Origin: Chaetoderma sp. LZ-2023a | Lineage: Eukaryota; Mollusca; Caudofoveata; Chaetodermatida; Chaetodermatidae | Length of the DNA: 64,000 nt | Direction: 5' to 3' | NCBI GenBank assembly: GCA_034401795.1 | Contig: CM067374.1 | Coordinates: 97,932,860-97,996,859, forward strand | Shown here: positions 1-64,000 of the stretch, piece by piece | Numbering within the stretch: the stretch's first letter is position 1 | Layout: each line of letters opens with the position of its first letter | Program-made: the position numbers and the translations under genes | Notes under the pieces: model-generated | Seen by the model: the letters and a program-made list of their open reading frames with translations, nothing else | Database searches by the model: none | What the model was told of the DNA's origin: nothing

Positions 1-718
1 TCGCCGGTTTTGGTTTTGATTCCCTGCCAATGACAAAATACCATAATGCCACGACTACTTATATAAGTAACATTGTGATGTTTCTGTTTTGTTGGGGGTG
101 GGGTTGTGGTTGTATTGGGTTGGGTTGAGACTATGTTAACTTATTTATTGGCTGTAGTGTACATGCCTGCCACAGTTTCTCGTAAATATGCTAAATAGAG
201 TTCACCCTATCCGTCGCTGATTAGGTTGCTTGCGTTGAAGGTTTGGCGCAATAAATGTACATTTCGAGTTACAAGATAGATTAACCTACATTAATGTTGT
301 CTTGCAATGTTCTATTATAGCAGCATATAAGAAATATACCATTTAATTTCGACCAAAAGCAAAAAATGGTAGTTTTGACCCAAACTGGGGAGGATAGTAC
401 ATGTATAATTAAGTGGGGTTCATTTCTCCCAAAAAGGAAAACTTCTAAATTAATACAATTTTGGGGTGACCAATCCGCTATAGAGGTGGCCTTGTCATTT
501 TTGTGTGATATCGTGTGTCTTCTAATATGTCCATTGACCTTAGCAAGAGGAGTTCATTTCTGCCTAAAAAATCTATGCGTTATCCTCGACCTTTGACTCG
601 AAAATAAAGTCATCTTCTGCACAGGAAGAGTAATATCCTACTTATATGTGGTGGTGATCCGATATCAACTCTTGATGTAGTCATAGTTTAGATATTCATA
701 AGGAAAATCCCTGCTGCT
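1..718. other. intronic or intergenic sequence, no feature seen
   Basis: AT-rich unique-looking sequence. The longest open frames (for example 366-596, 76 residues) show no recognisable domain or splice context. It probably belongs to an intron upstream of the first visible CELF exon. Confidence 0.5.
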
Positions 719-752
719 GCTGCTACTACTACTGCTACTGTTGTTGCTGCTT

Positions 753-799
<47 letters not shown>

Positions 800-806
800 G
801 CGGCTG

Positions 807-844
<38 letters not shown>

Positions 845-868
845 GCTACAACTGCTACTACTACTTTC
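719..868. repeat. (CTA/TAC)n trinucleotide microsatellite
   Basis: Long run of CTA/TAC/TGC triplets with a few interruptions, ending just upstream of the polypyrimidine tract and acceptor of the CELF exon at 882. The poly-leucine reading frame across it is an artefact. Confidence 0.95.
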
Positions 869-881
869 CTGTTTTAACCAG

Positions 882-956
882 GTGATGGGAACAATCTACA
901 GCATCTGCAGAATATGCAAGGTATTGCTGCTTTAGCTAATGCTGCAAATAATCCAG
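882..956 (+). CDS. CELF: CELF/Bruno-like RNA-binding protein, linker exon a
   Basis: Internal exon of 75 bp, acceptor ...TTAACCAG before 882 and donor GTAC from 957. It starts with two bases completing a codon and ends with one, so it is phase 1-1 and removable without a frameshift. It encodes about 25 residues rich in Asn, Leu, Gln and Ala (NLQHLQNMQGIAALANAAN). This resembles the low-complexity divergent linker between RRM2 and RRM3 of CELF proteins, which regulate splicing, translation and mRNA decay through GU-rich elements. Identification rests on frame continuity with the exons at 1366 and 7331, the latter carrying the diagnostic motif. No RRM is encoded here. Confidence 0.72.
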
Positions 957-1365
957 GTACAATTAATTATCATTTACCTTAAACAACATCCAAACTCCAG
1001 ATTCAGTTGAAAATGTTTAGTCTCTTGAGTGTTGGAAAACAGCCATGGAATTCCACTTTTCAAATTAAGCTAGCTATACAGGTTAAAAATAGGCATAGGC
1101 AGCAATAGCACCAAATCAAATTAATTTATCGAGCCAGTTATTCCAGTGGTAAAACTGTTACAAAGTACTCTTCTTGGCTTGCAAATCAACAGTTCTTAGG
1201 AACCCTATAAATTCAAACTTTGGCCAGGTTTACTATTAATATTTCAATGAAATTGGTTCATAATTTGTGATAAATCTGTAGATCCAGAATATATGCCTTT
1301 TGTACGTCAGCCACAATAATAATAATAATAATAATAATAATTATCATAAAAATCTATCTTTACAG
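957..1365. other. intron between CELF linker exons, with (AAT)n at 1315-1340
   Basis: Short intron from GTAC to a good CTATCTTTACAG acceptor. It contains a short AAT microsatellite about 25 bp before the acceptor and a decayed TTAA-A-like fold-back fragment around 1060-1170. Nothing else was seen. Confidence 0.7.
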
Positions 1366-1452
1366 CCGCAGCTTTGAATGCCCTTGGTATGCAGAACTTT
1401 GCTCAATTGAATCAGCTGTCTGGCAACAACTCTGGGGCTCCTAACACTGCTG
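1366..1452 (+). CDS. CELF: CELF/Bruno-like RNA-binding protein, linker exon b
   Basis: Internal exon of 87 bp (acceptor TTTACAG, donor GTGAGT), again phase 1-1 and a multiple of three. It encodes 29 residues (AALNALGMQNFAQLNQLSG, then Asn/Ser/Gly-rich). The composition matches the Ala/Gln/Asn-rich linker of CELF proteins, and the phase joins the neighbouring exons: the single G left by the previous exon plus CC makes Ala. It is probably a skippable cassette exon. Confidence 0.75.
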
Positions 1453-2433
1453 GTGAGTTTCAAAGTGGTCTTAATGGAGTGAACTAAATCTGGTTATGTG
1501 CCGTTGACCTTAATGTGGTGTATAAAGCCGGACTTACATATTAGATTTCTTAGCTAAGATGTGGTCACTTCCCGGCTCCTAAACAATTCTAAGAGAATTG
1601 TAGACACGTCTTGGTATGGCAATAACCCTGATTTAGAATCAGAAGTGAAGTACATGTTGCGGCTACCATAAGGTGGTGTTACGGCATCTAGTAATTAAAA
1701 TAATATAAGTGACAACTGAAATGCATATACATCACCTGAAATTAATACGCGTGTGCACATTTAAACATGAGTTGGTCAAAACGATCGTAAGTCATGTATG
1801 TACACAAAATTTCATTACTGCTTTGATAACATTTTATTCAGATCACATTATAACAGCCTGCGGCCTGCAACAAAATCTTGACATGTTAAAACTTTCCCGA
1901 TTTGACTATTATCTAGCCCATTTGCTTACACCTTCCAAAATCTCACTGACTACTGTGGAAGCATATGCACAATACAGCCAAACTAAAGTACTTACTGAGC
2001 CGGGCTGTGGCTGCATCTTAGCGAAAAATTGTAATATATAAGTCTGGCTTTATTGCTTAATATTGCACACATCAGAAATCTTGTTATTTAGTTCCAGTTA
2101 CCTTTGTCCCTTAAGGAAGTGATGGTATTGCATTTGGGTATTCTGTCTCTGTCAGTCCTGTTTGTCTCTCTGTCTTCCTGTCTGGGGATGTAATTACATA
2201 ATGAATGTGGTGCCAGTAAATTACAACTTCTCTTTGGTGTTGATAAACAATATCCACCAAAAACGGACAGACAAAGACCTGGATGGTCTGCTTTAGAGAG
2301 AATTGTTATATTTATCTCTGTTCCACTTGTTGCTTGTCATATATGGAAAGCCGGTTATAAAATGATTTTTGCTACATATGGATTAGTGGGCATTGATGGT
2401 GCCATAGATATGAATGATTACTGTTTCACTACC
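1453..2433. other. intronic sequence, no feature seen
   Basis: Start of a 5.9-kb intron. The open frame at 1709-2041 (110 residues) has no recognisable domain and no splice context; I treat it as chance. Confidence 0.5.
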
Positions 2434-2674
2434 TTAACCCTTTAACTCTGGAATCTATTCAAGAAAATTTCAATTTTCTCATAGAAAATGTCCATTTGCA
2501 GATCAAGAGAAGCCTATTTTTGAAAATTTACCACTGGAATATCTGGCTCGGTTATCGAGCCAATCATTCCAGTGGTAAATTTAAAAAAAATAGTCTTCTC
2601 TTGATCTGCAAATGGACATTTCTCAAGGCGACTGCAGAAGCCATTTTTGGCTGATATGTGTGTTAAAGGGTTAA
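2434..2674. mobile_element. MITE family TTAA-A, near-complete copy
   Basis: Reference copy of the commonest repeat here. It begins TTAACCCTTTAA and ends TTAAAGGGTTAA. Nested arms run through GTCCATTTGCAGA, a CAAGAGAAG block and CACTGGAAT to a central palindrome around GGTTATCGAGCC. The whole 240 bp folds into one hairpin. TTAA at both edges and a CCCTTT terminus are what piggyBac-type transposases use; that assignment is inference. No coding capacity. Confidence 0.85.
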
Positions 2675-2684
2675 TAGGGGAATC

Positions 2685-3075
2685 CAATCTTTCAGTCAGG
2701 TATATGACATCATAATCAAATATGTCACAGATAGGCTGACGTCGTAATTAAAATACATTATGAATGTCATAACTAAGTCCGTCAGGAACTCCTAATAGTC
2801 TGTCATGTGTACGAATTGTAGGTCTTTATTACTTAATAAGCATTCTGTTTATTATTTTGAAACTGATTTGACTGGGCGCTGTTGCTGCCTAGTGTTGCTG
2901 CCCTAGGCAGCAAAACAGCACCCAGTCAAATTAGTTTGAAAATATTCAACAGCTTGTACCTGTATAGGTTTCTCGAAATTGAAATTTAGGGAGTTCAGTG
3001 TTCGATAGATCCCAATACGGGCAAAACATGGGTGGAGCTTAGACAGAGATGGGTGGGGCATAGCTTAAAGTGGAT
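2685..3075. mobile_element. Fold-back element family FB-B
   Basis: About 390 bp with a central hairpin: TTGAAACTGATTTGACTGGG, then GCTGTTGCTGCC and its complement. Flanks include paired blocks around GATCGATCGATCCC and GGGTGGAGCTTAG, and TGACGTCA-like blocks on the left. The flanking blocks are shared by about 15 copies in the window, in both orientations. No transposase and no clear target duplication. Confidence 0.75.
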
Positions 3076-3329
3076 TTATCCATTAATGACACTAGTTTCA
3101 AAGATCTAATCTGTTGCGCTACATTAACCATTAGGTATATATTATCATTTTCCCCTTATGCAGTTCGACCACCGGCTTTTGGTGAGAAATCCTCTGTTGT
3201 ATTTATATATAATAGATTGTGCAAAGTTTATTATCAAGTAGTCAGTCTGCTCGTTTGTTTTTAAAATTGTATTTGTTGTTAGTGTACCTGGCCTGAGAGG
3301 TCAAGTGAGCTTGTGCTATGACGACCTTA

Positions 3330-4428
3330 CATCCGTTAACTTTTCTTAAAAGACTACCCATTAATGGTATTTAACTGATTGAGCGAATTCAATGAAACTT
3401 GACTGGAAACACTGTAGAGTGGCTTCCGAACTTGTGTAGCAAATTTTGATTGGTCGATTTTTTCGGTGCCCATCCTAAATTCTCCGGAAATATTTTAAAA
3501 CGCGACTCCTTAAGAAATGGGCTGATTTCAATGGAACTTGGATGGTAAGATTGAACGTTTGAAATGATAAATTTGGTAAATTTTTCAGGGTGCCATCTTG
3601 AATTTTCTGAAACTTTACGATAAATCTAATTTCAACCAATTACCCTATAGTTGTAGACTTCCTAACTTGATTACAGACATTTGATTGGTCAAGCTTTCCT
3701 GTGCCTACATGGACTTTCTACAGATTTCTGGAAAATCAATTAAAAGACTACTCATAATCGTTGATCTACTTTCGACCAAAGTGGTCTGAACATACTATAG
3801 GCTTCCGAAGTTGTATGCAGAAACCTGATGGGTCAATTTGTCTGGTAGCCATCTTGGATTTTCCAAAACTCTTTAAAAGATTACTCATTAGCCGCTTGAC
3901 TGATTTCAAACAAAATTGGGCTGAATGACCATATGGTAGCGGACTTCCAAACTTGTATACATAAATTGACTGGTTAATTTTTCTGGTGGCCATCTTGGAT
4001 TTCCCACATATTTTCTGGAAATCTTGAAAATGCTGCTGCTTAGCCAATGGCATGATTTCAACAAAACTTGTGTGGAAGTATCTTGTGGTGGTATGCGTCA
4101 ACACGTCTAATGAAAAATTTGATTGTTACAATTTCTCTGTGGCCATCTATCATTTTCTGAAAATGCCCAGAAAATCGTAGACCACTCCTCATTAACCGCT
4201 CAGCCAATTCCAACCAAACTTGGTGGTAGACTTCCAAACATGCCAAAATTTGATTGGTAAATTTTTCTGACAGCCAGGTTACATTTTCCATAGATTTGTG
4301 GAAAATCAGTTAAGAGTACTTACTCCTTAACCACTGGCCTGCTTTCAATTAAACCCGTATACATAAATCTTGTTAGCCAATTTTTCTGGCAGCCATTTTG
4401 GATTTCCCAAAATTTCTGTAAAATTAGT

Positions 4429-4430
<2 letters not shown>
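3330..4430. repeat. degenerate tandem array, about 120-150-bp unit, about 8 copies
   Basis: The phrase GCCATCTTGGATTTTCC recurs in diverged form near 3468, 3592, 3710, 3848, 3988, 4142, 4273 and 4392, with similar intervening text (search words TTGATTGGTCAA and CCAAACTTGG). The open frames at 3766-4291 are repeat translations, not genes. Related arrays occur at about 22.1, 43.6 and 57.9 kb. Confidence 0.8.

Positions 4431-4486
<56 letters not shown>
4431..4486. repeat. (ACT)n microsatellite
   Basis: Uninterrupted ACT/CTA triplets at the end of the degenerate tandem array. A short TTG run follows at about 4589-4611. Confidence 0.95.
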
Positions 4487-4487
<1 letters not shown>

Positions 4488-4659
4488 AACTGAAAGGACA
4501 ACATGTGTGTGTGTAGTGGAGCTATGTTCCAGGTGGGCAGCACAGGCCCTTGGGCCTCTTGTTTACATGTATGTTGTCAATACTTTCATTGTTGTTGTTG
4601 TTGTTGTTGTTTTGTCCATTTAAATCTTGAATAAAAATGTGTTTTTCTTAAAAACTCAC

Positions 4660-4835
4660 CTTTTAAAAAATTTAACATTGGAATGGCTGACTCGGTTATC
4701 AAGCCCGTCATTCCAGTGTTACATTTTCAAAACTACTCTTCTCTCTGTCTGTGAATGGACATTTCAAAGGCATTTTGACTGGCTTGACCTTTAACCCTTT
4801 AATGGTCAAGTCAGCCAGAACCAGCAGAGAATGTC
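4660..4835. mobile_element. MITE TTAA-A, truncated copy
   Basis: Central palindrome (GGAATGGCTGACTCGGTTAT and its complement) and right arm present, ending near CCCTTTAATGGTCAAGTC. The left arm is lost. Confidence 0.65.
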
Positions 4836-4839
4836 ATGA

Positions 4840-5120
4840 ATCACTCGATATAGTTGTGTTTAATGCTTAATAGTCCGACACGTATGAATTGTATGTCTTT
4901 ACCATTTAATAAATATTCTTTTGAATATTTTGAAACTAATTTGACTAGGCGCTGTTGCTGCCTATGGCACCCAGTCAAATTAATTTCAAAATATTCAACA
5001 GCTTACATGTTTAGTTTTTTGAGAATTGATAGTCAGGGAGTTCAGAGATCAATTAATCCCAACACGAACATGGTGTGGGTGGAGCTTAGATTGAGATGGG
5101 CAGGGCGTAGCTAAAAGTGG
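4840..5120. mobile_element. Fold-back element FB-B copy
   Basis: Contains TTGAAACTAATTTGACTAGG, a GCTGTTGCTGCC loop and the complement, then the block ending TGGGCAGGGCGTAGCTAAAA. A short 5' part is missing. Confidence 0.7.
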
Positions 5121-5798
5121 AAAATTCCATTGCTTCCAGGCCTTCAACAGGGTTCCTGTACATGGTTGTCGTGGAATTCAGATATTAGTGATTTCGTGGT
5201 AAAAGAGTTCCTCTCGTGTGCTGTCTCTAATGCAATGTATGACGAGCAGTTTGATGGGATTTTCATGAATATCCATATCTTATTTGTTCATTAAGGTGCT
5301 CTGTAGTTGCAACATAGGCGACTTTGTCAAATGCTCTGTCAAATATGTAAAAAAATCACAGACTGACAGACAGACAACTGAGTCAGAACTAAAAATAATT
5401 AGTAAATAGTGTTTCTTAGAAAGCTGTTGTTTCCGTTGTTATTTTGTTTGCGTATTATTTGTTGTTGTTGTTGTTGGATTGTTTATTTCTGTTTTGTATT
5501 TTCGTCATTATCTTCCTCTCAACTTTGCTGGACTAGAATTTTACACCCCATTTATCTGAATACAAATTTTAATAATAGTTGCTCTCAATGGAGGATTCTG
5601 TTATTATATTTTCATAATTGTACTCCCGCTATTCTGATCGCTTTAGTATGTTAAGTGATGTACTTTTGAATATGATGTATTGCAGCAACAATATTCACAA
5701 TTTTCAAATCGTCTATTAACTGTTTGCAACAAATGAATTCTGTGTTTGATGTAGTTGAGTTAGTATGTAACTAGTATTGATGGGGACTTTTTAGGATA
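5121..5798. other. intronic sequence, no feature seen
   Basis: Mixed AT-rich DNA with a short TTG run (about 5458-5476). The open frame at 5409-5654 is low complexity and unsupported. Confidence 0.5.
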
Positions 5799-6034
5799 TT
5801 AACCCTTTAACCCTCAAATTTGTTGAAGAAAATTTTAATTTTCTCATAGATGTTAATTTGCAGACCAAGAGAATACTGTTTTTGAAAATTTACCAATAGA
5901 ATGACTGTCTCCGTTATCGAACCAGTCATTTCAGTAATAAATTTTCAAAAATAGTCTTCTCTTAGTCTGCAAATGAGCATTTCTCAAGACCATTGCAGAA
6001 GTCATGTTTGGCTAATATGAGTGTTAAACGGTTA
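5799..6034. mobile_element. MITE TTAA-A copy
   Basis: Runs from TTAACCCTTTAA to TTAAACGGTTAA. Its right half is the start of the 229-bp duplication described separately. Confidence 0.8.
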
Positions 6035-6388
6035 ACATTCAAACCAGCCAAAAACAGCTTCTGCAGTGCCCTCGAGATATATCCATTTGGATACCAAGAG
6101 AATACTATTTTTGAAAATTTACAACTGGAATGTCTGGTTCGGTTATCGAGCCATTCATTTCAGTAATAAATTTTCAAAAATAGTCTTCTCTTAGTCTGCA
6201 AATGAGCATTTCTCAAGACCATTGCAGAAGTCATGTTTGGCTAATATGAGTGTTAAACGGTTAACATTCAAACCAGCCAAAAACAGCTTCTGCAGTGCCC
6301 TCGAGATATATCCATTTGGATACCAAGAGAATACTATTTTTGAAAATTTACAACTGGAATGTCTGGTTCGGTTATCGAGCCATTCATT
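5931..6388. repeat. exact-looking 229-bp tandem duplication
   Basis: 5931-6159 and 6160-6388 read the same base for base as far as I can compare by eye. Each unit spans the right half of one TTAA-A MITE and the left half of the next, so the duplication is younger than both insertions. Identity this high amid diverged copies means a recent event or an assembly duplication. Confidence 0.85.
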
Positions 6389-6560
6389 CCAGTTGTTAAT
6401 TTTCAAAAATAGTCTTCACTTAGTCTGCAAATGAGCATTTCTCAAGACCACTGCAGAGGCCGTTTTTTTGGCTGATATAAATGGACGACACTCAAACCAG
6501 CCAAAAATGGCTTCTGCAGTGCCCTCGAGACATGTCCATTTGCAGACCAAGAGAAGAGTA
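6389..6560. mobile_element. MITE TTAA-A right half plus the start of another copy
   Basis: Continues the hairpin of the second duplicate (CAGTTGTTAATTTTC to TTTTTTTGGCTGATAT), then a fragment with CAGCCAAAAATGGCTTCTGC and GTCCATTTGCAGACC. Confidence 0.6.
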
Positions 6561-6770
6561 TCGGGTTATGTAGTCTACGTCCTAGTCAATCCATAAACAA
6601 GTCCTTGCACATTGCCTCGACCTAATGAACTTGACTTTCGTATCTTGTTCTACATTACCTGACCATCATAAATTAATCATTTCATATACAGTCAAACCTG
6701 TCTATGATTGGGAATGTACATGAACCATCAAAATTTTTAAAAACTCATTTGCTAATTAGAGATTTAACCT

Positions 6771-7006
6771 TTAACCCTTTAATGGTCATGTCGGCCAAAA
6801 CTGACCTATGTTATGGTCTTGTGGAATGTCCATTTACAGATCAAAAGAATATAATTTTTTGTAAATTTACAACTGGAATGACTGGCTCGATAACCAAGCC
6901 AGACAGTGATAAATTTTCAGAAATTGTTTTCTCTTGGCCTGTAAATGGACATTCAATAGACAGATATTTAAATCTTCTTGACCAAATTTGACCATTAAAC
7001 GGTTAA
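6771..7006. mobile_element. MITE TTAA-A copy
   Basis: TTAACCCTTTAATGGTCA to GACCATTAAACGGTTAA with a central palindrome around CTGGCTCGATAACCAAGCCAG. It shares its right-hand TTAA with the next copy. Confidence 0.82.
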
Positions 7007-7218
7007 TCCTCAAAGTTGCTCAAGAAAATCTCATAGAAAATGTCCAATTGTAGGCCAAGGGAAGAATATTTGTGAAAATTTATCACTGGAATGACTGGCT
7101 CGGTTATTGAGCCAGTTATATCTGTGGTGAATTAATAAAATAGTCTTCTTGGTCTGCGATTGGATGTTTCTCAAGGCCACTGCAGAAGCCATTTTGGCCT
7201 TGAGTGCTAAAGGGTTAA
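7003..7218. mobile_element. MITE TTAA-A copy, abutting the previous one
   Basis: Begins at the TTAA that ends the preceding MITE and ends GCTAAAGGGTTAA. The copy lies about 110 bp upstream of a CELF exon. Confidence 0.8.
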
Positions 7219-7330
7219 CGGAGCGCTCCCCCCTGCCCATCCCGCTATTTCAGGTTTCTTATTGGTTCGTGTGTATGCCCATCATGCATTTCGTGTCTGT
7301 TCTTTATCTTAAATTCTTCTTTTATTCTAG

Positions 7331-7609
7331 GCAATATGTCAAGTAACAGTTCGGCAAATAATGCACTGTCTAGTTTACAAGGCATGGGTGCTAGTGGAAA
7401 CAATAACATGTCCGCCAATAGCATGTCATCTTCAGGGCCATCAGGAATGAATAATAGCATTAATGGTTTTGGCTCAAACCCGATGGCGAATGTTGGCATG
7501 GGTAACATGGGAAGTATGGGCAATATGAATCAGTCTGGTATGGACGCGTTGAGTCAGGCATACTCTGGGATCCAGCAATATGCAGGTTTGTCGGCTCTCC
7601 TTAACCAAG
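7331..7609 (+). CDS. CELF: CELF/Bruno-like RNA-binding protein, main linker exon
   Basis: Exon of 279 bp (acceptor TTTATTCTAG, donor CAAG-GTAAAT), phase 1-1, encoding 93 residues. The first two thirds are Ser/Asn/Gly/Met-rich (MSSNSSANNALSSLQGMG; repeated GMGNMGSMGNM). The end carries MDALSQAYSGIQQYA followed by LSALLNQ. MEALTQAYSGIQQYA just upstream of RRM3 is a hallmark of vertebrate CELF1/CELF2 proteins, so this assignment is firm at family level. The exon lies in the divergent domain that contributes to splicing regulation and is alternatively spliced in CELF genes. RRM3 should follow within a few exons but was not found. Confidence 0.9.
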
Positions 7610-7819
7610 GTAAATGATCACATGGCCACACGCTTATAGCTTTGTCAATCGTCGTAGCAACGCATATGTCTTCTCTCTTATGCTAATTAGATGAGGTTAA
7701 TATGTGTGCCTCGATATAATCTTTCAAGTAAAATGTGCAAATTTAAATATTAAATTGACACCAGTTTTTGTCATTTAGACGACGTGTTGCTGGTGTAAGG
7801 TTATCAATCCTTATGTATC

Positions 7820-8060
7820 CTTTAGCGCATTTAATGGTCAAGCCTGCCAATACTGACCTTTGTTGTGGTCTTGATGAGTGCCCATTTGCGGGCCAAAAGA
7901 AGACTGTTTGAAAATTTACCACTGTAATTGACTAGCTAAATAATCGTGCCTGTCATTGCAGCGGTAAATTTTTAAAAAGGTTTTCTTTTGCCCTGATAAT
8001 GAATGTTGACTACGGAAAAACTTAATTTTCGTGACAATTCTTGACCATTAAAGGTTCAAG
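7820..8060. mobile_element. MITE TTAA-A, decayed copy
   Basis: Recognisable arms (CATTTAATGGTCAAGCC at the left, TTGACCATTAAAGG at the right) around a mutated centre. Terminal TTAA motifs are eroded. Confidence 0.65.
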
Positions 8061-8855
8061 CCGGAGAAGAGTAACAAAGTAATTTCGCTCTCGTTATTCT
8101 AATTGTCTGAGAATTAAAAGTTAACTTTATTTATCCAATATATTATCATGCGCAACTGTATCTAGTTAGCATCTTTAATCACGATGCTACGACGATTGTC
8201 AGATTCTATGCGTGTGGAATGATTCTCAAGTGGATTTCTTTGACTGCTGATCATGTTGCTGTGGCGTGCCGTGTCGTCTCTTCTGTCTGGCTGTGCAGTC
8301 TCTCATCATCTGACGATCTGATGCCGTCTTGGATGTCTTTAACATCAGCGTTTTTGGTATGCTGTGATACAACTGAAATGGACAAATCATGAACTAAAAT
8401 GTTGGCAAAATTATTGCTGATGATGCTGATTTTAAAGTTATGTCAAGATACTGTAGGAGAGATTTGAATTCTGTGTGTAATGTTTGTCCACCTCAGTTGC
8501 CGCATTTATATATGGTGTAGTGGTCATGTGACTTTTAAGAATCTTTGACGGAACAAATTATCTTCTTTGAAATACTTTAAAATCGAACAAAACAAGATGT
8601 GATTTGATTTTTGCTCAGATATATTTGTAAAAACTAAATAGAGATCAACAATATTTTTTTATTAATGCTTTAAGACATAAAAGTTTGGCTTCTGTCAGCA
8701 AATTTGTAGACGTCTATTGAATGATAATCATGGCTGTTTTAAATGTGATATTAAGCCGATTCAAAGATTCTTCATTTTAATGTATTTTAAAATCTATTAT
8801 TTAAACTTCTGTGTGTCATTTCTCTGTGACGAATGAGTCGCATAATTTGCTAGTT
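8061..8855. other. intronic sequence, no feature seen
   Basis: No repeat family, exon-like frame or RNA gene recognised. Confidence 0.5.
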
Positions 8856-9051
8856 TTAACTGTCTCGCTGCTGAAAGCTACCAGACAATATTTCAATAGG
8901 AAATAACTGGACATGCTCAATATTTTGAAAACAATTTGACTGAAAGTTGGTAGTGGCTAAGCCACCGACAACTTTCAGTGAAATTGTTTTCATAATATTC
9001 AGCATATCCAGAGTTAAACCCCATGCAAAAACTCAGCAGACGGACAGTTAA
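8856..9051. mobile_element. MITE family TTAA-C
   Basis: TTAACTGTCTCGCTGCTG at the left and CAGCAGACGGACAGTTAA at the right. The centre is a long fold-back: ATATTTTGAAAACAATTTGA, then AAGTTGGTAGTGGCTAAGCC and the complement. TTAA at both edges again suggests a piggyBac-like target. Copies at 27178, 27848, 32570, 53053 and 53930 share these ends. Confidence 0.83.
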
Positions 9052-9330
9052 GAAACACTTAAGTATCACTCAGTCATTGATTGATCCTGATTAATTATTT
9101 AATTGTGACATATATAATCCAAAACCTTTACAATGTGTATGTAGTCAATGTGTATCCCAGAAATAACTTCAACCTAGAGACCACCTCACTTTGCTTCTGA
9201 CTAGTCAATGGATGTCAAAATCTGCTGATATTCACTGCTTTGATTTCATTTCTGTTTTGTGTCGGGCTGTAGCGGCAATGATGAAGTTAGTCTCATGGGC
9301 AGGTGAAAAATCTCTTATCTTTCACTACTT

Positions 9331-9474
9331 TAGCCATTTAGTGGTCAAGATTGGTAAAGAAAAGAGAAAACCAGTCATTTCAGAAGTAAAAAGATAATCT
9401 CATGACCCGCAAATGGACTTTGGTCAGGACCACTGCAGAGGAAGGTTTTGACCTACTTGACCATTAAGCGGTTA
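9331..9474. mobile_element. MITE TTAA-A, internally deleted copy
   Basis: TTAGCCATTTAGTGGTCAAG to GACCATTAAGCGGTTAA, with the centre reduced. Confidence 0.6.
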
Positions 9475-10039
9475 AATCATATAAGTGTTTCTTGTAGCTA
9501 CTTTTCTAACAGTATCTGGTTTCAACGAAACATTTTCTAGATGTTGATTCTGGTGGAGTCTGGTTTTAGCAATTCCATCTGGTGAAAATTAAATATTTTT
9601 TACTACTACTTTCTGTGCTAAAATCCTAATTATTTTGAAAACAATTTAACTGCCTGTGGTATAGATTCATAGGCCGACTTCTAGTTTATGACACGCCAAC
9701 TTTGAATCTGTTGATATGAGTTCGAAACCCTTACAAACCGGAAATAACAAATTCTTTATTATCAGTGGTATATTCTCTTGAATATTTTGAAACAAAATTA
9801 ACAAATTGGACTGGGAGCTGTTGGTGCAATAGGAATTTCAAGGGTTAAAGGTTCGGCTATAGCAATCGTTACCTTTCATCCACTGATTTGTTATCCCGCC
9901 AGTCATTTTAGGTGTAAAATAATCCTTCTCTTGCTCTGCAAATGGACATTCTTCAAGAGTACTGCTGACACCGTTTCTGACCGGCTTTACCATTGACTCT
10001 GATATTATATGATGTCAAAATCTTAAATTTTCAAAGGGG
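9475..10039. other. intronic sequence with MITE fragments
   Basis: Contains half-hairpin fragments resembling FB-B (about 9770-9830) and TTAA-A (about 9890-9990). No gene seen. Confidence 0.45.
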
Positions 10040-10127
10040 ATCTGGTGCTCATTTTCAATAAATTAAGTGGAAAGCTGTTGCTGGCAGCAGCATCGTCCAT
10101 CAAAATGGTTGAAAAATGTACACCAGT
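10040..10127. mobile_element. MITE TTAA-D left half, interrupted by the DIRS-like element
   Basis: The GCTGTTGCTGGCAGCAGCATCGTC core and GTTGAAAAATGTACACCAGT match TTAA-D. The expected continuation TTTCTTTGC is found at about 15268, beyond the DIRS-like element, which points to insertion into this MITE. Confidence 0.5.
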
Positions 10128-10465
10128 TGTTACTACATTACAACCTACCTCCTTGCATTACTATTGCTCTTTCCTTCTCTGAAGGGAAGCGTAGTAGGAT
10201 GAATTGTTTACAGGCAATGTTTGCCGGGTATTGTGGTTATCGAGTGACTGAAGGCTCCTTCAGGCATCTCCATAGTCTCTAGTGATGAGATCCATAGTAA
10301 ATCGCTTGAATGCTATATCTCAGTATACGGCAAGAAGAGGGTTAATCCAATGCCCAAAGCCACTGAGTAGGTCATTAAGCACAATGATATCTCATTGGCT
10401 GATAGTTATCACATGACCGTGTTTATAATAACCAAGACTTCATTCCTTTCCTACTCGTAGAAGCG
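10128..10465. repeat. left inverted terminal repeat of the DIRS-like element
   Basis: Reads inverted to 14905-15230 with roughly 90 percent identity by eye (shared words: AACCTACCTCCTTGCATTAC, GAAGGCTCCTTCA, CACATGACC). The outermost 40 bp occur complemented in the internal region at 14471-14512. Confidence 0.88.
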
Positions 10466-10539
10466 GAAAGGTGTTCAAAGTTTTACTCAGCCTTTAAAGT
10501 TGTAATTTAACTTTGGGATTTGCTGTGGTATGAAACAAA

Positions 10540-11300
10540 AGCCAAAGAGCTGCAGAAAATGTCAGACAAGCGCAGGAAGCCTCCCAAGATAAGTGGTTGT
10601 AGGTCTTGGTGACTTACCAATGATTCAAATGATCATTTCCAATTTCGTGCTAGGCGCGTAACCAGTTTTGGTTCTTGCGCCCAGAGTGTATATAGACTAT
10701 GTTATGTGTACTCTTTTGCTCCTTCTATTACTGGTAGCATGTATAAGCTACTGAATTGACATGCGTGTTGTACTTGAGCATGAATTTGTGTATCTTGTTA
10801 ACATACTCTCTCAAAAGAAAAATCATAAGATTTATTAGATACCGGTAAGGTCTCCATCTATTAAATCTTAGGGTTAGCGCTGGTCTAACCCTGAGTTATT
10901 TATCAGAGTTTTACTCTATCAGTCTTTCTGTCATTAAAAGACGATTCAGATTGAGAGTCTCCGAAGAAGGTCAAGGAGAAGGTCGAAGAAATGAACCTAT
11001 TTATACAGACATCTCAAATTTCATGGGAGCCCTTCTTCAAGGTTGGTGGCTAAAATAAAGGCCAAACCCGAGGCCACGGCTGTTTCAGCCATACTGGAAA
11101 AGATAGTACAGTCTATGGAGTGTCTTCAGAAACAAGTACATAATATTGACTCATCTAGTGACAGTAGAGTAAACAAGATTATCTTTGAGCAATAAGTTAC
11201 CAATTCTTCATCTCAGGACGTGGTTGATTGTGAAGAATTGGAACTGACTGTTCCCAGGAAACGGCTCTCTAAATTTGAATAAATCACATCATACTGTTTT
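10540..11300 (+). pseudogene. possible gag-like remnant of the DIRS-like element
   Basis: A short frame starts MSDKRRKPPKISGC near 10560. At 11040-11280 a coiled-coil-like stretch (AILEKIVQSMECLQKQV) is followed by a Lys/Arg/Glu-rich tail. Stops break it repeatedly. The position, first after the left repeat, fits the gag-like ORF of DIRS elements, but there is no diagnostic motif; treat as tentative. Confidence 0.35.
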
Positions 11301-11954
11301 ACAATTGTTTCAGGTGCCATGAGAAATGCGAAGAATAAGTGTCAAGACTCGGGTTTCGCCTTGTTCGTCGCCTGCCCGGATACATCGGATCATTCTTCGT
11401 CTATCAACATTCTGCAGCCTGCGCTCATGTGGCACGAGTTCGGTTTATCCTCTCTCAGGGCCCGAGCGGGTCGTAAGTCGGTCCTGTATCTCACCACCTA
11501 TCACTGCTACTGTTTCGCTGGCTGGTTCGAAGGACTTCCTGACCAGAGTGGACCAGTTGATCTCACATCCATTGACTTCTACCAAGCCAGTTTCATCATC
11601 TTATGTTATATCTATTATTTTTCCTGTCCGGCAGCCACCCCGAGCCCAGGTTTTTCCCGGCCCCAGGCCTGGATGTTGGCCGGCTTAGGTTCCCGATTTC
11701 ATCTATGGACCAAGACTTTTGTCCAGGTCCGGTCGCTATGGAGGCTTCGGGCTCAGTTTTTTCCGGCCCCAGGTTTTTTTTCTGGGTTCGGGTCGGGGCC
11801 CTCACCTCTCTGGTCAGGCTCCCGTTTTGTTTGCCGCCCCGGTGCAGGACCGGTCATTCTGGATTGCCAAATTTTAATTTGATTTTCTCCACAAATTTTT
11901 TCGCCCAATCCTCTTGTGATATTTCACACATTCCTCCGGTCCCGGGGCCTGGTT

Positions 11955-12032
11955 GGGCTCCGGAGCCGGGGTCAGGCTCCCGGTCTCCCACCCCAGCTCC
12001 GGAGCCGGGGTCAGGCTCCCGATCTCCGGCCC
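11955..12032. repeat. GC-rich tandem duplication, about 39-bp unit, two copies
   Basis: The words CTCCGGAGCCGGGGTCAGGC occur twice, followed by near-identical text, within a C-rich stretch (11.6-12.05 kb) unlike its AT-rich surroundings. It lies inside the DIRS-like element. Confidence 0.75.
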
Positions 12033-13429
12033 GGCTCCTTCCCTGTCTACTATCATCTTTTTTGTTTCCAATATTAAATGTTCTTTGTTAGATTAGATTT
12101 TTTCAATTGGATCTTTTTCACCTCATTACATATGTGCATATCATTATCTTTTCTAGCAGTATTCTCATTTTCGATATCTTCGGGGTTCACTCTGCGTTCG
12201 TTCCTTTTCTCTTCATGTTATCTCCCCTTTCAGTTCCCAATTTAAGTTATATTAATTATTCTTCGTTCTCATGTTTTCTCCCTGCACTCTTTCCTATCTG
12301 TCAGATTACTGGGCATTTTAATTAGCTATGTATTGGTCATTATTCGGCCCAGGTCTTACATTTTTTTGTATAGTACTCCTCCACCTTCTTATGTTGGCAG
12401 GCTGACATACTTTCATGACGTTAGGAGAATTTACTATTTGTGCTATCGTTAATGTGAATATTTCGCTCGTTTACGGCTATTTCTCCCTATTTATCATCTT
12501 TTGTCTTGAATATTCATTTGTTAAAAGTCATATCACACTTTGCTTCATTGTTTTGCGATTTTCTTTAGTATATCCCAAAATTTCTCCGTTTTTCCAGTAT
12601 CTGTCAGTTTATCATCAGCCCGTCATAGTTTCGGTAGTCAATTTGTCCTAGTCTCATTTCGTCTCGGTGACTCGCAAGTTTCTCCACAATATACCCGATT
12701 TTCAAGGCTATTTACTTCTTTTTAGCTAAAACCTTTTATTTAGAGTCATGTTCTTTCTTGGCTTCGCGAGGATTGGTGATTTTGGGTGGGAAATTTATCT
12801 TTCATTTCGTTCTTTTCTACTTCCGGTAACTGTCAGATTGTCGTCATCGTTCCTGTCACTTTTTATATAGGTCATTGACATTTCGCCCATATGTATTTCG
12901 TTCCTTTTTTGTTTACATAGAGTGTATCTTTTGGATATGATATTGATCTTCAATATAGATAAGTATTGTTTTAGCTATTTCTATCTGGCTTTATATTGTC
13001 TCTCTCCCCTCCCATAGGTTTACTGTGGGATTTCAATTCGCCACGAAATCTGTTTTAAACACTATAATAAAATTTATCTGTAATGTTTTCTATGTCTACC
13101 ACTTTTTAATAAGTACGGCAATATTTCTAGGATACTTTCTTTCACCATACGAAGAAAGTGGTAAGTTTAAATAGCAGGAATAAATGCAAGTTACCGCTTT
13201 CGTGACTAAGAAACATCGCCTTTCGCAGGATTTCAGATATCATTACCTTCCAGTAGAATAAATCAATGTTTGGAAGTCACTATCCGATCACATGATAACA
13301 TAATAAATAATTCCTCAGGCTCAAGAACAGTTGAACTAATACTGAGCTAATCAAAAATAACTTACATGTCAAAAAACCTAACTGTGTTTCAGCCCAGCCC
13401 TAATTGGAATATTGAATATTGTTCTATTG

Positions 13430-14075
13430 TCTGGTAACCCTGTTAGGTCCTATCATTTTTGCCTGGACTCTTGTCACATGTCTACTTAATTCTTCGGTTC
13501 AGATCAGTAACATTTCACGATCTTTTAAGGTTTTGGGAAATTCTCATCCTCCCTTCAGAAACCCATTCCATTTTGGAATCTATCCCTTGTACTTCAGGTT
13601 CTAGCTGGTAAACTCTTTGATCCTTTAGGATCTGTTTGTTTAAAACATCTCACTCTCAGGCAGTATTTTTATTAGCAGTAGCTTCAGCTAGCCGTCTCTC
13701 GGAAATTCATGCCTTATCTGCTGATTTGGATAGTTTCAAGTTACAGGTTTTAACATTATCCTCTATCCTAGGTCAGAATTTCTGTCCAATACTCAGTTAA
13801 GTTTTTAGGTAAACCCATCATATTTCATAAGCTTTCTACTTTATCTCCAGATGACTGTCTGGTTCACTGTTAGGGCTCTCAATATTTACAAATTACGTTC
13901 TGCTGGCAAACGATCCGACGATAGACATCTTTGGGTTACATTTGCAGAAGGCATTGATCGTCCTTCCTCTTTAACTACTTTTTCACGTTGGTTCTTTGAT
14001 ACCATCATAATTTGCCTTGAGTTAGCTTCCCCTGTCCTAATGCTTTAGTGGGGGTTAAGGCCCATGACTCGTATT
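13430..14075 (+). pseudogene. DIRS-type tyrosine recombinase, broken
   Basis: Fragments in several frames align in order with the recombinase at 62.7-63.6 kb: PIPFWNLSLVLQVLAGK (13.55 kb), SRxSEIHALSADLD with the first catalytic Arg (about 13.69-13.73 kb), CxVRALNIYKLRSAGKRSDD (13.86 kb), LWVTFAEGIDRPSS (13.94 kb) and VKAHDS (14.05 kb). The HxxR box is reduced to HDS, and the C-terminal part with the nucleophilic Tyr is not seen. Stops and frameshifts make the gene inactive. In life the enzyme integrates the circular DNA of DIRS elements. Confidence 0.8.
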
Positions 14076-14470
14076 CCTTCTTCATCATCATCTTCCCTCG
14101 CTTCATCATCTTCATAAGTATAAGTGTTATTTGGGGTGAGTGTGAGTTCATTACTTCTTTCTCATGTGTATCTCACCTTTTTCCAATCATCTCTTTCATC
14201 TCCCTTTATGTTCATTTACTTCATTCTTGCATGATTATCTCTTCTGTCCTGTCTTCTTAGGGTCGTTCAAGGACCCGCTTTTCTTCTTTCTTCTGTACCC
14301 TTCCAATACGGTTACTTATGATAGTGATTCTGAGGATTTACTGTAATTTGTAGTATCTTTCTCTACTTATTATTACTAACTGCGTGTTCATTCTTAATAT
14401 TTTTTACATCAAGTTTACTAAAAAAAATTCACCTCCCTCCAGGCTTTGCTCAATGTTGAAATCTGTATTT

Positions 14471-14581
14471 GAGCAATAGTAATGCAAGGAGGTAGGTTGT
14501 AATGTAGTAACAATGGCCAGACGACCCGCAGGGTCTGGCCTTATGTTTTACTAATTACATATACCTACCTCCTTGCATTAC
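14471..14581. repeat. internal complementary region (ICR) of the DIRS-like element
   Basis: The first half is the complement of the element's left end (AATGCAAGGAGGTAGGTTGT...). The second half is the complement of its right end (...ATACCTACCTCCTTGC). The join contains a GGCCAGACGAC/GGGTCTGGCC hairpin that also ends the right terminus at 15237-15265. It acts as the bridge for joining the ends during replication in this class. Confidence 0.88.
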
Positions 14582-14904
14582 GGCCCATCTCAAGCCTCCC
14601 CTCTGTCAAATTTTTTTTTGGGGGGGGGAGGGTTGGGGGGGGTGCTTTAATTGAATGGTCATATCTTGTTAGTATAGTCATATTCAGGAAAGATATTCCT
14701 TGTATTCGTTAGCCTTTATATTATACCCAGATATGTCAGTATTCAACATATTTGGGTATTTCTGAAAGAAAATTTCTTGTCATATAATGTAGAGAAATTA
14801 CGATAATTTTATTCTCAGCTTTAGTCAGATATTCAGAGTCAAGTCGATATAAGATCATCTGTCTCTTCATGGATTTGCTGCAAGCTGGATTATATGACTG
14901 GATT

Positions 14905-15266
14905 CGTCAAGGAATGAAGTCTTGGTTACTATCAACAAGGTCATGTGATAGCTATCAGCCAATGAGGTGTCATTGTGCTTAATGACCTACTCAGTGGCTT
15001 TGGGTATTGGCTTAACCCTCCTCTTGCCATATACTGAGATATAGCATTTAAGCGATGTACTGTGGATCGCATCATTAGAGAGAGTATGGAGATGCGTGAA
15101 GGAGCCTTCAATCACTCAATAACCGCAATATCCGGCAAACATTGGCTGTGAAAAATTCATCCTACTACGCCTCCCTTCAGAGAAGGAAAGAGCAATAGTA
15201 ATGCAAGGGGGCAGGTATATGTAATTAGTAAAACATAAGACCAGATCCTGCGTGTCATCTGGTCAT
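14905..15266. repeat. right inverted terminal repeat of the DIRS-like element
   Basis: Inverted partner of 10128-10465, ending in the hairpin GACCAGAT...ATCTGGTC. Confidence 0.85.
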
Positions 15267-15360
15267 TTTCTTTGCAGTAATCAAATCAAAATAATATAGC
15301 AATAATTCACAATAGAAATATGATTAATTTTCCAAACAGATAAGTACCAAGATTAGAGTG

Positions 15361-15582
15361 TGATTAAAAAGTGCAATCTCCAGCATTTAAGCCATTGATT
15401 GGGTCTCCACTGTGGACATGGCCTCATTTCTGTGCTTTTGTTCATGCTAACTTGCTGCAGTTCTATAATCTGTGCGTGAACGCTGTACATGACCAAACCA
15501 CAACCCACCTCCAGTATTTAGACGATGTAGACTTCATAGACGAGGAAAAAGTACCTCTTGGTGACCTCAATGTTGACTGAAA
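15361..15582 (+). pseudogene. non-LTR reverse transcriptase fragment (palm motif)
   Basis: Diverged copy of part of the element at 39.3-41.2 kb. IGSP near 15400 matches IGSPQGDG, and YLDDVDFIDEEKVPLGDL at about 15520-15570 matches YADDVDFIDEEKKPPDEL, the metal-binding palm box. Only about 220 bp remain and both ends are truncated. It is followed directly by an FB-B or TTAA-D-like GCTGTTGCTGCC hairpin. Confidence 0.75.
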
Positions 15583-15727
15583 GCTGTTGCTGCCTTAGGC
15601 AACAGCTTGACATTGGTTTTCATTGGCACTGCAGCTATCACAAATTCTTCCAATGTTGGAACATACGATATATAGTGATGTTTTATGCATGATATATCGG
15701 GATATCATCTAGGGCACTCGAGATTAA

Positions 15728-15973
15728 ATTAACCTGACTGAATCTGAAATGGCGAAGTCGGCCAAAACTGCCCTATGTAATGATCTTGAGGAATGTCCAT
15801 TTGCAGGTCTAGAGCAGACTATTGAAAATTTACGACTGGAATGACTGGCTTGACTGAGCCAATCATTCCGGTAGTAAATTTTCAAAAATAGTATTTTTCA
15901 TGGCCTGCAATGGACATTCAATAAGAAAATATATTTTGATATTCTTGAAAAAATTTAGCCATTAAAGGGTTAA
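15728..15973. mobile_element. MITE TTAA-A copy
   Basis: TTAACCTGACTGAATCTG through a GAATGACTGGCTTGACTGAG palindrome to GCCATTAAAGGGTTAA. Confidence 0.75.
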
Positions 15974-16369
15974 TAGGTATTTTACAGTTCTGCATCAAGG
16001 CTGTGTCTATGTAGCAGTCTGCGTTTTCACTGACCTCCATAACTGCATCTCTCAGATTCACTGAAAAACAGTGTTGATAGAATGTTTGACAATATCACTA
16101 AATTCTATAGTAGTGTATGTTTTGTAAGATGACTAATTATCCCCTCAAAAACGAAGTTCCAGGGGATATAGGAATGTGCCCATTTATACGTACGTTCATA
16201 CTGATTCGTTTCTGGACAATAACTTACTTGCCTGCACCGATTTGAACCAATGCTGGCATACCGCTTAGTAATACGAATACAGAGGCCACGGTCGAAGTCG
16301 AGATCAATTTGCTTCAAATTGACCTGTAGTTATTTGCCCGTGGAAAAAATATGAACGTTAATGTAACAG
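15974..16369. other. intronic sequence, no feature seen
   Basis: No recognisable repeat family, gene or RNA in this stretch. Confidence 0.45.
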
Positions 16370-16985
16370 TTTCCAACCAAATTCGGAATATAGTTTACCG
16401 GTAATACTACCGAGGCAGATGTCAAGTTCATATTCCATTAACTTTTCGACAATATTTGCCAGAGTTATCACCCTTGAAATATACAAACTTCATTAATTCG
16501 GCCGTTTCTGAGCAATTACTCAGGCTAGACTAATCCGATTCAAACCGAATTCGGAATAAAGCTTGTTACTACCGAGGCGGATGTCAAGTTTGTATTCCAT
16601 TACTTTGCGACAATATTTGCCAGGGTTATAAGCCTTGAAAAATACAAACCAGTAATTTGGCCGTTTCCGAGCAATAACTTAGGCTATACTAAACCGATTG
16701 AAACCAAATTCAGAATATTGTTTAATACTACAGAGGCATATGTCAGGTTCGTGGGCCAGTAATTTTCATCAGTATTTGCCAGAGTTATAACCCTTGAAAA
16801 ATGTAAACTTGGTTAATTTGGCCGTTTCCGGGCAATAACTCATGCTAGACTAAACGCACAAATTCAGAATTTAGATTAATAGAATTAAGGCAGAGGTCAA
16901 GTTCGTGTTTTGTTGGTTTTCATCAATAATTGCCGGACCTATCACCCTTGAAAAATACAAACGTCGTTAATTTGATGTCATCCCC
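16370..16985. repeat. degenerate tandem array, about 160-bp unit, four copies
   Basis: TTTGCCAGAGTTAT-like words recur at about 16456, 16616, 16778 and 16930, each followed by CACCCTTGAAAAATACAAAC and AATTTGGCCGTTTC. A solitary related unit lies at about 20040-20090. Confidence 0.8.
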
Positions 16986-17448
16986 TTACAACAAACACTA
17001 ATGTAATCACATATACCAGTTATAAGAAGCGGGCAAGTGAATTGCCCAAATTCTGTACATGTCATTTCAACAAAAGGGGGATTCGAGGGGATTTGCATTG
17101 CTTGTATATGTTTTGTATATGCATGATAAGTGACGCGAAATGATTTACCAAATTAACACATTTTTTTATAAGAGACGTATGTATGTATGTAGCATTAAAC
17201 CAATTGAAGCCTAATTTTTTTTGTCTGGCTAGCCATTTGTGTGTAGATTTTAGTTTTGGTTTGACAACTGTAAATTTTCTTTTTTTGGAGTTGCAAGTGA
17301 AATTTATCTCATTTGATGATTTGGTCAAGAGTCTTGGAAGACGCTTATTATATTTGTCATCAGTCTGTCCATCCTGTCTGTCTGTATACATTGCCAACCA
17401 TGTGTATGTGTGAGTGAATGACCTGCGTTGGTTTCATTCAATAAGTTA
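16986..17448. other. intronic sequence, no gene seen
   Basis: The overlapping open frames on both strands at 17062-17413 (111 and 76 residues) have no recognisable domain or splice signals. Confidence 0.45.
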
Positions 17449-17816
17449 GCGGATATACTTTTAATCATCAAGTCAGCCAAAACTGACCTCTGATGGTCTT
17501 AAGAAATTTCCATTTGCAGACCAAGAAAACTGGAATGACTGGCAGACTAAGTTTTAAAAAAAAGTTTGCATAGCATACAAAAGGATATGATGGAACAGAG
17601 ATCTGTTCTTGACCATGGTGCAGAGGTGTGATTTGTGGGGTATCATCAAGTTTTAATCTTACTTTAAATGGCCAAAAACATCTTCTGCAGTGGTCCTGAG
17701 AATTGTCCATTTGTACATGAAGAGAAAACTATTTAAAAAAATTTATCACTGGAATGACTGGCTTACTTTGAGAAAATTGAAATTTTATTGAACAAATTTA
17801 AAGGTAAAAGGGTTTA
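17449..17816. mobile_element. MITE TTAA-A copy with an internal insertion
   Basis: Left part (ATCAAGTCAGCCAAAACTGA) and right part (GGAATGACTGGCTTAC, AAAGGGTTTAA) are separated by about 120 bp of foreign sequence. Confidence 0.5.
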
Positions 17817-17829
17817 AATTGCCTTTTGT

Positions 17830-18044
17830 TCGGTTTTTTTCTGAGCAGAATTGTGTTTGTTGGAAAAGTAGATAGTTTCGCAATTTCGAGGCGTTTCTGA
17901 CATGCCATATTTTTATGCATGTAGTACTATTTTCTAATCTTTGCACTTCATCATATCTATCTTCTTCGTCTTTGTCTCTGGTTTTTGTTTCAATGTCAGA
18001 CCACTAATCTTTGCACTTCACAGCACACTTATTTAACCCGTGAA
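17830..18044. other. intronic sequence, no feature seen
   Basis: Contains two copies of the word CTAATCTTTGCACTTCA about 65 bp apart, a minor duplication. Nothing else. Confidence 0.45.
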
Positions 18045-18240
18045 CTTTTCGAGACCAGAAACGATAAATTCACTTTTATGTAGAGAATATTCTGTAGAAT
18101 ATTTTGAAACTAATTTCACTGGGTGCTTTTGCTGCCTATTGCACCAACAGGATCTGAGTTGGATTAGTTTTTAAATGTTCAACAGCTTTTCTGTGTAGGC
18201 GTCTTGAAATTGAGACACTGACCTTTTTCAATGGTGAAAG
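18045..18240. mobile_element. Fold-back element FB-B, partial
   Basis: ATATTTTGAAACTAATTTCA, a GCTTTTGCTGCC core and a diverged complementary arm. Confidence 0.6.
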
Positions 18241-18257
18241 GGTTAACAAGCTAATGG

Positions 18258-18484
18258 TTAACCCTTGCCATTCTAATGTCAAAATTAAAAAATTTTCAAA
18301 TTAAATTAAAAGATGAACATGTATTAACCTTTCAACAAATTTGGTGGAAGATGTTGCTGTCGTAGACAGCAACATCCTCCACCAAAATTGTTGAAAAATG
18401 TATACCAGACAGTTTCTTTACTATTGACACAGTAAAAGATAAAATATTAACATTGACAGAGTGCTATGGGTTAACCAGGCCAAA
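18258..18484. mobile_element. MITE family TTAA-D
   Basis: TTAACCCTTGCCATTCTAAT at the left, TGCTATGGGTTAA at the right. The centre AACAAATTTGGTGGAAGATG, GTTGCTGTCGTAGACAGCAAC and complement form a hairpin. Other copies (29674, 33863, 41821) have the sharper terminus CCCTTACCACTCTGATG. It shares its right TTAA with the next MITE. Confidence 0.8.
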
Positions 18485-18700
18485 AATGCCTTTTAGAGGT
18501 GTTCTAGGAAATATTCATTTGTAGGCCAAGGGAAGCATATTACTGAAAATTAGCAAAAAATACCACTGAAATAACTTTTAAAATTTGTAAATTTTCAAAA
18601 GTATTTCTATCTTAGAGTTCATGACTTACCTTGCAAATGAACTTTTCTGAAAAAAGCCCATGTCAGCTTTTACCTATTGCTCTGGCCATTAGAGCATTAA
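18481..18700. mobile_element. MITE TTAA-A, decayed, abutting TTAA-D
   Basis: Starts TTAACCAGGCCAAAAATGCC at the shared TTAA and ends near GGCCATTAGAGCATTAA. The centre is degraded. Confidence 0.6.
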
Positions 18701-18929
18701 GTGATTACCTGTTTGTCTGATATACACCGTGTGACACTGGTATTTATATTCTAGCGGGATGTTGAACCATCCACATCCACACCCACATTATTATATTTTC
18801 TAATATATTAATATATGTTCGATTTTCAGAATTAGTCAGCTGATCGATAGTAACACTGCTTCCTTGAAAAAATGTGTCTTTAAATACAGAGCTTAAATAA
18901 GTAAAACTAAGTCTTAAGGGAGTCATCCT

Positions 18930-19030
18930 AGAGAAAGCTGTTGAATATTTTGAAACACATTCGACTTGAAGCTGTTGCTGCCTTAGACACCAACATCTTA
19001 ATCAAATTACTTTCAAAATATTCAACGTAG
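18930..19030. mobile_element. Fold-back core (FB-B type)
   Basis: AAAGCTGTTGAATATTTTGA, AAGCTGTTGCTGCCTTAG and complement ending TTTCAAAATATTCAACG. Confidence 0.65.
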
Positions 19031-19109
19031 CCTTTCTTATTTTAAGAAGTAAAATTTGTGTTGCGCTCTTAGTCAGCAACAACTCGGAGTAACATCATTT
19101 TCAAATTGA

Positions 19110-19475
19110 ATGCAATATATGGATCCATTTCTAGCTATGCCCCCGCCCATCTCTAACTAGGCTCCACCCATTTCTAGCTACGCTCCACACACTTTGTGCA
19201 TTGGAATCGCTGAATTCACGGAATCTAAATTTGAATGTATCTATGTAGGTAACTAGCTAAATAGGTAAGCTGTTGCTACTTTATAGCAGCAACAGTTCCC
19301 CGTCAAATTAGTTTCAAAATATTCAACAGGTTTATTAAATTACAAATTCCTCAAAGAAGTAAAATCTATACACTTGGTGACAGACTATTGGCACCTATGT
19401 GATGGACTACATGATTTTGTTTGTGACGTCAGATGACATACAACGGTTTGATTATGTTGTCATACTTGAGTCACA
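19110..19475. mobile_element. Fold-back element FB-B copy, inverted
   Basis: Starts GGATCCATTTCTAGCTATGC, continues GCCCCCGCCCATCTC and AAGCTGTTGCTACT, and ends in TGACGTCA-like blocks. This is the reverse orientation of the 2685 copy. Confidence 0.7.
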
Positions 19476-20341
19476 GATCGGATCCCTCCATTAGAATGCA
19501 GTGATTAAGTGATTCAAATAAAAACAGCTCATAACCCATGCATCAAAGAATTTATTGCTTTAGTGTTCATAGGTCCAGCTTGACTGGTGGTAGGGCTTGG
19601 TGTTCTAAAAAGGTGTCGATTTTGGGGTCAGAAGTCTAGGTCATCGAAAAGGATAAAAAAATGTAGGTAGTGATGGCTCAAGCTCTACTGAAGGGACCTT
19701 GGTTAAACTGTTGTCTGTGAGTCTCAAAGAACTGTATTGGTTTTGAGGTTGAAAGGTCAACAAAATGAGCATGAGGGTGAGACTCGTAATACGAGTTCAC
19801 AATGGATTTGAGCACTCAAAACATGTAATAGCATTTTACGTTAGTTTAATTTGTTGCTGGTACTAAATGCTGCTGATTTTTCCATGCCGGTTTACGACGG
19901 GTCGTGTTATCCAATGGCATGTGACATCTGTGTGTCCCTCTGTCTGTTAGTAAATTTGTGCATTTGTAATGGATATTTGAAATTTTTCAGTCAGCGCACT
20001 AGGTGGAGACGAAGTGTCATGATTTCGATTCGGCGAGATCCATCCGTATTTGCCAAAGTTATCCCCCATGAAAAACTTAAAACTCATCAAAGACAGGCCT
20101 GTTAGGTGGCGCTCTTGCTGCCAAAGTTGTTTCTTAGTTTGTATCAACTTTCAATCAGACTCCTTTTAATTAATCTGAGAAGGATTAATTGTTGCTGCCA
20201 TATATAACAACAGTTTCCAGTCAAATTGTTGTAAAAATGTTTAGCATCTTTCACTTTAACCATACATGCCATAATAAATTTGCATTGACCTCTTATACAC
20301 ATTATTCGCTCTAACATTAGTAATTCTCTTGTGTTTTTCAG
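19476..20341. other. intronic sequence with an isolated tandem-unit relic and a small fold-back
   Basis: 20040-20090 resembles one unit of the 16.4-kb array. 20170-20240 holds a diverged AATTGTTGCTGCCATATAT fold-back. The acceptor for the next CELF exon ends this stretch. Confidence 0.5.
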
Positions 20342-20425
20342 CATCATTTCCCAATGCTTTCAGCAACCAAGCATCTGCGCACCTTCAACAAAGTTCAAAC
20401 AATCCAGCTGGTAAAGTGTCTGAAG
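20342..20425 (+). CDS. CELF: CELF/Bruno-like RNA-binding protein, linker exon with two donors
   Basis: Acceptor CTTGTGTTTTTCAG precedes 20342. Two GT donors are available: after 20410 (CTG-GTAAAG, exon 69 bp) and after 20425 (AAG-GTGCGC, exon 84 bp). Both leave phase 1 and both lengths are multiples of three. Encoded residues: ASFPNAFSNQASAHLQQSS, NNPAG and optionally KVSEG. In vertebrate CELF1 the sequence just before RRM3 has a similar short SQKEG-like insert, so a tandem-donor choice is plausible here. Assignment rests on frame and composition continuity with the exon at 7331. Confidence 0.68.
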
Positions 20426-20769
20426 GTGCGCAAACAAATGGTATTTTTCTTTTCAATTTACGCTTTACTTATCTCATCCTATGAGTTGTACCGTTTGTAT
20501 GATGGTCATTCATCCTAGAACTAAAAACTGGCAGATTATTTTGAAAGCAATTTTATTGGAAATTGTTACTGCATTAAGCATCCACAACTTTCAGAAAATT
20601 TGTTTTCAAAATATTTGTTATGTTTCATATTTTCTTCCTTTGAAACACGGTTTTAAAGAATTCTAGGATGAAATAGATATTAAAAGTTTATTAATTATAT
20701 ACATACAGTACAGCTCAAATAAGTTAAAATGTTTCCAAAACAACAAGAGAAACGTGTTAGTTAGTACAA
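20426..20769. other. intronic sequence with a weak fold-back
   Basis: A diverged TTAA-C-like core lies at about 20535-20620. No RRM3 exon is visible. Confidence 0.4.
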
Positions 20770-20900
20770 TTTTGAACACGATGTAAGAAATGTTCTGTTG
20801 AATATTTGAACGTAATTTGATTGGAAGCCATTGCTGCCTTAGGCAGCATTGGCTTCCAATCAAACTAAGTCCAAATATTCAACAGAACATTTTATTTTGA
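20770..20900. mobile_element. Fold-back element family FB-E
   Basis: GAAATGTTCTGTTGAATATT, ATTTGATTGGAAGCCATTGC, TGCCTTAGGCAGCA and the near-perfect complement. A second copy is at about 58605-58730. Flanking words (TTTTGAACAC, TGTAAGAAA) are shared by both. Confidence 0.75.
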
Positions 20901-20999
20901 TTTGGAAACTTTAAGTTATTTCTGAGCTATATTGTAACTAGGTAATTGGTGCATGGTTATTGTGGGGTGAATTGTTGAGATTAGTGATGCTCAAAGTAC

Positions 21000-21260
21000 T
21001 TACACGTAGTATAATGAACCTTTCCAAGTTTATCCATTCAGCATATGACATCATAATCAGCTACATAACATGTATGATGATGATGTCATAATCATGACAT
21101 CCTGAATGACTCGATATAGTTCGTCTTTAACGCTTAATATTCTGACACATTATACGAATTGTATGTTAGAGATCGATCGATCCCAACATGGACACGGTAT
21201 GGGTGGAACTTAGATAGAGATGGGTGTGGCATAGCTAAAACTGGAAAGGTTCATTGTAAT
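21000..21260. mobile_element. FB-B copy lacking the hairpin core
   Basis: Left part (CATATGACATCATAATCA, CGAATTGTATGT) joins directly to the right part (AGAGATCGATCGATCCCAAC, GGTGTGGCATAGC). The hairpin has been deleted. Confidence 0.6.
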
Positions 21261-21414
21261 TAGTGTTCCAGACCTGAATGAACATTTCAATCTACAAAGT
21301 TATTTGATATGCTTGATGTTGCAGTGCATGGCTTAGAGTAGTAGTGTTTATGTGGGAACAGATTGATATCTTTGTACATTTGTAATATGCTGAGAGCAGC
21401 TCTGCTTACGCTTA

Positions 21415-21660
21415 TATGCCATGAAGTGGTCAAATTTGGTCAAAAAAAATCACAATATTTTGTTATTGAATGTCCATTTGCTGGCTGAAACACGAGTATT
21501 TTCGAAAAATTACCCATGGAATGACTGGCTCGGCTATCTAGCGATCATTTCAGTATTAAATTTTCATAAGGGGTCCTTTTGGTCTGCAGACATTTCTGAG
21601 CCACTGAACTATTATCATATTACTAACATAACCGGTTGTATATTGAGTACTCTTGGTTGA
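21415..21660. mobile_element. MITE TTAA-A, decayed copy
   Basis: Left arm ATGAAGTGGTCAAATTTGG, central GAATGACTGGCTCGGC and a degraded right arm. The open frame at 21421-21660 is a translation of this repeat. Confidence 0.6.
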
Positions 21661-21919
21661 GTACGCTTGGTCGTAATGTGAAATTTGTAGATCTATTCTA
21701 AATTTGTATCCGTCTCAACAGTATAGAAGCTAGTAGAGGAAAAATGTTTAACATTTGAAAACATTTTGAAGACACGTGTGACAAATTGACTGAATCGTCA
21801 TTGGCGCCGGCACCGATAATCTAGCGATACATTGTTTTAAATAGACTCGCCAAGTCTTATGTTTAGCTTTTTTGAAATATGGATCCTGGCTGGTACTGAT
21901 GTCATTCACAAATTTGAGG

Positions 21920-22390
21920 GTTAAATGGTTAAATTCATCGCCTTTTTCTTGTACAAGAAATTTTCAATTTTATAGAAAATGTCCATTTGCAGACCAATAG
22001 ATTATTTTTTTTAATTTATTACTTTAATGACTGGCTCACTAGATTGATTCTATGGTGGTAGACTCCAGGAATTCTATTCAGAATTTTAAATGATCAATAT
22101 TTTGTGTTAAAATCCTAGATTTTATGAAAAATTTACCAGAAATTGTCAAAACGCTGCTTCTCCTTAGTTGCTTGACATATTTCAACTAAATTTGGCTAAA
22201 AGGACCCTATCATGATAGACTCTAGAACCTCTATTCAGAATTTTGATTGGTCAATCTTTTGGGTGGCCATCTTGGATTTTCCGAAAATTATCCATCATAT
22301 CTATTTAAATGCAAATGGTTCAAATTCTAATGGTCCAGTGAGTGCCACAGGTCCTTTGGCCTCTTGTTTTGGACAGCTTGAAGGGTAAAG
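21920..22390. repeat. TTAA-A half plus degenerate tandem units
   Basis: A TTAA-A left half (GTTAAATTCATCG, AATGTCCATTTGCAGACC) interrupted by units of the type seen at 3.3 and 43.6 kb (CCATCTTGGATTTTCC, CTAGAACCTCTATTCAG). It ends AAGGGTAAAGGGTTA. Confidence 0.6.
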
Positions 22391-22540
22391 GGTTATGATG
22401 ACAATGGAGGATTTCAGTTTATGCATCAATCATATGATCAACTATGTGACGTGTAAGACAAAGTCATAATCAATTATAATTACGTCATGAATGACGTAGC
22501 TAAGTTCGTCACAAGCGCTTTAGTGGAGCGGATATGTGAC

Positions 22541-23036
22541 TAGGCTTGCATGATTTTTGCTTTGAAACATCGCGATTGATTTTGTAAAAAAATTTGCGAT
22601 TTTCGATTAAATCGTAGGTCCAAATTACCAAAACTATAAACCGTGGTCACACGTGACAAGTCACGAAAACTGGGACTTGGAATTTCTAGAAAAGATTGAA
22701 ATGATAGCACGAAAGTAGAACGCATTTTCATGCGATAAATACACCGCCGGACCTTGTGATTAATTCAAATTGCTAACTATAGAATTAAAAAGAATTATGT
22801 TCACTGATTATTGCCTAACACTCTGCAAATAAGTATATACTTGGTATTTCACGACAGACTCGGGGTCTGCAGCGAAAGAATGAACATTATACGGCGATTC
22901 GACGGAGTAACTAGCAGAAAATTAAGGACTTCAGATTTTAAACAAACGTGATATTTTTTTACGATTTTCTGATTTTTCCTCAATTACATCGTAAAAATCG
23001 AACTTCACGATTAAATCGAAAAATCGTGCAAGCCTA
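22541..23036. mobile_element. hAT-type MITE with 8-bp target-site duplication
   Basis: 496 bp. Terminal inverted repeats are TAGGCTTGCATGATTTTT at the left and AAATCGTGCAAGCCTA at the right. The 8 bp immediately outside are identical, TATGTGAC at 22533-22540 and 23037-23044, the length produced by hAT transposases. The interior is AT-rich and non-coding (the minus frames at 22540-22731 and 22931-23128 have no similarity I recognise). CGATTTTTCGATT-like blocks repeat inward from both ends. Confidence 0.92.
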
Positions 23037-23139
23037 TATGTGACCGGGGTGTGCACTTCTGGAAAGAAGCATGAAACTGCCCTAGGGTTTTTTGAGTATG
23101 CTGAAAATTCAAAATGACCACAAAACACATTTAATTGGC

Positions 23140-23420
23140 TCTAAGTGGCCCGATTATCATATTAGCGTCTATACCTATATTTTCAAGGTCAAAGAATCTG
23201 ATTGAGCATATGTGAACTAACATAATAGGCATTTTCATGGTGAAAATTTTTTAAATGCCCATTTCAATTTATGACAAATTATGATATAGACATTTAATAA
23301 AAAGATTCACCATGAAAAATTCTATTATGTTAGTTCGTATGCATTCTATTGGATTCATTGCCCTCAACAACATAGGTATAGATACCAAGACCATGGTAAT
23401 CTGGGCACTTACTGTGATTT
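23140..23420. mobile_element. large fold-back, about 110-bp diverged arms
   Basis: The left arm (about 23145-23255) carries GCGTCTATACCTAT, GTGAACTAACATAATAG and TTTTCATGGTGAA. The right arm (about 23300-23415) carries the complements in reverse order. It is unrelated to the other families in the window; edges are uncertain. Confidence 0.7.
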
Positions 23421-23739
23421 CTCAACTAAAGGCCGCCCTTGAATATAGGACGCTGTCCCAAATTTGACCAAAATCCGCCCAAAAAACTTGTATTCAAGTA
23501 TAAGACGCTGTTAAATTTAGAAAAAAACCGTACCTTTAAAAAATCGAAAATTGGTATTAAAAATAACCATCACTCAGCGCTATGTTTAATGCATGACTAA
23601 AAATTATCCAGTTGGAAGAGAAATTATTAAATAGGACCGCCTAAATATCGTGTATCTTCAATAAAGATTGTTTATTACATCAAAATCAATCTAATTTTGG
23701 CATAAAATGTCTCCTTGAAAACATAAAAATTGTGTGATA

Positions 23740-24060
23740 GAAACAGATTGTAATGGCTCTTTTGCGTTTGGAGGCGCTGTGTGATCTTATGCGCTAACAG
23801 GAATTGGTTATCTGGCTCTTGTGATTGGAGGCGCTGTGTAATCTTATGCGTTAACGGGAGTTGGTAATAAAATGGGTATGGGAATATTCAGATGGTCACT
23901 AGTTGTAATGACTCTTGCGTTTGGAGGCGCTGTGTGATCTTATGCGCTAACGGGAGTTGGTTATCTGGCTCTTTTGTGATTGGAGGCGCTGTGTAATCTT
24001 ATGCGCTAATGGGAGTTGGTTATCAAACGGGTACGGGAACATTTAGTTCCTATCGCGCAA
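23740..24060. repeat. tandem array of a 58-bp unit with higher-order spacing
   Basis: TTGGAGGCGCTGTGTRATCT recurs at about 23768, 23826, 23920 and 23981, each followed by TATGCGYTAACGGGAGTTGG. Spacing alternates (58, 94, 61), suggesting a roughly 153-bp higher-order unit. Confidence 0.8.
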
Positions 24061-24776
24061 TGATGATATATAGCAATTTCCGAGTCCAGAATATTTAGAT
24101 CCGAGTACTCGCTCTAATTAGAATAAAGATCTTTTGCGATTGGAGGCGAATCACGTGATTTATACACGTATCTTTTCACGACGCCATTTTATGTCAAATT
24201 CTGTATTAATTTTGATGTAATGAGTGATATGTATTAAAGAATAAGCAATATTTAGGTGCCCCAATTTAATAATTTCACTTCCGCTTGGTGTTTTTGGAGT
24301 ATACATTAAACATAGTCGTCAGGCGGCGCGAATTGTCTAGGGTAACATTTAGTTCAATTTCCGTGGTATAATCTGTGACTAAGAAAAATTTCGACCCGAA
24401 AATGTGCGGAAGGAATGTTCTTGGTTATAGGATTTCCCCCCCCCCCCCCCCCCCACTTTCTAGTACATGTATTTTGACCAAAAAAAACTGCGTCCTTTAG
24501 TCGAATTTTAACGGTAGACAGAATTTATGGGCAAAAACATTTGTGGCGACCATTTTGAACCTTTTGGCTGGAAATGTTGAAACTATGTCATGGGTCCAGT
24601 GATTTTTAAATTCAGTATACGTAAAAACCGTGGGGTACAAATTATATATATTTGCACACCACACTTTCTAAACATGGGTATCTCGTGTTAGCCTCATGTT
24701 TCGCTTCAACAGAGACAAATTATAGTATAAAGTTGATATTAACATGCATTTCAGCCCATTAACCATATTTAAATAG
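24061..24776. other. non-coding sequence with a C19 homopolymer
   Basis: A poly-C run sits at about 24436-24454. No gene recognised. Confidence 0.5.
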
Positions 24777-24977
24777 ATGTTTCATGGTCATAAACATGGA
24801 ATGAATAGCATACGACAGATCACGATACATGTCAACCCAGGACAGATACCAGTGCTTACAGTTGATCAGCCACTATATGCTATCACCAAAAAGATTCAGT
24901 GGAAATGGCCAGATGAGTATGGAGAAAGACAATATGTTGTACTGATGGGGCCCCTCCACATAGAAATGGCCATGTTG
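24777..24977 (+). pseudogene. fragment of an uncharacterised repeat-associated protein, cut by the assembly gap
   Basis: About 67 residues are readable before the N block: HGMNSIRQITIHVNPGQIPV, then PVLTVDQPLYAITKKIQW, then GERQYVVLMGPLHIEMAML. The segment V-x-T-x-D-Q-P-L-Y-A followed by G-x-LHIEM is one I associate, from memory, with a multi-copy protein of unknown function in cnidarian, mollusc and fish genomes. I cannot verify that here. The real exon start is unknown because the frame is only preceded by AT-rich DNA, and its end is lost in the gap. Confidence 0.55.
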
Positions 24978-25477
24978 NNNNNNNNNNNNNNNNNNNNNNN
25001 NNNNNNNNNNNNNNNNNNNNNNNNNNNNNNNNNNNNNNNNNNNNNNNNNNNNNNNNNNNNNNNNNNNNNNNNNNNNNNNNNNNNNNNNNNNNNNNNNNNN
25101 NNNNNNNNNNNNNNNNNNNNNNNNNNNNNNNNNNNNNNNNNNNNNNNNNNNNNNNNNNNNNNNNNNNNNNNNNNNNNNNNNNNNNNNNNNNNNNNNNNNN
25201 NNNNNNNNNNNNNNNNNNNNNNNNNNNNNNNNNNNNNNNNNNNNNNNNNNNNNNNNNNNNNNNNNNNNNNNNNNNNNNNNNNNNNNNNNNNNNNNNNNNN
25301 NNNNNNNNNNNNNNNNNNNNNNNNNNNNNNNNNNNNNNNNNNNNNNNNNNNNNNNNNNNNNNNNNNNNNNNNNNNNNNNNNNNNNNNNNNNNNNNNNNNN
25401 NNNNNNNNNNNNNNNNNNNNNNNNNNNNNNNNNNNNNNNNNNNNNNNNNNNNNNNNNNNNNNNNNNNNNNNNNNNNN
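24978..25477. other. assembly gap, exactly 500 N
   Basis: Uniform N run of a round number, so its true size is unknown. A repeat-associated ORF lies on the left and a LINE 3' end on the right; order and distance across it are not established by the sequence. Confidence 0.99.
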
Positions 25478-25917
25478 ACTGCAGTCTTGTATTTTGTCAA
25501 TCTTCACCTACACTGTTGGATAGGTTAGAAAAGTTACAAAAGCGAGCTGCTAGAGTAATATTAGATATGCCTTATAGAACACCATCAGCGCCATTATATA
25601 AAACACTAAATTGGACAACTTTAACTAAAAGAATGATGATTAAAACAGGCATTATGACATACAAGGCGAGAAATGGGCTTGCTCCCAGCTACATAAAAGA
25701 CATGTTCATTTCAATCGAGGATGCACACACTAGGAATTTGCGCTCAAAGACATTTAATCATCTACAAGTTCCCAAGATTAAAACAGATTATGGAAAGAAA
25801 AGCTTTACACATGCAGCCCCACAACTGTGGAATTCTCTACCCTCAACTGTTACACAGTCTACCACTTTAATGTCTTTCAAGTCCAATCTTCAGGAATATA
25901 TAAATCAAATGTAATGA
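25478..25917 (+). pseudogene. 3' end of a CR1/L2-like LINE reverse-transcriptase ORF (5' part in the gap)
   Basis: The frame is open from just after the gap (SPTLLDRLEKLQKRAAR) to TAA at about 25915. Motifs typical of the C-terminal end of CR1/L2/RTE-like LINE proteins are clear: LEKLQKRAARVILD, then W-x-x-L-x-x-R, then YKARNGLAPSYI, then APQLWNSLPS near the end. In non-LTR elements this segment follows the reverse-transcriptase domain. The protein end looks intact; nothing upstream can be judged. Confidence 0.85.
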
Positions 25918-26246
25918 TAAAGTAATAAACTCAGAGCCATTACACTCTGAATTCCAAGGGCATAGGTATAAAGCCAGCTAAGTATGTTAATGATGACATG
26001 ATTTAAAGTGTGTTTAGCAGTGACACCCACGCTGCTTTCAAAATAATAAATAAAAATAATAATAATAAAATTAAAAAAGAAAATAAATAAATAGCTAGCA
26101 TTCTAATAATTGTATATCATTTGTACACAGGATATAATACATGTATGTAAACTTTTGACTAATAACTGACTATTTCTACTTGTAATATGTTGTATATATT
26201 TGTACATAGTATGATTTGTGTGTAAGTGTACTTGTAGTGGGTTTTT

Positions 26247-26278
<32 letters not shown>

Positions 26279-26418
26279 TCTCTGTCAGTTTGTCTGTGTG
26301 CGTGCGTGTGTATGCATGTGTGTGCATTCTTTCTGAGGGCCTCGGGAAGATCAGATTTTACTGACGTTGTTTACCCTCATTAAATAAAGATTATTATTAT
26401 TATTATTATTATTATTAT
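25918..26418 (+). mobile_element. LINE 3' UTR ending in an (ATT)n tail
   Basis: AT-rich UTR with a T-rich run at about 26241-26280. It ends AATAAAGATTATTATT... as an ATT microsatellite (26391-26418), the kind of short-repeat tail used by CR1/L2-type LINEs instead of poly-A. Confidence 0.75.
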
Positions 26419-26509
26419 GATCATGTCGATAGTCCCTTACAGGACTGGCGGTATGATCAGCGAACGAAAAGAAGAAGAAGATCAACAGCCAGATTATTAT
26501 AACACAGAC

Positions 26510-26955
26510 AACAGAGGAATCCAATCTTTCGATCAAGCATATGACGTCATAATCAATTACTTCACGTGTAGGTTGACGTCACAACTAACTATGTAATGAA
26601 TGATGTAGCTAAGTCTGTTAGGAACGTTTAAAAGTCCATCAGTTGTACAAATTGCATATCTTTATTATTTAATAAGCATTCTGTTGAATATTTCCATCAG
26701 TTGTACAAATTGTATATCTTTATTAGTTAATAAGCATTCGGTTGAATATTTTGAAACTAATTTGACTCTGCGCTGTTGCTGCCATCATCAAGTCAAATTA
26801 GTTTCAAAATATTTAACATCTTACCTGTATAGTTACCTTGATATTGGGATTCTGTGAATTCAGGGATTGATCGATCCCATTACATGGACAAAGCATGGGC
26901 GGAGCTTAGCTAGAGTTGGGCGGGGCATAGCTAAAAGTGGATTCATCAATTAATA
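26510..26955. mobile_element. Fold-back element FB-B, long copy
   Basis: Begins GGAATCCAATCTTTCGATCA, with TGACGTCATAATCA blocks and a hairpin around CTGTTGCTGCCATCATCAAG. It ends GGGCGGGGCATAGCTAAAAG. An internal 60-bp stretch (CCATCAGTTGTACAAATTG...) is duplicated at about 26635 and 26695. Confidence 0.78.
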
Positions 26956-27099
26956 TAGATATCAAACAGTAATTTATTCATCTTCTCAACATGATTGTGA
27001 CATTATGATAAAAATGCTCTGGAAATGTTCTTGCATTAAAAATATTTACACTTTGTACATTTCTCACTAAAATATTGATATTTTGTACATTTTAATCCT

Positions 27100-27545
27100 A
27101 GAATGGTCGAGATTTATCAAGAGAATCAAAATCTTTGCTGAGCGAATTTCCATTTCCAGGCCAAGAGAAGACTATCTTTAACCATCTGGCTGCTGAGTTT
27201 TTGCAGACAACATATTCAAGAGGTTATATTTCTGGAGCTGCTAAATATTTTGAAAACAATTTGACTAAAAGTTGTTGGTGGTGAAGCCAGTAACAACTTT
27301 CAGTCAAATTGTTTTCAAAATATGCAGTAAGTCAAGAGTTTTTGCGCGATGAAATTACTGTCTGGTGGCTTGCAGCAGTGAGACAGTTAAAATATACTAA
27401 TAGAATGACTGACTTGGTTATCGAGCCAGGAATTCCAGTCGTAAATTTTCAAACATAGTCGTCTGTTAACTGGCAAATTAAAACTTTTCAAGACAATTAC
27501 ATACAGATTCCAGTTTAGCCAGTTAACCATTAACGGGTTATGATA
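27100..27545. mobile_element. MITE TTAA-A split by a TTAA-C insertion
   Basis: The left TTAA-A part (27100-27177, ending GAGAAGACTATC) and the right part (27391-27545, starting AATATACTAATAGAATGACT) match the ends of one TTAA-A copy with the TTAA-C copy removed. Confidence 0.75.
27178..27390. mobile_element. MITE TTAA-C inserted in a TTAA-A copy
   Basis: TTAACCATCTGGCTGCTGAG to GCAGCAGTGAGACAGTTAA. Removing the insert with one TTAA restores a contiguous TTAA-A arm, direct evidence that TTAA is the duplicated target. Confidence 0.85.
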
Positions 27546-27699
27546 AAACATATATAAAAATGACCAAATTTAACTGTGACAAATAGTACAAGATTTTCAA
27601 GCAATACCAATGAATTGTCATCCATTTTTTAACTGCCTGACTTCTCCAAGCCATCAGAAAATAATTTCAAATTGTTGACTTGTTGGTGGCCTACCCGTT

Positions 27700-27840
27700 A
27701 CCTGATAGTCATTTTCAAAATCTTTATGTTATTTTCAAAATAAACTCAAGCATTTTGAAAATGTTGATGCTACATTTTCAAAGTAAGTTCCAGCATTCTC
27801 AAAATGTTGCGGCAGCATTTTCAAAATGAGTTCCAACTTA
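27700..27840. repeat. short tandem repeats, about 35-bp unit
   Basis: CATTTTCAAAATG-like words recur about every 35 bp, each with AGTTCCAGCAT-type spacers. About four diverged units. Confidence 0.65.
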
Positions 27841-27847
27841 TCACCAT

Positions 27848-28059
27848 TTAACTGTCTGACTGCTGCAAGCCACAAGACAATAATTTTAAAGGCCGATAAC
27901 TCTGGATCTGCTAAATACTTTGAAAACAAATTGACTGAAAGATGTTGGTGGCTTAGCCACCAACAACTTTCAGTCAAATTGTTTTCAAAATATTAAGCCG
28001 ATCAAGAATTATCTCCATGGAAAATGTAATGTACAGAAATTCAGCAGACAGTCAGTTAA
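27848..28059. mobile_element. MITE TTAA-C copy
   Basis: TTAACTGTCTGACTGCTGCA to CAGCAGACAGTCAGTTAA with a long hairpin (AAAGATGTTGGTGGCTTAGC and complement). It shares its right TTAA with a TTAA-A copy. Confidence 0.82.
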
Positions 28060-28276
28060 TGGCCAAGATTTGTCAAGAACATTAACTAAGACAGGTTTAC
28101 TCAGTGAATGTCCAAGAGATGTTTTTCTGGAAAATTTAAGACTGGAATGACCGCCTTTGTTATCGATCAAATAATTCCAATGTTAAAATTTGAATATAAT
28201 ATAGTATTCTCTTGGCCTGTATATGGACATTTCTCAAGACCACCGCAAAGGCCGGTTTTCACCAGTTGGACCATTA
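28056..28276. mobile_element. MITE TTAA-A copy abutting TTAA-C
   Basis: TTAATGGCCAAGATTTGTCA to GACCATTAAAGAGTTA. Confidence 0.68.
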
Positions 28277-28399
28277 AAGAGTTATGGTTCTTGAAAATCT
28301 GATGTAATGATTGATGACTAGTGCAAGGGTATTAATCAACTCATATCAGTAATAGATTTTCTTTAAAAAATACGATTATATTCACATATTTTCTTTGAT

Positions 28400-28580
28400 A
28401 AAAGTTAACACTTTAGGAGCTAAATTTGGTCAAGAAAATTTAAATATTTGCTGATTGAATATCCATTTGCAGGGCAAGAGTATTTAATACTATTTTAGAA
28501 AATTTACAACTTGAATGATTGTTATTCAATTGGTAAACTTTCAAAAATCGTTTTCTCTTAGCCGGCAAGTGGACATTGCT
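28400..28580. mobile_element. MITE TTAA-A, 3' truncated copy
   Basis: TTAACACTTTAGGAGCTAAA, the central hairpin and CGGCAAGTGGACATT are recognisable. The right terminus is lost. Confidence 0.6.
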
Positions 28581-28796
28581 ACTATAGACTAAAACATAGA
28601 ATATTATCCTGCTGCGCTATTTGTGAGTCATCAATAGTTCTCATGTCTCTGTTGTACATTCATATTTCTTTTCATTCTCCATCGTATATTCCGTAACTTT
28701 TGTGACAGTTTATTGATCAGTTTTCTCTGTCAAATGAAAACAAAAATAATATCTTAATTAAAAATTTAATTACAAAGTTTAACTGTCTGTCTGCTT

Positions 28797-29022
28797 AACC
28801 CTTTAATTGCTAAATTTGCTCAAGAAAATTAAACTATTTGCTTATGGAATGTTCATTTACAGGCAGAGAATACAATTTTTGAAAATTTATCACTGGAATG
28901 ACTGGCTCGGTTATCGAGCCAGTCATTCCAGTGATAAATTTTCAAAAATTGTATTCTCTGCCTGTAAATGGACGTTCCAACAAGACCATAGCAGAGGCCG
29001 GTATGACCATAAAAGTGTTAAT
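28797..29022. mobile_element. MITE TTAA-A with a perfect central hairpin
   Basis: TTAACCCTTTAATTGCTAAA to AAAAGTGTTAA. The central 28876-28967 stretch, from GAGAATACAATTTTTGAAAA to its exact complement, is a perfect palindrome as far as I can read. This suggests a young copy or gene conversion between arms. Confidence 0.85.
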
Positions 29023-29039
29023 CTCTGCACAGTAGCTTT

Positions 29040-29425
29040 TCCATGGAGCTTAACTCTGGATATGCTTAATATTTTAAAAACAATTTGACTGAAAGTTGTT
29101 GGTGTCTTTAAAAGTCGGCCAGCAAAAATAGTCCATGTCTGGCCGTGTGCTAAGGATGCCAGAAGACACACTCACACAGCGCCTTTAAATTCGCGCTACT
29201 GGGAGACAGTAAATACAAAGCCAGGAGAGGATGTCATTGCATAAATATGCGTGCTACGAAATGACCTCCAGAAACAAGGACACTCAGATCAAGAATGGAC
29301 GTGAGCAAGCTAAAGATTTCGGCTGAGGACAAGACACAGTGGTCAAAAGTGAAGAAAGACTGATTGCAGCTGTATGACAACTCTACTACTACAGCTGCAG
29401 AATACAGTAATCACACATACAAAAC
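29040..29425. mobile_element. TTAA-C half interrupted by a non-LTR 3' fragment
   Basis: A TTAA-C left half (GGATATGCTTAATATTTTA, TTTGACTGAAAGTTGTTGGTG) stops at 29103. From 29104 to about 29425 the sequence matches 40910-41230, the 3' end of the degraded reverse transcriptase: GTGCTAAGGATGCCAGAAGA, TACAAAGCCAGGAGAGGA, TTTCGGCTGAGGACAAGACA and a TACTACTACAGCTGCAGAAT tail. It is a 5'-truncated copy of that LINE lineage. Confidence 0.8.
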
Positions 29426-29452
29426 AAATGATAATCATATTCTTGTGACATA

Positions 29453-29677
29453 GATTAACCCTTTATTCCTCAAATTAGTCAAGAAAATTTCTATAGAAAA
29501 TTTCCATTTGAAGAACAAGATTAGTTTAAAAATTTTACCATAAGAATGACTGGCTTGGTTATCGAGCCAGTCATTCCAGCATTAAATCTTCAAAAAGTTC
29601 TTTGGTTTTGTAAATGGACATTTTCCAGGACCGGTGTGGAAGCTGTTTTTTGTCCAGCTTGAGTGCTAGCGCTTTAA
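29453..29677. mobile_element. MITE TTAA-A copy
   Basis: TTAACCCTTTATTCCTCAAA to AGTGCTAGCGCTTTAA. It shares its right TTAA with the next TTAA-D copy. Confidence 0.75.
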
Positions 29678-29878
29678 CCCTTAACCACTCTGATGTCAAA
29701 TTTTTTAATTTTCAAGTTAAATTAATAGATAGGTATTCATTTTTCAACAAATTTGGTGGAAGATGGTGCTGTCGTAGACAGCAACATTGTCCACCAAAAT
29801 TGTTGAAGAATGTACACCCGCTTCTTTGCTATTGACACAGTAAAAGATCGAATGTTGACATCAGTGTGGTAAGGGTTA
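29674..29878. mobile_element. MITE TTAA-D copy
   Basis: TTAACCCTTAACCACTCTGA to TCAGTGTGGTAAGGGTTAA; hairpin core GTGCTGTCGTAGACAGCAAC. Confidence 0.85.
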
Positions 29879-30084
29879 AACTCTAACGCATGACATCAAA
29901 ATAACAATACTAATAATGATATAATTCTGATCACCTTCATAAGTGTTTGTTTTAACAATGCTGTTAAAATTATATATATCAAATGCTACTTGTCAGTTCG
30001 CTGAGTATGGATGGGTGTGTCTGAGGGGTAATCTGGCATTTCTTGATTTTGTTTGCTCGCTATTCATCTCTGTGAGTGCGGCCA

Positions 30085-30420
30085 TGTTGAATAGTTAATG
30101 GACAATGGACCTTTCCATTTTTTAGCTATGCCTCGCTTGTGTTGGGATCGATCGATCTCAACACTCCCTGACTATCAATTTCCAGACAAATATACAGGTA
30201 AGCTGTTGAATATTTTGAAACTAATATGACTGGGTGATGTTGCGGCCTATGGCAGCAACATCGCCCAGTAAAATTGGTTTCAAAATATTCAACAGCATGT
30301 TTAATGTCAGACTATTAAAAGTTAAAGACGGACCTAATAGAATCATTTATGACGTAATAATTATGACGTCATCCTACAAGCCACTTAGCTGATTATGACA
30401 TCATTACTCAGGAAACGTCC
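30085..30420. mobile_element. Fold-back element FB-B copy, inverted
   Basis: GACCTTTCCATTTTTTAGC, GGGATCGATCGATCTC, hairpin around GATGTTGCGGCCTATGGCAG, then TGACGT/GACGTCA blocks. Confidence 0.75.
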
Positions 30421-31254
30421 ATTGTAGCGATGACTAAAACATCCTGGGGTACTAGCCAGTGTCATGTAGCTCTATATCATATATATATACATGCAATATT
30501 TACCCTGGGCCGATAGGGGGCGCGTATTGCATTCGTGAGTGCGTGCGTGCATATGTGTATGCATGCGTGCATGTATCTCAAAATCTATTGATCTGGTTAC
30601 ATTGGTCGTAAATTTGAACACAACAAAGGATCTTATCATGAGAGGATTTCTAGACTTTGGCCATGGTAAAAAAACTGGATCAGAATTGGATCAAATTCAG
30701 GATTTATGGATATCTCTTAAACTACTGGTCTGATTTGGGTCAAATTTTAACTCAAGAAATGGCGTGACAGTGCACACGGATTCCACAACTTTGAACATGA
30801 TCCTAAAACATATGGACAATTCACACAAAAATTGTACAATGTGACAAAAACAGGGTCGGGTGAGGGTCTGCAATCTTTGCTTACTCATGTGTAAATTATG
30901 ATATGGTACAAAGTAGGCAAATCTATAGTATTATCCAGATAAAAGAAGACAATGATTATTCTACAAACGACATGGAATCTGTTTTTCAATTGACATGATT
31001 CCACGCATAGTAATATACAGAGCCATTAACAGTTTTTAGTTATGCCTTGCAACCAGTATAAAATTGCCTGTCGGTCAATGTATCTGAAAGTTTTTATATT
31101 TCTGACAAAGTCATCTACGTCACAACTATAATATGTGACATGTGTTTATGTACGAGTGAATGCATGGTACTGCATGCAAGAGTACGGAGATTAGCATGAC
31201 AAATTGGAAAAGATGGTAAGTTAGAAATGGTGGTCTGTGATAAACAAGTCTGTA
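30421..31254. other. no gene seen
   Basis: A short (GTGC/GCAT)n run lies near 30530-30575, followed by unique-looking AT-rich DNA. Confidence 0.45.
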
Positions 31255-31700
31255 TATCATACATACTCTGAACGCTACACTGCTTCACTAGAGGGAGCCA
31301 TGGCTAAATATCCCATGGCCAATTCATTTCTAGCTAAACTCAGCGGTTTTAGCTATGCCCATCTCTAGCTAAGCTCCACCCACACCTCGCTCGTGTTGGG
31401 ATCGATCGATCTCTGAACACCCTGACTATCAATTTAAAAAAAACTACACAGGTAAGTTGTTGAATATTTTGAAACTAATTTAACTGGGTGCTGTTGCTGC
31501 CTAAGGCAGCAACAGCTCCCAGTCAAATTAGTTTCAAGATATTCAACAGCATGTTTATTAAATAGCAAAGAATTACAAAGACATACAATTCATACTTGTC
31601 AGACTATTTGAGATTTGATGAAGGTGTATATGGAACCCTTTGTGATGTAATGATTGTGACATCATGATTGTGACATCATACAAGGTCAGATGATGGCTGG
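31255..31700. mobile_element. Fold-back element FB-B copy, inverted, intact hairpin
   Basis: GCCCATCTCTAGCTAAGCTC, GGGATCGATCGATCTC, then a hairpin of about 90 bp (GTTGAATATTTTGAAACTAA ... GCTGTTGCTGCCTAAGGCAG ... complement). It ends with TGTGACATCATG repeats. Confidence 0.8.
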
Positions 31701-32159
31701 ATACTCTGGAAAGGTGAATCATATATGCATTTGAATAAATTTTAACACTTTGAACCCTGAATTCCGAGAATCATAATTTCAAGGTATCTAACTATACAGG
31801 TAATATGTTGAATAATTTGAAACAAATTTGACTGGGAGCTGTCTCTGGCTAACTATAACCTTGAAATCTGACCAAAGAACATAGAATCTGGGAGACCATA
31901 TTTAACCTGAAGATGGTCTTAGTCTGGCTTTAGTGTCCGTACTTTGCATATGACTATATATATGGGAATTCTATCCTTATAGTGGACAATATTTCTTTTG
32001 ATTGAATTAAATGATGTTTTAGCTTATTCCGTCACATTAATTCATATTTTGCCAGAATAACTTACCAATGTGAAGAACAGTTTTGCCCATACTACGAATA
32101 ATCAGTGGATGCATAATTGAAAAACTCTTGCACTTCAGCTAATTTTCTTTGATATCTAC
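31701..32159. other. no gene seen
   Basis: Includes a truncated FB-B core near 31795-31850. The rest is unique-looking. Confidence 0.4.
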
Positions 32160-32226
32160 CCGTGGCCAGTTTTCTACGATGTCTAGTGTTTCTCACTTTC
32201 CTAGAAAGCTTTTTGATGAATTGGAA
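32160..32226 (-). CDS. unrecognised minus-strand gene, alternative exon B5
   Basis: Read on the minus strand: acceptor CTTTATTTCAG, exon of 67 bp, donor G-GTAGATAT. Phase enters at 0 and leaves at 1, as in its four relatives. It encodes FQFIKKLSRKVRNTRHRRKL and ATG. The shared pattern is F-[NI]-K-[KR]-L-S-x-K-[VLM]-R-[NHY]-T-R-[HR]-R. Conservation of the protein pattern, both splice sites and both phases across five copies in 6 kb argues for tandemly duplicated, mutually exclusive exons. I do not recognise the protein; the segment is strongly basic, as in nuclear localisation or heparin-binding tails, but no function is claimed. Confidence 0.65.
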
Positions 32227-32569
32227 CTGAAATAAAGCATAAGTGTTTAGTTGCGATTCGCAACTAACTTAGGTCAGTCTGCCCATTGGTATTGCAAGTT
32301 TTTGACAATTTTGGCAAATCTGCCGATGTCGCAACTATAGCACGCTCACACTTGTACAGAACTAAATGGATCGAACAAATGATATAAATAAATGTTTTAG
32401 CTCCTCCTGGTTTCAGAAGGGTTCTAAAATGAAATTGCAGATTATTTTAAAAACAATTTGACTGAAAGTTGCTGCTGACTAGTGCAATCATAGTATGTAT
32501 TTAGAATGAAATAGGGTAAACTTTTAAAATATTTCAGCTCCAATTCAACAAAAAGTAGAGCAGACTGTT

Positions 32570-32782
32570 TTAACTGTCTCACCATTGCAAACCACCTGAC
32601 AATAATTTCAACCAGAAAAACTCTTGAGTTACTGAATATTTTGAAAACAATTTGACTTTAAATCATTGGTGGCTTATCCACCAACAACTTTCAGTCAAAT
32701 TGTTTTCAAGATATTTAGCAGGTCCAGAGATGCAACCCCTGGAATGCGTCGTCTGCAAAAACTCAGCAGGCAGACAGGTAAG
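32570..32782. mobile_element. MITE TTAA-C copy
   Basis: TTAACTGTCTCACCATTGCA to CAGCAGGCAGACAGGTAA, with a full hairpin (AATCATTGGTGGCTTATCCA). The right TTAA is mutated to GTAA. It lies between two alternative exons. Confidence 0.75.
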
Positions 32783-33125
32783 CATGTAGTATTGGAATGA
32801 GGCACAATATAACTTTATATTCTTTTTATATAAGATAAGTAATTTAAAAATATTCAAAATGATACGTGGTAGCGCAATGCTATAAAATCTGAGGAAAAAA
32901 TTTAGATTTTCTACCTGCTGTTTTAACGCAACACTGACATCTACTTTGAAGTGTGTTGCTTTTTTGTGTGTGTGGAAATGTATATGACTAGAAATAAAGA
33001 ATACAAACACTAAGACACAGTGTTGCAAAGATATTTTTGCTTAGGTCTTGTTTTAAAAAAAGTAATTGACAAAACAGGCGTTAATTTTTTAGAAATATAA
33101 GCTTAGTATCTATCTTCCCAGGTAC

Positions 33126-33204
33126 CATGCAGATCTAGCACTTTCTTTTTCACAGTACGCCGGGTGTTGCGAACCTTCATCGATAATTTTTTGTTGAACT
33201 GGAA
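33126..33204 (-). CDS. unrecognised minus-strand gene, alternative exon B4
   Basis: Acceptor CTCATTTTTCAG, exon of 79 bp, donor ATG-GTACCT, phase 0 in and 1 out. It encodes FQFNKKLSMKVRNTRRTVKK and KVLDLHG(partial codon). It begins FQ like B5, whereas B1-B3 begin S. It lacks the second His of TRHR (TRRT instead). A paralogue of the exons at 32160, 36216, 37416 and 38152. Confidence 0.68.
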
Positions 33205-33369
33205 CTGAAAAATGAGCAAAAAGTAATCAATTCTAAAAGCGACTAAGCTGGAACTTTATGTAAGGAACTTACCCGCTTCATTCCAAATCTGTTTCAAGCT
33301 AAGCTGATTAGGAAAAGATCTGCTGAATATGTCAAATAAACCCTTTACCACCCGAAACTACAAACTGTT

Positions 33370-33490
33370 TATGAATCAGGAAATATTCTGTTGAGTATTT
33401 TGAAACGAAATAGACTAGCTGTTCTTGCCTATAGCCACAACAGGTTCAAGCTAAATTACTTTTAAAATATTCAATAGCTTTTCTATATAG
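33370..33490. mobile_element. fold-back core (FB-B type), decayed
   Basis: TTCTGTTGAGTATTTTGAAA and the complement TTAAAATATTCAATAGC flank a short loop. Confidence 0.55.
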
Positions 33491-33719
33491 CGGTCTTGAA
33501 ATTAAAATTGAAATTTCAAGGATCCAATGGGTAACTGAAAATTGTTCAGTATGTAGCACTGCCAATGCCAGCAACAATTTTCAGACAAGTTATATTAAAA
33601 ATAGTCAGTAGGTGAATAGTGAATAGACGATTGCATGCCAAGAGATGATTTAGCACCATCATTTATTAAGTAATATGATGCAGAATAACAGGGTGTGTGC
33701 TGGTACTACTGTGGTTGGC

Positions 33720-33866
33720 TTGGCACTGTTTGACAGGCTCAATAACTGGGCCAGTCATTCAATGGATAAATTTTCATAAAATAATTTTCACATGATTTGC
33801 AGATGTTCATTTTCTATCAGTTTCCATGAGAAAATCAAAATTTATGTGAACAAATTTGAGCATTAA
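33720..33866. mobile_element. MITE TTAA-A, partial
   Basis: A central GCTCAATAACTGGGCCAG hairpin and right arm end TGAGCATTAA, shared with the TTAA-D start. Confidence 0.55.
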
Positions 33867-34035
33867 CCCTTACCACGCTGATGTGAATATTCTATCTATT
33901 ACTATGTCAATAGCTAAGAAACTGCTGTACATTTGTCACCAACTTTGGTGGACGATGTTGCTGTCTATGACACCAGTAGATCTTTTAATTTAATTTGAAA
34001 ATTTTTAATTTTGACATCAGAATGGTAAGCGTTAA
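33863..34035. mobile_element. MITE TTAA-D copy, internally deleted
   Basis: TTAACCCTTACCACGCTGAT to CATCAGAATGGTAAGCGTTAA. Confidence 0.8.
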
Positions 34036-34424
34036 ACGTTGAAAATAGCAATTACTAATGTTTATTCTGTTACTTGTCTAATTATGAATTAGTCAGTCTC
34101 CTAGCAGTACCACTGAATTATCATTTCTGCATTATTTAGGATATGGTAATAGAGCTGTTCTCTTGCGCCGAGGTCTATTTTCAACATAGCCACGCACTCA
34201 CATGAACCCATATTCCTTCTACATCGATAATCCTCATGATTCTCGGATTTGGCTACATGCTTAGGGTTGATCAGCATTACTTTCGTTAATATCAATATCA
34301 ATATAGCTTGGAAAATGTGTCAATATATTATTGGTCATAACATCAGCACATGCATGGTTCTCTCTCCCAAATTAACCCATGTGCCCTAATAATGGCAATA
34401 AAAATGTTTCATATGGTCTCTGGC
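34036..34424. other. no feature seen
   Basis: Unique-looking sequence before a tandem array. Confidence 0.4.
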
Positions 34425-34843
34425 ATGCAATGATAACCACTCTGAATCACTGGTATGCAATGGTAACTACTCTGAATCTCTGGCATGCAATGGTAACTAC
34501 TCTGAATCTCTGTCATGCAATGGTAACTACTCTGAATCTCTGGCATGTAATGGTATAAACTATAGATTCAGCATAGGACTCAAGATTGGTCAAGAAATCT
34601 TTGCAATGGTAACTCGACTCTGAATCTCTGGCATGCAATGATAACTACTCTGAATCTCTACTATGCAATGATAACTAATCTGAATCTCTCGCATGGAATG
34701 ATAAATACTCTGAATCTCTGGTATGCAATGATAACTACTCTGAATCTCTGGCTTGTAATAGTAACTACTCTGAATCTCTGCCATGTAATGGTATAAACTA
34801 TAGATTCAGTATAGGACTCAAGATTGGTCAAGAAATCTTTGCT
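34425..34843. repeat. 30-bp tandem array with a 240-bp higher-order repeat
   Basis: Units of the form ACTCTGAATCTCTGGCATGC plus AATGGTAACT occur about 11 times in two blocks. Each block ends with the same approximately 50-bp segment (TATAGATTCAGYATAGGACT, CAAGATTGGTCAAGAAATCT) at about 34560 and 34800. Variation between units is mostly single substitutions. The minus-strand frame at 34590-34784 (repeating EIQSSYH) is an artefact. Confidence 0.9.
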
Positions 34844-35010
34844 TGAGAAATGTACATTTGCAGGCCAAAAGAAGACTATTTTGACATCTTACCACTAGAA
34901 TGACTGGCTCTCTTATCGAGCCAGTTATTCCTGTTGTCAATTTTCAAGAATTGTCTTCATGTGGACATTTCTCAGGGCCTTAACACAGGCTGGTTTTTGG
35001 CAAGCTATGA
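34844..35010. mobile_element. MITE TTAA-A, partial
   Basis: TGTACATTTGCAGGCCAAAA, central GACTGGCTCTCTTATCGAGC hairpin and a truncated right arm. Confidence 0.6.
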
Positions 35011-35731
35011 AAGATTTGCAGTGGCTGTTGCTTTTTCTGGATTGACCATACTGCTGGACTGTAGTAACAATCTGTATTATACCCGCCATGAAATTCTGCA
35101 TAACCTAATAATAGGCTACATGTAATTCTTCCACTTAACCAATAGTTTTAATAAATACCAATCATTTGCATTATAAATGTCTAAGTTGCTACCTTATGTT
35201 TCATTTGAGAGATTAAATATGTTCATCAAAATAACTTTCATGATGGATAACATGCATTGTCATAGTTTATAATGCAAAAATTACCTTACATTGACTGATG
35301 GGTTAATGTAAATATTTTTAAACTTGTTAGAAAATAAATCAGACACAAATTTCCACAGACCCTAATTTTAGTTCTTTACTTTGTGCGCAATCAACAAAAG
35401 AGCTATTGGTTTGGATATACCAATTTTTCCTATAATTACAAAAGAACAGTGCATATTGGAAGCAGTGAGTCGAGGTGAATAGGTGCATATGGTTGTGAAG
35501 AGCATTCTATAGTCGAGATGTTGGTCGGATTAGGACTTATGGTATAAGTGTCTGATGTGGTGGATTTTGCGGTATTAGGAGTGGTGCATGTTGATGTCAT
35601 GATCGTGAAACAATACCTATATGGTGCTATGATTAGGCTATCAGAAAGAATGTTAAAAGGAGAATCTTAACATTGTTTGTAGAAGTGCTGGTAGTTTTAG
35701 TGTTGCTTTATAGTACAAGTGACCATGGCAT
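35011..35731. other. no feature seen
   Basis: No repeat family or exon recognised. Confidence 0.4.
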
Positions 35732-35965
35732 TAACCATTTAATGGTCATACCGCCCAAAACTGGCCGGCCTGTTATGGTCTTATGGAATGTCCATTTACA
35801 GTCCAAGAGAAAACTATTTTTGACAATTTACCACTGGAATGACTGGTTCAATAACCGAGCCAGTCATTCCAGTGATAAATTAAAAAAAATTGTTTTCTCT
35901 TGGACTGTAAATGGACAATCCACAAGACCATAACAAGCCGGCCGGTTTTGGCAGGCCTTGGAATA
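35732..35965. mobile_element. MITE TTAA-A copy
   Basis: TTAACCATTTAATGGTCATA, a long near-perfect hairpin (GGAATGACTGGTTCAATAAC), ending near TTTGGCAGGCCTTGG. The right TTAA is lost. Confidence 0.75.
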
Positions 35966-36215
35966 AATTTTAAAATAAACATACATTAAAATAGTGGATG
36001 CCATATTTTCTGCATAAATATTCAGTATTGTATGCGGTTGCCAAAAATACAGATCTGCCAATTGCCCATATTTAAAACCGTATTCAAATTTGACTGTGCT
36101 TAAGTGTGAACACACCTGAATGTCTATACTGCACCCACCTGATTGTTCAGAATACGATATTCAGCTAGTTTTACAGATCAGAAGTCAGTTAGTGACATGT
36201 CACGATATAATCCAC

Positions 36216-36294
36216 CAGCATTTTGCTCCTCTCGTCGTCTTTGTCGATGTCGTGTATTGCGCATTTTTGTTGACAAACGTTTGTTGAAATGGGA
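36216..36294 (-). CDS. unrecognised minus-strand gene, alternative exon B3
   Basis: Acceptor CCATGTTCCAG, exon of 79 bp, donor CTG-GTGGAT, phase 0 in and 1 out. It encodes SHFNKRLSTKMRNTRHRQRR and REEQNA. It shows the full FNK[KR]LSxK.R.TRHR pattern with the most basic tail of the set. Without splicing the frame would end about 12 codons after the donor, so the donor matters. Confidence 0.7.
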
Positions 36295-36299
36295 CTGGA

Positions 36300-37415
36300 A
36301 CATGGAGGAAAGAAGAAGCCAAAAGTGATTTTTTTGTAAATTTACTAGCCTGATAAATAGGCAATGTAAACTTTTAGTTACCAATAATAATAATGAAAAT
36401 TAGTGATCATTTTGAGAATGACGTGGCTGCTGTAATTTTACAAAGCAACATCTTTCAGCAAAACCATTGGCACAATGATGACAAATCTTGCTGCCAAAAG
36501 TAGCATCTTGACATTTGCATTCAGCAGAACAAGTGATTTCAGGCATAAATAATTTTAGATTAAAGGTCCAATATCACGCCAAAACTCCTCAAAAGTAAAA
36601 TTGGTAAAATTAAACTTTTAGAGGCTTAAATTGTGTACTTCTATGAAAGGAAACTAAATATGATTTAAACTTTAATCATTTCTTTCAACAGAGATTAATA
36701 AAAATTTTGCTGTTTCAAAATTGAGTTTTTATATCTATATATAAAAGCCCAACTTATATTAATTTATACGGAATGCAGTCATTATATGCTAAAACATTTT
36801 TTGTTTCGTTACATTAAAGTACACAATTTAAGAGTGTAAAGGTATACAATTTTAATAATTCTTGTGTGATAGTATACTTGTTACTTATTAAGTTGCATAC
36901 CAAATCCAGAGTTTCACTCTGTAACATTTATTTTACGCCTGAAAATTTTAATAATTTAAGAAAAAAAGTCCCATTTCAACAAGCATTTGTCATCTTATGA
37001 TGAAGAAATTAGAATTATGATTTAAATGTAAGTGTGATTGTGATATTGTGTATGGAAAGGATAAGGCGAAGTATATGTGGATGCTGAAGGATTAGCATAC
37101 GGTACCTCATCGGTTCTCCAAATCAACACTGTTACTCACCACCCCATTGCCATATTGTTACATGTATATTTTCCTTAGACAATATTTTTTGGTCGAATTA
37201 AGATAACATGTGCCAGATATTTCTAAGAATTCTATCAATAATTATTTTCTCAAATTATGTGATGAAAACCTGTCAAATTTGTGATTGTATTGTGATTAAA
37301 CTATGACACAGAAATGAAATACCAACATTGAGATAGATCAGACGACACCAAAATTGCAAATCCAGCACTCACTTTCTAGCTATTGGTTAGTTTGATTGAA
37401 ATTCTACACAAGATC
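36300..37415. other. no gene; one possible exon relic on the plus strand
   Basis: At about 36969 the plus strand reads AAAAAAG then TCCCATTTCAACAAGCATTT, encoding SHFNKHLSS, matching the start of exon B3 in the opposite orientation. It decays after nine residues. Otherwise AT-rich with no feature. Confidence 0.4.
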
Positions 37416-37488
37416 CTGATGGTCCGTATTTCTTTGCACGATGTCTCGTGTATCGAAGTTTGGAAGACAGCTTTTTGTTGAAGAGGGA
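37416..37488 (-). CDS. unrecognised minus-strand gene, alternative exon B2 (donor defective?)
   Basis: Acceptor CTAACATTTCAG, then SLFNKKLSSKLRYTRHRAKK and YGPS. At the phase-1 position expected from the other copies the sequence is CAG-GATCTT, so the donor GT reads GA. A GTAGAA lies 9 bp further but would leave phase 0. The copy is either a recently disabled exon, uses a non-canonical donor, or holds a sequencing error. Confidence 0.55.
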
Positions 37489-37518
37489 CTGAAATGTTAG
37501 AGAGGAAGAGATGGACAT

Positions 37519-37680
37519 TTAACCATACCATTCTGATGCCAAAATAATAAATTTTCAAATTAAATTAAAAGATGAACTGGTGTTACGACAGCACTAAAAT
37601 TTGTTGACAAATGTACACCAGTTTCATTGCTATTGACATATTAAAGGACAGAATATTGACGTCAGAGTGGTAAGGGTATT
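37519..37680. mobile_element. MITE TTAA-D, decayed
   Basis: TTAACCATACCATTCTGATG to GACGTCAGAGTGGTAAGGG. The right TTAA has become TATT and the hairpin centre is reduced. Confidence 0.7.
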
Positions 37681-37849
37681 TGCACCAACCAAATACACGA
37701 TATGGACCAATTTAATGAGTATATACCTCAGAAATATTTGACAAAGTATGGAAGTCAAAATTCAGGTATTGAATTTGCTAAAATTGTCATAGTTTTAATG
37801 GTTTAACATTGAAACCGCTCCTTCTGCTTTAATCCTTCCACCGTCAAAT

Positions 37850-37985
37850 ACCTGAAAAGTTCCTTACTATATAAAACTTATTCTGTTGAATATTTTGAAA
37901 TTAATTTGTGGAAGCCACTGCTGTCTCCAGGCAAATTTATATCGAAATATTCAACAGCTTTCTTGTACGGTTACATTGAAAATGA
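37850..37985. mobile_element. FB-B core fragment
   Basis: TTCTGTTGAATATTTTGAAA and the complement ATATTCAACAGC flank a short loop. Unrelated unique sequence follows. Confidence 0.5.
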
Positions 37986-38151
37986 GATATCAGGAATTCA
38001 TCGATGAAAGGGTTAATCTTGACATGAAAGTAGCGAGTGTTGTGTTATCTAGTGAACACCTTCCCCATTAGCTATCCCGTCCCTATCATATGATAGAGAG
38101 TTGTGCCTTGCTTAAACGTGACTCACTTGTTACTTTAAACTGGGCTAGTAC

Positions 38152-38239
38152 CATATGTAAGACTGAGTTGTTGTCTGTGCCGCTTTACACGGTGTCTAGT
38201 GTGTCTGACCTTCTGTGATAATTTTTTGTTGAAACGGGA
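38152..38239 (-). CDS. unrecognised minus-strand gene, alternative exon B1
   Basis: Acceptor GTTTGGCTTTTCAG, exon of 88 bp, donor ATG-GTACTA, phase 0 in and 1 out. It encodes SRFNKKLSQKVRHTRHRVKR, HRQQLSLTY and a partial codon. It is the first B exon in transcript order, about 19 kb downstream of the A exons at 57 kb; the A exons end exactly at phase 0, so any A can join any B in frame. Confidence 0.7.
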
Positions 38240-38886
38240 CTGAAAAGCCAAACAGATAAAAGGTTTTTATAAATTTGTTTTTTCCACAAGTAAAGTTTCT
38301 ATCAAATCATAAACCTTTATTGGTCACATGTACAAAGATAACTTATTATCATAGTAAATAATGATTTATGACCAAGGGCAAAATTATCTTCAATGAGTTA
38401 ACACTGGTATAACGACCCAGCCATATCAATAAAAATTGTCAAAAATTGTCTTTTCCTTTTTTCATAATGTTAGATTTATAAATCATATGATCTATATCTT
38501 ACTTGGTGCTTGTGACTGCTAAGGAATTAATTTAGATACACGTATCTGCAAAGGTGTGTAATGCATGTTTTAAATGTCATGTGTTTACAATTTTGCACTA
38601 ATTATCGAGAAATAAACACAATTTTGAGCATGAATATTGACATTTTCAGTCCGCGTTCACCATGAGAGAGACGCGACGTTATGTCATAAGGCTGTATGAT
38701 AATCATTAGCATGAGTTTTGACTGCTCACATGTGCTAGAATTTCTAGATCTGAATAACAGTATAGCGTAGTCAAATGGATATCATTCACAGAATATTTGT
38801 TCTTTTACCATTGAATTATCAGTTTACAACATTTGCTTATCTTTAGCTCGATCATAACATCAACATGGCATCATTTTCACATATCT
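38240..38886. other. no feature seen
   Basis: AT-rich sequence with a few MITE-like words but no clear copy. Confidence 0.4.
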
Positions 38887-39088
38887 TTAACCTTCGAAAT
38901 TATTCAAGAAAATTTAAATTTTTTCATAGCAAATGTCTATTTGCAGACCAAGAGAAGACTATTTTTGAAAATTTACCACTGAAATGACTGGCTCGGTTAT
39001 CACTCCAATTGTAAATTTTAAAAAATAGTCTTCATCTCAAGACCACTGCTGAAGCCGTTTTTTGCTGATATGACGGCTAAAGGGTTAT
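38887..39088. mobile_element. MITE TTAA-A copy, one arm shortened
   Basis: TTTAACCTTCGAAATTATTC through GAATGAC-like palindrome remnants to GGCTAAAGGGTTA. Confidence 0.65.
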
Positions 39089-39329
39089 AACCCAGCCAAA
39101 AATTATATCTGCGGTAGTCTTATCAGGTGTACAGCGGTAAGGTTAAAAAAAATTCTCCAACCTGAAAATGGCAGTTACGTCACAAGAAACATTGTGAGAA
39201 AACAGCGTCATATGGTCAGATATTTGAGTTCATTATAAATATATATATATATAATCTGAAAACAACCAAACTAGATATACTGATGACCTTCTAGTAGTAA
39301 AACTGTCAGCATTATGGCTGCACATCTAT

Positions 39330-41195
39330 CAGTGGCCAAAGTTAAGACCACACCAAACTACGCCGGGAGCGCAATATTACTCTGCGCCACATTAGCGAAC
39401 GCTTAAAAGATCTTCCTATTCAACAGGCAGACTCCCTAGCAGATAAAATCACTGCCATGGATGACTGTCACAAAATGTTTCGGGCAGCCCGAGCCCTGAG
39501 AGTTAATGACTACACACCACCACTCACTGTACACAACTCTGAAGGACACTTTATCGGGACTGATCACGGAAAAGCTGAGGCGATCCGAGAATGGTTCAAG
39601 GAACAGCTCACTGACAACGATGATGAGCCCTTGCACCCATTCTCAGGAGACCCCAGGTCATTACTAACACCAATTAAGAGAAGGCACTTAAAGCCTTGAA
39701 AAATGGACGTGCATCTGGACCTGATGGCATGAGCAATGAACTATTCACATATGCAAGTGACATTATCTCAAAACCAATCACGCACCTAATCAATTCAGTT
39801 TTTATGCACCACCTTCCCATCGACGCTGTAGGCCAAGGCACCCGTATCGCACTACCAAAGCCCAAGAAGCCACCTGGGCCCCCAGCCAATCTGTGGCCCA
39901 TTGTGCTCCTCAACAGCATACGGAAAATCCTATCCAATGTTACTCTATGCCGTATCCGAGACAAGATCGATTACTTCACTGGATCATATCAAAGTGGCTT
40001 TAAATGTGGACGCAGCTGCGCAGACATTGTATGGGCTCAACATATGCCTGTGTCGGTAGTCATGTCCGAACACTGGGACTTCCACAAAATGGGCATTGAC
40101 ATGTTATGAGCCTTCGACACAATTAAACACTCAAAAGATCCTAGATGTACTACGCCAGACCAGTTGGAATGAAGATGAGCTATGACTAGTGAGACTACTG
40201 CTTGCAGACACCAAGCTGAGAGTACGAGTCAAGTCAGTGAAGTCTGTAGAGTTTGAGACATCAATCGGCTCCCCACAGGGAGATGGTCTATCTCCGGTGC
40301 TTTTCACCTGCTACCTTGCTGCCGCATTGAAATCTGTGCGGGAAAGTTCCACAAGACCAAACCCCCCAGTGTCAACACTGGGCATGCCACTAGAGATGGA
40401 ATATGCCGACGATGTGGACTTCATAGACGAGGAAAAGAAACCCCCTGACGAACTTCTCCCAATACCTGCAAGCAAACTAAAAATTGAGAATCTCTTTATG
40501 AATGAATCCAAAACAGAGTTCATCCACATATACCTATCGACAAAGCATGAAACTATAGAAAATGACGACCCACTTTGTGGTGGCGAACCCGGGAGGAAAA
40601 GTAAAATCCTGGGCTCACTGCTTTGCAGTACTGCTGACATTTCTGCATGCTGCGTCATGGGGAACATAGCTTTCCAGTCTTTCTGGAAGCTATAGATTCG
40701 TAGATCAAAGATGCCCTTGATAAAGAGGCTATGTTTATACAATTCAACCTGCATATCCTTGATGCTGTATAACTGTAACAGCTGGGCAGCTTTAGACAAA
40801 CTCGAAGCCTGCCACCGCAAACACATACGCACCATCACTAGACACCGATGGCCAGAGAGCATAATTTCCAAGGATGCACCATACAAGATGTGTAATACGT
40901 CGCCGCTGTCTGTAAAAGTCGCCCAGCAAAGATGGTTCATGTTTGGCCATGTGCTAAGGATGCCAGAAGAGACACCAGCACAGAGAGCCTTGGAATTCGC
41001 CCTACTCGGAGCCAGCAAATACAAAGCCAGGAGAGGACGTCATTGCATAAATATGTTAAGCGTGCTATGAGGTGACCTCAAGAAAGCAGGACTTGGTACA
41101 CTCAAGTCAAGAATGGACCTTAGGAAGCTAAGGATTTCGGCTGAGGACAAGACACAGTGGGCAAAAGTGAAGAAGGACTGATTGCAGCTGTAGGA
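39330..41195 (+). pseudogene. non-LTR retrotransposon reverse transcriptase, degraded
   Basis: Consecutive frames give a linear series of motifs: ASGPDGMSNELF (39705 on), LPKPKKPPGPPANLWPIVLL (39850), SGFKCGRSCADIVWAQ (39990), AFDTIKHS (40110), GSPQGDGLSPVLFTCYLA (40267), MEYADDVDFIDEE (40396), WKL ending 40695, then a C-terminal LEACHRKHIRTITRHRWPE and QQRWFMFGHVLRMPEETPA (to 41070). This is the reverse transcriptase and downstream region of a LINE of broad RTE/R1-Jockey type; the YADD metal-binding box is intact. Stops (after DML near 40107, in the 40140-40190 stretch and at 40695) and frame changes near 39695 and 40700 disable it. No endonuclease domain is seen, so the copy is 5'-truncated. 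Confidence 0.88.
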
Positions 41196-41235
41196 TGTTT
41201 CTACTACTACAGCTGCAGAATATAGTAATCATCAT
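41196..41235 (+). mobile_element. 3' tail of the non-LTR element
   Basis: TACTACTACAGCTGCAGAAT, identical in position and order to the end of the truncated copy at 29.1-29.4 kb, which defines the 3' end of this family. Confidence 0.7.
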
Positions 41236-41820
41236 ATAATCTGAATTAGCCTTTCAGAATTTTCATGTAAAGTTCCATACTAGATAAGTCAATAACACAA
41301 TGCAATGAATGGATACTTTACAGTATGGTAACTTGTACATCAGTCTATAAATCAATGTAATTTTGCATCGCGCTATCTTTCATTAAAATGCTTGCTGAAC
41401 TGGGACCGATGGATGAACATGTATTTATGAAGCATACTGTATAGGTTCAGTTTTCAGTTGACTACCATTGTGTAGGCGTAGACTACTTAATATCTGAATA
41501 TAAATCATTTTTAATCTTGAAACTAGAATCAAGGCATTATCACGAGCAAGGATGTTAGTGAAAAACTGTATTTAGATTATTAAACATTTTAAGATTTTGA
41601 TTGTAATTATTAGCAATATTCAAAGAAGCAACCTTTTTGTCTGTTCTTTGAAGTGAGTTATTTTTCAAAAACAGTATTGAAGCGCCGTTCTATAAGTATT
41701 ATCATTTGATTCAAGTACTATTGGTCTGATTCTGTTCTTATCATTTTCATATCGGGTCCCATTAATGGTGGAGAGGTTTGTAAAGAAGTGAGCAGGAAAA
41801 AGAAGGTGTGGTGGCAAGTT
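41236..41820. other. no clear feature
   Basis: A minus-strand TTCAGCAAGCATTTTAATGA at about 41370-41395 faintly resembles a B-type exon but lacks an acceptor and has an early stop. Confidence 0.35.
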
Positions 41821-42014
41821 TTAACCCTTACCACTCTGATGTGAATATTCTATCTTTTATTGTGTCAATAGCAATGAAACCGGTGTTCATTTTTCAACAA
41901 TATTGATGGACGATGCTGCTGTCTACGACCAAATTTGTTGGAAAATGATTACCAGTTCATCTTTTAATTTAATTTGAAAATTAAAAATTTTAACATCAGA
42001 GTGGTAGGGGTTAA
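41821..42014. mobile_element. MITE TTAA-D copy with both TTAA edges
   Basis: TTAACCCTTACCACTCTGAT to ATCAGAGTGGTAGGGGTTAA, inner ATTGATGGACGATGCTGCTG hairpin. Confidence 0.87.
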
Positions 42015-42059
42015 ATTGAGGCCGTGGGGTCAAACCCTTCAGAGGGATACAGAAAGATT

Positions 42060-42435
42060 TCCGCCCTATGAACAGAATCATTTCTAGCTATGCCCCGCCC
42101 ATTTCTAGATAAACTCCTCCCACTTTATACATGTGATGGAATCAATTTATATATTTTGACACTGGAATTATAAGAATCCCAATTTCAAGGTAACTGTTCT
42201 GGAAAGCTGTTGAATATTTTGAAACTAACTTGTCTGGGTACTGTTGCTACCTGTGGCAACCGCTCACAGTCAAATTAGTTACAAAATATTCAACAAAATG
42301 CTCCTTAAATTGTAAATCCATAAAAAACATATACAATTTGTACACTGGATAGACTTTTCGATGTTCATGACCCAGCTAGATTCTTCATTATGATGTGACA
42401 TCAGCTAACTAATGACGTAATTCACCTTTCCAGAG
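42060..42435. mobile_element. Fold-back element FB-B copy, inverted
   Basis: ATTTCTAGCTATGCCCCGCC, hairpin (GTTGAATATTTTGAAACTAA ... complement), then GATGTGACATCAGC. Confidence 0.75.
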
Positions 42436-42436
42436 T

Positions 42437-42680
42437 AGCCATCGATGTTGAATATTTTGAAACTAATTTGACTGGGTGCTGTTGCTGCCATAGGCAGCAA
42501 CAGCACCCAGTCAAATTAGTTTCAAAATATTCAACAGCTTATCTGTATAGCTTTCTGGAAATTGAGTCAGGGAGTTCAGGGATCGATCGATCCCAACACG
42601 AGCGAGGTGTGGGTGGAGCGTAGCTAGAGATGGGCGGGGCATAGCTAAAAATGGAACGGTCCATTGATTATGATGTCTGA
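42437..42680. mobile_element. Fold-back element FB-B with near-perfect hairpin
   Basis: 42448-42535 is an almost perfect palindrome (TTGAATATTTTGAAACTAAT ... GGGTGCTGTTGCTGCCATAG ... exact complement). It is followed by GGGATCGATCGATCCC, GTGTGGGTGGAGC and GGGCGGGGCATAGC. This copy and the one at 42060 lie in opposite orientation. Confidence 0.85.
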
Positions 42681-42954
42681 TACTTGAGTGACAGATCGGA
42701 TACCTGCATTGATATGATTTTAGAATGGGCTAGTAGGAGGGGTGGGTGTGTTGCATTGCACATCAGTGCAAAATTATTGTAACTCCTAAAGGGAAAGCTA
42801 CCCACAACCCAGCACAATAATGGATGGATCTGATCTGTCGCCCAAGTATCTGACATTGCAATCAATTACGTTACTAGGTACCCGAGGTGACAACCATAAT
42901 TATGTAATATAAATCTGTTATGAAGCGTGAAACGTCTGTACAGTGTACCAAATG

Positions 42955-43180
42955 TATTGTCTTTGAGGGATTTTAAAATTAATTTGACTGGGAGCTGTTG
43001 CTATCAATTCAACTGTCCTTGAGTCAAAATATTCAACAATTTACCTGTATAGTTCCCTTGCAATTCGGATTCTGGTAATTTAGGGTTAAAAGTATATACA
43101 TCGATCCCAACAAATGCACAAAGTGGGCAGAGCTTAGAAATGGGCGGGGCAGAGCTAGAAATGGATCCCTCTATTATAAA
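42955..43180. mobile_element. FB-B copy, core reduced
   Basis: Left arm present. The complementary arm is shortened to CAAAATATTCAACAATTTAC; the right block ends GGCGGGGCAGAGCTAGAAA. Confidence 0.6.
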
Positions 43181-43565
43181 CTAACTTTATGGACTGTATC
43201 CCTCACTTGAAACATTGGCATATCAACTTGAAAGGCCATAGCGTACAAGTAGGGCCATAAAGATTTTTTCAGGTATAGAAAAAGCTATGTTTTAAAAGCG
43301 CAAATTTTAAGTGGAAGAATAGCACAAAAGCCATGGTGACTGTCAACAAAATCAAACAATGCGTTGTTTTTAGAAACCTATGAATTATAATTTTTTGGAG
43401 ATAATTTTGGTGAATATGAACAGATTTTGTCGAAACATCACAAGCATGGTCGTCTCACAAAGTCGTCAAAATCGGGCAATAAGCTAAGAAGTAGCATTTT
43501 AAAGAATTTCGGGAGAATTTTCGAAAAACCAAAGATGGCTGGCTACTGGAAAAATAGACGAATCA
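43181..43565. other. no feature seen
   Basis: Unique-looking AT-rich sequence grading into the tandem array. Confidence 0.4.
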
Positions 43566-44217
43566 ATGAATGGACGGTCTAGAGCCTATCACAATAGAAC
43601 CCTTTCAGCCAAATTTGGTCAAAATCGTTCAAAATGGTACGGAGCAGCAATTTGACGTCTGGTAAATATTTTAAAATAAAATCTAAGATTTTCACCCAAA
43701 ATGTTTGATAAATCAAAATTCTGAGTGGATGTTCTAGAGCCTATCATTATAGGATCCTTTCACCCGCAATTGGTTGAAATCTGTCAAGTTGGTAAGAAAA
43801 AGCGATTTGATAGTTTCCGGTAATTTGACAATTTTCTTATTAAATCTATGATTTTAACCCCAAAATTTACAGATCAAAATACTGAATGGCTGTTATAGAG
43901 CCAAACACAATAGGATTGTTCTAACCAAATCTAGTTGAAATCAATTAAACTATTGACAATTTCCGGCAAATTTTTCATAAGATCTAAGATTTTGATCCAA
44001 AAATTTGACAAATTAAATTTATGATTGGAATATCTTGAGCCTATCACCAAAGGATCCTTTCAGATCAATTTGGTTGAAATCAGTCAAACTGGTAATGAGA
44101 ATAAGTAATTTGATAATTTCCAGTAAATTTTTAATAAAATCTTATATTTTCAGCCAAAATGATAACAAATGAAAATTCTGAATGGAGGTTCTAGAGACTA
44201 TGACCATAGAATCCTTT
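43566..44217. repeat. degenerate tandem array, about 135-145-bp unit, five copies
   Basis: GAGCCTATCACAATAGAACC-like phrases recur near 43580, 43738, 43897, 44037 and 44190, each with TTTCAGCCAAATTTGGT-like and AATTTGACAATTTCCGG-like text. The last unit is cut at about 44217, where the GC-rich element starts. Confidence 0.82.
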
Positions 44218-44244
44218 CAGCAATGCAGTAGTAGAATATTTAGG

Positions 44245-44575
44245 GCTGCTAGAACAGAACGTGGTGGGAGCCACTGATCCGCAGCTACAGGAGGGGAGAT
44301 GGGCTGTCAGAACAGTAATTATGCACATACATTCCACACATTCCAACTTGGGATTGTGTCCCGAGAAAATATGCGATGCACCTACGCACACAAAATAGCT
44401 AATGCTTAACACACTATCTCGCTGTTGTTATCTGTTAGATGTAATATGCCAGTTATCAGTAGGTCTGCGGCTAATAACTAGGACATAACAGGATATCAGA
44501 ACAGAGGGTGGTGGGAGCCGCGGATCGCCGATCGGCCGCTACAGGAGGGAGGTGGGCTGTCAGAACAGAGGGACG
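44245..44575. repeat. pair of about 75-bp direct repeats at the element's left edge
   Basis: 44245-44316 and 44498-44572 share GTGGTGGGAGCC, GCTACAGGAGGG and TGGGCTGTCAGAACAG in the same order. They are the outermost recognisable sequence of the GC-rich block and may be a duplicated terminal segment. Confidence 0.75.
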
Positions 44576-44740
44576 GCTGGCTGCGATGTGTTTTACAATG
44601 TAGCGCCCTCCCCAACCCCTCTGTGGGCCCCCATTCATTGTTCAGACCATGCCAGGCATAAGTTTATTCACACCAGGCAAGTACAAAACTGCCACTACAA
44701 ACTGTAGTACACTACAGGTTTACTCATAATATTCCGAACC

Positions 44741-45009
44741 ATGGATACACGCAATCACAATAAGTTCACAGATGAGGAGGTGTATTACAACGTAGGGCCC
44801 ACCACCCTGACAGCGATCCATCCCTTCCAGCACCATACAGGAAGCTCAAAGCAGAGACACGCCTGCACCCATACAGGAAGCCCAAAGCAGAGACACACCT
44901 GCACAAGAATCTCACAGATGAGGCACTCGACCTCCTCATCGACTGCCTCATTGATGATATTACTCTAAAAAATCAAAAATCTAGCAACACATTTATTTTG
45001 GTTCGATAG
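44741..45009 (+). pseudogene. small element ORF 1 (one frameshift)
   Basis: ATG at 44741 opens MDTRNHNKFTDEEVYYNVGP. A frame change near 44815-44830 is needed to continue into RKLKAETRLHPYRKPKAETH and NLTDEALDLLIDCLIDDITL, ending TAG at 45009. A 36-bp unit (CCATACAGGAAGCYCAAAGC...) is duplicated at 44841-44905, giving the repeated RK.KAET. About 90 residues. Acidic helices, no domain recognised. It converges tail to tail on the minus-strand ORF that follows. Confidence 0.55.
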
Positions 45010-45312
45010 CATTATCCATATTAATGCTGTGGATCGTTAGCAGATGATCTAAATACTGTCTTAGCTCTGTCATTGCCATTGCTGTCAGTGGATAGCGTCT
45101 AACCCCTAACTCGGTGCATGGTGGGGTTTTTTCGGCGAGTACTTCGTCTACTACTATTGTGAATGATAGGTCAGGATACGCTCTCCAGGACCCAAGCGAT
45201 CTATTTGCATAGTCGTCCAGGTCATATAATGATTGTGCCACTATTTCCCACCGTGCCACACAGCCTACACCATGCAAGTAACTCCATAGTTCTTCGGGGT
45301 AACCGATGATTG
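44993..45312 (-). pseudogene. element ORF 2
   Basis: Minus-strand frame of about 105 codons without a good ATG. Readable pieces: SIIGYPEELWSYLHGVGCVA, YDLDDYANRSLGSWRAYPDL, LAEKTPPCTELGVRRYPLTA, MTELRQYLDHL. It looks like a genuine globular protein rather than a shadow (balanced composition, aromatic residues), but no family is recognised. The upstream boundary is a TGA just before SII, so the 5' part may be lost. Its stop overlaps the end of ORF 1 on the opposite strand. Confidence 0.55.
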
Positions 45313-45688
45313 AGTTTCAGATTCAGTTAGCTTGATTGATTGAGAGATTCTGTCACCTATACAGTTGCGTTTCTCTAATAGGGCAACACCTGGTGGTGGG
45401 GGCCCGTTCTGAAACACTTATTTTATAACTAATGATGATGATGATGATAGACATAATGCTGCTGCTGATGATGATGATGATGATGATGATGATAGACATA
45501 ATGTTGGATCACAAATGTATGCCCAGCCTCATGTCTCCGTATTAAACAAACTGAATCAAACAAGCACGTAGTCACGACCAGTGTCACATCGGCATGAGGG
45601 GATTACCCACATGCCCTTCCAGCTGCCTTGGTCACAGTATCTGGTGCCGTAACGGCTGCAGACAATCACGTCCAGACCTTTCTACACC
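45313..45688. repeat. (GAT)n microsatellites inside the element
   Basis: GAT runs at about 45428-45454 and 45461-45491, separated by ATAGACATAATGCTGCTGC. The rest of the stretch has no long frame and may be the decayed end of ORF 3. Confidence 0.7.
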
Positions 45689-45871
45689 CTAGAAGCGGCA
45701 GACAGACTCAATTTCCTCATGTGGGTGAAATCGGTTGTAGATATTTTTCTGCAGATGGTCGCGGAAGGGATTATACTGGGGCTCATCTCGCAAGTGGGCC
45801 CACTTGGCATCTAATATCATGGGTGTCTGTGATGCAGCCACCACAGGTATGAGCAGTAGTACAACCAGCAT
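45689..45871 (-). CDS. element ORF 3: small secreted or membrane-anchored protein
   Basis: 60 residues from a good ATG at 45871 (minus). The N-terminus MLVVLLLIPVVAASQTP is a convincing signal peptide or signal anchor, followed by a polar tail (LDAKWAHLRDEPQYNPF, NRFHPHEEIESVCRF). The ATG lies one base after the TAG of ORF 4, read on the same strand, so both could be read from one transcript. No family recognised. It may continue in another frame past 45689, where coding-like text goes on. Confidence 0.65.
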   Translation of the reverse strand: MLVVLLLIPVVAASQTPMILDAKWAHLRDEPQYNPFRDHLQKNIYNRFHPHEEIESVCRF

Positions 45872-45872
45872 C

Positions 45873-46775
45873 CTAGATATGGCGGGTTAAACCGGACAAG
45901 GTGAACCCCTCGAGAAATATCTGTGTCATATCGAGTCCTTTGCCGTCCTCGATGCCGATCTTCATCCCATCTGGGGCAGGTCTTAGCTGCTTCACTTTAC
46001 CACCAGCTAGAAGCCGCAGCTCTAGCACAATATGGGTTGTTTGCGGACTTGTGAGCCAGGCACGCTCGAGCAACTTCACTGAGCCCTTCGCCTTCGAGGA
46101 GTGTGACACACCCTCAACTCATAAGACACCCTCCTGAATATTGATAGCTTCCTCTGGTCCATCAAAGGGCCGACACAGCAGGAGCTTTCCTCCAGTGACC
46201 CCAATCCTATGACCCACTACAACTAGGGTTGTGCCCTGTCCTATATAGGTCAGGAAAGATGTCCCCCGGTTATAAAGCTTCCGGACCGTGCCATCTTTCT
46301 TGACACCACCAGGTCCAGCGCGATACCACACTGCGCTCATTTCGAAGACTACCTGCAGCTGTTTCGCCAGGGTCAACACCACACCATCATTTGACATCGG
46401 TGGGGCATACTTCACAGTCGGCTCTAAGACATAAAAGCTGAGGTCAGCGTCCAAGGTGTTAACATCCTTAACCTTGTCTAGTGACTGATCTATCAGGGGG
46501 GGGTGAAGGACGAACTTCTTATTCAGGAAGTCATAGCGGAACACTATTTTGTCCCCATCCCTCTCTCGACCCATATATTCCTTCGAGACATCCTTTAGGT
46601 CAGTGAGCAGCTCTACACCATCTCCACCGATGGGATGGAGGGAGAATGTCTTGGATTCTGCTCCATATTGGAGGACAAAAGACTTGCCATCGCTTTCCTT
46701 AACCTTGGCAGCATCAACATCGTACACATCCACAAGATCAGCCAGACCGGTCGAGTGAGCAAATATAGGCTCCAT
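45873..46775 (-). pseudogene. element ORF 4: about 300-residue protein with one premature TGA
   Basis: The longest gene of the block: ATG at 46775 (minus), open for 218 codons (MEPIFAHSTGLADLVDVYDV; SFVLQYGAESKTFSLHPIGG; KFVLHPPLIDQSLDKVKDVN; AVWYRAGPGGVKKDGTVRKL; LVVVGHRIGVTGGKLLLCRP), TGA at 46119-46121, then the same frame continues without loss for 81 codons (SSKAKGSVKLLERAWLTSPQ; RLLAGGKVKQLRPAPDGMKI) to TAG at 45873. Beta-rich, with many short hydrophobic strands and Gly turns; two similar segments (V.D.KSFVLQYG and KIVFRYDFLNKKFVLHP) hint at an internal repeat. Function unknown; a structural role is speculation. Only one disabling site is visible. Confidence 0.7.
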
Positions 46776-46829
46776 TGTATGTCTATATAGGGGGTTTAAA
46801 TGGAGTGAATAGCCATGCCGATTGTCTGA
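46776..46829. promoter_or_regulatory. divergent intergenic region with TATATAG and GTTTAAA
   Basis: Lies between ORF 4 (minus) and ORF 5 (plus). CTATATAGGGGGTTTAAATG combines a TATA-like box and a TTTAAA word. The other divergent gap in the element (51956-51991) has the same pair in the same order. Candidate bidirectional promoter; inference only. Confidence 0.4.
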
Positions 46830-47198
46830 TTGCTACTCCAAAATGTGGAGAATGTCATCAGAACATCCCTAGTTGGGAGACGTGCAGTTCAGTATTGCAG
46901 AGAATGGGTTGTCTTCAAGGTAGCTCAGCATTCCACCACATATGTACACGCCGATGTGTTACATCTGCCACCGAGAAGTACCTACCACAGCTCACTGACT
47001 GAACTACAGTTAGACGTGATAGAATATCTGCCAGGAGCCACCAGCAACCTGTGGAAAGTGATCAGCCCCAACACGTTCACCCACATAAATCACCTGTTTG
47101 ACAGCTCAACCATTAGTCTATATGCCAGCATGGATGGTCTGTCGGATGCCCAATTAGAGTTTATGCTGCTGCTACTTATTGACCTATCCCCATCATAA
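46830..47198 (+). CDS. element ORF 5
   Basis: A frame of about 122 residues; no clear ATG at the start (it opens TTG), ending TAA at 47198. Readable text: SLVGRRAVQYCREWVVFKVA, HADVLHLPPRSTYHSSLTEL, LDVIEYLPGATSNLWKVISP and a C-terminal helix YASMDGLSDAQLEFMLLLLI. Mixed alpha/beta with a leucine-rich end. No family recognised. Undamaged apart from the uncertain start. Confidence 0.55.
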   Translation: MLLQNVENVIRTSLVGRRAVQYCREWVVFKVAQHSTTYVHADVLHLPPRSTYHSSLTELQLDVIEYLPGATSNLWKVISPNTFTHINHLFDSSTISLYASMDGLSDAQLEFMLLLLIDLSPS

Positions 47199-47230
47199 CA
47201 TCATATCAGACCTATCAAGCACTCACCGAG

Positions 47231-47497
47231 ATGTTGAAAAAGGAGATAGAGGAGCAGCCACACACCTTCTCCGGGATGATAAATATAGCAGTACAGGAAA
47301 TGCGTTGTCGACAAGACGAGCGACTGGAGCGGGTGAGCTGGTATGAACAGAACGCCAGAAAGGCAAGGAGACGAAAGGACTACAACTCTGTCCAAGAATG
47401 GGAGAGCCTCATCCGGCAGGAGGAGGGTATCGTAGGGCCAAACTTGTATGATTTCTCCGATGATGAGTGTGATGAGTCTATAGAAATCTTGCAGTGA
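47231..47497 (+). CDS. element ORF 6a: charged helical protein
   Basis: 88 residues from ATG at 47231 to TGA at 47497: MLKKEIEEQPHTFSGMINIA, MRCRQDERLERVSWYEQNAR, KARRRKDYNSVQEWESLIRQ, DFSDDECDESIEI. Strongly charged, predicted alpha-helical, with an acidic end. The next frame begins within the last codons (ORF 6b), so 6a and 6b may have been one protein split by a frameshift near 47485. Confidence 0.55.
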   Translation: MLKKEIEEQPHTFSGMINIAVQEMRCRQDERLERVSWYEQNARKARRRKDYNSVQEWESLIRQEEGIVGPNLYDFSDDECDESIEILQ

Positions 47498-47744
47498 GAA
47501 GAGGAGAAAGCATAAATCCAAATTCCACCAATGGCGGGCATACTATCAGAGTGACAAGGTGAAGTTCCAGATGTCATGGCTGCAAAAGCAACTGGCCCCT
47601 GACATTATGCTGGATGACGGGTGTTTGAGGGAGGTATGTCTCCACACCAACAAGCTTGTTCGGTTCACCAGGCTCTCCAAGATGAATCCCACAATGACTC
47701 ATCAACAGATCCTACAGGTGATGGCACAAGAGTTTAAGAACTAG
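47486..47744 (+). pseudogene. element ORF 6b
   Basis: Frame opening after a TAG with SEKRRKHKSKFHQWRAYYQS, then DKVKFQMSWLQKQLAPDIML, DDGCLREVCLHTNKLVRFTR and THQQILQVMAQEFKN, ending TAG at 47744. No ATG until within VKFQM. Best read as the C-terminal half of ORF 6a after a one-base shift, giving about 170 residues in total. Function unknown. Confidence 0.5.
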
Positions 47745-47750
47745 GTATAC

Positions 47751-48275
47751 CATGGCTAAATCTGAGTGGTGAAAGTAGCCTGAACTATATCCCGCATTAG
47801 CACCTGAGGAGGGTGGTACAGTACATGGCTGGCGACTCCAACAGATTGACACCATCAGACAGAATCTTGGTCATGAGATAGAAAAGTACAGCAGAACATG
47901 CAGGCGATATTAAACACTCTACAATAGTCTAGCATGCACAACCACAGCTGCGGGTGTGATTGGAGCCAGTGCTGGTGTGGCCGCCGTTGCCGTTGCCACC
48001 CTCACTACAGGGGTGGGTGCTATAGTCGCTATCCCACTGGATGGTGTGACCCTTGCCGCTATTGTCCTGGCCACCCGCTTGGCGGTTGGACAGCGTTAGA
48101 TCACCAGGAAGCTGGAGAAGCATGCTAAGTATGTAAAACTGGCACAGAGCAGCCTATGGGCTTATCGACGAGTCTGTCAGTAAAGCTCTCGAGGATGGGC
48201 AGGTCAGTGATGAAGAGTACCACCATATATTGAAGCTCCAAACCCTGTACCGCAGAGAAACCAAAAGTGCGCCAG
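47751..48275 (+). pseudogene. element ORF 7: two-helix membrane protein, several stops
   Basis: ATG at 47751, four in-frame stops and one frameshift near 48155. Ordered text: PELYPALAPEEGGTVHGWRL; LQQIDTIRQNLGHEIEKYSR; a hydrophobic hairpin GVIGASAGVAAVAVATLTTG plus VGAIVAIPLDGVTLAAIVLA; ITRKLEKHAKYVKLAQSSL; VSKALEDGQVSDEEYHHILK. The order amphipathic helix, glycine-rich transmembrane pair, KKH-type helix, then S-K-A-L-x-D-G-x-(IV)-S-D-E-E-(FY) matches my memory of a multi-copy uncharacterised protein in cnidarians and other invertebrates. That recollection could not be checked. The conserved C-terminal motif survives despite the breaks. Confidence 0.65.
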
Positions 48276-48370
48276 CAATACCTCAAAGGCTCCAGCGGGT
48301 GGGTCCCCATCGAAGATCTCTATGGTGTCAAATAGTAGATTGCATCCGCGGCTGGAACAGAGGATTTAAG

Positions 48371-49537
48371 ATGACTACTATAGACGGCCTTCCCGACGAA
48401 CCTCACAACAATCAACCAGAGCCAACTGCCCCTTTTGGGTACACTCTGGACCCGCTCGAGAGCGGGACTACGGGGTCTCCTGGATGACATACTGGACCTA
48501 ACCCTGATCTCCATTACGGTCGATGGGTGGTCTCACATCAGCTTCTTCAATCCGCGACCACTGACCAACCTCGCAATCACCATCAAAGATGCGAAGAAAG
48601 CTCTTACCAGGATGGCAGGCCCGAATCCCTCGTTCTGGAACCAACAGCTGAACTTTGCCGTGTGGTGTGCCACAGCAGGATGCGGCGTCGGCGCGGGTTT
48701 GCTGCACTCCTATTCTGGTACCCCGAAGCTGTGCTCATTGCCAGCTCTCTCAGATTCCATGTCTACTACACGGTGAGACGAATCTGCCATGTGCTGCGCG
48801 CAAGCCTGCCTGATACGAATGATTTTGATCTGCAGCCTGTCGGCACCACTAGCTACAGCCTCTCAGCAGCCAGTAGACTCCAGCGAGAGTTCAACACCCC
48901 CTCAGACTATCGTTTCCATGGTGGACACCAGCGGTCTAGGCGTTATGTATGGCGACCAGAGACGAGACTACTCAGGCTTCCCCTATAAACACCCCGAAAA
49001 ATCAGCCGTCGGACGACAGTGACATTCTCATTCAATCCAGACTCAGAGACCGGGGTACTGGTGCAGATTATGCATATCACCGGAATCAGGCAGGACCATC
49101 CAGATGCGTGGAAATACTTTGTCCCACACACAACCTTAGGGCTCACACCAACAGGGATCGTTCGAATCAACCAGTCCTTAGAAGCATTATGTTATTGTCT
49201 CCTGACAGCCCAGACCAAGCTGTGCCACTCCATAGATGGGGTGAGTGGAAAAGAGGTGCAGGCCATGTTCAGCAGTCTTGTTGAGGACATGATCATTGTT
49301 GCAGATCTCAGTAGCCTCATCGCCAAGTTCCAGCAAGCCTTACAGAAAGCCCGTCGTAAGCTCGACTTCGCTATATCGCCACACCTACAACTTATTCTGA
49401 GCAATATGATCATGAATGTCAAGAATCTGAAGATTAGGGGCTACAATAACATGATAGTCGAGGGGATTCCCCAGGTGTGCACTTTGGGTTTAACACTGAT
49501 ATCAACTCCACCATGCATGTCATCCCGACGCCCATGA
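48371..49537 (+). pseudogene. element ORF 8: about 380-residue protein in several frames
   Basis: ATG at 48371 (MTTIDGLPDEPHNNQPEPTA; FGYTLDPLES). A shift near 48470 leads to LLDDILDLTLISITVDGWSH, ISFFNPRPLTNLAITIKDAK, PSFWNQQLNFAVWCATAGCG. A shift near 48690 leads to RFHVYYTVRRICHVLRASLP. Further shifts near 48930 and 49020 lead to VRINQSLEALCYCLLTAQTK, SSLIAKFQQALQKARRKLDF and KNLKIRGYNNMIVEG. These blocks again resemble, from memory, a long uncharacterised protein found in many cnidarian scaffolds beside ORF 7-like genes. A membrane segment is not obvious. The most diagnostic piece for a database search is 48480-48690. Confidence 0.65.
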
Positions 49538-49539
49538 CA

Positions 49540-49690
49540 CATAGGCCCCCCCATGGTCTCCTACGAGGGCCAGTGCTACCGTCGTTCCGACTGTCGCTCC
49601 GACCACTGGAACAGCAGGAGTGCGGCGACCCGTGCTGACACCCACCACCCCGCCAGGCAGTGCTAGCAGGACGATATCCCTACGAGTGGT
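49540..49690. other. element interior, convergent gene ends
   Basis: Lies between the end of plus-strand ORF 8 and minus-strand ORF 9. Pro/Thr/Ala/Arg-rich text in either direction (minus: TGRRTPAVPVVGATVGTTVA) may be the low-complexity tail of either gene. Confidence 0.4.
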
Positions 49691-49691
49691 G

Positions 49692-50048
49692 TCAGGTCTG
49701 GCTATTGCTGTGCTTATCACCAGTCTTCTCCGCCACTAATAGATCCTGCTCGTAGAGCAATAGATCAACCTGACTCTCTTCCGGTGCGGGAGTCATGGCA
49801 AATGAGATTGCCTGAACTAGCTTGGCCTGCCCGATGGCCCCAAAACACGCTGTCTGCATACACACCCAAGGACTGTATGGTTCGGTGGTACAGCCTTTTT
49901 CCAGCTTGTCATAGTGCAGAGCCTTATTCAACTCAGAGTCGGGGGATGCCATGGATGCCTGCAACTGCTGGAACACGTCCGACAGATACTCCCAATCCTT
50001 GTAGAATCCCTTAGTACGCAGGAGCTGCTCTACGATACTGCCTCCCAT
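49692..50048 (-). CDS. element ORF 9
   Basis: 118 residues from ATG at 50048 (minus): MGGSIVEQLLRTKGFYKDWE, YLSDVFQQLQASMASPDSEL, ALHYDKLEKGCTTEPYSPWV, CFGAIGQAKLVQAISFAMTP, QVDLLLYEQDLLVAEKTG. Helical N-terminus, short Ala/Gly-rich middle, then an acidic end. The ATG lies 6 bp after the stop of ORF 10 on the same strand, an operon-like spacing. No break seen within it. Family not recognised. Confidence 0.62.
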   Translation of the reverse strand: MGGSIVEQLLRTKGFYKDWEYLSDVFQQLQASMASPDSELNKALHYDKLEKGCTTEPYSPWVCMQTACFGAIGQAKLVQAISFAMTPAPEESQVDLLLYEQDLLVAEKTGDKHSNSQT

Positions 50049-50054
50049 AATGAG

Positions 50055-50200
50055 CTATTCGACGAAGCCGATCTGCCCCTTACCAAACCCCAAGTAGAGT
50101 TTCACAGCTGTCAGCTCCTCTGCTACCTCAGTGTTAGAGAGATGGGCGAGCTCATCTGGTGACTTCTTATAGTCCTTCAATATGGCAGAAGACGTCGTAG
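50055..50200 (-). CDS. element ORF 10: short ORF upstream of ORF 9
   Basis: Minus-strand frame of about 48 codons ending TAG at 50055: TTSSAILKDYKKSPDELAHL, SNTEVAEELTAVKLYLGFGK, GQIGFVE. No ATG within the open part, so it is 5'-truncated or starts at a non-ATG codon. Helical and acidic. It belongs with ORF 9 by spacing. Confidence 0.5.
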
Positions 50201-50242
50201 TGCCTAGTACATAGTGCTAGTAGGTCTATGGTTTAAGCCGCT

Positions 50243-50482
50243 ATGTATAGTGATATGGATATTCCCATGTACCAATCTAAGCAGCTGACAGATGCAGACT
50301 GGTTATAGCTGCTTAGCGCTCTCAAGGTAGAACGTACACGTTTAAATGTGTTGTATACTCAGGGCTTAAATGCTGACATCAATGGTACAGATTGTAAAGC
50401 AACTCCCGGAGAGCCAGGCGAGTCTCCAGAAGGTGGAGAAGCTGTTCAAAAGCAAGACCCAGAAGCTACTGACACAGGCTAA
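50243..50482 (+). pseudogene. element ORF 11 (one in-frame TAG)
   Basis: ATG at 50243: MYSDMDIPMYQSKQLTDADW, L, TAG, LLSALKVERTRLNVLYTQGL, then a low-complexity acidic tail (PGEPGESPEGGEA) to TAA at 50482, 80 codons. It overlaps the start of ORF 12 in another frame. The tail could be spurious; the first 40 codons look more protein-like. Preceded by GTTTAAGCC, a weaker version of the TTTAAA words seen elsewhere in the element. Confidence 0.45.
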
Positions 50483-50766
50483 GCCCCTGGCCATTCACCT
50501 CGCCAGTAACATGACCGCGAATGTGGCCATGGTAAAGATGACAGGTGGTTATTCCTGCCACTGGAGCCACTGTCCTTGCTACAGTGGCAAGTATGGTTGT
50601 CGACCACTGTCTAGGAATAACACATCCCATCCCAAAGATCGCCATCGGTGGCGCCTCCTATACTGTTGCCGCCGAGATCATGGGCGAACGCATCCCTCTA
50701 ATGGAAGTCGCGGTTCTAGGGCTAGCGACTAGTGCTATGGCCGAGATCATCGTGACCTATGTCTAG
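50370..50766 (+). pseudogene. element ORF 12: hydrophobic membrane protein (one frameshift)
   Basis: ATG at 50370 gives QLPESQASLQKVEKLFKSKT and PLAIHLASNMTANVAMVKMT. A shift near 50540 continues VVIPATGATVLATVASMVVD, HCLGITHPIPKIAIGGASYT, VAAEIMGERIPLMEVAVLGL, TSAMAEIIVTYV to TAG at 50766. Two or three transmembrane segments separated by a short loop with HPIPK. About 130 residues in the original frame. Family not recognised. Confidence 0.58.
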
Positions 50767-50772
50767 CTTTAA

Positions 50773-51317
50773 GATGCTATATATAATGGAAGCTTGGCAG
50801 GTCCATGACACAACAGTAGCCTATGACGCATGGCGGGCTATGTCAGAGTCGGTAGCGCATAGTCGACCACACACACTGACGATTTCCAATTCCCAGAAAT
50901 GGCGGTTAGCCCACAAGGCATGCCCATGCAGGGAGGGCCAGTATCCTGAGCACTGCTACCTATCGAGAGATCTGAGGTACCATCCCAGCCAGAGATCTCA
51001 TCGGAAACACTGACACGGTAGGACAATCAGCCATCAACAAGGCCAAGACTGTATACAAGGGGTTGGGCATCAAAGATAGGGCAGTGATGCGAGGCATGCT
51101 CGGAGTCGATGAGGTTATGGCCGAGTCCTACGCACAGGACCTGGTTAAGGATCTCCTGAAACCACGGAGCTCATTCCAACAAGATGGGGAGAATCTCGAG
51201 GTAGGCACCATCGGAATGAGCCATATCACGGTGGATGGCCAAGCGAATGCAACAGCAAAGCTCCAACTACCCGAGGTGAAGTCGGGATTTTTTGGCCTGC
51301 CGTTTAAGATCACATAA
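50773..51317 (+). pseudogene. element ORF 13: broken, C-terminal 113 residues intact
   Basis: A possible start at 50773 (MLYIMEAWQVHDTTVAYDAW) runs to 51013 in one frame. In another frame the segment from 50976 (after a TGA) reads TIPARDLIGNTDTVGQSAIN, KGLGIKDRAVMRGMLGVDEV, SYAQDLVKDLLKPRSSFQQD, NLEVGTIGMSHITVDGQANA and ends at TAA 51317. The C-terminal part looks globular and well preserved. The N-terminal frame may be a different small gene. Confidence 0.55.
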
Positions 51318-51430
51318 TAAGCATGGCTGCTCGAACTGCATCATAAGGATACTCGAGGTGCTAGACACTGCGGGCACTTGATTTTATGCTTGACGCCTCT
51401 ATCGTATCCTTCATATCTGCCGGCGGTACA

Positions 51431-51562
51431 ATGCTACCCACACAGCAGGCAAAAGAGCTGGTACAGGAAGTACTGCCTTTTAATCTCCCAGATATAGATG
51501 AGGCTACAGCTGAAGAGCTGCTGACCATCATTCACGCGCATGTCAGCACCATACAGCAGTAA
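51431..51562 (+). CDS. element ORF 14: 43-residue protein
   Basis: ATG at 51431 to TAA 51560-51562: MLPTQQAKELVQEVLPFNLP, DIDEATAEELLTIIHAHVST, IQQ. A neat acidic helical miniprotein, undamaged. ORF 15 follows 5 bp later. Small ORFs of this size fit the compact layout but could be chance. Confidence 0.45.
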   Translation: MLPTQQAKELVQEVLPFNLPDIDEATAEELLTIIHAHVSTIQQ

Positions 51563-51567
51563 ACCAG

Positions 51568-51726
51568 ATGATCCCGGTGGTGCTGATCATTGCCCCGCCA
51601 GGACACAGGAAAAACATCTTGCTGCAGGCAACCCTAGCCTTCTGGAGAGCTAGAATTACAGGACTCTTAGTGGGTGCCCTGGGGAGATCTAGTGACCTGC
51701 TCTGGGCGCTGTCAAGCTTCCGGTAG
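51568..51726 (+). CDS. element ORF 15: small ORF, possibly truncated
   Basis: ATG at 51568: MIPVVLIIAPPGHRKNILLQ, ATLAFWRARITGLLVGALGR, 52 residues to TAG 51726. A hydrophobic beta strand followed by APPGHRKN is reminiscent of the start of a P-loop (hhhh-x-P-x-G-x-G-K), with His-Arg in place of the usual Gly-Lys-Ser/Thr; so this could be the remnant of an ATPase N-terminus. That is a guess from seven residues. Its end overlaps ORF 16 on the other strand. Confidence 0.35.
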   Translation: MIPVVLIIAPPGHRKNILLQATLAFWRARITGLLVGALGRSSDLLWALSSFR

Positions 51727-51955
51727 AGTATCTGAGTAAGAGTTCCTTTGTAATGCGGGCCGGTGTGGTCTCCTCTATGGCAGTCAGTATCCCTGCATCA
51801 GACAGAGGTGGGACCTTGGCTCACTCGTGGGTAATGTTGATGTCATGAAGTAGTCGTCGGACCCTGTCAATCGGCAGCTGTATTGGTTTCTTCTTGGAGG
51901 GGTGCAATAGTTTCTGCCCTCCAAAGACGATCTGCTGGAGAACTTTACCAAACAT
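51689..51955 (-). pseudogene. element ORF 16 (one premature TGA)
   Basis: ATG at 51955 (minus): MFGKVLQQIVFGGQKLLHPS, KKKPIQLPIDRVRRLLHDIN, ITHE, TGA, then AKVPPLSDAGILTAIEETTP, ARITKELLLRYSTGSLTAPR and TAG at 51689, 89 codons in one frame. Basic first half. Divergent from ORF 17 with a 36-bp spacer. No family recognised. Confidence 0.55.
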
Positions 51956-51991
51956 CGCCAATTAAAAACCTGTATATACAGACGTTTAAAC
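51956..51991. promoter_or_regulatory. 36-bp divergent intergenic region
   Basis: Between the ATGs of ORF 16 (minus) and ORF 17 (plus): CTGTATATACAGACGTTTAA followed by AC and the ATG. CTGTATATACAG is a perfect 12-bp palindrome. The TATATA plus GTTTAAA arrangement repeats that at 46776-46829. Confidence 0.45.
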
Positions 51992-52462
51992 ATGCAGCAG
52001 TATGTACAGCATCCAGATGGGGCAGTTGAACCTGCGGCCTCGCACCACACTGATCCTCGGAAGGACTGTCTGACAGTCACTCAACCTAGTATCCATGATG
52101 TGAACCCTTTATCCACAGTGGGGAAGTTCATCGACTTCGCCCTCTTGGGACAGATCCATGAGATTAGGAGCATGATGCGCAAGTTCAAGCTCAAGAGCAC
52201 AGAGGCGCAGAAGGTAGAGCTCCCGCAGGTGGTGAGCATGTGGGAGATTATGCAGGGCAACAACACCCTGGACACCACCTATGTGAATGATGAGTACTGG
52301 GTCCTGGCTCCACTGGCTCGTGGACCTTCCTACTATGTGAAGGGGAAAGGGTACTATGCCGTCAGACGTAATGAAGGCTTCACAGAATTTGACTTACAGC
52401 CAGACGTAGAAATACCTGTCGCGGTGCCACTCTTCTCCCTCCTCGAGAACACACACACATGA
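51992..52462 (+). CDS. element ORF 17: intact 156-residue protein
   Basis: ATG at 51992 to TGA 52462 without a break, the best-preserved gene of the block. Text: MQQYVQHPDGAVEPAASHHT, VGKFIDFALLGQIHEIRSMM, RKFKLKSTEAQKVELPQVVS, NNTLDTTYVNDEYWVLAPLA, YYVKGKGYYAVRRNEGFTEF, DVEIPVAVPLFSLLENTHT. Disordered N-terminus, then a helix, then beta-rich C-terminal half with many Tyr. No family recognised. Its TGA overlaps the ATG of ORF 18 (ATGA). Confidence 0.68.
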   Translation: MQQYVQHPDGAVEPAASHHTDPRKDCLTVTQPSIHDVNPLSTVGKFIDFALLGQIHEIRSMMRKFKLKSTEAQKVELPQVVSMWEIMQGNNTLDTTYVNDEYWVLAPLARGPSYYVKGKGYYAVRRNEGFTEFDLQPDVEIPVAVPLFSLLENTHT

Positions 52463-52537
52463 ACCTGGCCTTGATGCAGGAAAAGCTGTTCCTCCGGGTG
52501 TATACCGTGCTCGCCCACCCTAGGCCAATGGAGATGA
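52459..52537 (+). pseudogene. element ORF 18: start of a gene truncated at the right edge
   Basis: ATGA overlap with ORF 17. It reads MNLALMQEKLFLRVYTVLAH, PRPMEMT, then runs into the FB-B repeat at about 52532. A larger gene probably followed in the intact element, so the right part of the element is missing here. Confidence 0.5.
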
Positions 52538-52740
52538 CTTTACGATTTAATAAACACTGTTGAATATTTTGAAAAAGATTTGACTGGATGCTGTTGCTGC
52601 CATAGGCTTACCTGTATAGCTTTCCGGAAATTGATAGTCTGGGAGGTCAGGGATCGATTGATCCCAACATGAGCGAGATGTGGGTGGAGCCTAACTAGAG
52701 ATGGGCGAGGCATAGCTCACACTGGAAAAGTCCATTACTT
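52538..52740. mobile_element. Fold-back element FB-B, right half
   Basis: Begins within the repeat (TTTAATAAACACTGTTGAAT), keeps a GCTGTTGCTGCCATAGG core, lacks the complementary arm and ends ATGGGCGAGGCATAGC. Its left part is not found at the other side of the GC-rich block, so the junction is not a simple insertion. Confidence 0.65.
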
Positions 52741-52829
52741 GATGGTGGTGGGAGACAGGATATGACAAACATGTATAAAATGTACAGTCTCACATTATTT
52801 GTGATATATGATGCGGATGGTAAGGTATT

Positions 52830-53056
52830 AACCCTATAACATTCATATCAGTCAAAAACGCCTTTTGTAATGGTCTCGAGAAATGTTCATTTGTAGACTA
52901 AGAGAAGACTATTTTTTTAATTTACCACTGGAATGACTGGCTCGATAACCGAGCCAGTCATTCCAGTGGTAAATTAAAAAAAATAGTCTTCTCTTGGTCT
53001 GCATGTGGACATTTTCTGAGAAAATTGAACTTTTTAAAAACAAAGTAAAGGGTTAA
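52830..53056. mobile_element. MITE TTAA-A copy with near-perfect hairpin
   Basis: TTAACCCTATAACATTCATA to GTAAAGGGTTAA; centre GACTGGCTCGATAACCGAGC. It shares its right TTAA with TTAA-C. Confidence 0.83.
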
Positions 53057-53270
53057 CTGTCCGCCTGCTGAATTTCTGCAGACTATGTTTTCCATGGATG
53101 TTAACTGCTGTACCTGCTGAATATTTTGAAAACGATTTGACTGAAAGTTGTTGGTGGCTATGCCACCAACAACTTTCAGTCAAATTTTTTTCAAAATATC
53201 AAGCATGTCAAGAGTTATTGCCCATTGACATTATCGTCTGGTGGCTTGCAGTGCTCAGTCAGTCAGTTAA
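53053..53270. mobile_element. MITE TTAA-C copy abutting TTAA-A
   Basis: TTAACTGTCCGCCTGCTGAA to GCTCAGTCAGTCAGTTAA; hairpin AAAGTTGTTGGTGGCTATGC. Confidence 0.83.
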
Positions 53271-53488
53271 TAAAGAAGTCATGACCTATGTCTGATACAA
53301 TGGATTATCACCAACAGAAAAAGTTGCACAAAGTTTTTAGGTTAATCTTGTCTTTGTAACTTAAATATTTGCTTTGGGAATTAACCAGTTCATAACGCGA
53401 TATATTTAGCTACCTAGAAAAACAGGATGTAACTGAAAATGGAAATTGTTAACCTAAATATCAAAAGTGGGTTATAAGGGTAACACTT
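53271..53488. other. no feature seen
   Basis: AT-rich spacer between MITEs. Confidence 0.4.
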
Positions 53489-53720
53489 TAACCCGTTACC
53501 CCTCAAAATTGTTCAAGAAGATTTAAATTTTCTCAGAAAATGTCCATTTGCAGACCAAGAGAACTCTTTTTGAAAATTGACCACTGGAATGACTGTCTCG
53601 GTTATCGAGCCAGTCATTACAAATGTAAAATTTCAAAAATAGTCCTTTATTGGTCTGCCACTTGACATTCGTCACGACCACTGCAGAAACCGTTTTTGGC
53701 TGATAAGTATTTAAGGGTTA
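53489..53720. mobile_element. MITE TTAA-A copy
   Basis: TTTAACCCGTTACCCCTCAA to TATTTAAGGGTTAA. Shares the TTAA with the next copy. Confidence 0.75.
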
Positions 53721-53924
53721 ATGGACAAGCCCTAGCAAAACTGGCCTCTGCAGTGGTCTAGAGGAATGTTTATTTGCTGGACAAGGACTATTTTTTACAA
53801 TTTACCCCACCTTTCATTCATAAATCATCAAAAATAGTCTTCTCATGGCCTGCCACCTGCAAATGGACATTCAGTGAACAAGAATTGTATTTTTCTTGAC
53901 CAAACTTGACCAGTAAAGGATTAA
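53717..53924. mobile_element. MITE TTAA-A copy, centre deleted
   Basis: TTAATGGACAAGCCCTAGCA to GACCAGTAAAGGATTAA. Confidence 0.65.
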
Positions 53925-54142
53925 TTGTTACTTGTCTTATCTGTCTGTCTGATGAATTTCTGCAGACTACATTTTCCAAACTCTGGATATGGTGAATATT
54001 TTGAAGGAAATTTGATTGAAAGTTGTTGGTGGCTTAGCCATCAACAACTTTCAGTCAAATTGTTTTCAAAATATTCAGCAGATTCAGAGATATTGCCCAA
54101 TGAAATTACTGTCTGGGTGGCATGCAGCGGCGAGACACTTAA
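53925..54142. mobile_element. MITE TTAA-C copy
   Basis: TTGTTACTTGTCTTATCTGT, TTGCAGACT-like block, hairpin AAAGTTGTTGGTGGCTTAGC, right end GGCGAGACACTTAA. Confidence 0.75.
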
Positions 54143-54667
54143 ACAACAAAAACAATGACAACGACGAAGACACAACAATTGACAGCAATGTTTTGTTTAC
54201 AATATGAACACCCATATCTTATGAAATGGTGTGGAATCTAAGAATATATAATTTCATTGGTCTAGAAGTTTTAAAATAGAATAATGCTGAAATTTTATAA
54301 AACAATTAAGGTTAACATAGTGCAGGGATCTATTGATCCCAAAATGGGTAAAGCGTGGATGGAGCTCAGCTAAAGATGGGCAGGACATAGCCAAAACAGG
54401 ATTCATCCATTATGTTCGAAATATTCAACAGAACATTTCTTGTAACGAGATCAAAATATTAGTAACCACCATGACCATGTATCTGGTACTGTTCTGAAAA
54501 TGTTTTACCTTATTTAGGAGCTGTACTGTATTGGATGGTGTAAATGCTTTAACCTTTTAACAAGCTGGCCAAAAGTGGCTTCTGCAATGGTCTTAAAACC
54601 TCTCATATATTTACAAAAGATACATATCCTAGCTAAATTTAAGACTATTTGTTAATTTATGGACACT
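54143..54667. other. MITE fragments, no gene
   Basis: Contains an FB-B right-hand block (about 54330-54410, ATGGGCAGGACATAGCC), then the solitary FB-E word ATATTCAACAGAACATTTCT. No coding signal. Confidence 0.45.
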
Positions 54668-54906
54668 TTAACTCTTTAATGGTCAAATTTGGCCCAAAAA
54701 ATTTTAATATCTGCATATTAAATGTCCATCTACAGGCCAAAAGAATACAATTCTTGAAAACTTACCACTGGAATAACTGGCTCGATAACCGAGCCAGTTA
54801 TCCCAGTGGTAAATTTTCAAAAATTGTATTCTCTTGGCCTGTAAGTAGACATTCCACATGACCATAACCGAGGCTGGTTTTGGCCGGCTTGACCATTAAA
54901 AGGTTA
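54668..54906. mobile_element. MITE TTAA-A copy with intact hairpin
   Basis: TTTAACTCTTTAATGGTCAA to GACCATTAAAAGGTTAA; centre ACTGGCTCGATAACCGAGCC. Confidence 0.82.
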
Positions 54907-55765
54907 ACTAACTAGAACTGTAGCAGTCATTTCAATATAGGCAGCAACAGTTTTCGGTAAACCTGTTATAATTATATTTGTTGTCACTTATGTCATAGGA
55001 AATATACAACTACTATTGAACTATGCTAGGCACTAACTATACACTCATCATGGAAGCCAGCAGAAGAATGAATAGCGTTAGCATTGCGAGAATGGTTTTA
55101 TATCAACAATTGCATGCTGGTGAAGACAATAGAATCCGAAATAATGGTGCCAGCAAATATCTATCTAAAATGACGGTTAGTTAAAGTATCCATAACGCAA
55201 TAAATAGTATTAAACTTAGTCAGGATATGTATCTTTAATCAATATATGAGAACTTTAAGAAATGTCCATTTACAAGTCAATAGTCATAAAATTTCAAATA
55301 TATCTTCTCTTGGTCTGAAAATGGACACTTTCTAGGAGAACATTGAAATTTTCTTGAACGCATTTGAGCACTAAACAAGATCTTGAAATTAACCTGGAAC
55401 ACACTCACCATTGGAGATAGAGAGAGAATTCTTCTCGCCCGAATAATTACATGACAAATTTATTACGTGACAAATTCATTAAACACCTTTATCTGTCTCC
55501 CACATAATAATGTGGGTATTGTATTCAGTACCCTCTTGCACGATAACTAGTGCAATTTTGAAAACGGTTACCGCATTCTTTTCAAAATTTGCATCAGCTT
55601 CCTATCATCTACCGAATATGACTGCTTGGCGTATTGTATATAGGAGGTATAATTTGTCTATGTGAGGTTTATGATAGAGATTGATAATATACCACACCCA
55701 GGTGGTCAATCCTAAAATAATACAAATCAAGACAAATTTCTTCTACCAACAGGCTTGCCTGAACA
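54907..55765. other. no supported gene
   Basis: A frame at 55051-55185 (MEASRRMNSVSIARMVLYQQ..., 44 codons) has an ATG and balanced composition but no domain or splice support. A decayed TTAA-A copy lies at about 55220-55375. Confidence 0.4.
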
Positions 55766-55982
55766 TTTTATAACCCTTTAAATGTCAAGAAAATTTAAAA
55801 ATTTTTATTGAACATCTACAGGACATAAGACTATTTTTGAAAAATTACCACTGGAATGACTGGCTCAGTTATAGAGCAAAGCATTCCAGTGGTAAATTTT
55901 CAAGTCACTTGGCCTGTAAATGGACATTTCACATGAGCATTGCAAAGGCAGGTTTTAGCCGGCTTGACCACTGAAGGATCAA
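55766..55982. mobile_element. MITE TTAA-A copy
   Basis: ATAACCCTTTAAATGTCAAG to GACCACTGAAGGATCAA; terminal TTAA eroded on both sides. Confidence 0.65.
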
Positions 55983-56138
55983 TGGCTGTGATTGGTAAAG
56001 AAAGTTTAGACTTTTGTATAATTGCAGACCAGACTATTTTTGGAAAATTTATCAATGAAATGACTGGCATTCCAGTGATAAATAATTCCGCAAATAGCTA
56101 AGCTCATTGCAGTGGACATTTTTTATCAGCTTGTATAT

Positions 56139-56382
56139 TAACCCTTTAACCCTCAAATTTGTTCAAGAAATAAATTTTCTCATAGAGCTTGTCCATTCAC
56201 TGGCCAAAAGATTATTTTTGAAACTTTATCACTGGAATGACTAGGTCAGTTATTTTTCCCAGCCCTTCCAGTAGTAAATTTTCAAATACACCCGGTAGTC
56301 TTCTCTTGGTCTGTAAATGGACATTTTCCAAAACCACTGCATTAGTTGTTTTTGGTTGGCCTTGGTGGTAAAGTGTTAATAT
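56139..56382. mobile_element. MITE TTAA-A copy
   Basis: TTAACCCTTTAACCCTCAAA to GGTGGTAAAGTGTTAA. A diverged copy at about 55985-56142 abuts it. Confidence 0.75.
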
Positions 56383-56589
56383 CAAACCATGGTTTAGATA
56401 CACAATGGGGGAAAACAAAATAGCTTATGATGTTTCAAATCAACTGCAGCCTCACCATAAGATGTAATCTATTGACAGTTAAAAGCAAGGTCAATATCTT
56501 GAGATACTATTGATGCTCAGATGAAAATTGTTCAAAGCATAACTATGTAAAGAGACCAGCGCTGTAATGCCAGTTTCAAAGTAGACACA

Positions 56590-57135
56590 TGCCTATAGGT
56601 AAACTGCTGAATATTTTGAAACTAATTTGCTGCAATATGCAGTAACAACTTTCATTCAAATTATTTATAAAATCTAACAGATATCACCTCTTTTATATAT
56701 TGGAAAAAGCAGAAATATTTATACACTAAGTTGCAAATGAGTGTCACCATGTACAATGGACAGATCCATTCCTATCTATGCCCCACCCACTTCTAGATAA
56801 GCTCCACCTACTTTGTACGCTTATTTGGAATTATCTTGTAGCTGAAACCTGAATTCACAGAATAAAAATTTCAACTACACAGTTACATGCTGTTGAATAT
56901 TTTGAAACTAATTTGACTGGGCAGCAACAGCTCCCAGGCAACATAGTTTCAAAATATTAAGTAGAATGCTTAATAAACTGTAAATTTATCAAGACATACA
57001 ATTTGTACACTTCAGTGACAGATTCGTTTCAATTTTCATGACGTAGCTACATCATTTTGATTCTGATGTCAGCTTACATGTGACGTGGCTGATTTTGATG
57101 CCAGATACTTGAGTTACAGATTGGGTGCCCCCATT
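56590..57135. mobile_element. two FB-B copies side by side
   Basis: A core at about 56600-56680 (TGCTGAATATTTTGAAACTA) is followed by an inverted copy (CCTATCTATGCCCCACCC, GGGCAGCAACAGCTCCCAGG, TGATGTCAGC). It ends just before exon A2. Confidence 0.65.
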
Positions 57136-57170
57136 GTTTGTGATAAACTGACATCTTTAGTATAACTTAC

Positions 57171-57259
57171 CCAGGGTTCTTTGCCCACACACTTGTCCAA
57201 TGCAATGCACGGGTACATCCTATACATCATCTTGCCAAACTCGGCGTAAGAGCCGCGGT
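57171..57259 (-). CDS. unrecognised minus-strand gene, alternative exon A2
   Basis: Acceptor CTGCCTCACCTCAG, exon exactly 89 bp, donor TGG-GTAAGT. Phase enters at 1 (G needed before AC) and leaves at 0. It encodes D-RGSYAEFGKMMYRMYPCIAL and DKCVGKEPW. Exon A1, 85 bp upstream in transcript order, has the same length, phase and pattern: D-R-x-S-Y-A-E-F-G-K-M-M-Y-x-x-Y-P-C-I-A-(IL)-(ED). Such a pair with a very short intron between is typical of mutually exclusive exons. Protein family not recognised. Confidence 0.78.
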
Positions 57260-57344
57260 CTGAGGTGAGGCAGAAATAAGACATTCAAGCTTACTTGATT
57301 ATGATTTAACACTAATTAGTACATAATTAACAAATAGTACTTAC

Positions 57345-57433
57345 CCAGGGTTCCCTACCAGGAAACTGCTCGATGGCTATGCACGGATATTGTTCATACA
57401 TCATTTTCCCAAACTCGGCATACGAGAAGCGAT
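57345..57433 (-). CDS. unrecognised minus-strand gene, alternative exon A1
   Basis: Acceptor TCTGTCACACACCAG, exon 89 bp, donor TGG-GTAAGT (same donor as A2), phase 1 to 0. It encodes D-RFSYAEFGKMMYEQYPCIAI and EQFPGREPW, about 60 percent identical to A2. Differences cluster in the second half (EQ/RM, EQFPGRE/DKCVGKE), as if that surface varies between isoforms. The preceding exon, which must end in phase 1 with a G, was not found; nothing to the right in the window fits. Confidence 0.8.
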
Positions 57434-57849
57434 CTGGTGTGTGACAGAAATTTACATAAATCCTAGGAGGGTGAGGTAGTGTGCATGTATCCATGGCATA
57501 AGTGAGTGCGTGCATGCGTGTGGGTGAGTCTGTGTGTAATCAAGGTATGGCGCGATTGGATTGTCAGTGAACAAGTGAGTGCATGAGCACCCATGAGTGT
57601 AAGTTTATATACATTTTGATGCATGGAATGGTGGGAATATTGTGATTATATTCTACACCTCCTGCTTATCCACCAGAGGAGACAACTGAACAACAGCATC
57701 ATGGATATAAAGATACCTCACACCTGATGAAGGAATACTAATCTAAGCATTTTCATTATAAGAGGCCCAAGGGGCTAGTATCACTCACCTGGAACATATG
57801 CATTTGAAAGGTCATCGCCTCTAAGGATAACCCTAATGTTTTGGCCAGA
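57434..57849. other. intron upstream of exon A1, no feature seen
   Basis: A short run of GTGAGTG/GCATGC words. No further exon recognised. Confidence 0.45.
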
Positions 57850-58430
57850 ATTGCAGCAAGAACAAGAAAGTGTCTCAAGAAGACATTTTAAATTTCCCCA
57901 TTGCTCTACTATGTGAGATTTTGGTAAGGAAAAAAATTCCAAGATGGCCACCAACCTGTTTATCTGACAAGTGTCAAATTTGAAATCACTGTACCCAAAA
58001 ACCTATACAAAACCAATTCCAGCTTAAAAATACATAAAATAAAAAATCCAATGTGGCCGCCAAATACACTACATTTTGATTGGTCCATGGCCTCCATGTT
58101 TCTTGACGTATCAACACTCTTTGAAAATTTGAAGAGCCCTTAGTCTCTAATCACACTTCCCAAATTGCAGCCCTATCTGTTCAGCGGTTCTGGAGAAATC
58201 CTTTTCGCGAAAACTAGGTATCTAAAATGACTGCCAAAGCATTTGGCCAGTCAAGTAAGTTCCCTTGAACAAACTTGGTTCAGCTCTTGCCCTATATGAC
58301 GTTTCATATGTTTTGAATCAATACCCAAAGAAGATTTTTTAAAGACATTTCTCAAAATCGACCAAATTTAAGCCTGATCTGTTCAGCCGTTCTGGAGATA
58401 TCGTTTCGCGAAAACTATAGATACCTGGAT
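57850..58430. repeat. degenerate tandem-type repeat
   Basis: TTCAGCGGTTCTGGAGAAAT and TTCAGCCGTTCTGGAGATAT recur about 210 bp apart with matching flanks (TCGCGAAAACTA). CCAAGATGGCCACCAA and CAATGTGGCCGCCAA words link it to the arrays at 3.3 and 43.6 kb. Confidence 0.6.
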
Positions 58431-58604
58431 AATTTGCTAGTCCATTTTACAGTCAATATTATCTCAATGACGATTGTACAATGTAGCTAGAAGTTGGTAC
58501 CAACTAGTTACAAGTCTGGGTCTGCACATACCTAGCCTTTAGGACGTTTTGAAAACCTAACGTTCTACACCACAGCTCAAAAATAACATTAAACATTTCT
58601 AGAA

Positions 58605-58735
58605 TAAAATAAAATGTATTATTGAATATTTTGACCATAATTTGCTTGGAAGACACTGCTGCCTAAGGCAGAAATGTCTTCCAATCCAATTATGTTCAAA
58701 ATATTCAACAGAACATTTCCTTACATTGTGTTCAA
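58605..58735. mobile_element. Fold-back element FB-E copy
   Basis: TATTGAATATTTTGACCATA, GGAAGACACTGCTGCCTAAG and the complement ending AAAATATTCAACAGAACATT; flank TTACATTGTGTTCAAAATTG as at 20.77 kb. Confidence 0.72.
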
Positions 58736-58974
58736 AATTGTGTATAAACTAACATGTTCCTGTGTTTCTGCGCGAAACATTTTAAGATATTTATGAGCTG
58801 TACTGACTTAATTCTCATATCAGACGTCAGATGGCATTTGGATCGGTAAGTTGGCTTGTCGAGCCATCCCCCGATTCATGTAGGGCTCAACAAAAACTGG
58901 CCCATACTGAAGACAGATAGTTTCTTGCTGCAGGTAAGTTGCGATAGGTAATATTTTCGGGCCAACATGATTAT

Positions 58975-59300
58975 CAATAGAGGGATCCATTTATATCCAT
59001 GCTCCGCCCCTTTCTAGCTAGGCTCTGCACTCTTTTTCTGCTATTTAGAATCAATTTATATACTTTGAATCCTAAATTCCCAGAATCCCAATTTCAAGGT
59101 AACTATCCACATACACTTAAATATATTGAAACTAATTTGACTGGGTGCTGCAATGCCCAGTCAAATTTGTTTCAAAATATTCAACAGAATGTTGATTAAA
59201 TAGTAAAGACATACAATTCGTACACTTGACATACTAGTCAATCTTCCGCAGGTAGTTACATCATTCTTTATATGTTTTGATTGTGATGTCAGCCTACATG
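58975..59300. mobile_element. FB-B copy, inverted
   Basis: AGAGGGATCCATTTATATCC, a short hairpin core, then ACATACAATTCGTACACTTG and GATGTCAGC. Confidence 0.65.
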
Positions 59301-60065
59301 TTGTAAATATGGGATTGTCTGGTGGGAGTCATGACCCGCCGGATGTCTTATGTTTTCGAGTAAGTCCCAAGAGAAATTTATGATTTGAAAATACCAGGTG
59401 AGCTAATGGACCGGTTGACATCTATACTATGATATTTAAAGTGGTAGGTTACATCAGCCAATGCTGATGATATTGTATTTCTAGTAAATGGATGGTGTGC
59501 CAGTAGTGTGCCAATATAGCACGCTGAACTTATTGGATGAAGTTTTATTAGTTTTAAAATGTATTTTGAGATGGACGAATTGATTAGAATAGATCCCACG
59601 GTTCTGAGTTGATGGGTAGTCGGAAATAGGTTGGATGAAAGTTGTTGCTGTTCAGTCGGCATACACTTTTATGATATTCAGCAGTCGCTTGGATCGATGG
59701 TTTAGAAAATAATAAAGGTATAATAATCGGTGGAATCGAACGTGACAAACGGACTTAGTTGATGACGTAGGCAATTTGAGTTCTCACATGAGAATGTAAC
59801 ACCATAAGCTGGCGATGAGAAATTACAGCTCATGTGTCAATTCACCCTAGCATCCTACAGGCTGTCTGTCAGTAGGCAATGGACAGGACATGGACATTGT
59901 AGCGTCCTGTAGGAATTGATAACAGAATCAAAATTTGTATATCAACTATATGTCAATCATATGATATTTTTGTAAAGAGCTTGTAAGATGCTATGTTGTC
60001 CTGACGCTAACGGTTAGTGTCCGTTGAGTTTGGATGCCGATGCACTGTTTGCGCGCTCATTTTAT
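59301..60065. other. no gene recognised
   Basis: May belong to the 3' untranslated part of the Penelope-like element to its right. The minus frame at 59378-59662 has no known domain. Confidence 0.4.
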
Positions 60066-60300
60066 AGTAATCTTGTACCCGATTGTACCCGGTTGTACCC
60101 GATCCCATGTGTATGTACCCGGATTTGGTAGATACATCCCATTGTTGTTGTCGTTTTTGTACCCGACTTGATGTGTAGTTGTACCCGATTTGGTAACAAT
60201 CTGTGTTCTTTATGTACCCGAGTTTTGTGTACCCGAGTGCTTGTTTTAAATGTGTATTGGTGTACCCGAGTGTGCGTGTACCCAAATGTACCCGGTTTGG
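60066..60300. repeat. GTACCCG motif cluster
   Basis: The heptamer GTACCCG occurs ten times, plus one GTACCCA, in about 235 bp. Spacing is irregular (8 to about 45 bp) and the words between differ (AGTTTT, AGTGCTTG, ATTTGGTAA), so this is not a clean tandem repeat. Overlapping frames here are artefacts. Confidence 0.85.
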
Positions 60301-60654
60301 GAATAAATGCGTACTCGAAATGTATGGTTTTATACATTGGGTTTAAGGGATAGATCTTTAGTAAAAGGTTATAGCGGCATTGATCCATTTGTTAGTGGGC
60401 CTTTCCATATTTGATCCAGACCCCTAGCATTTCGTACCCATGTTTGGGTTATACTCACCAGAGGAAATGTGTAGACACTTTGTCACAGTAGTTTTACTGG
60501 GATGTGTATATTCGAAAATCATTGTATAGTAGCTAAGATGATAAAGTTTTTATCGTGTGTTAAGATGGCTGTGTGCCATTTTTCTTATAGTTTGTCCAAG
60601 TATAATTGCTACTAATGTTATGAAGTTAAAATCGATAGATAGTTTGTAACGTTA

Positions 60655-60705
60655 GGGACGTCAGGGTGACGTCATGCAGGTGACGTAATGTGATTACGTC
60701 ATAGG
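60655..60705. promoter_or_regulatory. three TGACGT/ACGTCA half-palindromes
   Basis: GGTGACGTCATGCAGGTGAC and GTAATGTGATTACGTCATAG give one full TGACGTCA (CRE consensus) and two imperfect sites in 40 bp, just 3' of the Penelope-like ORF. Whether they bind bZIP factors is unknown. Confidence 0.4.
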
Positions 60706-60778
60706 CATCTCCAAGGGGGGAGCGTGGTGACAGGTAGCTAATTATTGTATTTATTGTACTACTTTCAGGTAGAGATTG

Positions 60779-61325
60779 TCACCAATCAGCGTGATTAATT
60801 CCAATTGGGTCCATGCTATGTAGCTGGTGGATCCAGAATTTCTCGCGTTCCTTACGGATAGACGTTGCTTCCGTGGAATCAGGATCGCGATGGAACACCT
60901 CAATGATTCTGTAGTTGACTGAAGAGGTGTTGTGATTAGGGAGATTAAAGTGAATGGCTACTGGTGTGTCTTTTTTGTTCTTAATGCCCCTAAGATGTTC
61001 TTTAATACGTATTTGGAATTCTCGTTTAGTTTCACCAATGTATTGTTTAGAACATGTGTTACACGTGATTAAATAAACCACATTCGTTGTTACAGAATGT
61101 TTTTGTTTTGGTATGATAGTTAAGCCCAGTGTGTGAGCATTTGAATGTGCGTTTTTTGTCCATTTGTTGACAAAATGCGCAATTGTGTTAGTTGCATGGA
61201 ATGACAGGGTTGGTGATGGTTCTGCCTTGAATGCCAAAAGTTTTTGCATCCATAAATTTGGCCATTATTAGTGTGTCTTTGAAGGAGGGGTTCCTTCTGT
61301 GACCAAATAATGGCGGTTCCTGGAA
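60779..61325 (-). pseudogene. Penelope-like element, C-terminal GIY-YIG endonuclease region
   Basis: Minus-strand frame of 156 codons ending at 60779, with VVYLITCNTCSKQYIGETKR (GIY-YIG core with the CxxC-like pair), then FQIRIKEHLRGIKNKKDTPV, AIHFNLPNHN and a terminal RKEREKFWIHQLHSMDPIGI. Just upstream, after a frame change near 61250, PPLFGHRRNPSFKDTLMAKF resembles the connector after the reverse transcriptase. GIY-YIG C-terminal to a telomerase-like reverse transcriptase is the signature of Penelope-like elements. The reverse transcriptase itself is missing: the copy is 5'-truncated near 61330. Confidence 0.85.
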
Positions 61326-61329
61326 TGTT

Positions 61330-61915
61330 GCCCTACATTTGGGGCTGCTCTGTAGTTGGTCCCAGTGGCGTAGGCGTGACTACAGCCCTCATGTCAACAG
61401 AACTGATCCGCTCATTGTCTGCTATGCGGAATCTCTTGCGGCTCTGGATGTCGGAACCCACTTTGTCAATAACAGCATTATTCATCATGTCTACAATGGT
61501 TTCTGTATATATCAATCATACAATGGCATGCGACAACAACACATTCCGCAATGTAGCTACTTAGCTGACAGATCACATCAATTCAGAACCAGTCACCACC
61601 GCTTTGCATATATGAGGCAGCGTCTCCCTAGAAGAATAACGCCGAGTTTGATTGGTCAGGGTGACGTCATAATCAATGAGCGTCGATCAAACTCTATTGC
61701 AAAGAATTATATAGAATAGGTTTTGTAGTGAACATCGAAATGAAGGGATCGTTGATTGGTTGGAATGACCAACATTTATTAGGTAGAAACTTCTAGGAAG
61801 GAATAAGCAGAAGTTGATTGGTGGACTGATTATCCGGGCCAATCAAGGTGTGCTTATGGCGTGTCTAGAAGAGTCATTAAAACAGATTCAGGAGGAATCT
61901 TATTATTATGATATG
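61330..61915. other. no gene recognised
   Basis: Overlapping frames on both strands (61310-61719) have no known domain. It could be host DNA or a rearranged 5' part of the Penelope-like copy. Confidence 0.4.
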
Positions 61916-61918
61916 TAT

Positions 61919-62010
61919 AGAACCCCCAACAGACCCCCCTTCAGTGGGTTGGTCTGTAGTTTTATTAACCACTATAAAAACATACTTACCGTTCAATCAC
62001 TACTTGCTAA
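61919..62010. repeat. outer part of the 3' terminal repeat, second DIRS-like element
   Basis: CCAACAGACCCCCCTTCAGT to TTCAATCACTACTTGCTAAA is the inverted copy of 62315-62400 (GTAGTGATTGAACGG to GGTCTGTTGGGGG). The outer limit at about 61919 is set by where that match stops. Confidence 0.82.
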
Positions 62011-62314
62011 ATCAAATATCTGCATTTAGCTATCAGAATACAATTTTTATGCTCCCTTCCATACTCCCTAATGCCCATACCATCACCATGTAGACCCTCA
62101 ACCAGGCTTGTGGTAGAGGGACCCCCCTGCATTAGCCTTACAATAGACTGGCACCAGTCTGTACTCACTCCTTGGTGACGCTTGTCACTAAGCACGCTCG
62201 CGCATGCGCAGTAGGTCCCAAATGTGAAAAATGATTCACTTTTCTAAATTTAAGTGCCATATATCCAGCCTAGATTCTCAAATCGATACCCAGCGGGGTG
62301 GCTGAGGCCGGGTC

Positions 62315-62441
62315 GTAGTGATTGAACGGTAAGAATGTTTTTATAGTGGTTAATAAAACTACAGACCAACCCACTAAAGGGGGGTCTGTTGGGGGTTGTT
62401 ATTACACCACAAAAACATCCATTACAATTCAATCACTACTT
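62315..62441. repeat. internal complementary region, second DIRS-like element
   Basis: The left half complements the 3' terminus. The right half (TTATTACACCACAAAAACAT, CAATTCAATCACTAC) should complement the unseen 5' terminus. The two halves also pair with each other (GTAGTGATTGAA with TTCAATCACTAC). Confidence 0.8.
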
Positions 62442-62738
62442 GCTAAACCCGTAGATTTGGTCAGTGTCCCACTACGAAACTTTGGTGGGAGGTGATTTGA
62501 GAATCCATAAGCAAGGATAAAAGTCAAACAAACATAACCAAATGTTAATAACATAACATAATGGTGCATCCTAATCAATCACAGTGATTAACAACCAAAT
62601 AAAACTTTAAACATAAAGAAATAAATAAAAACCAAAGAACAACTCTCACCATTACACGCAGACGCACGGTCCTAACGAAAATGGTGGGATGTGCTTGGTA
62701 AATGTTCTTCACCCTTTTTGGTTAAAATAGTAATGTTC

Positions 62739-63660
62739 CTAAAGAAAGAAGCCGCTGCGCTCTGGTCTTTCAAATAAAAAGAGGTAAAAGTAATCGGATT
62801 TCCATCCTGCAACTTGCATAACTTCGTCTACAGAAGAGCCAGCGAAAAGAGCGAAAGAGGTAGCCATCCCTCTAACATCATGAGCCTTAATGTGAGAGAT
62901 TGATTTGCTCAGGAGAAGCAATCTCGTAGCAGAGTTGAATGGTGTCACAAATCCATCTAGCAATAGATGCTTTAGAGACTGGTCTGGCTACCCCTTCCGC
63001 ATACGGAACCCAGAAATGGGACGGATCGGATCTCTTAGAATCAGTACGATGCATATAAGCTTTAAGAGCTCTGACTGGACACCAAAATCTGTCAGACGGA
63101 GAAAAAGAAGATAAAGATTTTAAAATAATCGGCTTAGCTGGATAACGGTTTGATTGCGTTTTTGATAAAAAAATCCCTTCTAGGATATAATACCAAACCG
63201 TCCCCAGCTTCAATAAATCGATCCTTTTCAGCGGAAAAAGCATGGATCTCAGATCGTCTTCTAGCAGAAGCAGAAGCCACTAGAAAAACAGTCTTAAACG
63301 TTAAAAGCTTTAAGCTAATCGAAGAGATGGGTTCAAAATGATGACCTGCCAAAACCTGAAGAACCAAAGCCAAGTTCCAGGAAGGCAAAGGTTTAGCAAT
63401 AGGAGGACGAATATTACCTAAACCTCTGATGAAACCATTAAGAACCTTAGTATCTTTAACCTCAGCATTTAACAAACAAGGAAGAGAAGATGCTAAAGAA
63501 AATCTATATCCTCTAACAGTGTTAGCAGTCAGATGAAGAGAATCGAACAGATAGGATAAAAAATCTAACACTTGGGAAATAGAAACAGAATCGGGCACGA
63601 GATCATGATTTGAACACCATTCTCCAAAATCTTAAGTCAACCCTTGTAAACTCTTCGGGT
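62739..63660 (-). pseudogene. DIRS-type tyrosine recombinase, frameshifted
   Basis: Three overlapping minus frames join into one recombinase. 63598-63134: SISQVLDFLSYLFDSLHLTA, NTVRGYRFSLAS, PSWNLALVLQVLAGHHFEPI, ARRRSEIHAFSAEKD (first catalytic Arg). 63243-62887: FWCPVRALKAYMHRTDSKRS, FWVPYAEGVARPVSKASIAR. 62963-62739: SISHIKAHDVRGMATSFALF (HxxR box), VMQVAGWKSDYFYLFLFERP (Trp and candidate nucleophilic Tyr). Frame changes near 63200 and 62920, and a stop near 63630 between STRRVYKG and the core, disable it. All catalytic positions are still readable, so the copy is younger than the one at 13.4-14.1 kb. Confidence 0.85.
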
Positions 63661-64000
63661 CGACTCCCTCCTGGCCGAATTAATGATTTCCTGAGATCTT
63701 GCAGAAAATTTATTCTCAGAGACCGAACACTCGATATTCTCCAAACACACAGACTGAAGATTCCTGGGTTTGGATGAAGGCAAGTTCCCCATACTTGGGA
63801 TAACAGATCTGGGGACACTGGAAGCAGACGAGGGAAGTCTACTAGAAGATCGAGGTCTACAAACCAGATCCTTTTTGGCCAAAAGGAAGCTATCAAAAAA
63901 ACTCTCGCAGAACTGATCCCTGACTTTCTTCAGAACCAAGGGAACCAGGATAGTTGGAGGGACCGCATATGCGAAGATTCGTGTCCAGGACTGAGACAGG
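63640..64000 (-). pseudogene. end of the DIRS-like RNase H/RT ORF and recombinase N-terminus (partial)
   Basis: From the right edge: SWTRIFAYAVPPTILVPLVL, KKVRDQFCESFFDSFLLAKK, a pattern typical of the C-terminal end of DIRS/Ngaro RNase H, followed by a Ser-rich linker (SSSRLPSSASSVPRS). Then comes RSQEIINSARRESTRRVYKG, the usual start of the recombinase core-binding domain. The bulk of the reverse transcriptase is beyond 64000. Confidence 0.65.

Follow-up and report, generated by a model that had tools for sequence, protein, structure and literature searches.

The locus considered here raises the question of whether a compact block of DNA filled with broken genes represents a kind of mobile element that has not been named. 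The window is a stretch of 64,000 nucleotides from the genome of Chaetoderma sp. LZ-2023a. As initially annotated, the block is GC-rich and dense in ORFs, and is set within AT-rich repeat DNA. The composition agrees with this description, with a GC content of 50.2% across 44227-52507 versus 36.5% in the remainder of the window. The background value excludes a run of N (24901-25520), the positions next to the right edge (52508-52600), and a separate GC-rich block (39001-41000). The block contains 16 stop-to-stop frames of at least 100 aa, a number matched by only one of 300 dinucleotide shuffles, and four of at least 150 aa, matched by none of the 300. The longest frame, 237 aa, was equalled in two of the 300. 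Scans of the window for tRNAs, and with Rfam at the gathering threshold, gave no matches. The analysis indicates that the block is very probably what remains of a Maverick/Polinton copy that has decayed and lost its 3' part. It is the ordinary case of a new family within this already known kind.

The family is a dispersed repeat. The piece 48989-49534 occurs in at least 39 other places of the 2.44-Gb genome at 90-93% identity, and stretches of the two frames highlighted in the initial annotation (47751-48275 and 48371-49537) can also be aligned with other genomic copies. The copies define the edges of the block. The left edge, first placed at 44218, lies at 44227: 34 of the 45 genomic matches besides the window's own start at query 213-230, 21 of them precisely at 228 (window 44227), while the remaining 11 start further inside and none starts earlier than 213. 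The right edge, first placed at 52537, lies at about 52507, with alignments stopping at 52505-52507 in five of 16 copies, earlier in the other 11, and beyond in none. The features of the window copy are listed in Table 1.

Table 1. Features of the window copy, in window coordinates.
Feature	Position	Strand	Remarks
Presumed target-site duplication, left half, AATGC	44222..44226		From 5-bp duplications at other copies; right partner lost
Left terminal inverted repeat, 345 bp, 5'-AGTAGTAGAATATTTAGGG...	44227..44571		Set by start/end of other genomic matches; same 345 bp inverted at far end of L017
ORF remnant, 107 aa	44993..45316	-	No Pfam/PHROG match at E 1
Broken gene, pieces 46119-46832 (237 aa) and 45873-46118	45873..46832	-	Common to other copies; 46119-46832 without Pfam match, PHROG best E 0.046
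Overlapping ORF remnants 46830-47198, 47183-47497, 47484-47744	46830..47744	+	Best Pfam E only 0.078 (47183-47497) and 0.14 (47484-47744)
Broken gene with hydrophobic stretch	47751..48487	+	Spanned by a 265-aa open frame in copy L013 (L013:6018-6812:-)
Broken gene, pieces 48384-48776, 48488-48988, 48989-49537	48371..49537	+	Presumably a structural-protein candidate; Pfam/PHROG nothing better than E 0.19; no match in phage records or PDB
ORF remnant, 120 aa	49692..50054	-	
ORF remnants 50370-50766, 50976-51317, 51365-51562	50370..51562	+	
Packaging-ATPase-like gene, stub	51514..51629	+	Remainder deleted at 51629
ORF, 183 aa	51911..52462	+	Longer open frames in L022 (199 aa) and L013 (255 aa)
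Break	52508..52560		Element alignment stops near 52507; host AT-rich repeat starts near 52551

Collecting other copies with their termini and target duplications, a check proposed in the initial annotation, revealed 345-bp terminal inverted repeats and 5-bp duplications. The sequence AGTAGTAG starts 22 of 27 distinct termini, the window's own excluded. Fifteen of the 34 matches that start at the edge stop at query 572-574, and thus have only the 345-bp repeat in common with the window. Six pairs of ends were found, spaced 17.4, 16.7, 13.6, 7.2, 6.4 and 0.7 kb apart. Four are flanked by perfect 5-bp duplications (TGGGT, CCAGG, AATGA and CATGG) and one by an imperfect duplication that matches at four of five positions (CATTG/CATCG). 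The pair without a target duplication (C12) is the one with ends 0.7 kb apart. The widest spacing, 17.4 kb, belongs to the copy C6 (1779902-1797322).

The 17.4-kb copy contains, to the right of the part retained in the window, an rve-type integrase that faces a type-B DNA polymerase. The integrase was recognized in another copy, in L061:3-980:-, by the rve model (PF00665; E 2.1e-6, 28.3 bits, under the curated cut-off of 32.6). The homologous piece in C6 has no Pfam match on its own and is found in at least 150 genomic places, itself included; some copies of the family retain long open integrase frames. The polymerase was recognized in the C6 copy itself, in L055:1314-1655, by DNA_pol_B_2 (PF03175; E 8.6e-5, 22.0 bits, under the cut-off of 25.8) and by a PHROG DNA polymerase (E 2.4e-5). 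In the Pfam search of ten pieces, however, nine matched neither polymerase nor integrase, including both integrase pieces of L055 and the one with a DTDS motif like that of polymerases. A retroviral integrase returned by a PDB sequence search (E 0.99) was disregarded as too weak. Across the genome, integrase and polymerase form at least 28 pairs within 4 kb (chance, 0.07), all convergent among those listed. The piece 48989-49534 forms at least seven same-strand pairs with the integrase and at least six opposite-strand pairs with the polymerase, and nine of its 40 listed places are in such pairs. Fuller pieces of the ATPase-like gene outside the window are matched weakly, in L022:2639-3106:- by Pox_A32 (E 0.011) and in L015:2278-2823:- by P-loop/AAA families (best E 0.0018, all below cut-off).

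The convergence of integrase and polymerase, the inverted termini, the 5-bp duplications and the size of the unit together constitute the anatomy of a Polinton/Maverick. The window copy lacks these core genes because it is truncated. Specifically, approximately 1.1 kb is missing from its ATPase region, as is all sequence to the right of 52507, including the right terminal repeat, the polymerase and the integrase. Of the 16 copies, 11 match both sides of 51629, and every one of these is longer at that point, by 1.0-1.35 kb in nine and by 0.45 and 0.25 kb in the other two. The initial annotation is correct that this copy has no replication gene, but the element does have one. Its description likewise holds in that the block is a mobile element with several genes and many copies, is decayed, and has its right edge cut off.

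Helitrons are not known to have inverted terminal repeats or target duplications; this family has both and does not fit a Helitron. Ginger DNA transposons resemble the family in their inverted termini and rve-like transposase, and are not known to contain a type-B polymerase. Ginger1 is described as approximately 2.6-7 kb with 4-bp duplications, and Ginger2 as having duplications of 4 or 5 bp (PMC2836005, PMC10045372). Adintoviruses share an rve integrase and a type-B polymerase within one element; the traits given as defining them in PMC11071296 are an OTU-like polymerase domain, a hexon and a C-terminal chromodomain of the integrase. With Mavericks/Polintons the family shares the size of the unit (approximately 17 kb, within the 15-20 kb of that group), inverted termini that are several hundred bp long and carry an (AGT)2 motif, duplications in the 5-6-bp range, an rve-type integrase, a type-B polymerase and a weakly matched packaging-ATPase-like gene. 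The description of Mavericks in PMC8097293 gives (AGT)2//(ACT)2 ends, a mean repeat of 402 bp and a mean size of 16.9 kb. The 5-bp duplication was considered as an unusual trait and dropped, as the range given for Mavericks/Polintons in PMC8547959 is 5-6 bp. It does differ from the duplication in Mavericks or Polintons of vertebrates, which is described as 6 bp long (PMC8097293, PMC10045372, PMC12747079). Gene order also differs. In the vertebrate Mavericks described in PMC8097293, ATPase and polymerase are on one strand and form one module, whereas here the ATPase-like gene is on the strand of the integrase and the polymerase faces both. A further difference is that capsid, penton and protease were not recognized here.

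No penton, protease or Polinton capsid was recognized with Pfam, PHROG or PDB among the searched ORFs of the window and of other copies. The adenovirus-type cysteine protease is absent among the 25 listed of 31 Pfam families for 109 ORFs of six copies. A single ORF of the 109 had a match to an astrovirus capsid model (E 5.8e-4) and three had RTX matches (best E 0.0048); neither recurred among 20 ORFs that were re-scanned. The same Pfam search revealed a Tc1/mariner transposase nested in L010 and P-loop matches that lie in L015. Single-sequence folds of two window ORFs had pLDDT values of 33 and 31, too poor for use. PDB searched by sequence yielded no credible match, and no relative was found in phage records (tblastn, one piece) or in viral_contigs (scanned with a degenerate DNA pattern and with four protein pieces). 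Because no searched non-replicative ORF was recognized as one of the usual structural proteins or the protease, and the gene order is unlike that of vertebrate Mavericks, the lineage might form particles from structural proteins unlike the double-jelly-roll capsid set, without the usual protease, although we consider this improbable.

The initial annotation suggested a widespread unnamed class of elements without polymerase, integrase or capsid genes. The ten window ORF pieces fit such a class, as none has a convincing match (best E 0.078 in Pfam and 0.046 in PHROG), but in the C6 copy the block runs on into integrase and polymerase pieces between paired termini, and the same linkage is found at other genomic places. 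A match to Polinton or adintovirus core genes, the finding that the annotation set against its own reading, is present in the remainder of the element in other copies. With a convergent integrase and polymerase, long inverted (AGT)2 termini and 5-bp duplications in those copies, a kind outside the Polintons is very unlikely. Still less credible is an insertion of a large DNA virus (herpes- or nudivirus-like), bacterial contamination, a misassembly or a host gene family. The block is multigenic and GC-rich, which speaks for these, but it has numerous dispersed chromosomal copies with defined termini and a unit of approximately 17 kb, and one piece searched against GTDB prokaryote genome contigs, like the piece searched against phage records, found no relative.

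Alternatively, the window copy may be a non-autonomous Maverick derivative mobilized by full-length relatives, rather than a truncated full-length copy. Short copies of 6.4 kb (C13) and 7.2 kb (C14) do possess both termini and perfect 5-bp duplications. However, the window copy is without a right terminus, giving way to a host repeat past about 52507, and its deletion at 51629 is exactly matched in none of the 11 comparable copies, leaving only a slim chance for a derivative of this type. A truncated Maverick/Polinton copy is the preferred reading.

By analogy with the known family, the element polymerase would synthesize linear double-stranded copies, possibly by protein priming as in known Polintons, and the integrase would insert these copies, generating the 5-bp duplications. 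The remaining genes may form particles or package DNA. The window copy has also lost its whole right half and approximately 1.1 kb in the region of the ATPase. The K2P distance between the two termini of single copies is 0.05-0.11 (three copies), and termini of different copies differ by a mean p of 0.074. Termini within a copy diverge about as much as termini of different copies, and therefore the family likely multiplied in a burst that was followed by largely neutral decay. Codon-position counts do not reveal strong coding constraint, with rates almost flat in most frames. Hints of constraint are seen in 50976-51317 and 51365-51562, which have the clearest deficit of changes at codon position 2.

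Finally, the analysis removes a false lead, since what seemed to be a gene-orphan element is a truncated Maverick. It also describes a Maverick family that is present many times over in a genome of 2.4 Gb, and shows that such blocks are best judged against full-length copies from the genome in which they lie.

The block at 44227-52507 is, with very high probability, an ordinary decayed Maverick/Polinton copy that is truncated at its 3' end. Its GC content is 0.502 vs 0.365 in the rest of the window (24901-25520, a run of N, 39001-41000, another GC-rich block, and 52508-52600 being excluded), and its long open frames exceed those in 300 dinucleotide shuffles, in agreement with the initial annotation of a GC-rich block dense in ORFs. 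Ten ORF pieces from the block gave no convincing family match (best E 0.078 in Pfam and 0.046 in PHROG). The products of 48371-49537 and 47751-48275 may resemble multi-copy proteins of cnidarians and molluscs. The proposal of a multi-copy element is borne out: a piece of the former frame (48989-49534) is present at a minimum of 40 places in the 2.44-Gb genome, the window and at least 39 others with 90-93% identity, the 40 scored places being drawn from 3301 first-look candidates. The genome has contigs of chromosome size, which points to a eukaryotic host. Identical match scores occur on the contig pairs C285/C17 (about 99.4 Mb), C2257/C2258 and C586/C709, which involve small contigs. Some haplotypes may therefore have been assembled twice, in which case the copy counts would be too high.

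The left edge is shared by the dispersed copies. A query of 44000-44600 gave 46 matches, including the window. Among the 45 others, 34 start between query positions 213 and 230, and for 21 of these the start is precisely 228, which corresponds to window 44227; 11 start further inside and none starts earlier. Fifteen of the 34 end at position 572-574, delimiting a 345-bp repeat. The repeat lies inverted at both ends of the element, and both ends are contained in a single fetched stretch, L017. Excluding the window's own, 22 of 27 distinct termini start with AGTAGTAG. Target duplications were examined at six end pairs (table). Two right ends on C15 (L058, 6903225; L059, 6914794) lie 11.57 kb apart and are one duplication, not two insertions, since the flanking DNA is identical in the bases shown.

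The copy on contig C6, read piecewise, carries polymerase-like and integrase-like pieces. One of its ORF pieces (in stretch L055) matches DNA_pol_B_2 in Pfam (E 8.6e-5) and, in PHROG, a family of DNA polymerases (E 2.4e-5); its remaining polymerase-like pieces match no polymerase family in Pfam or PHROG. The integrase pieces sit on the opposite strand and by themselves have no Pfam match. A genome search with one of them located another copy of this gene (L061) whose natural open frame is longer and matches rve (E 2.1e-6). Both the rve and DNA_pol_B_2 scores fall under the Pfam curated cut-offs. The assignment of integrase and polymerase is supported by their genomic linkage. Among the best matches only (150 places for each gene), at least 28 pairs, including that of the C6 copy, lie within 4 kb, where 0.07 are expected by chance. 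All 28 listed pairs are convergent, and 26 are spaced 0.9-1.3 kb apart. The piece 48989-49534 has a same-strand integrase within 12 kb at no fewer than 7 of its 40 places, an opposite-strand polymerase at 6 or more, and one or both at 9 or more, including C6.

A piece of stretch L022 that extends into a deletion of the window copy at 51629 weakly matches Pox_A32 (E 0.011), and L015:2278-2823 (-) matches P-loop/AAA families (E 0.0018 and weaker). These matches are in keeping with a packaging ATPase, though not proof of one. Pieces of the window and of other copies gave no match to a Polinton-type capsid, penton or protease in Pfam, PHROG or PDB, and none is among the 25 of 31 Pfam families listed for 109 ORFs of six copies; one of the 109 matched an astrovirus capsid model. 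No relative outside this genome was found among phage records, viral contigs and GTDB prokaryote contigs, sets that hold no animal genomes. In vertebrate Mavericks the most frequent end motif is (AGT)2//(ACT)2, the mean terminal repeat is 402 bp, the mean size 16.9 kb and the duplications 6 bp (PMC8097293); duplications are 5-6 bp for mavirus and Maverick/Polinton elements (PMC8547959) and 6 bp for Polintons (PMC10045372, PMC12747079). The element here shows the replication, integration and terminal features of a Maverick/Polinton that were examined. Our confidence is set a shade lower than it might be because most polymerase and integrase pieces lack a family match of their own.

The initial annotation described an element without core genes. 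This is true of the window copy and is attributed to truncation; it does not extend to the C6 copy, with its integrase and polymerase. The window copy could instead be a non-autonomous Maverick derivative, but this reading is improbable, and slightly more so once the right edge and position 51629 are compared singly with 16 copies, each taken as a stretch of up to 9.9 kb. Alignment reaches 52505-52507 in five copies, stops short in 11 and continues further in none, so that the cut right edge noticed earlier is read as a 3' truncation. Eleven copies match to the left and to the right of 51629, and every one of them is longer than the window copy at that point, nine by 1.0-1.35 kb, L019 by 0.45 kb and L021 by 0.25 kb. 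The window copy is thus read as a decayed Maverick/Polinton with an internal deletion as well as the truncation.

The window also contains AT-rich short palindromic repeats (families D1, D2, D4 and D7; up to 18 copies per family), one of which adjoins the broken right edge of the element at about 52551. GIY-YIG nucleases are a feature of Penelope-like elements, and one such ORF is present.

Element end pairs in the genome, and additional features of the window and of one copy
Feature	Position	Strand	Size	Observation
C6 end pair	1779902-1797322		17.4 kb	CATGG, perfect 5-bp duplication
C8 end pair			16.7 kb	CCAGG, perfect 5-bp duplication
C11 end pair			13.6 kb	CATTG/CATCG
C12 end pair			0.7 kb	no target duplication
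C13 end pair			6.4 kb	TGGGT, perfect 5-bp duplication
C14 end pair			7.2 kb	AATGA, perfect 5-bp duplication
Tandem repeat	5856-6555		229-bp unit	3.1 copies; overlaps the palindromic repeats
Run of N	about 24970-25490			assembly gap or withheld sequence
Palindromic repeats (examples)	31457-31556, 42445-42544, 53114-53213
Reverse-transcriptase remnant	39678-40695	+		40186-40692: RVT_1, E 3.9e-6, under curated cut-off; adjoining 39678-40106: no family match, by eye looks like part of the same gene
GIY-YIG nuclease ORF	60779-61264	-		E 1.8e-8
ORF pieces	62887-63631	-		no Pfam match; by eye look like a DIRS/Ngaro-type tyrosine recombinase
Tc1/mariner-type transposase ORF	L010:8391-9419	-	343 aa	within the stretch of one Maverick copy; HTH_Tnp_Tc3_2 E 4.4e-17, DDE_3 E 8.3e-12

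The K2P distance between the two termini of one copy is 0.050, 0.097 and 0.111 in three copies, and the left termini of 12 copies differ on average by 0.074 (66 pairs). Since differences within and between copies are similar, these comparisons suggest that the copies were nearly identical at insertion, as would result from a burst of amplification. Changes in most frames are spread nearly evenly across codon positions, the pattern expected if the copies decayed neutrally after insertion.
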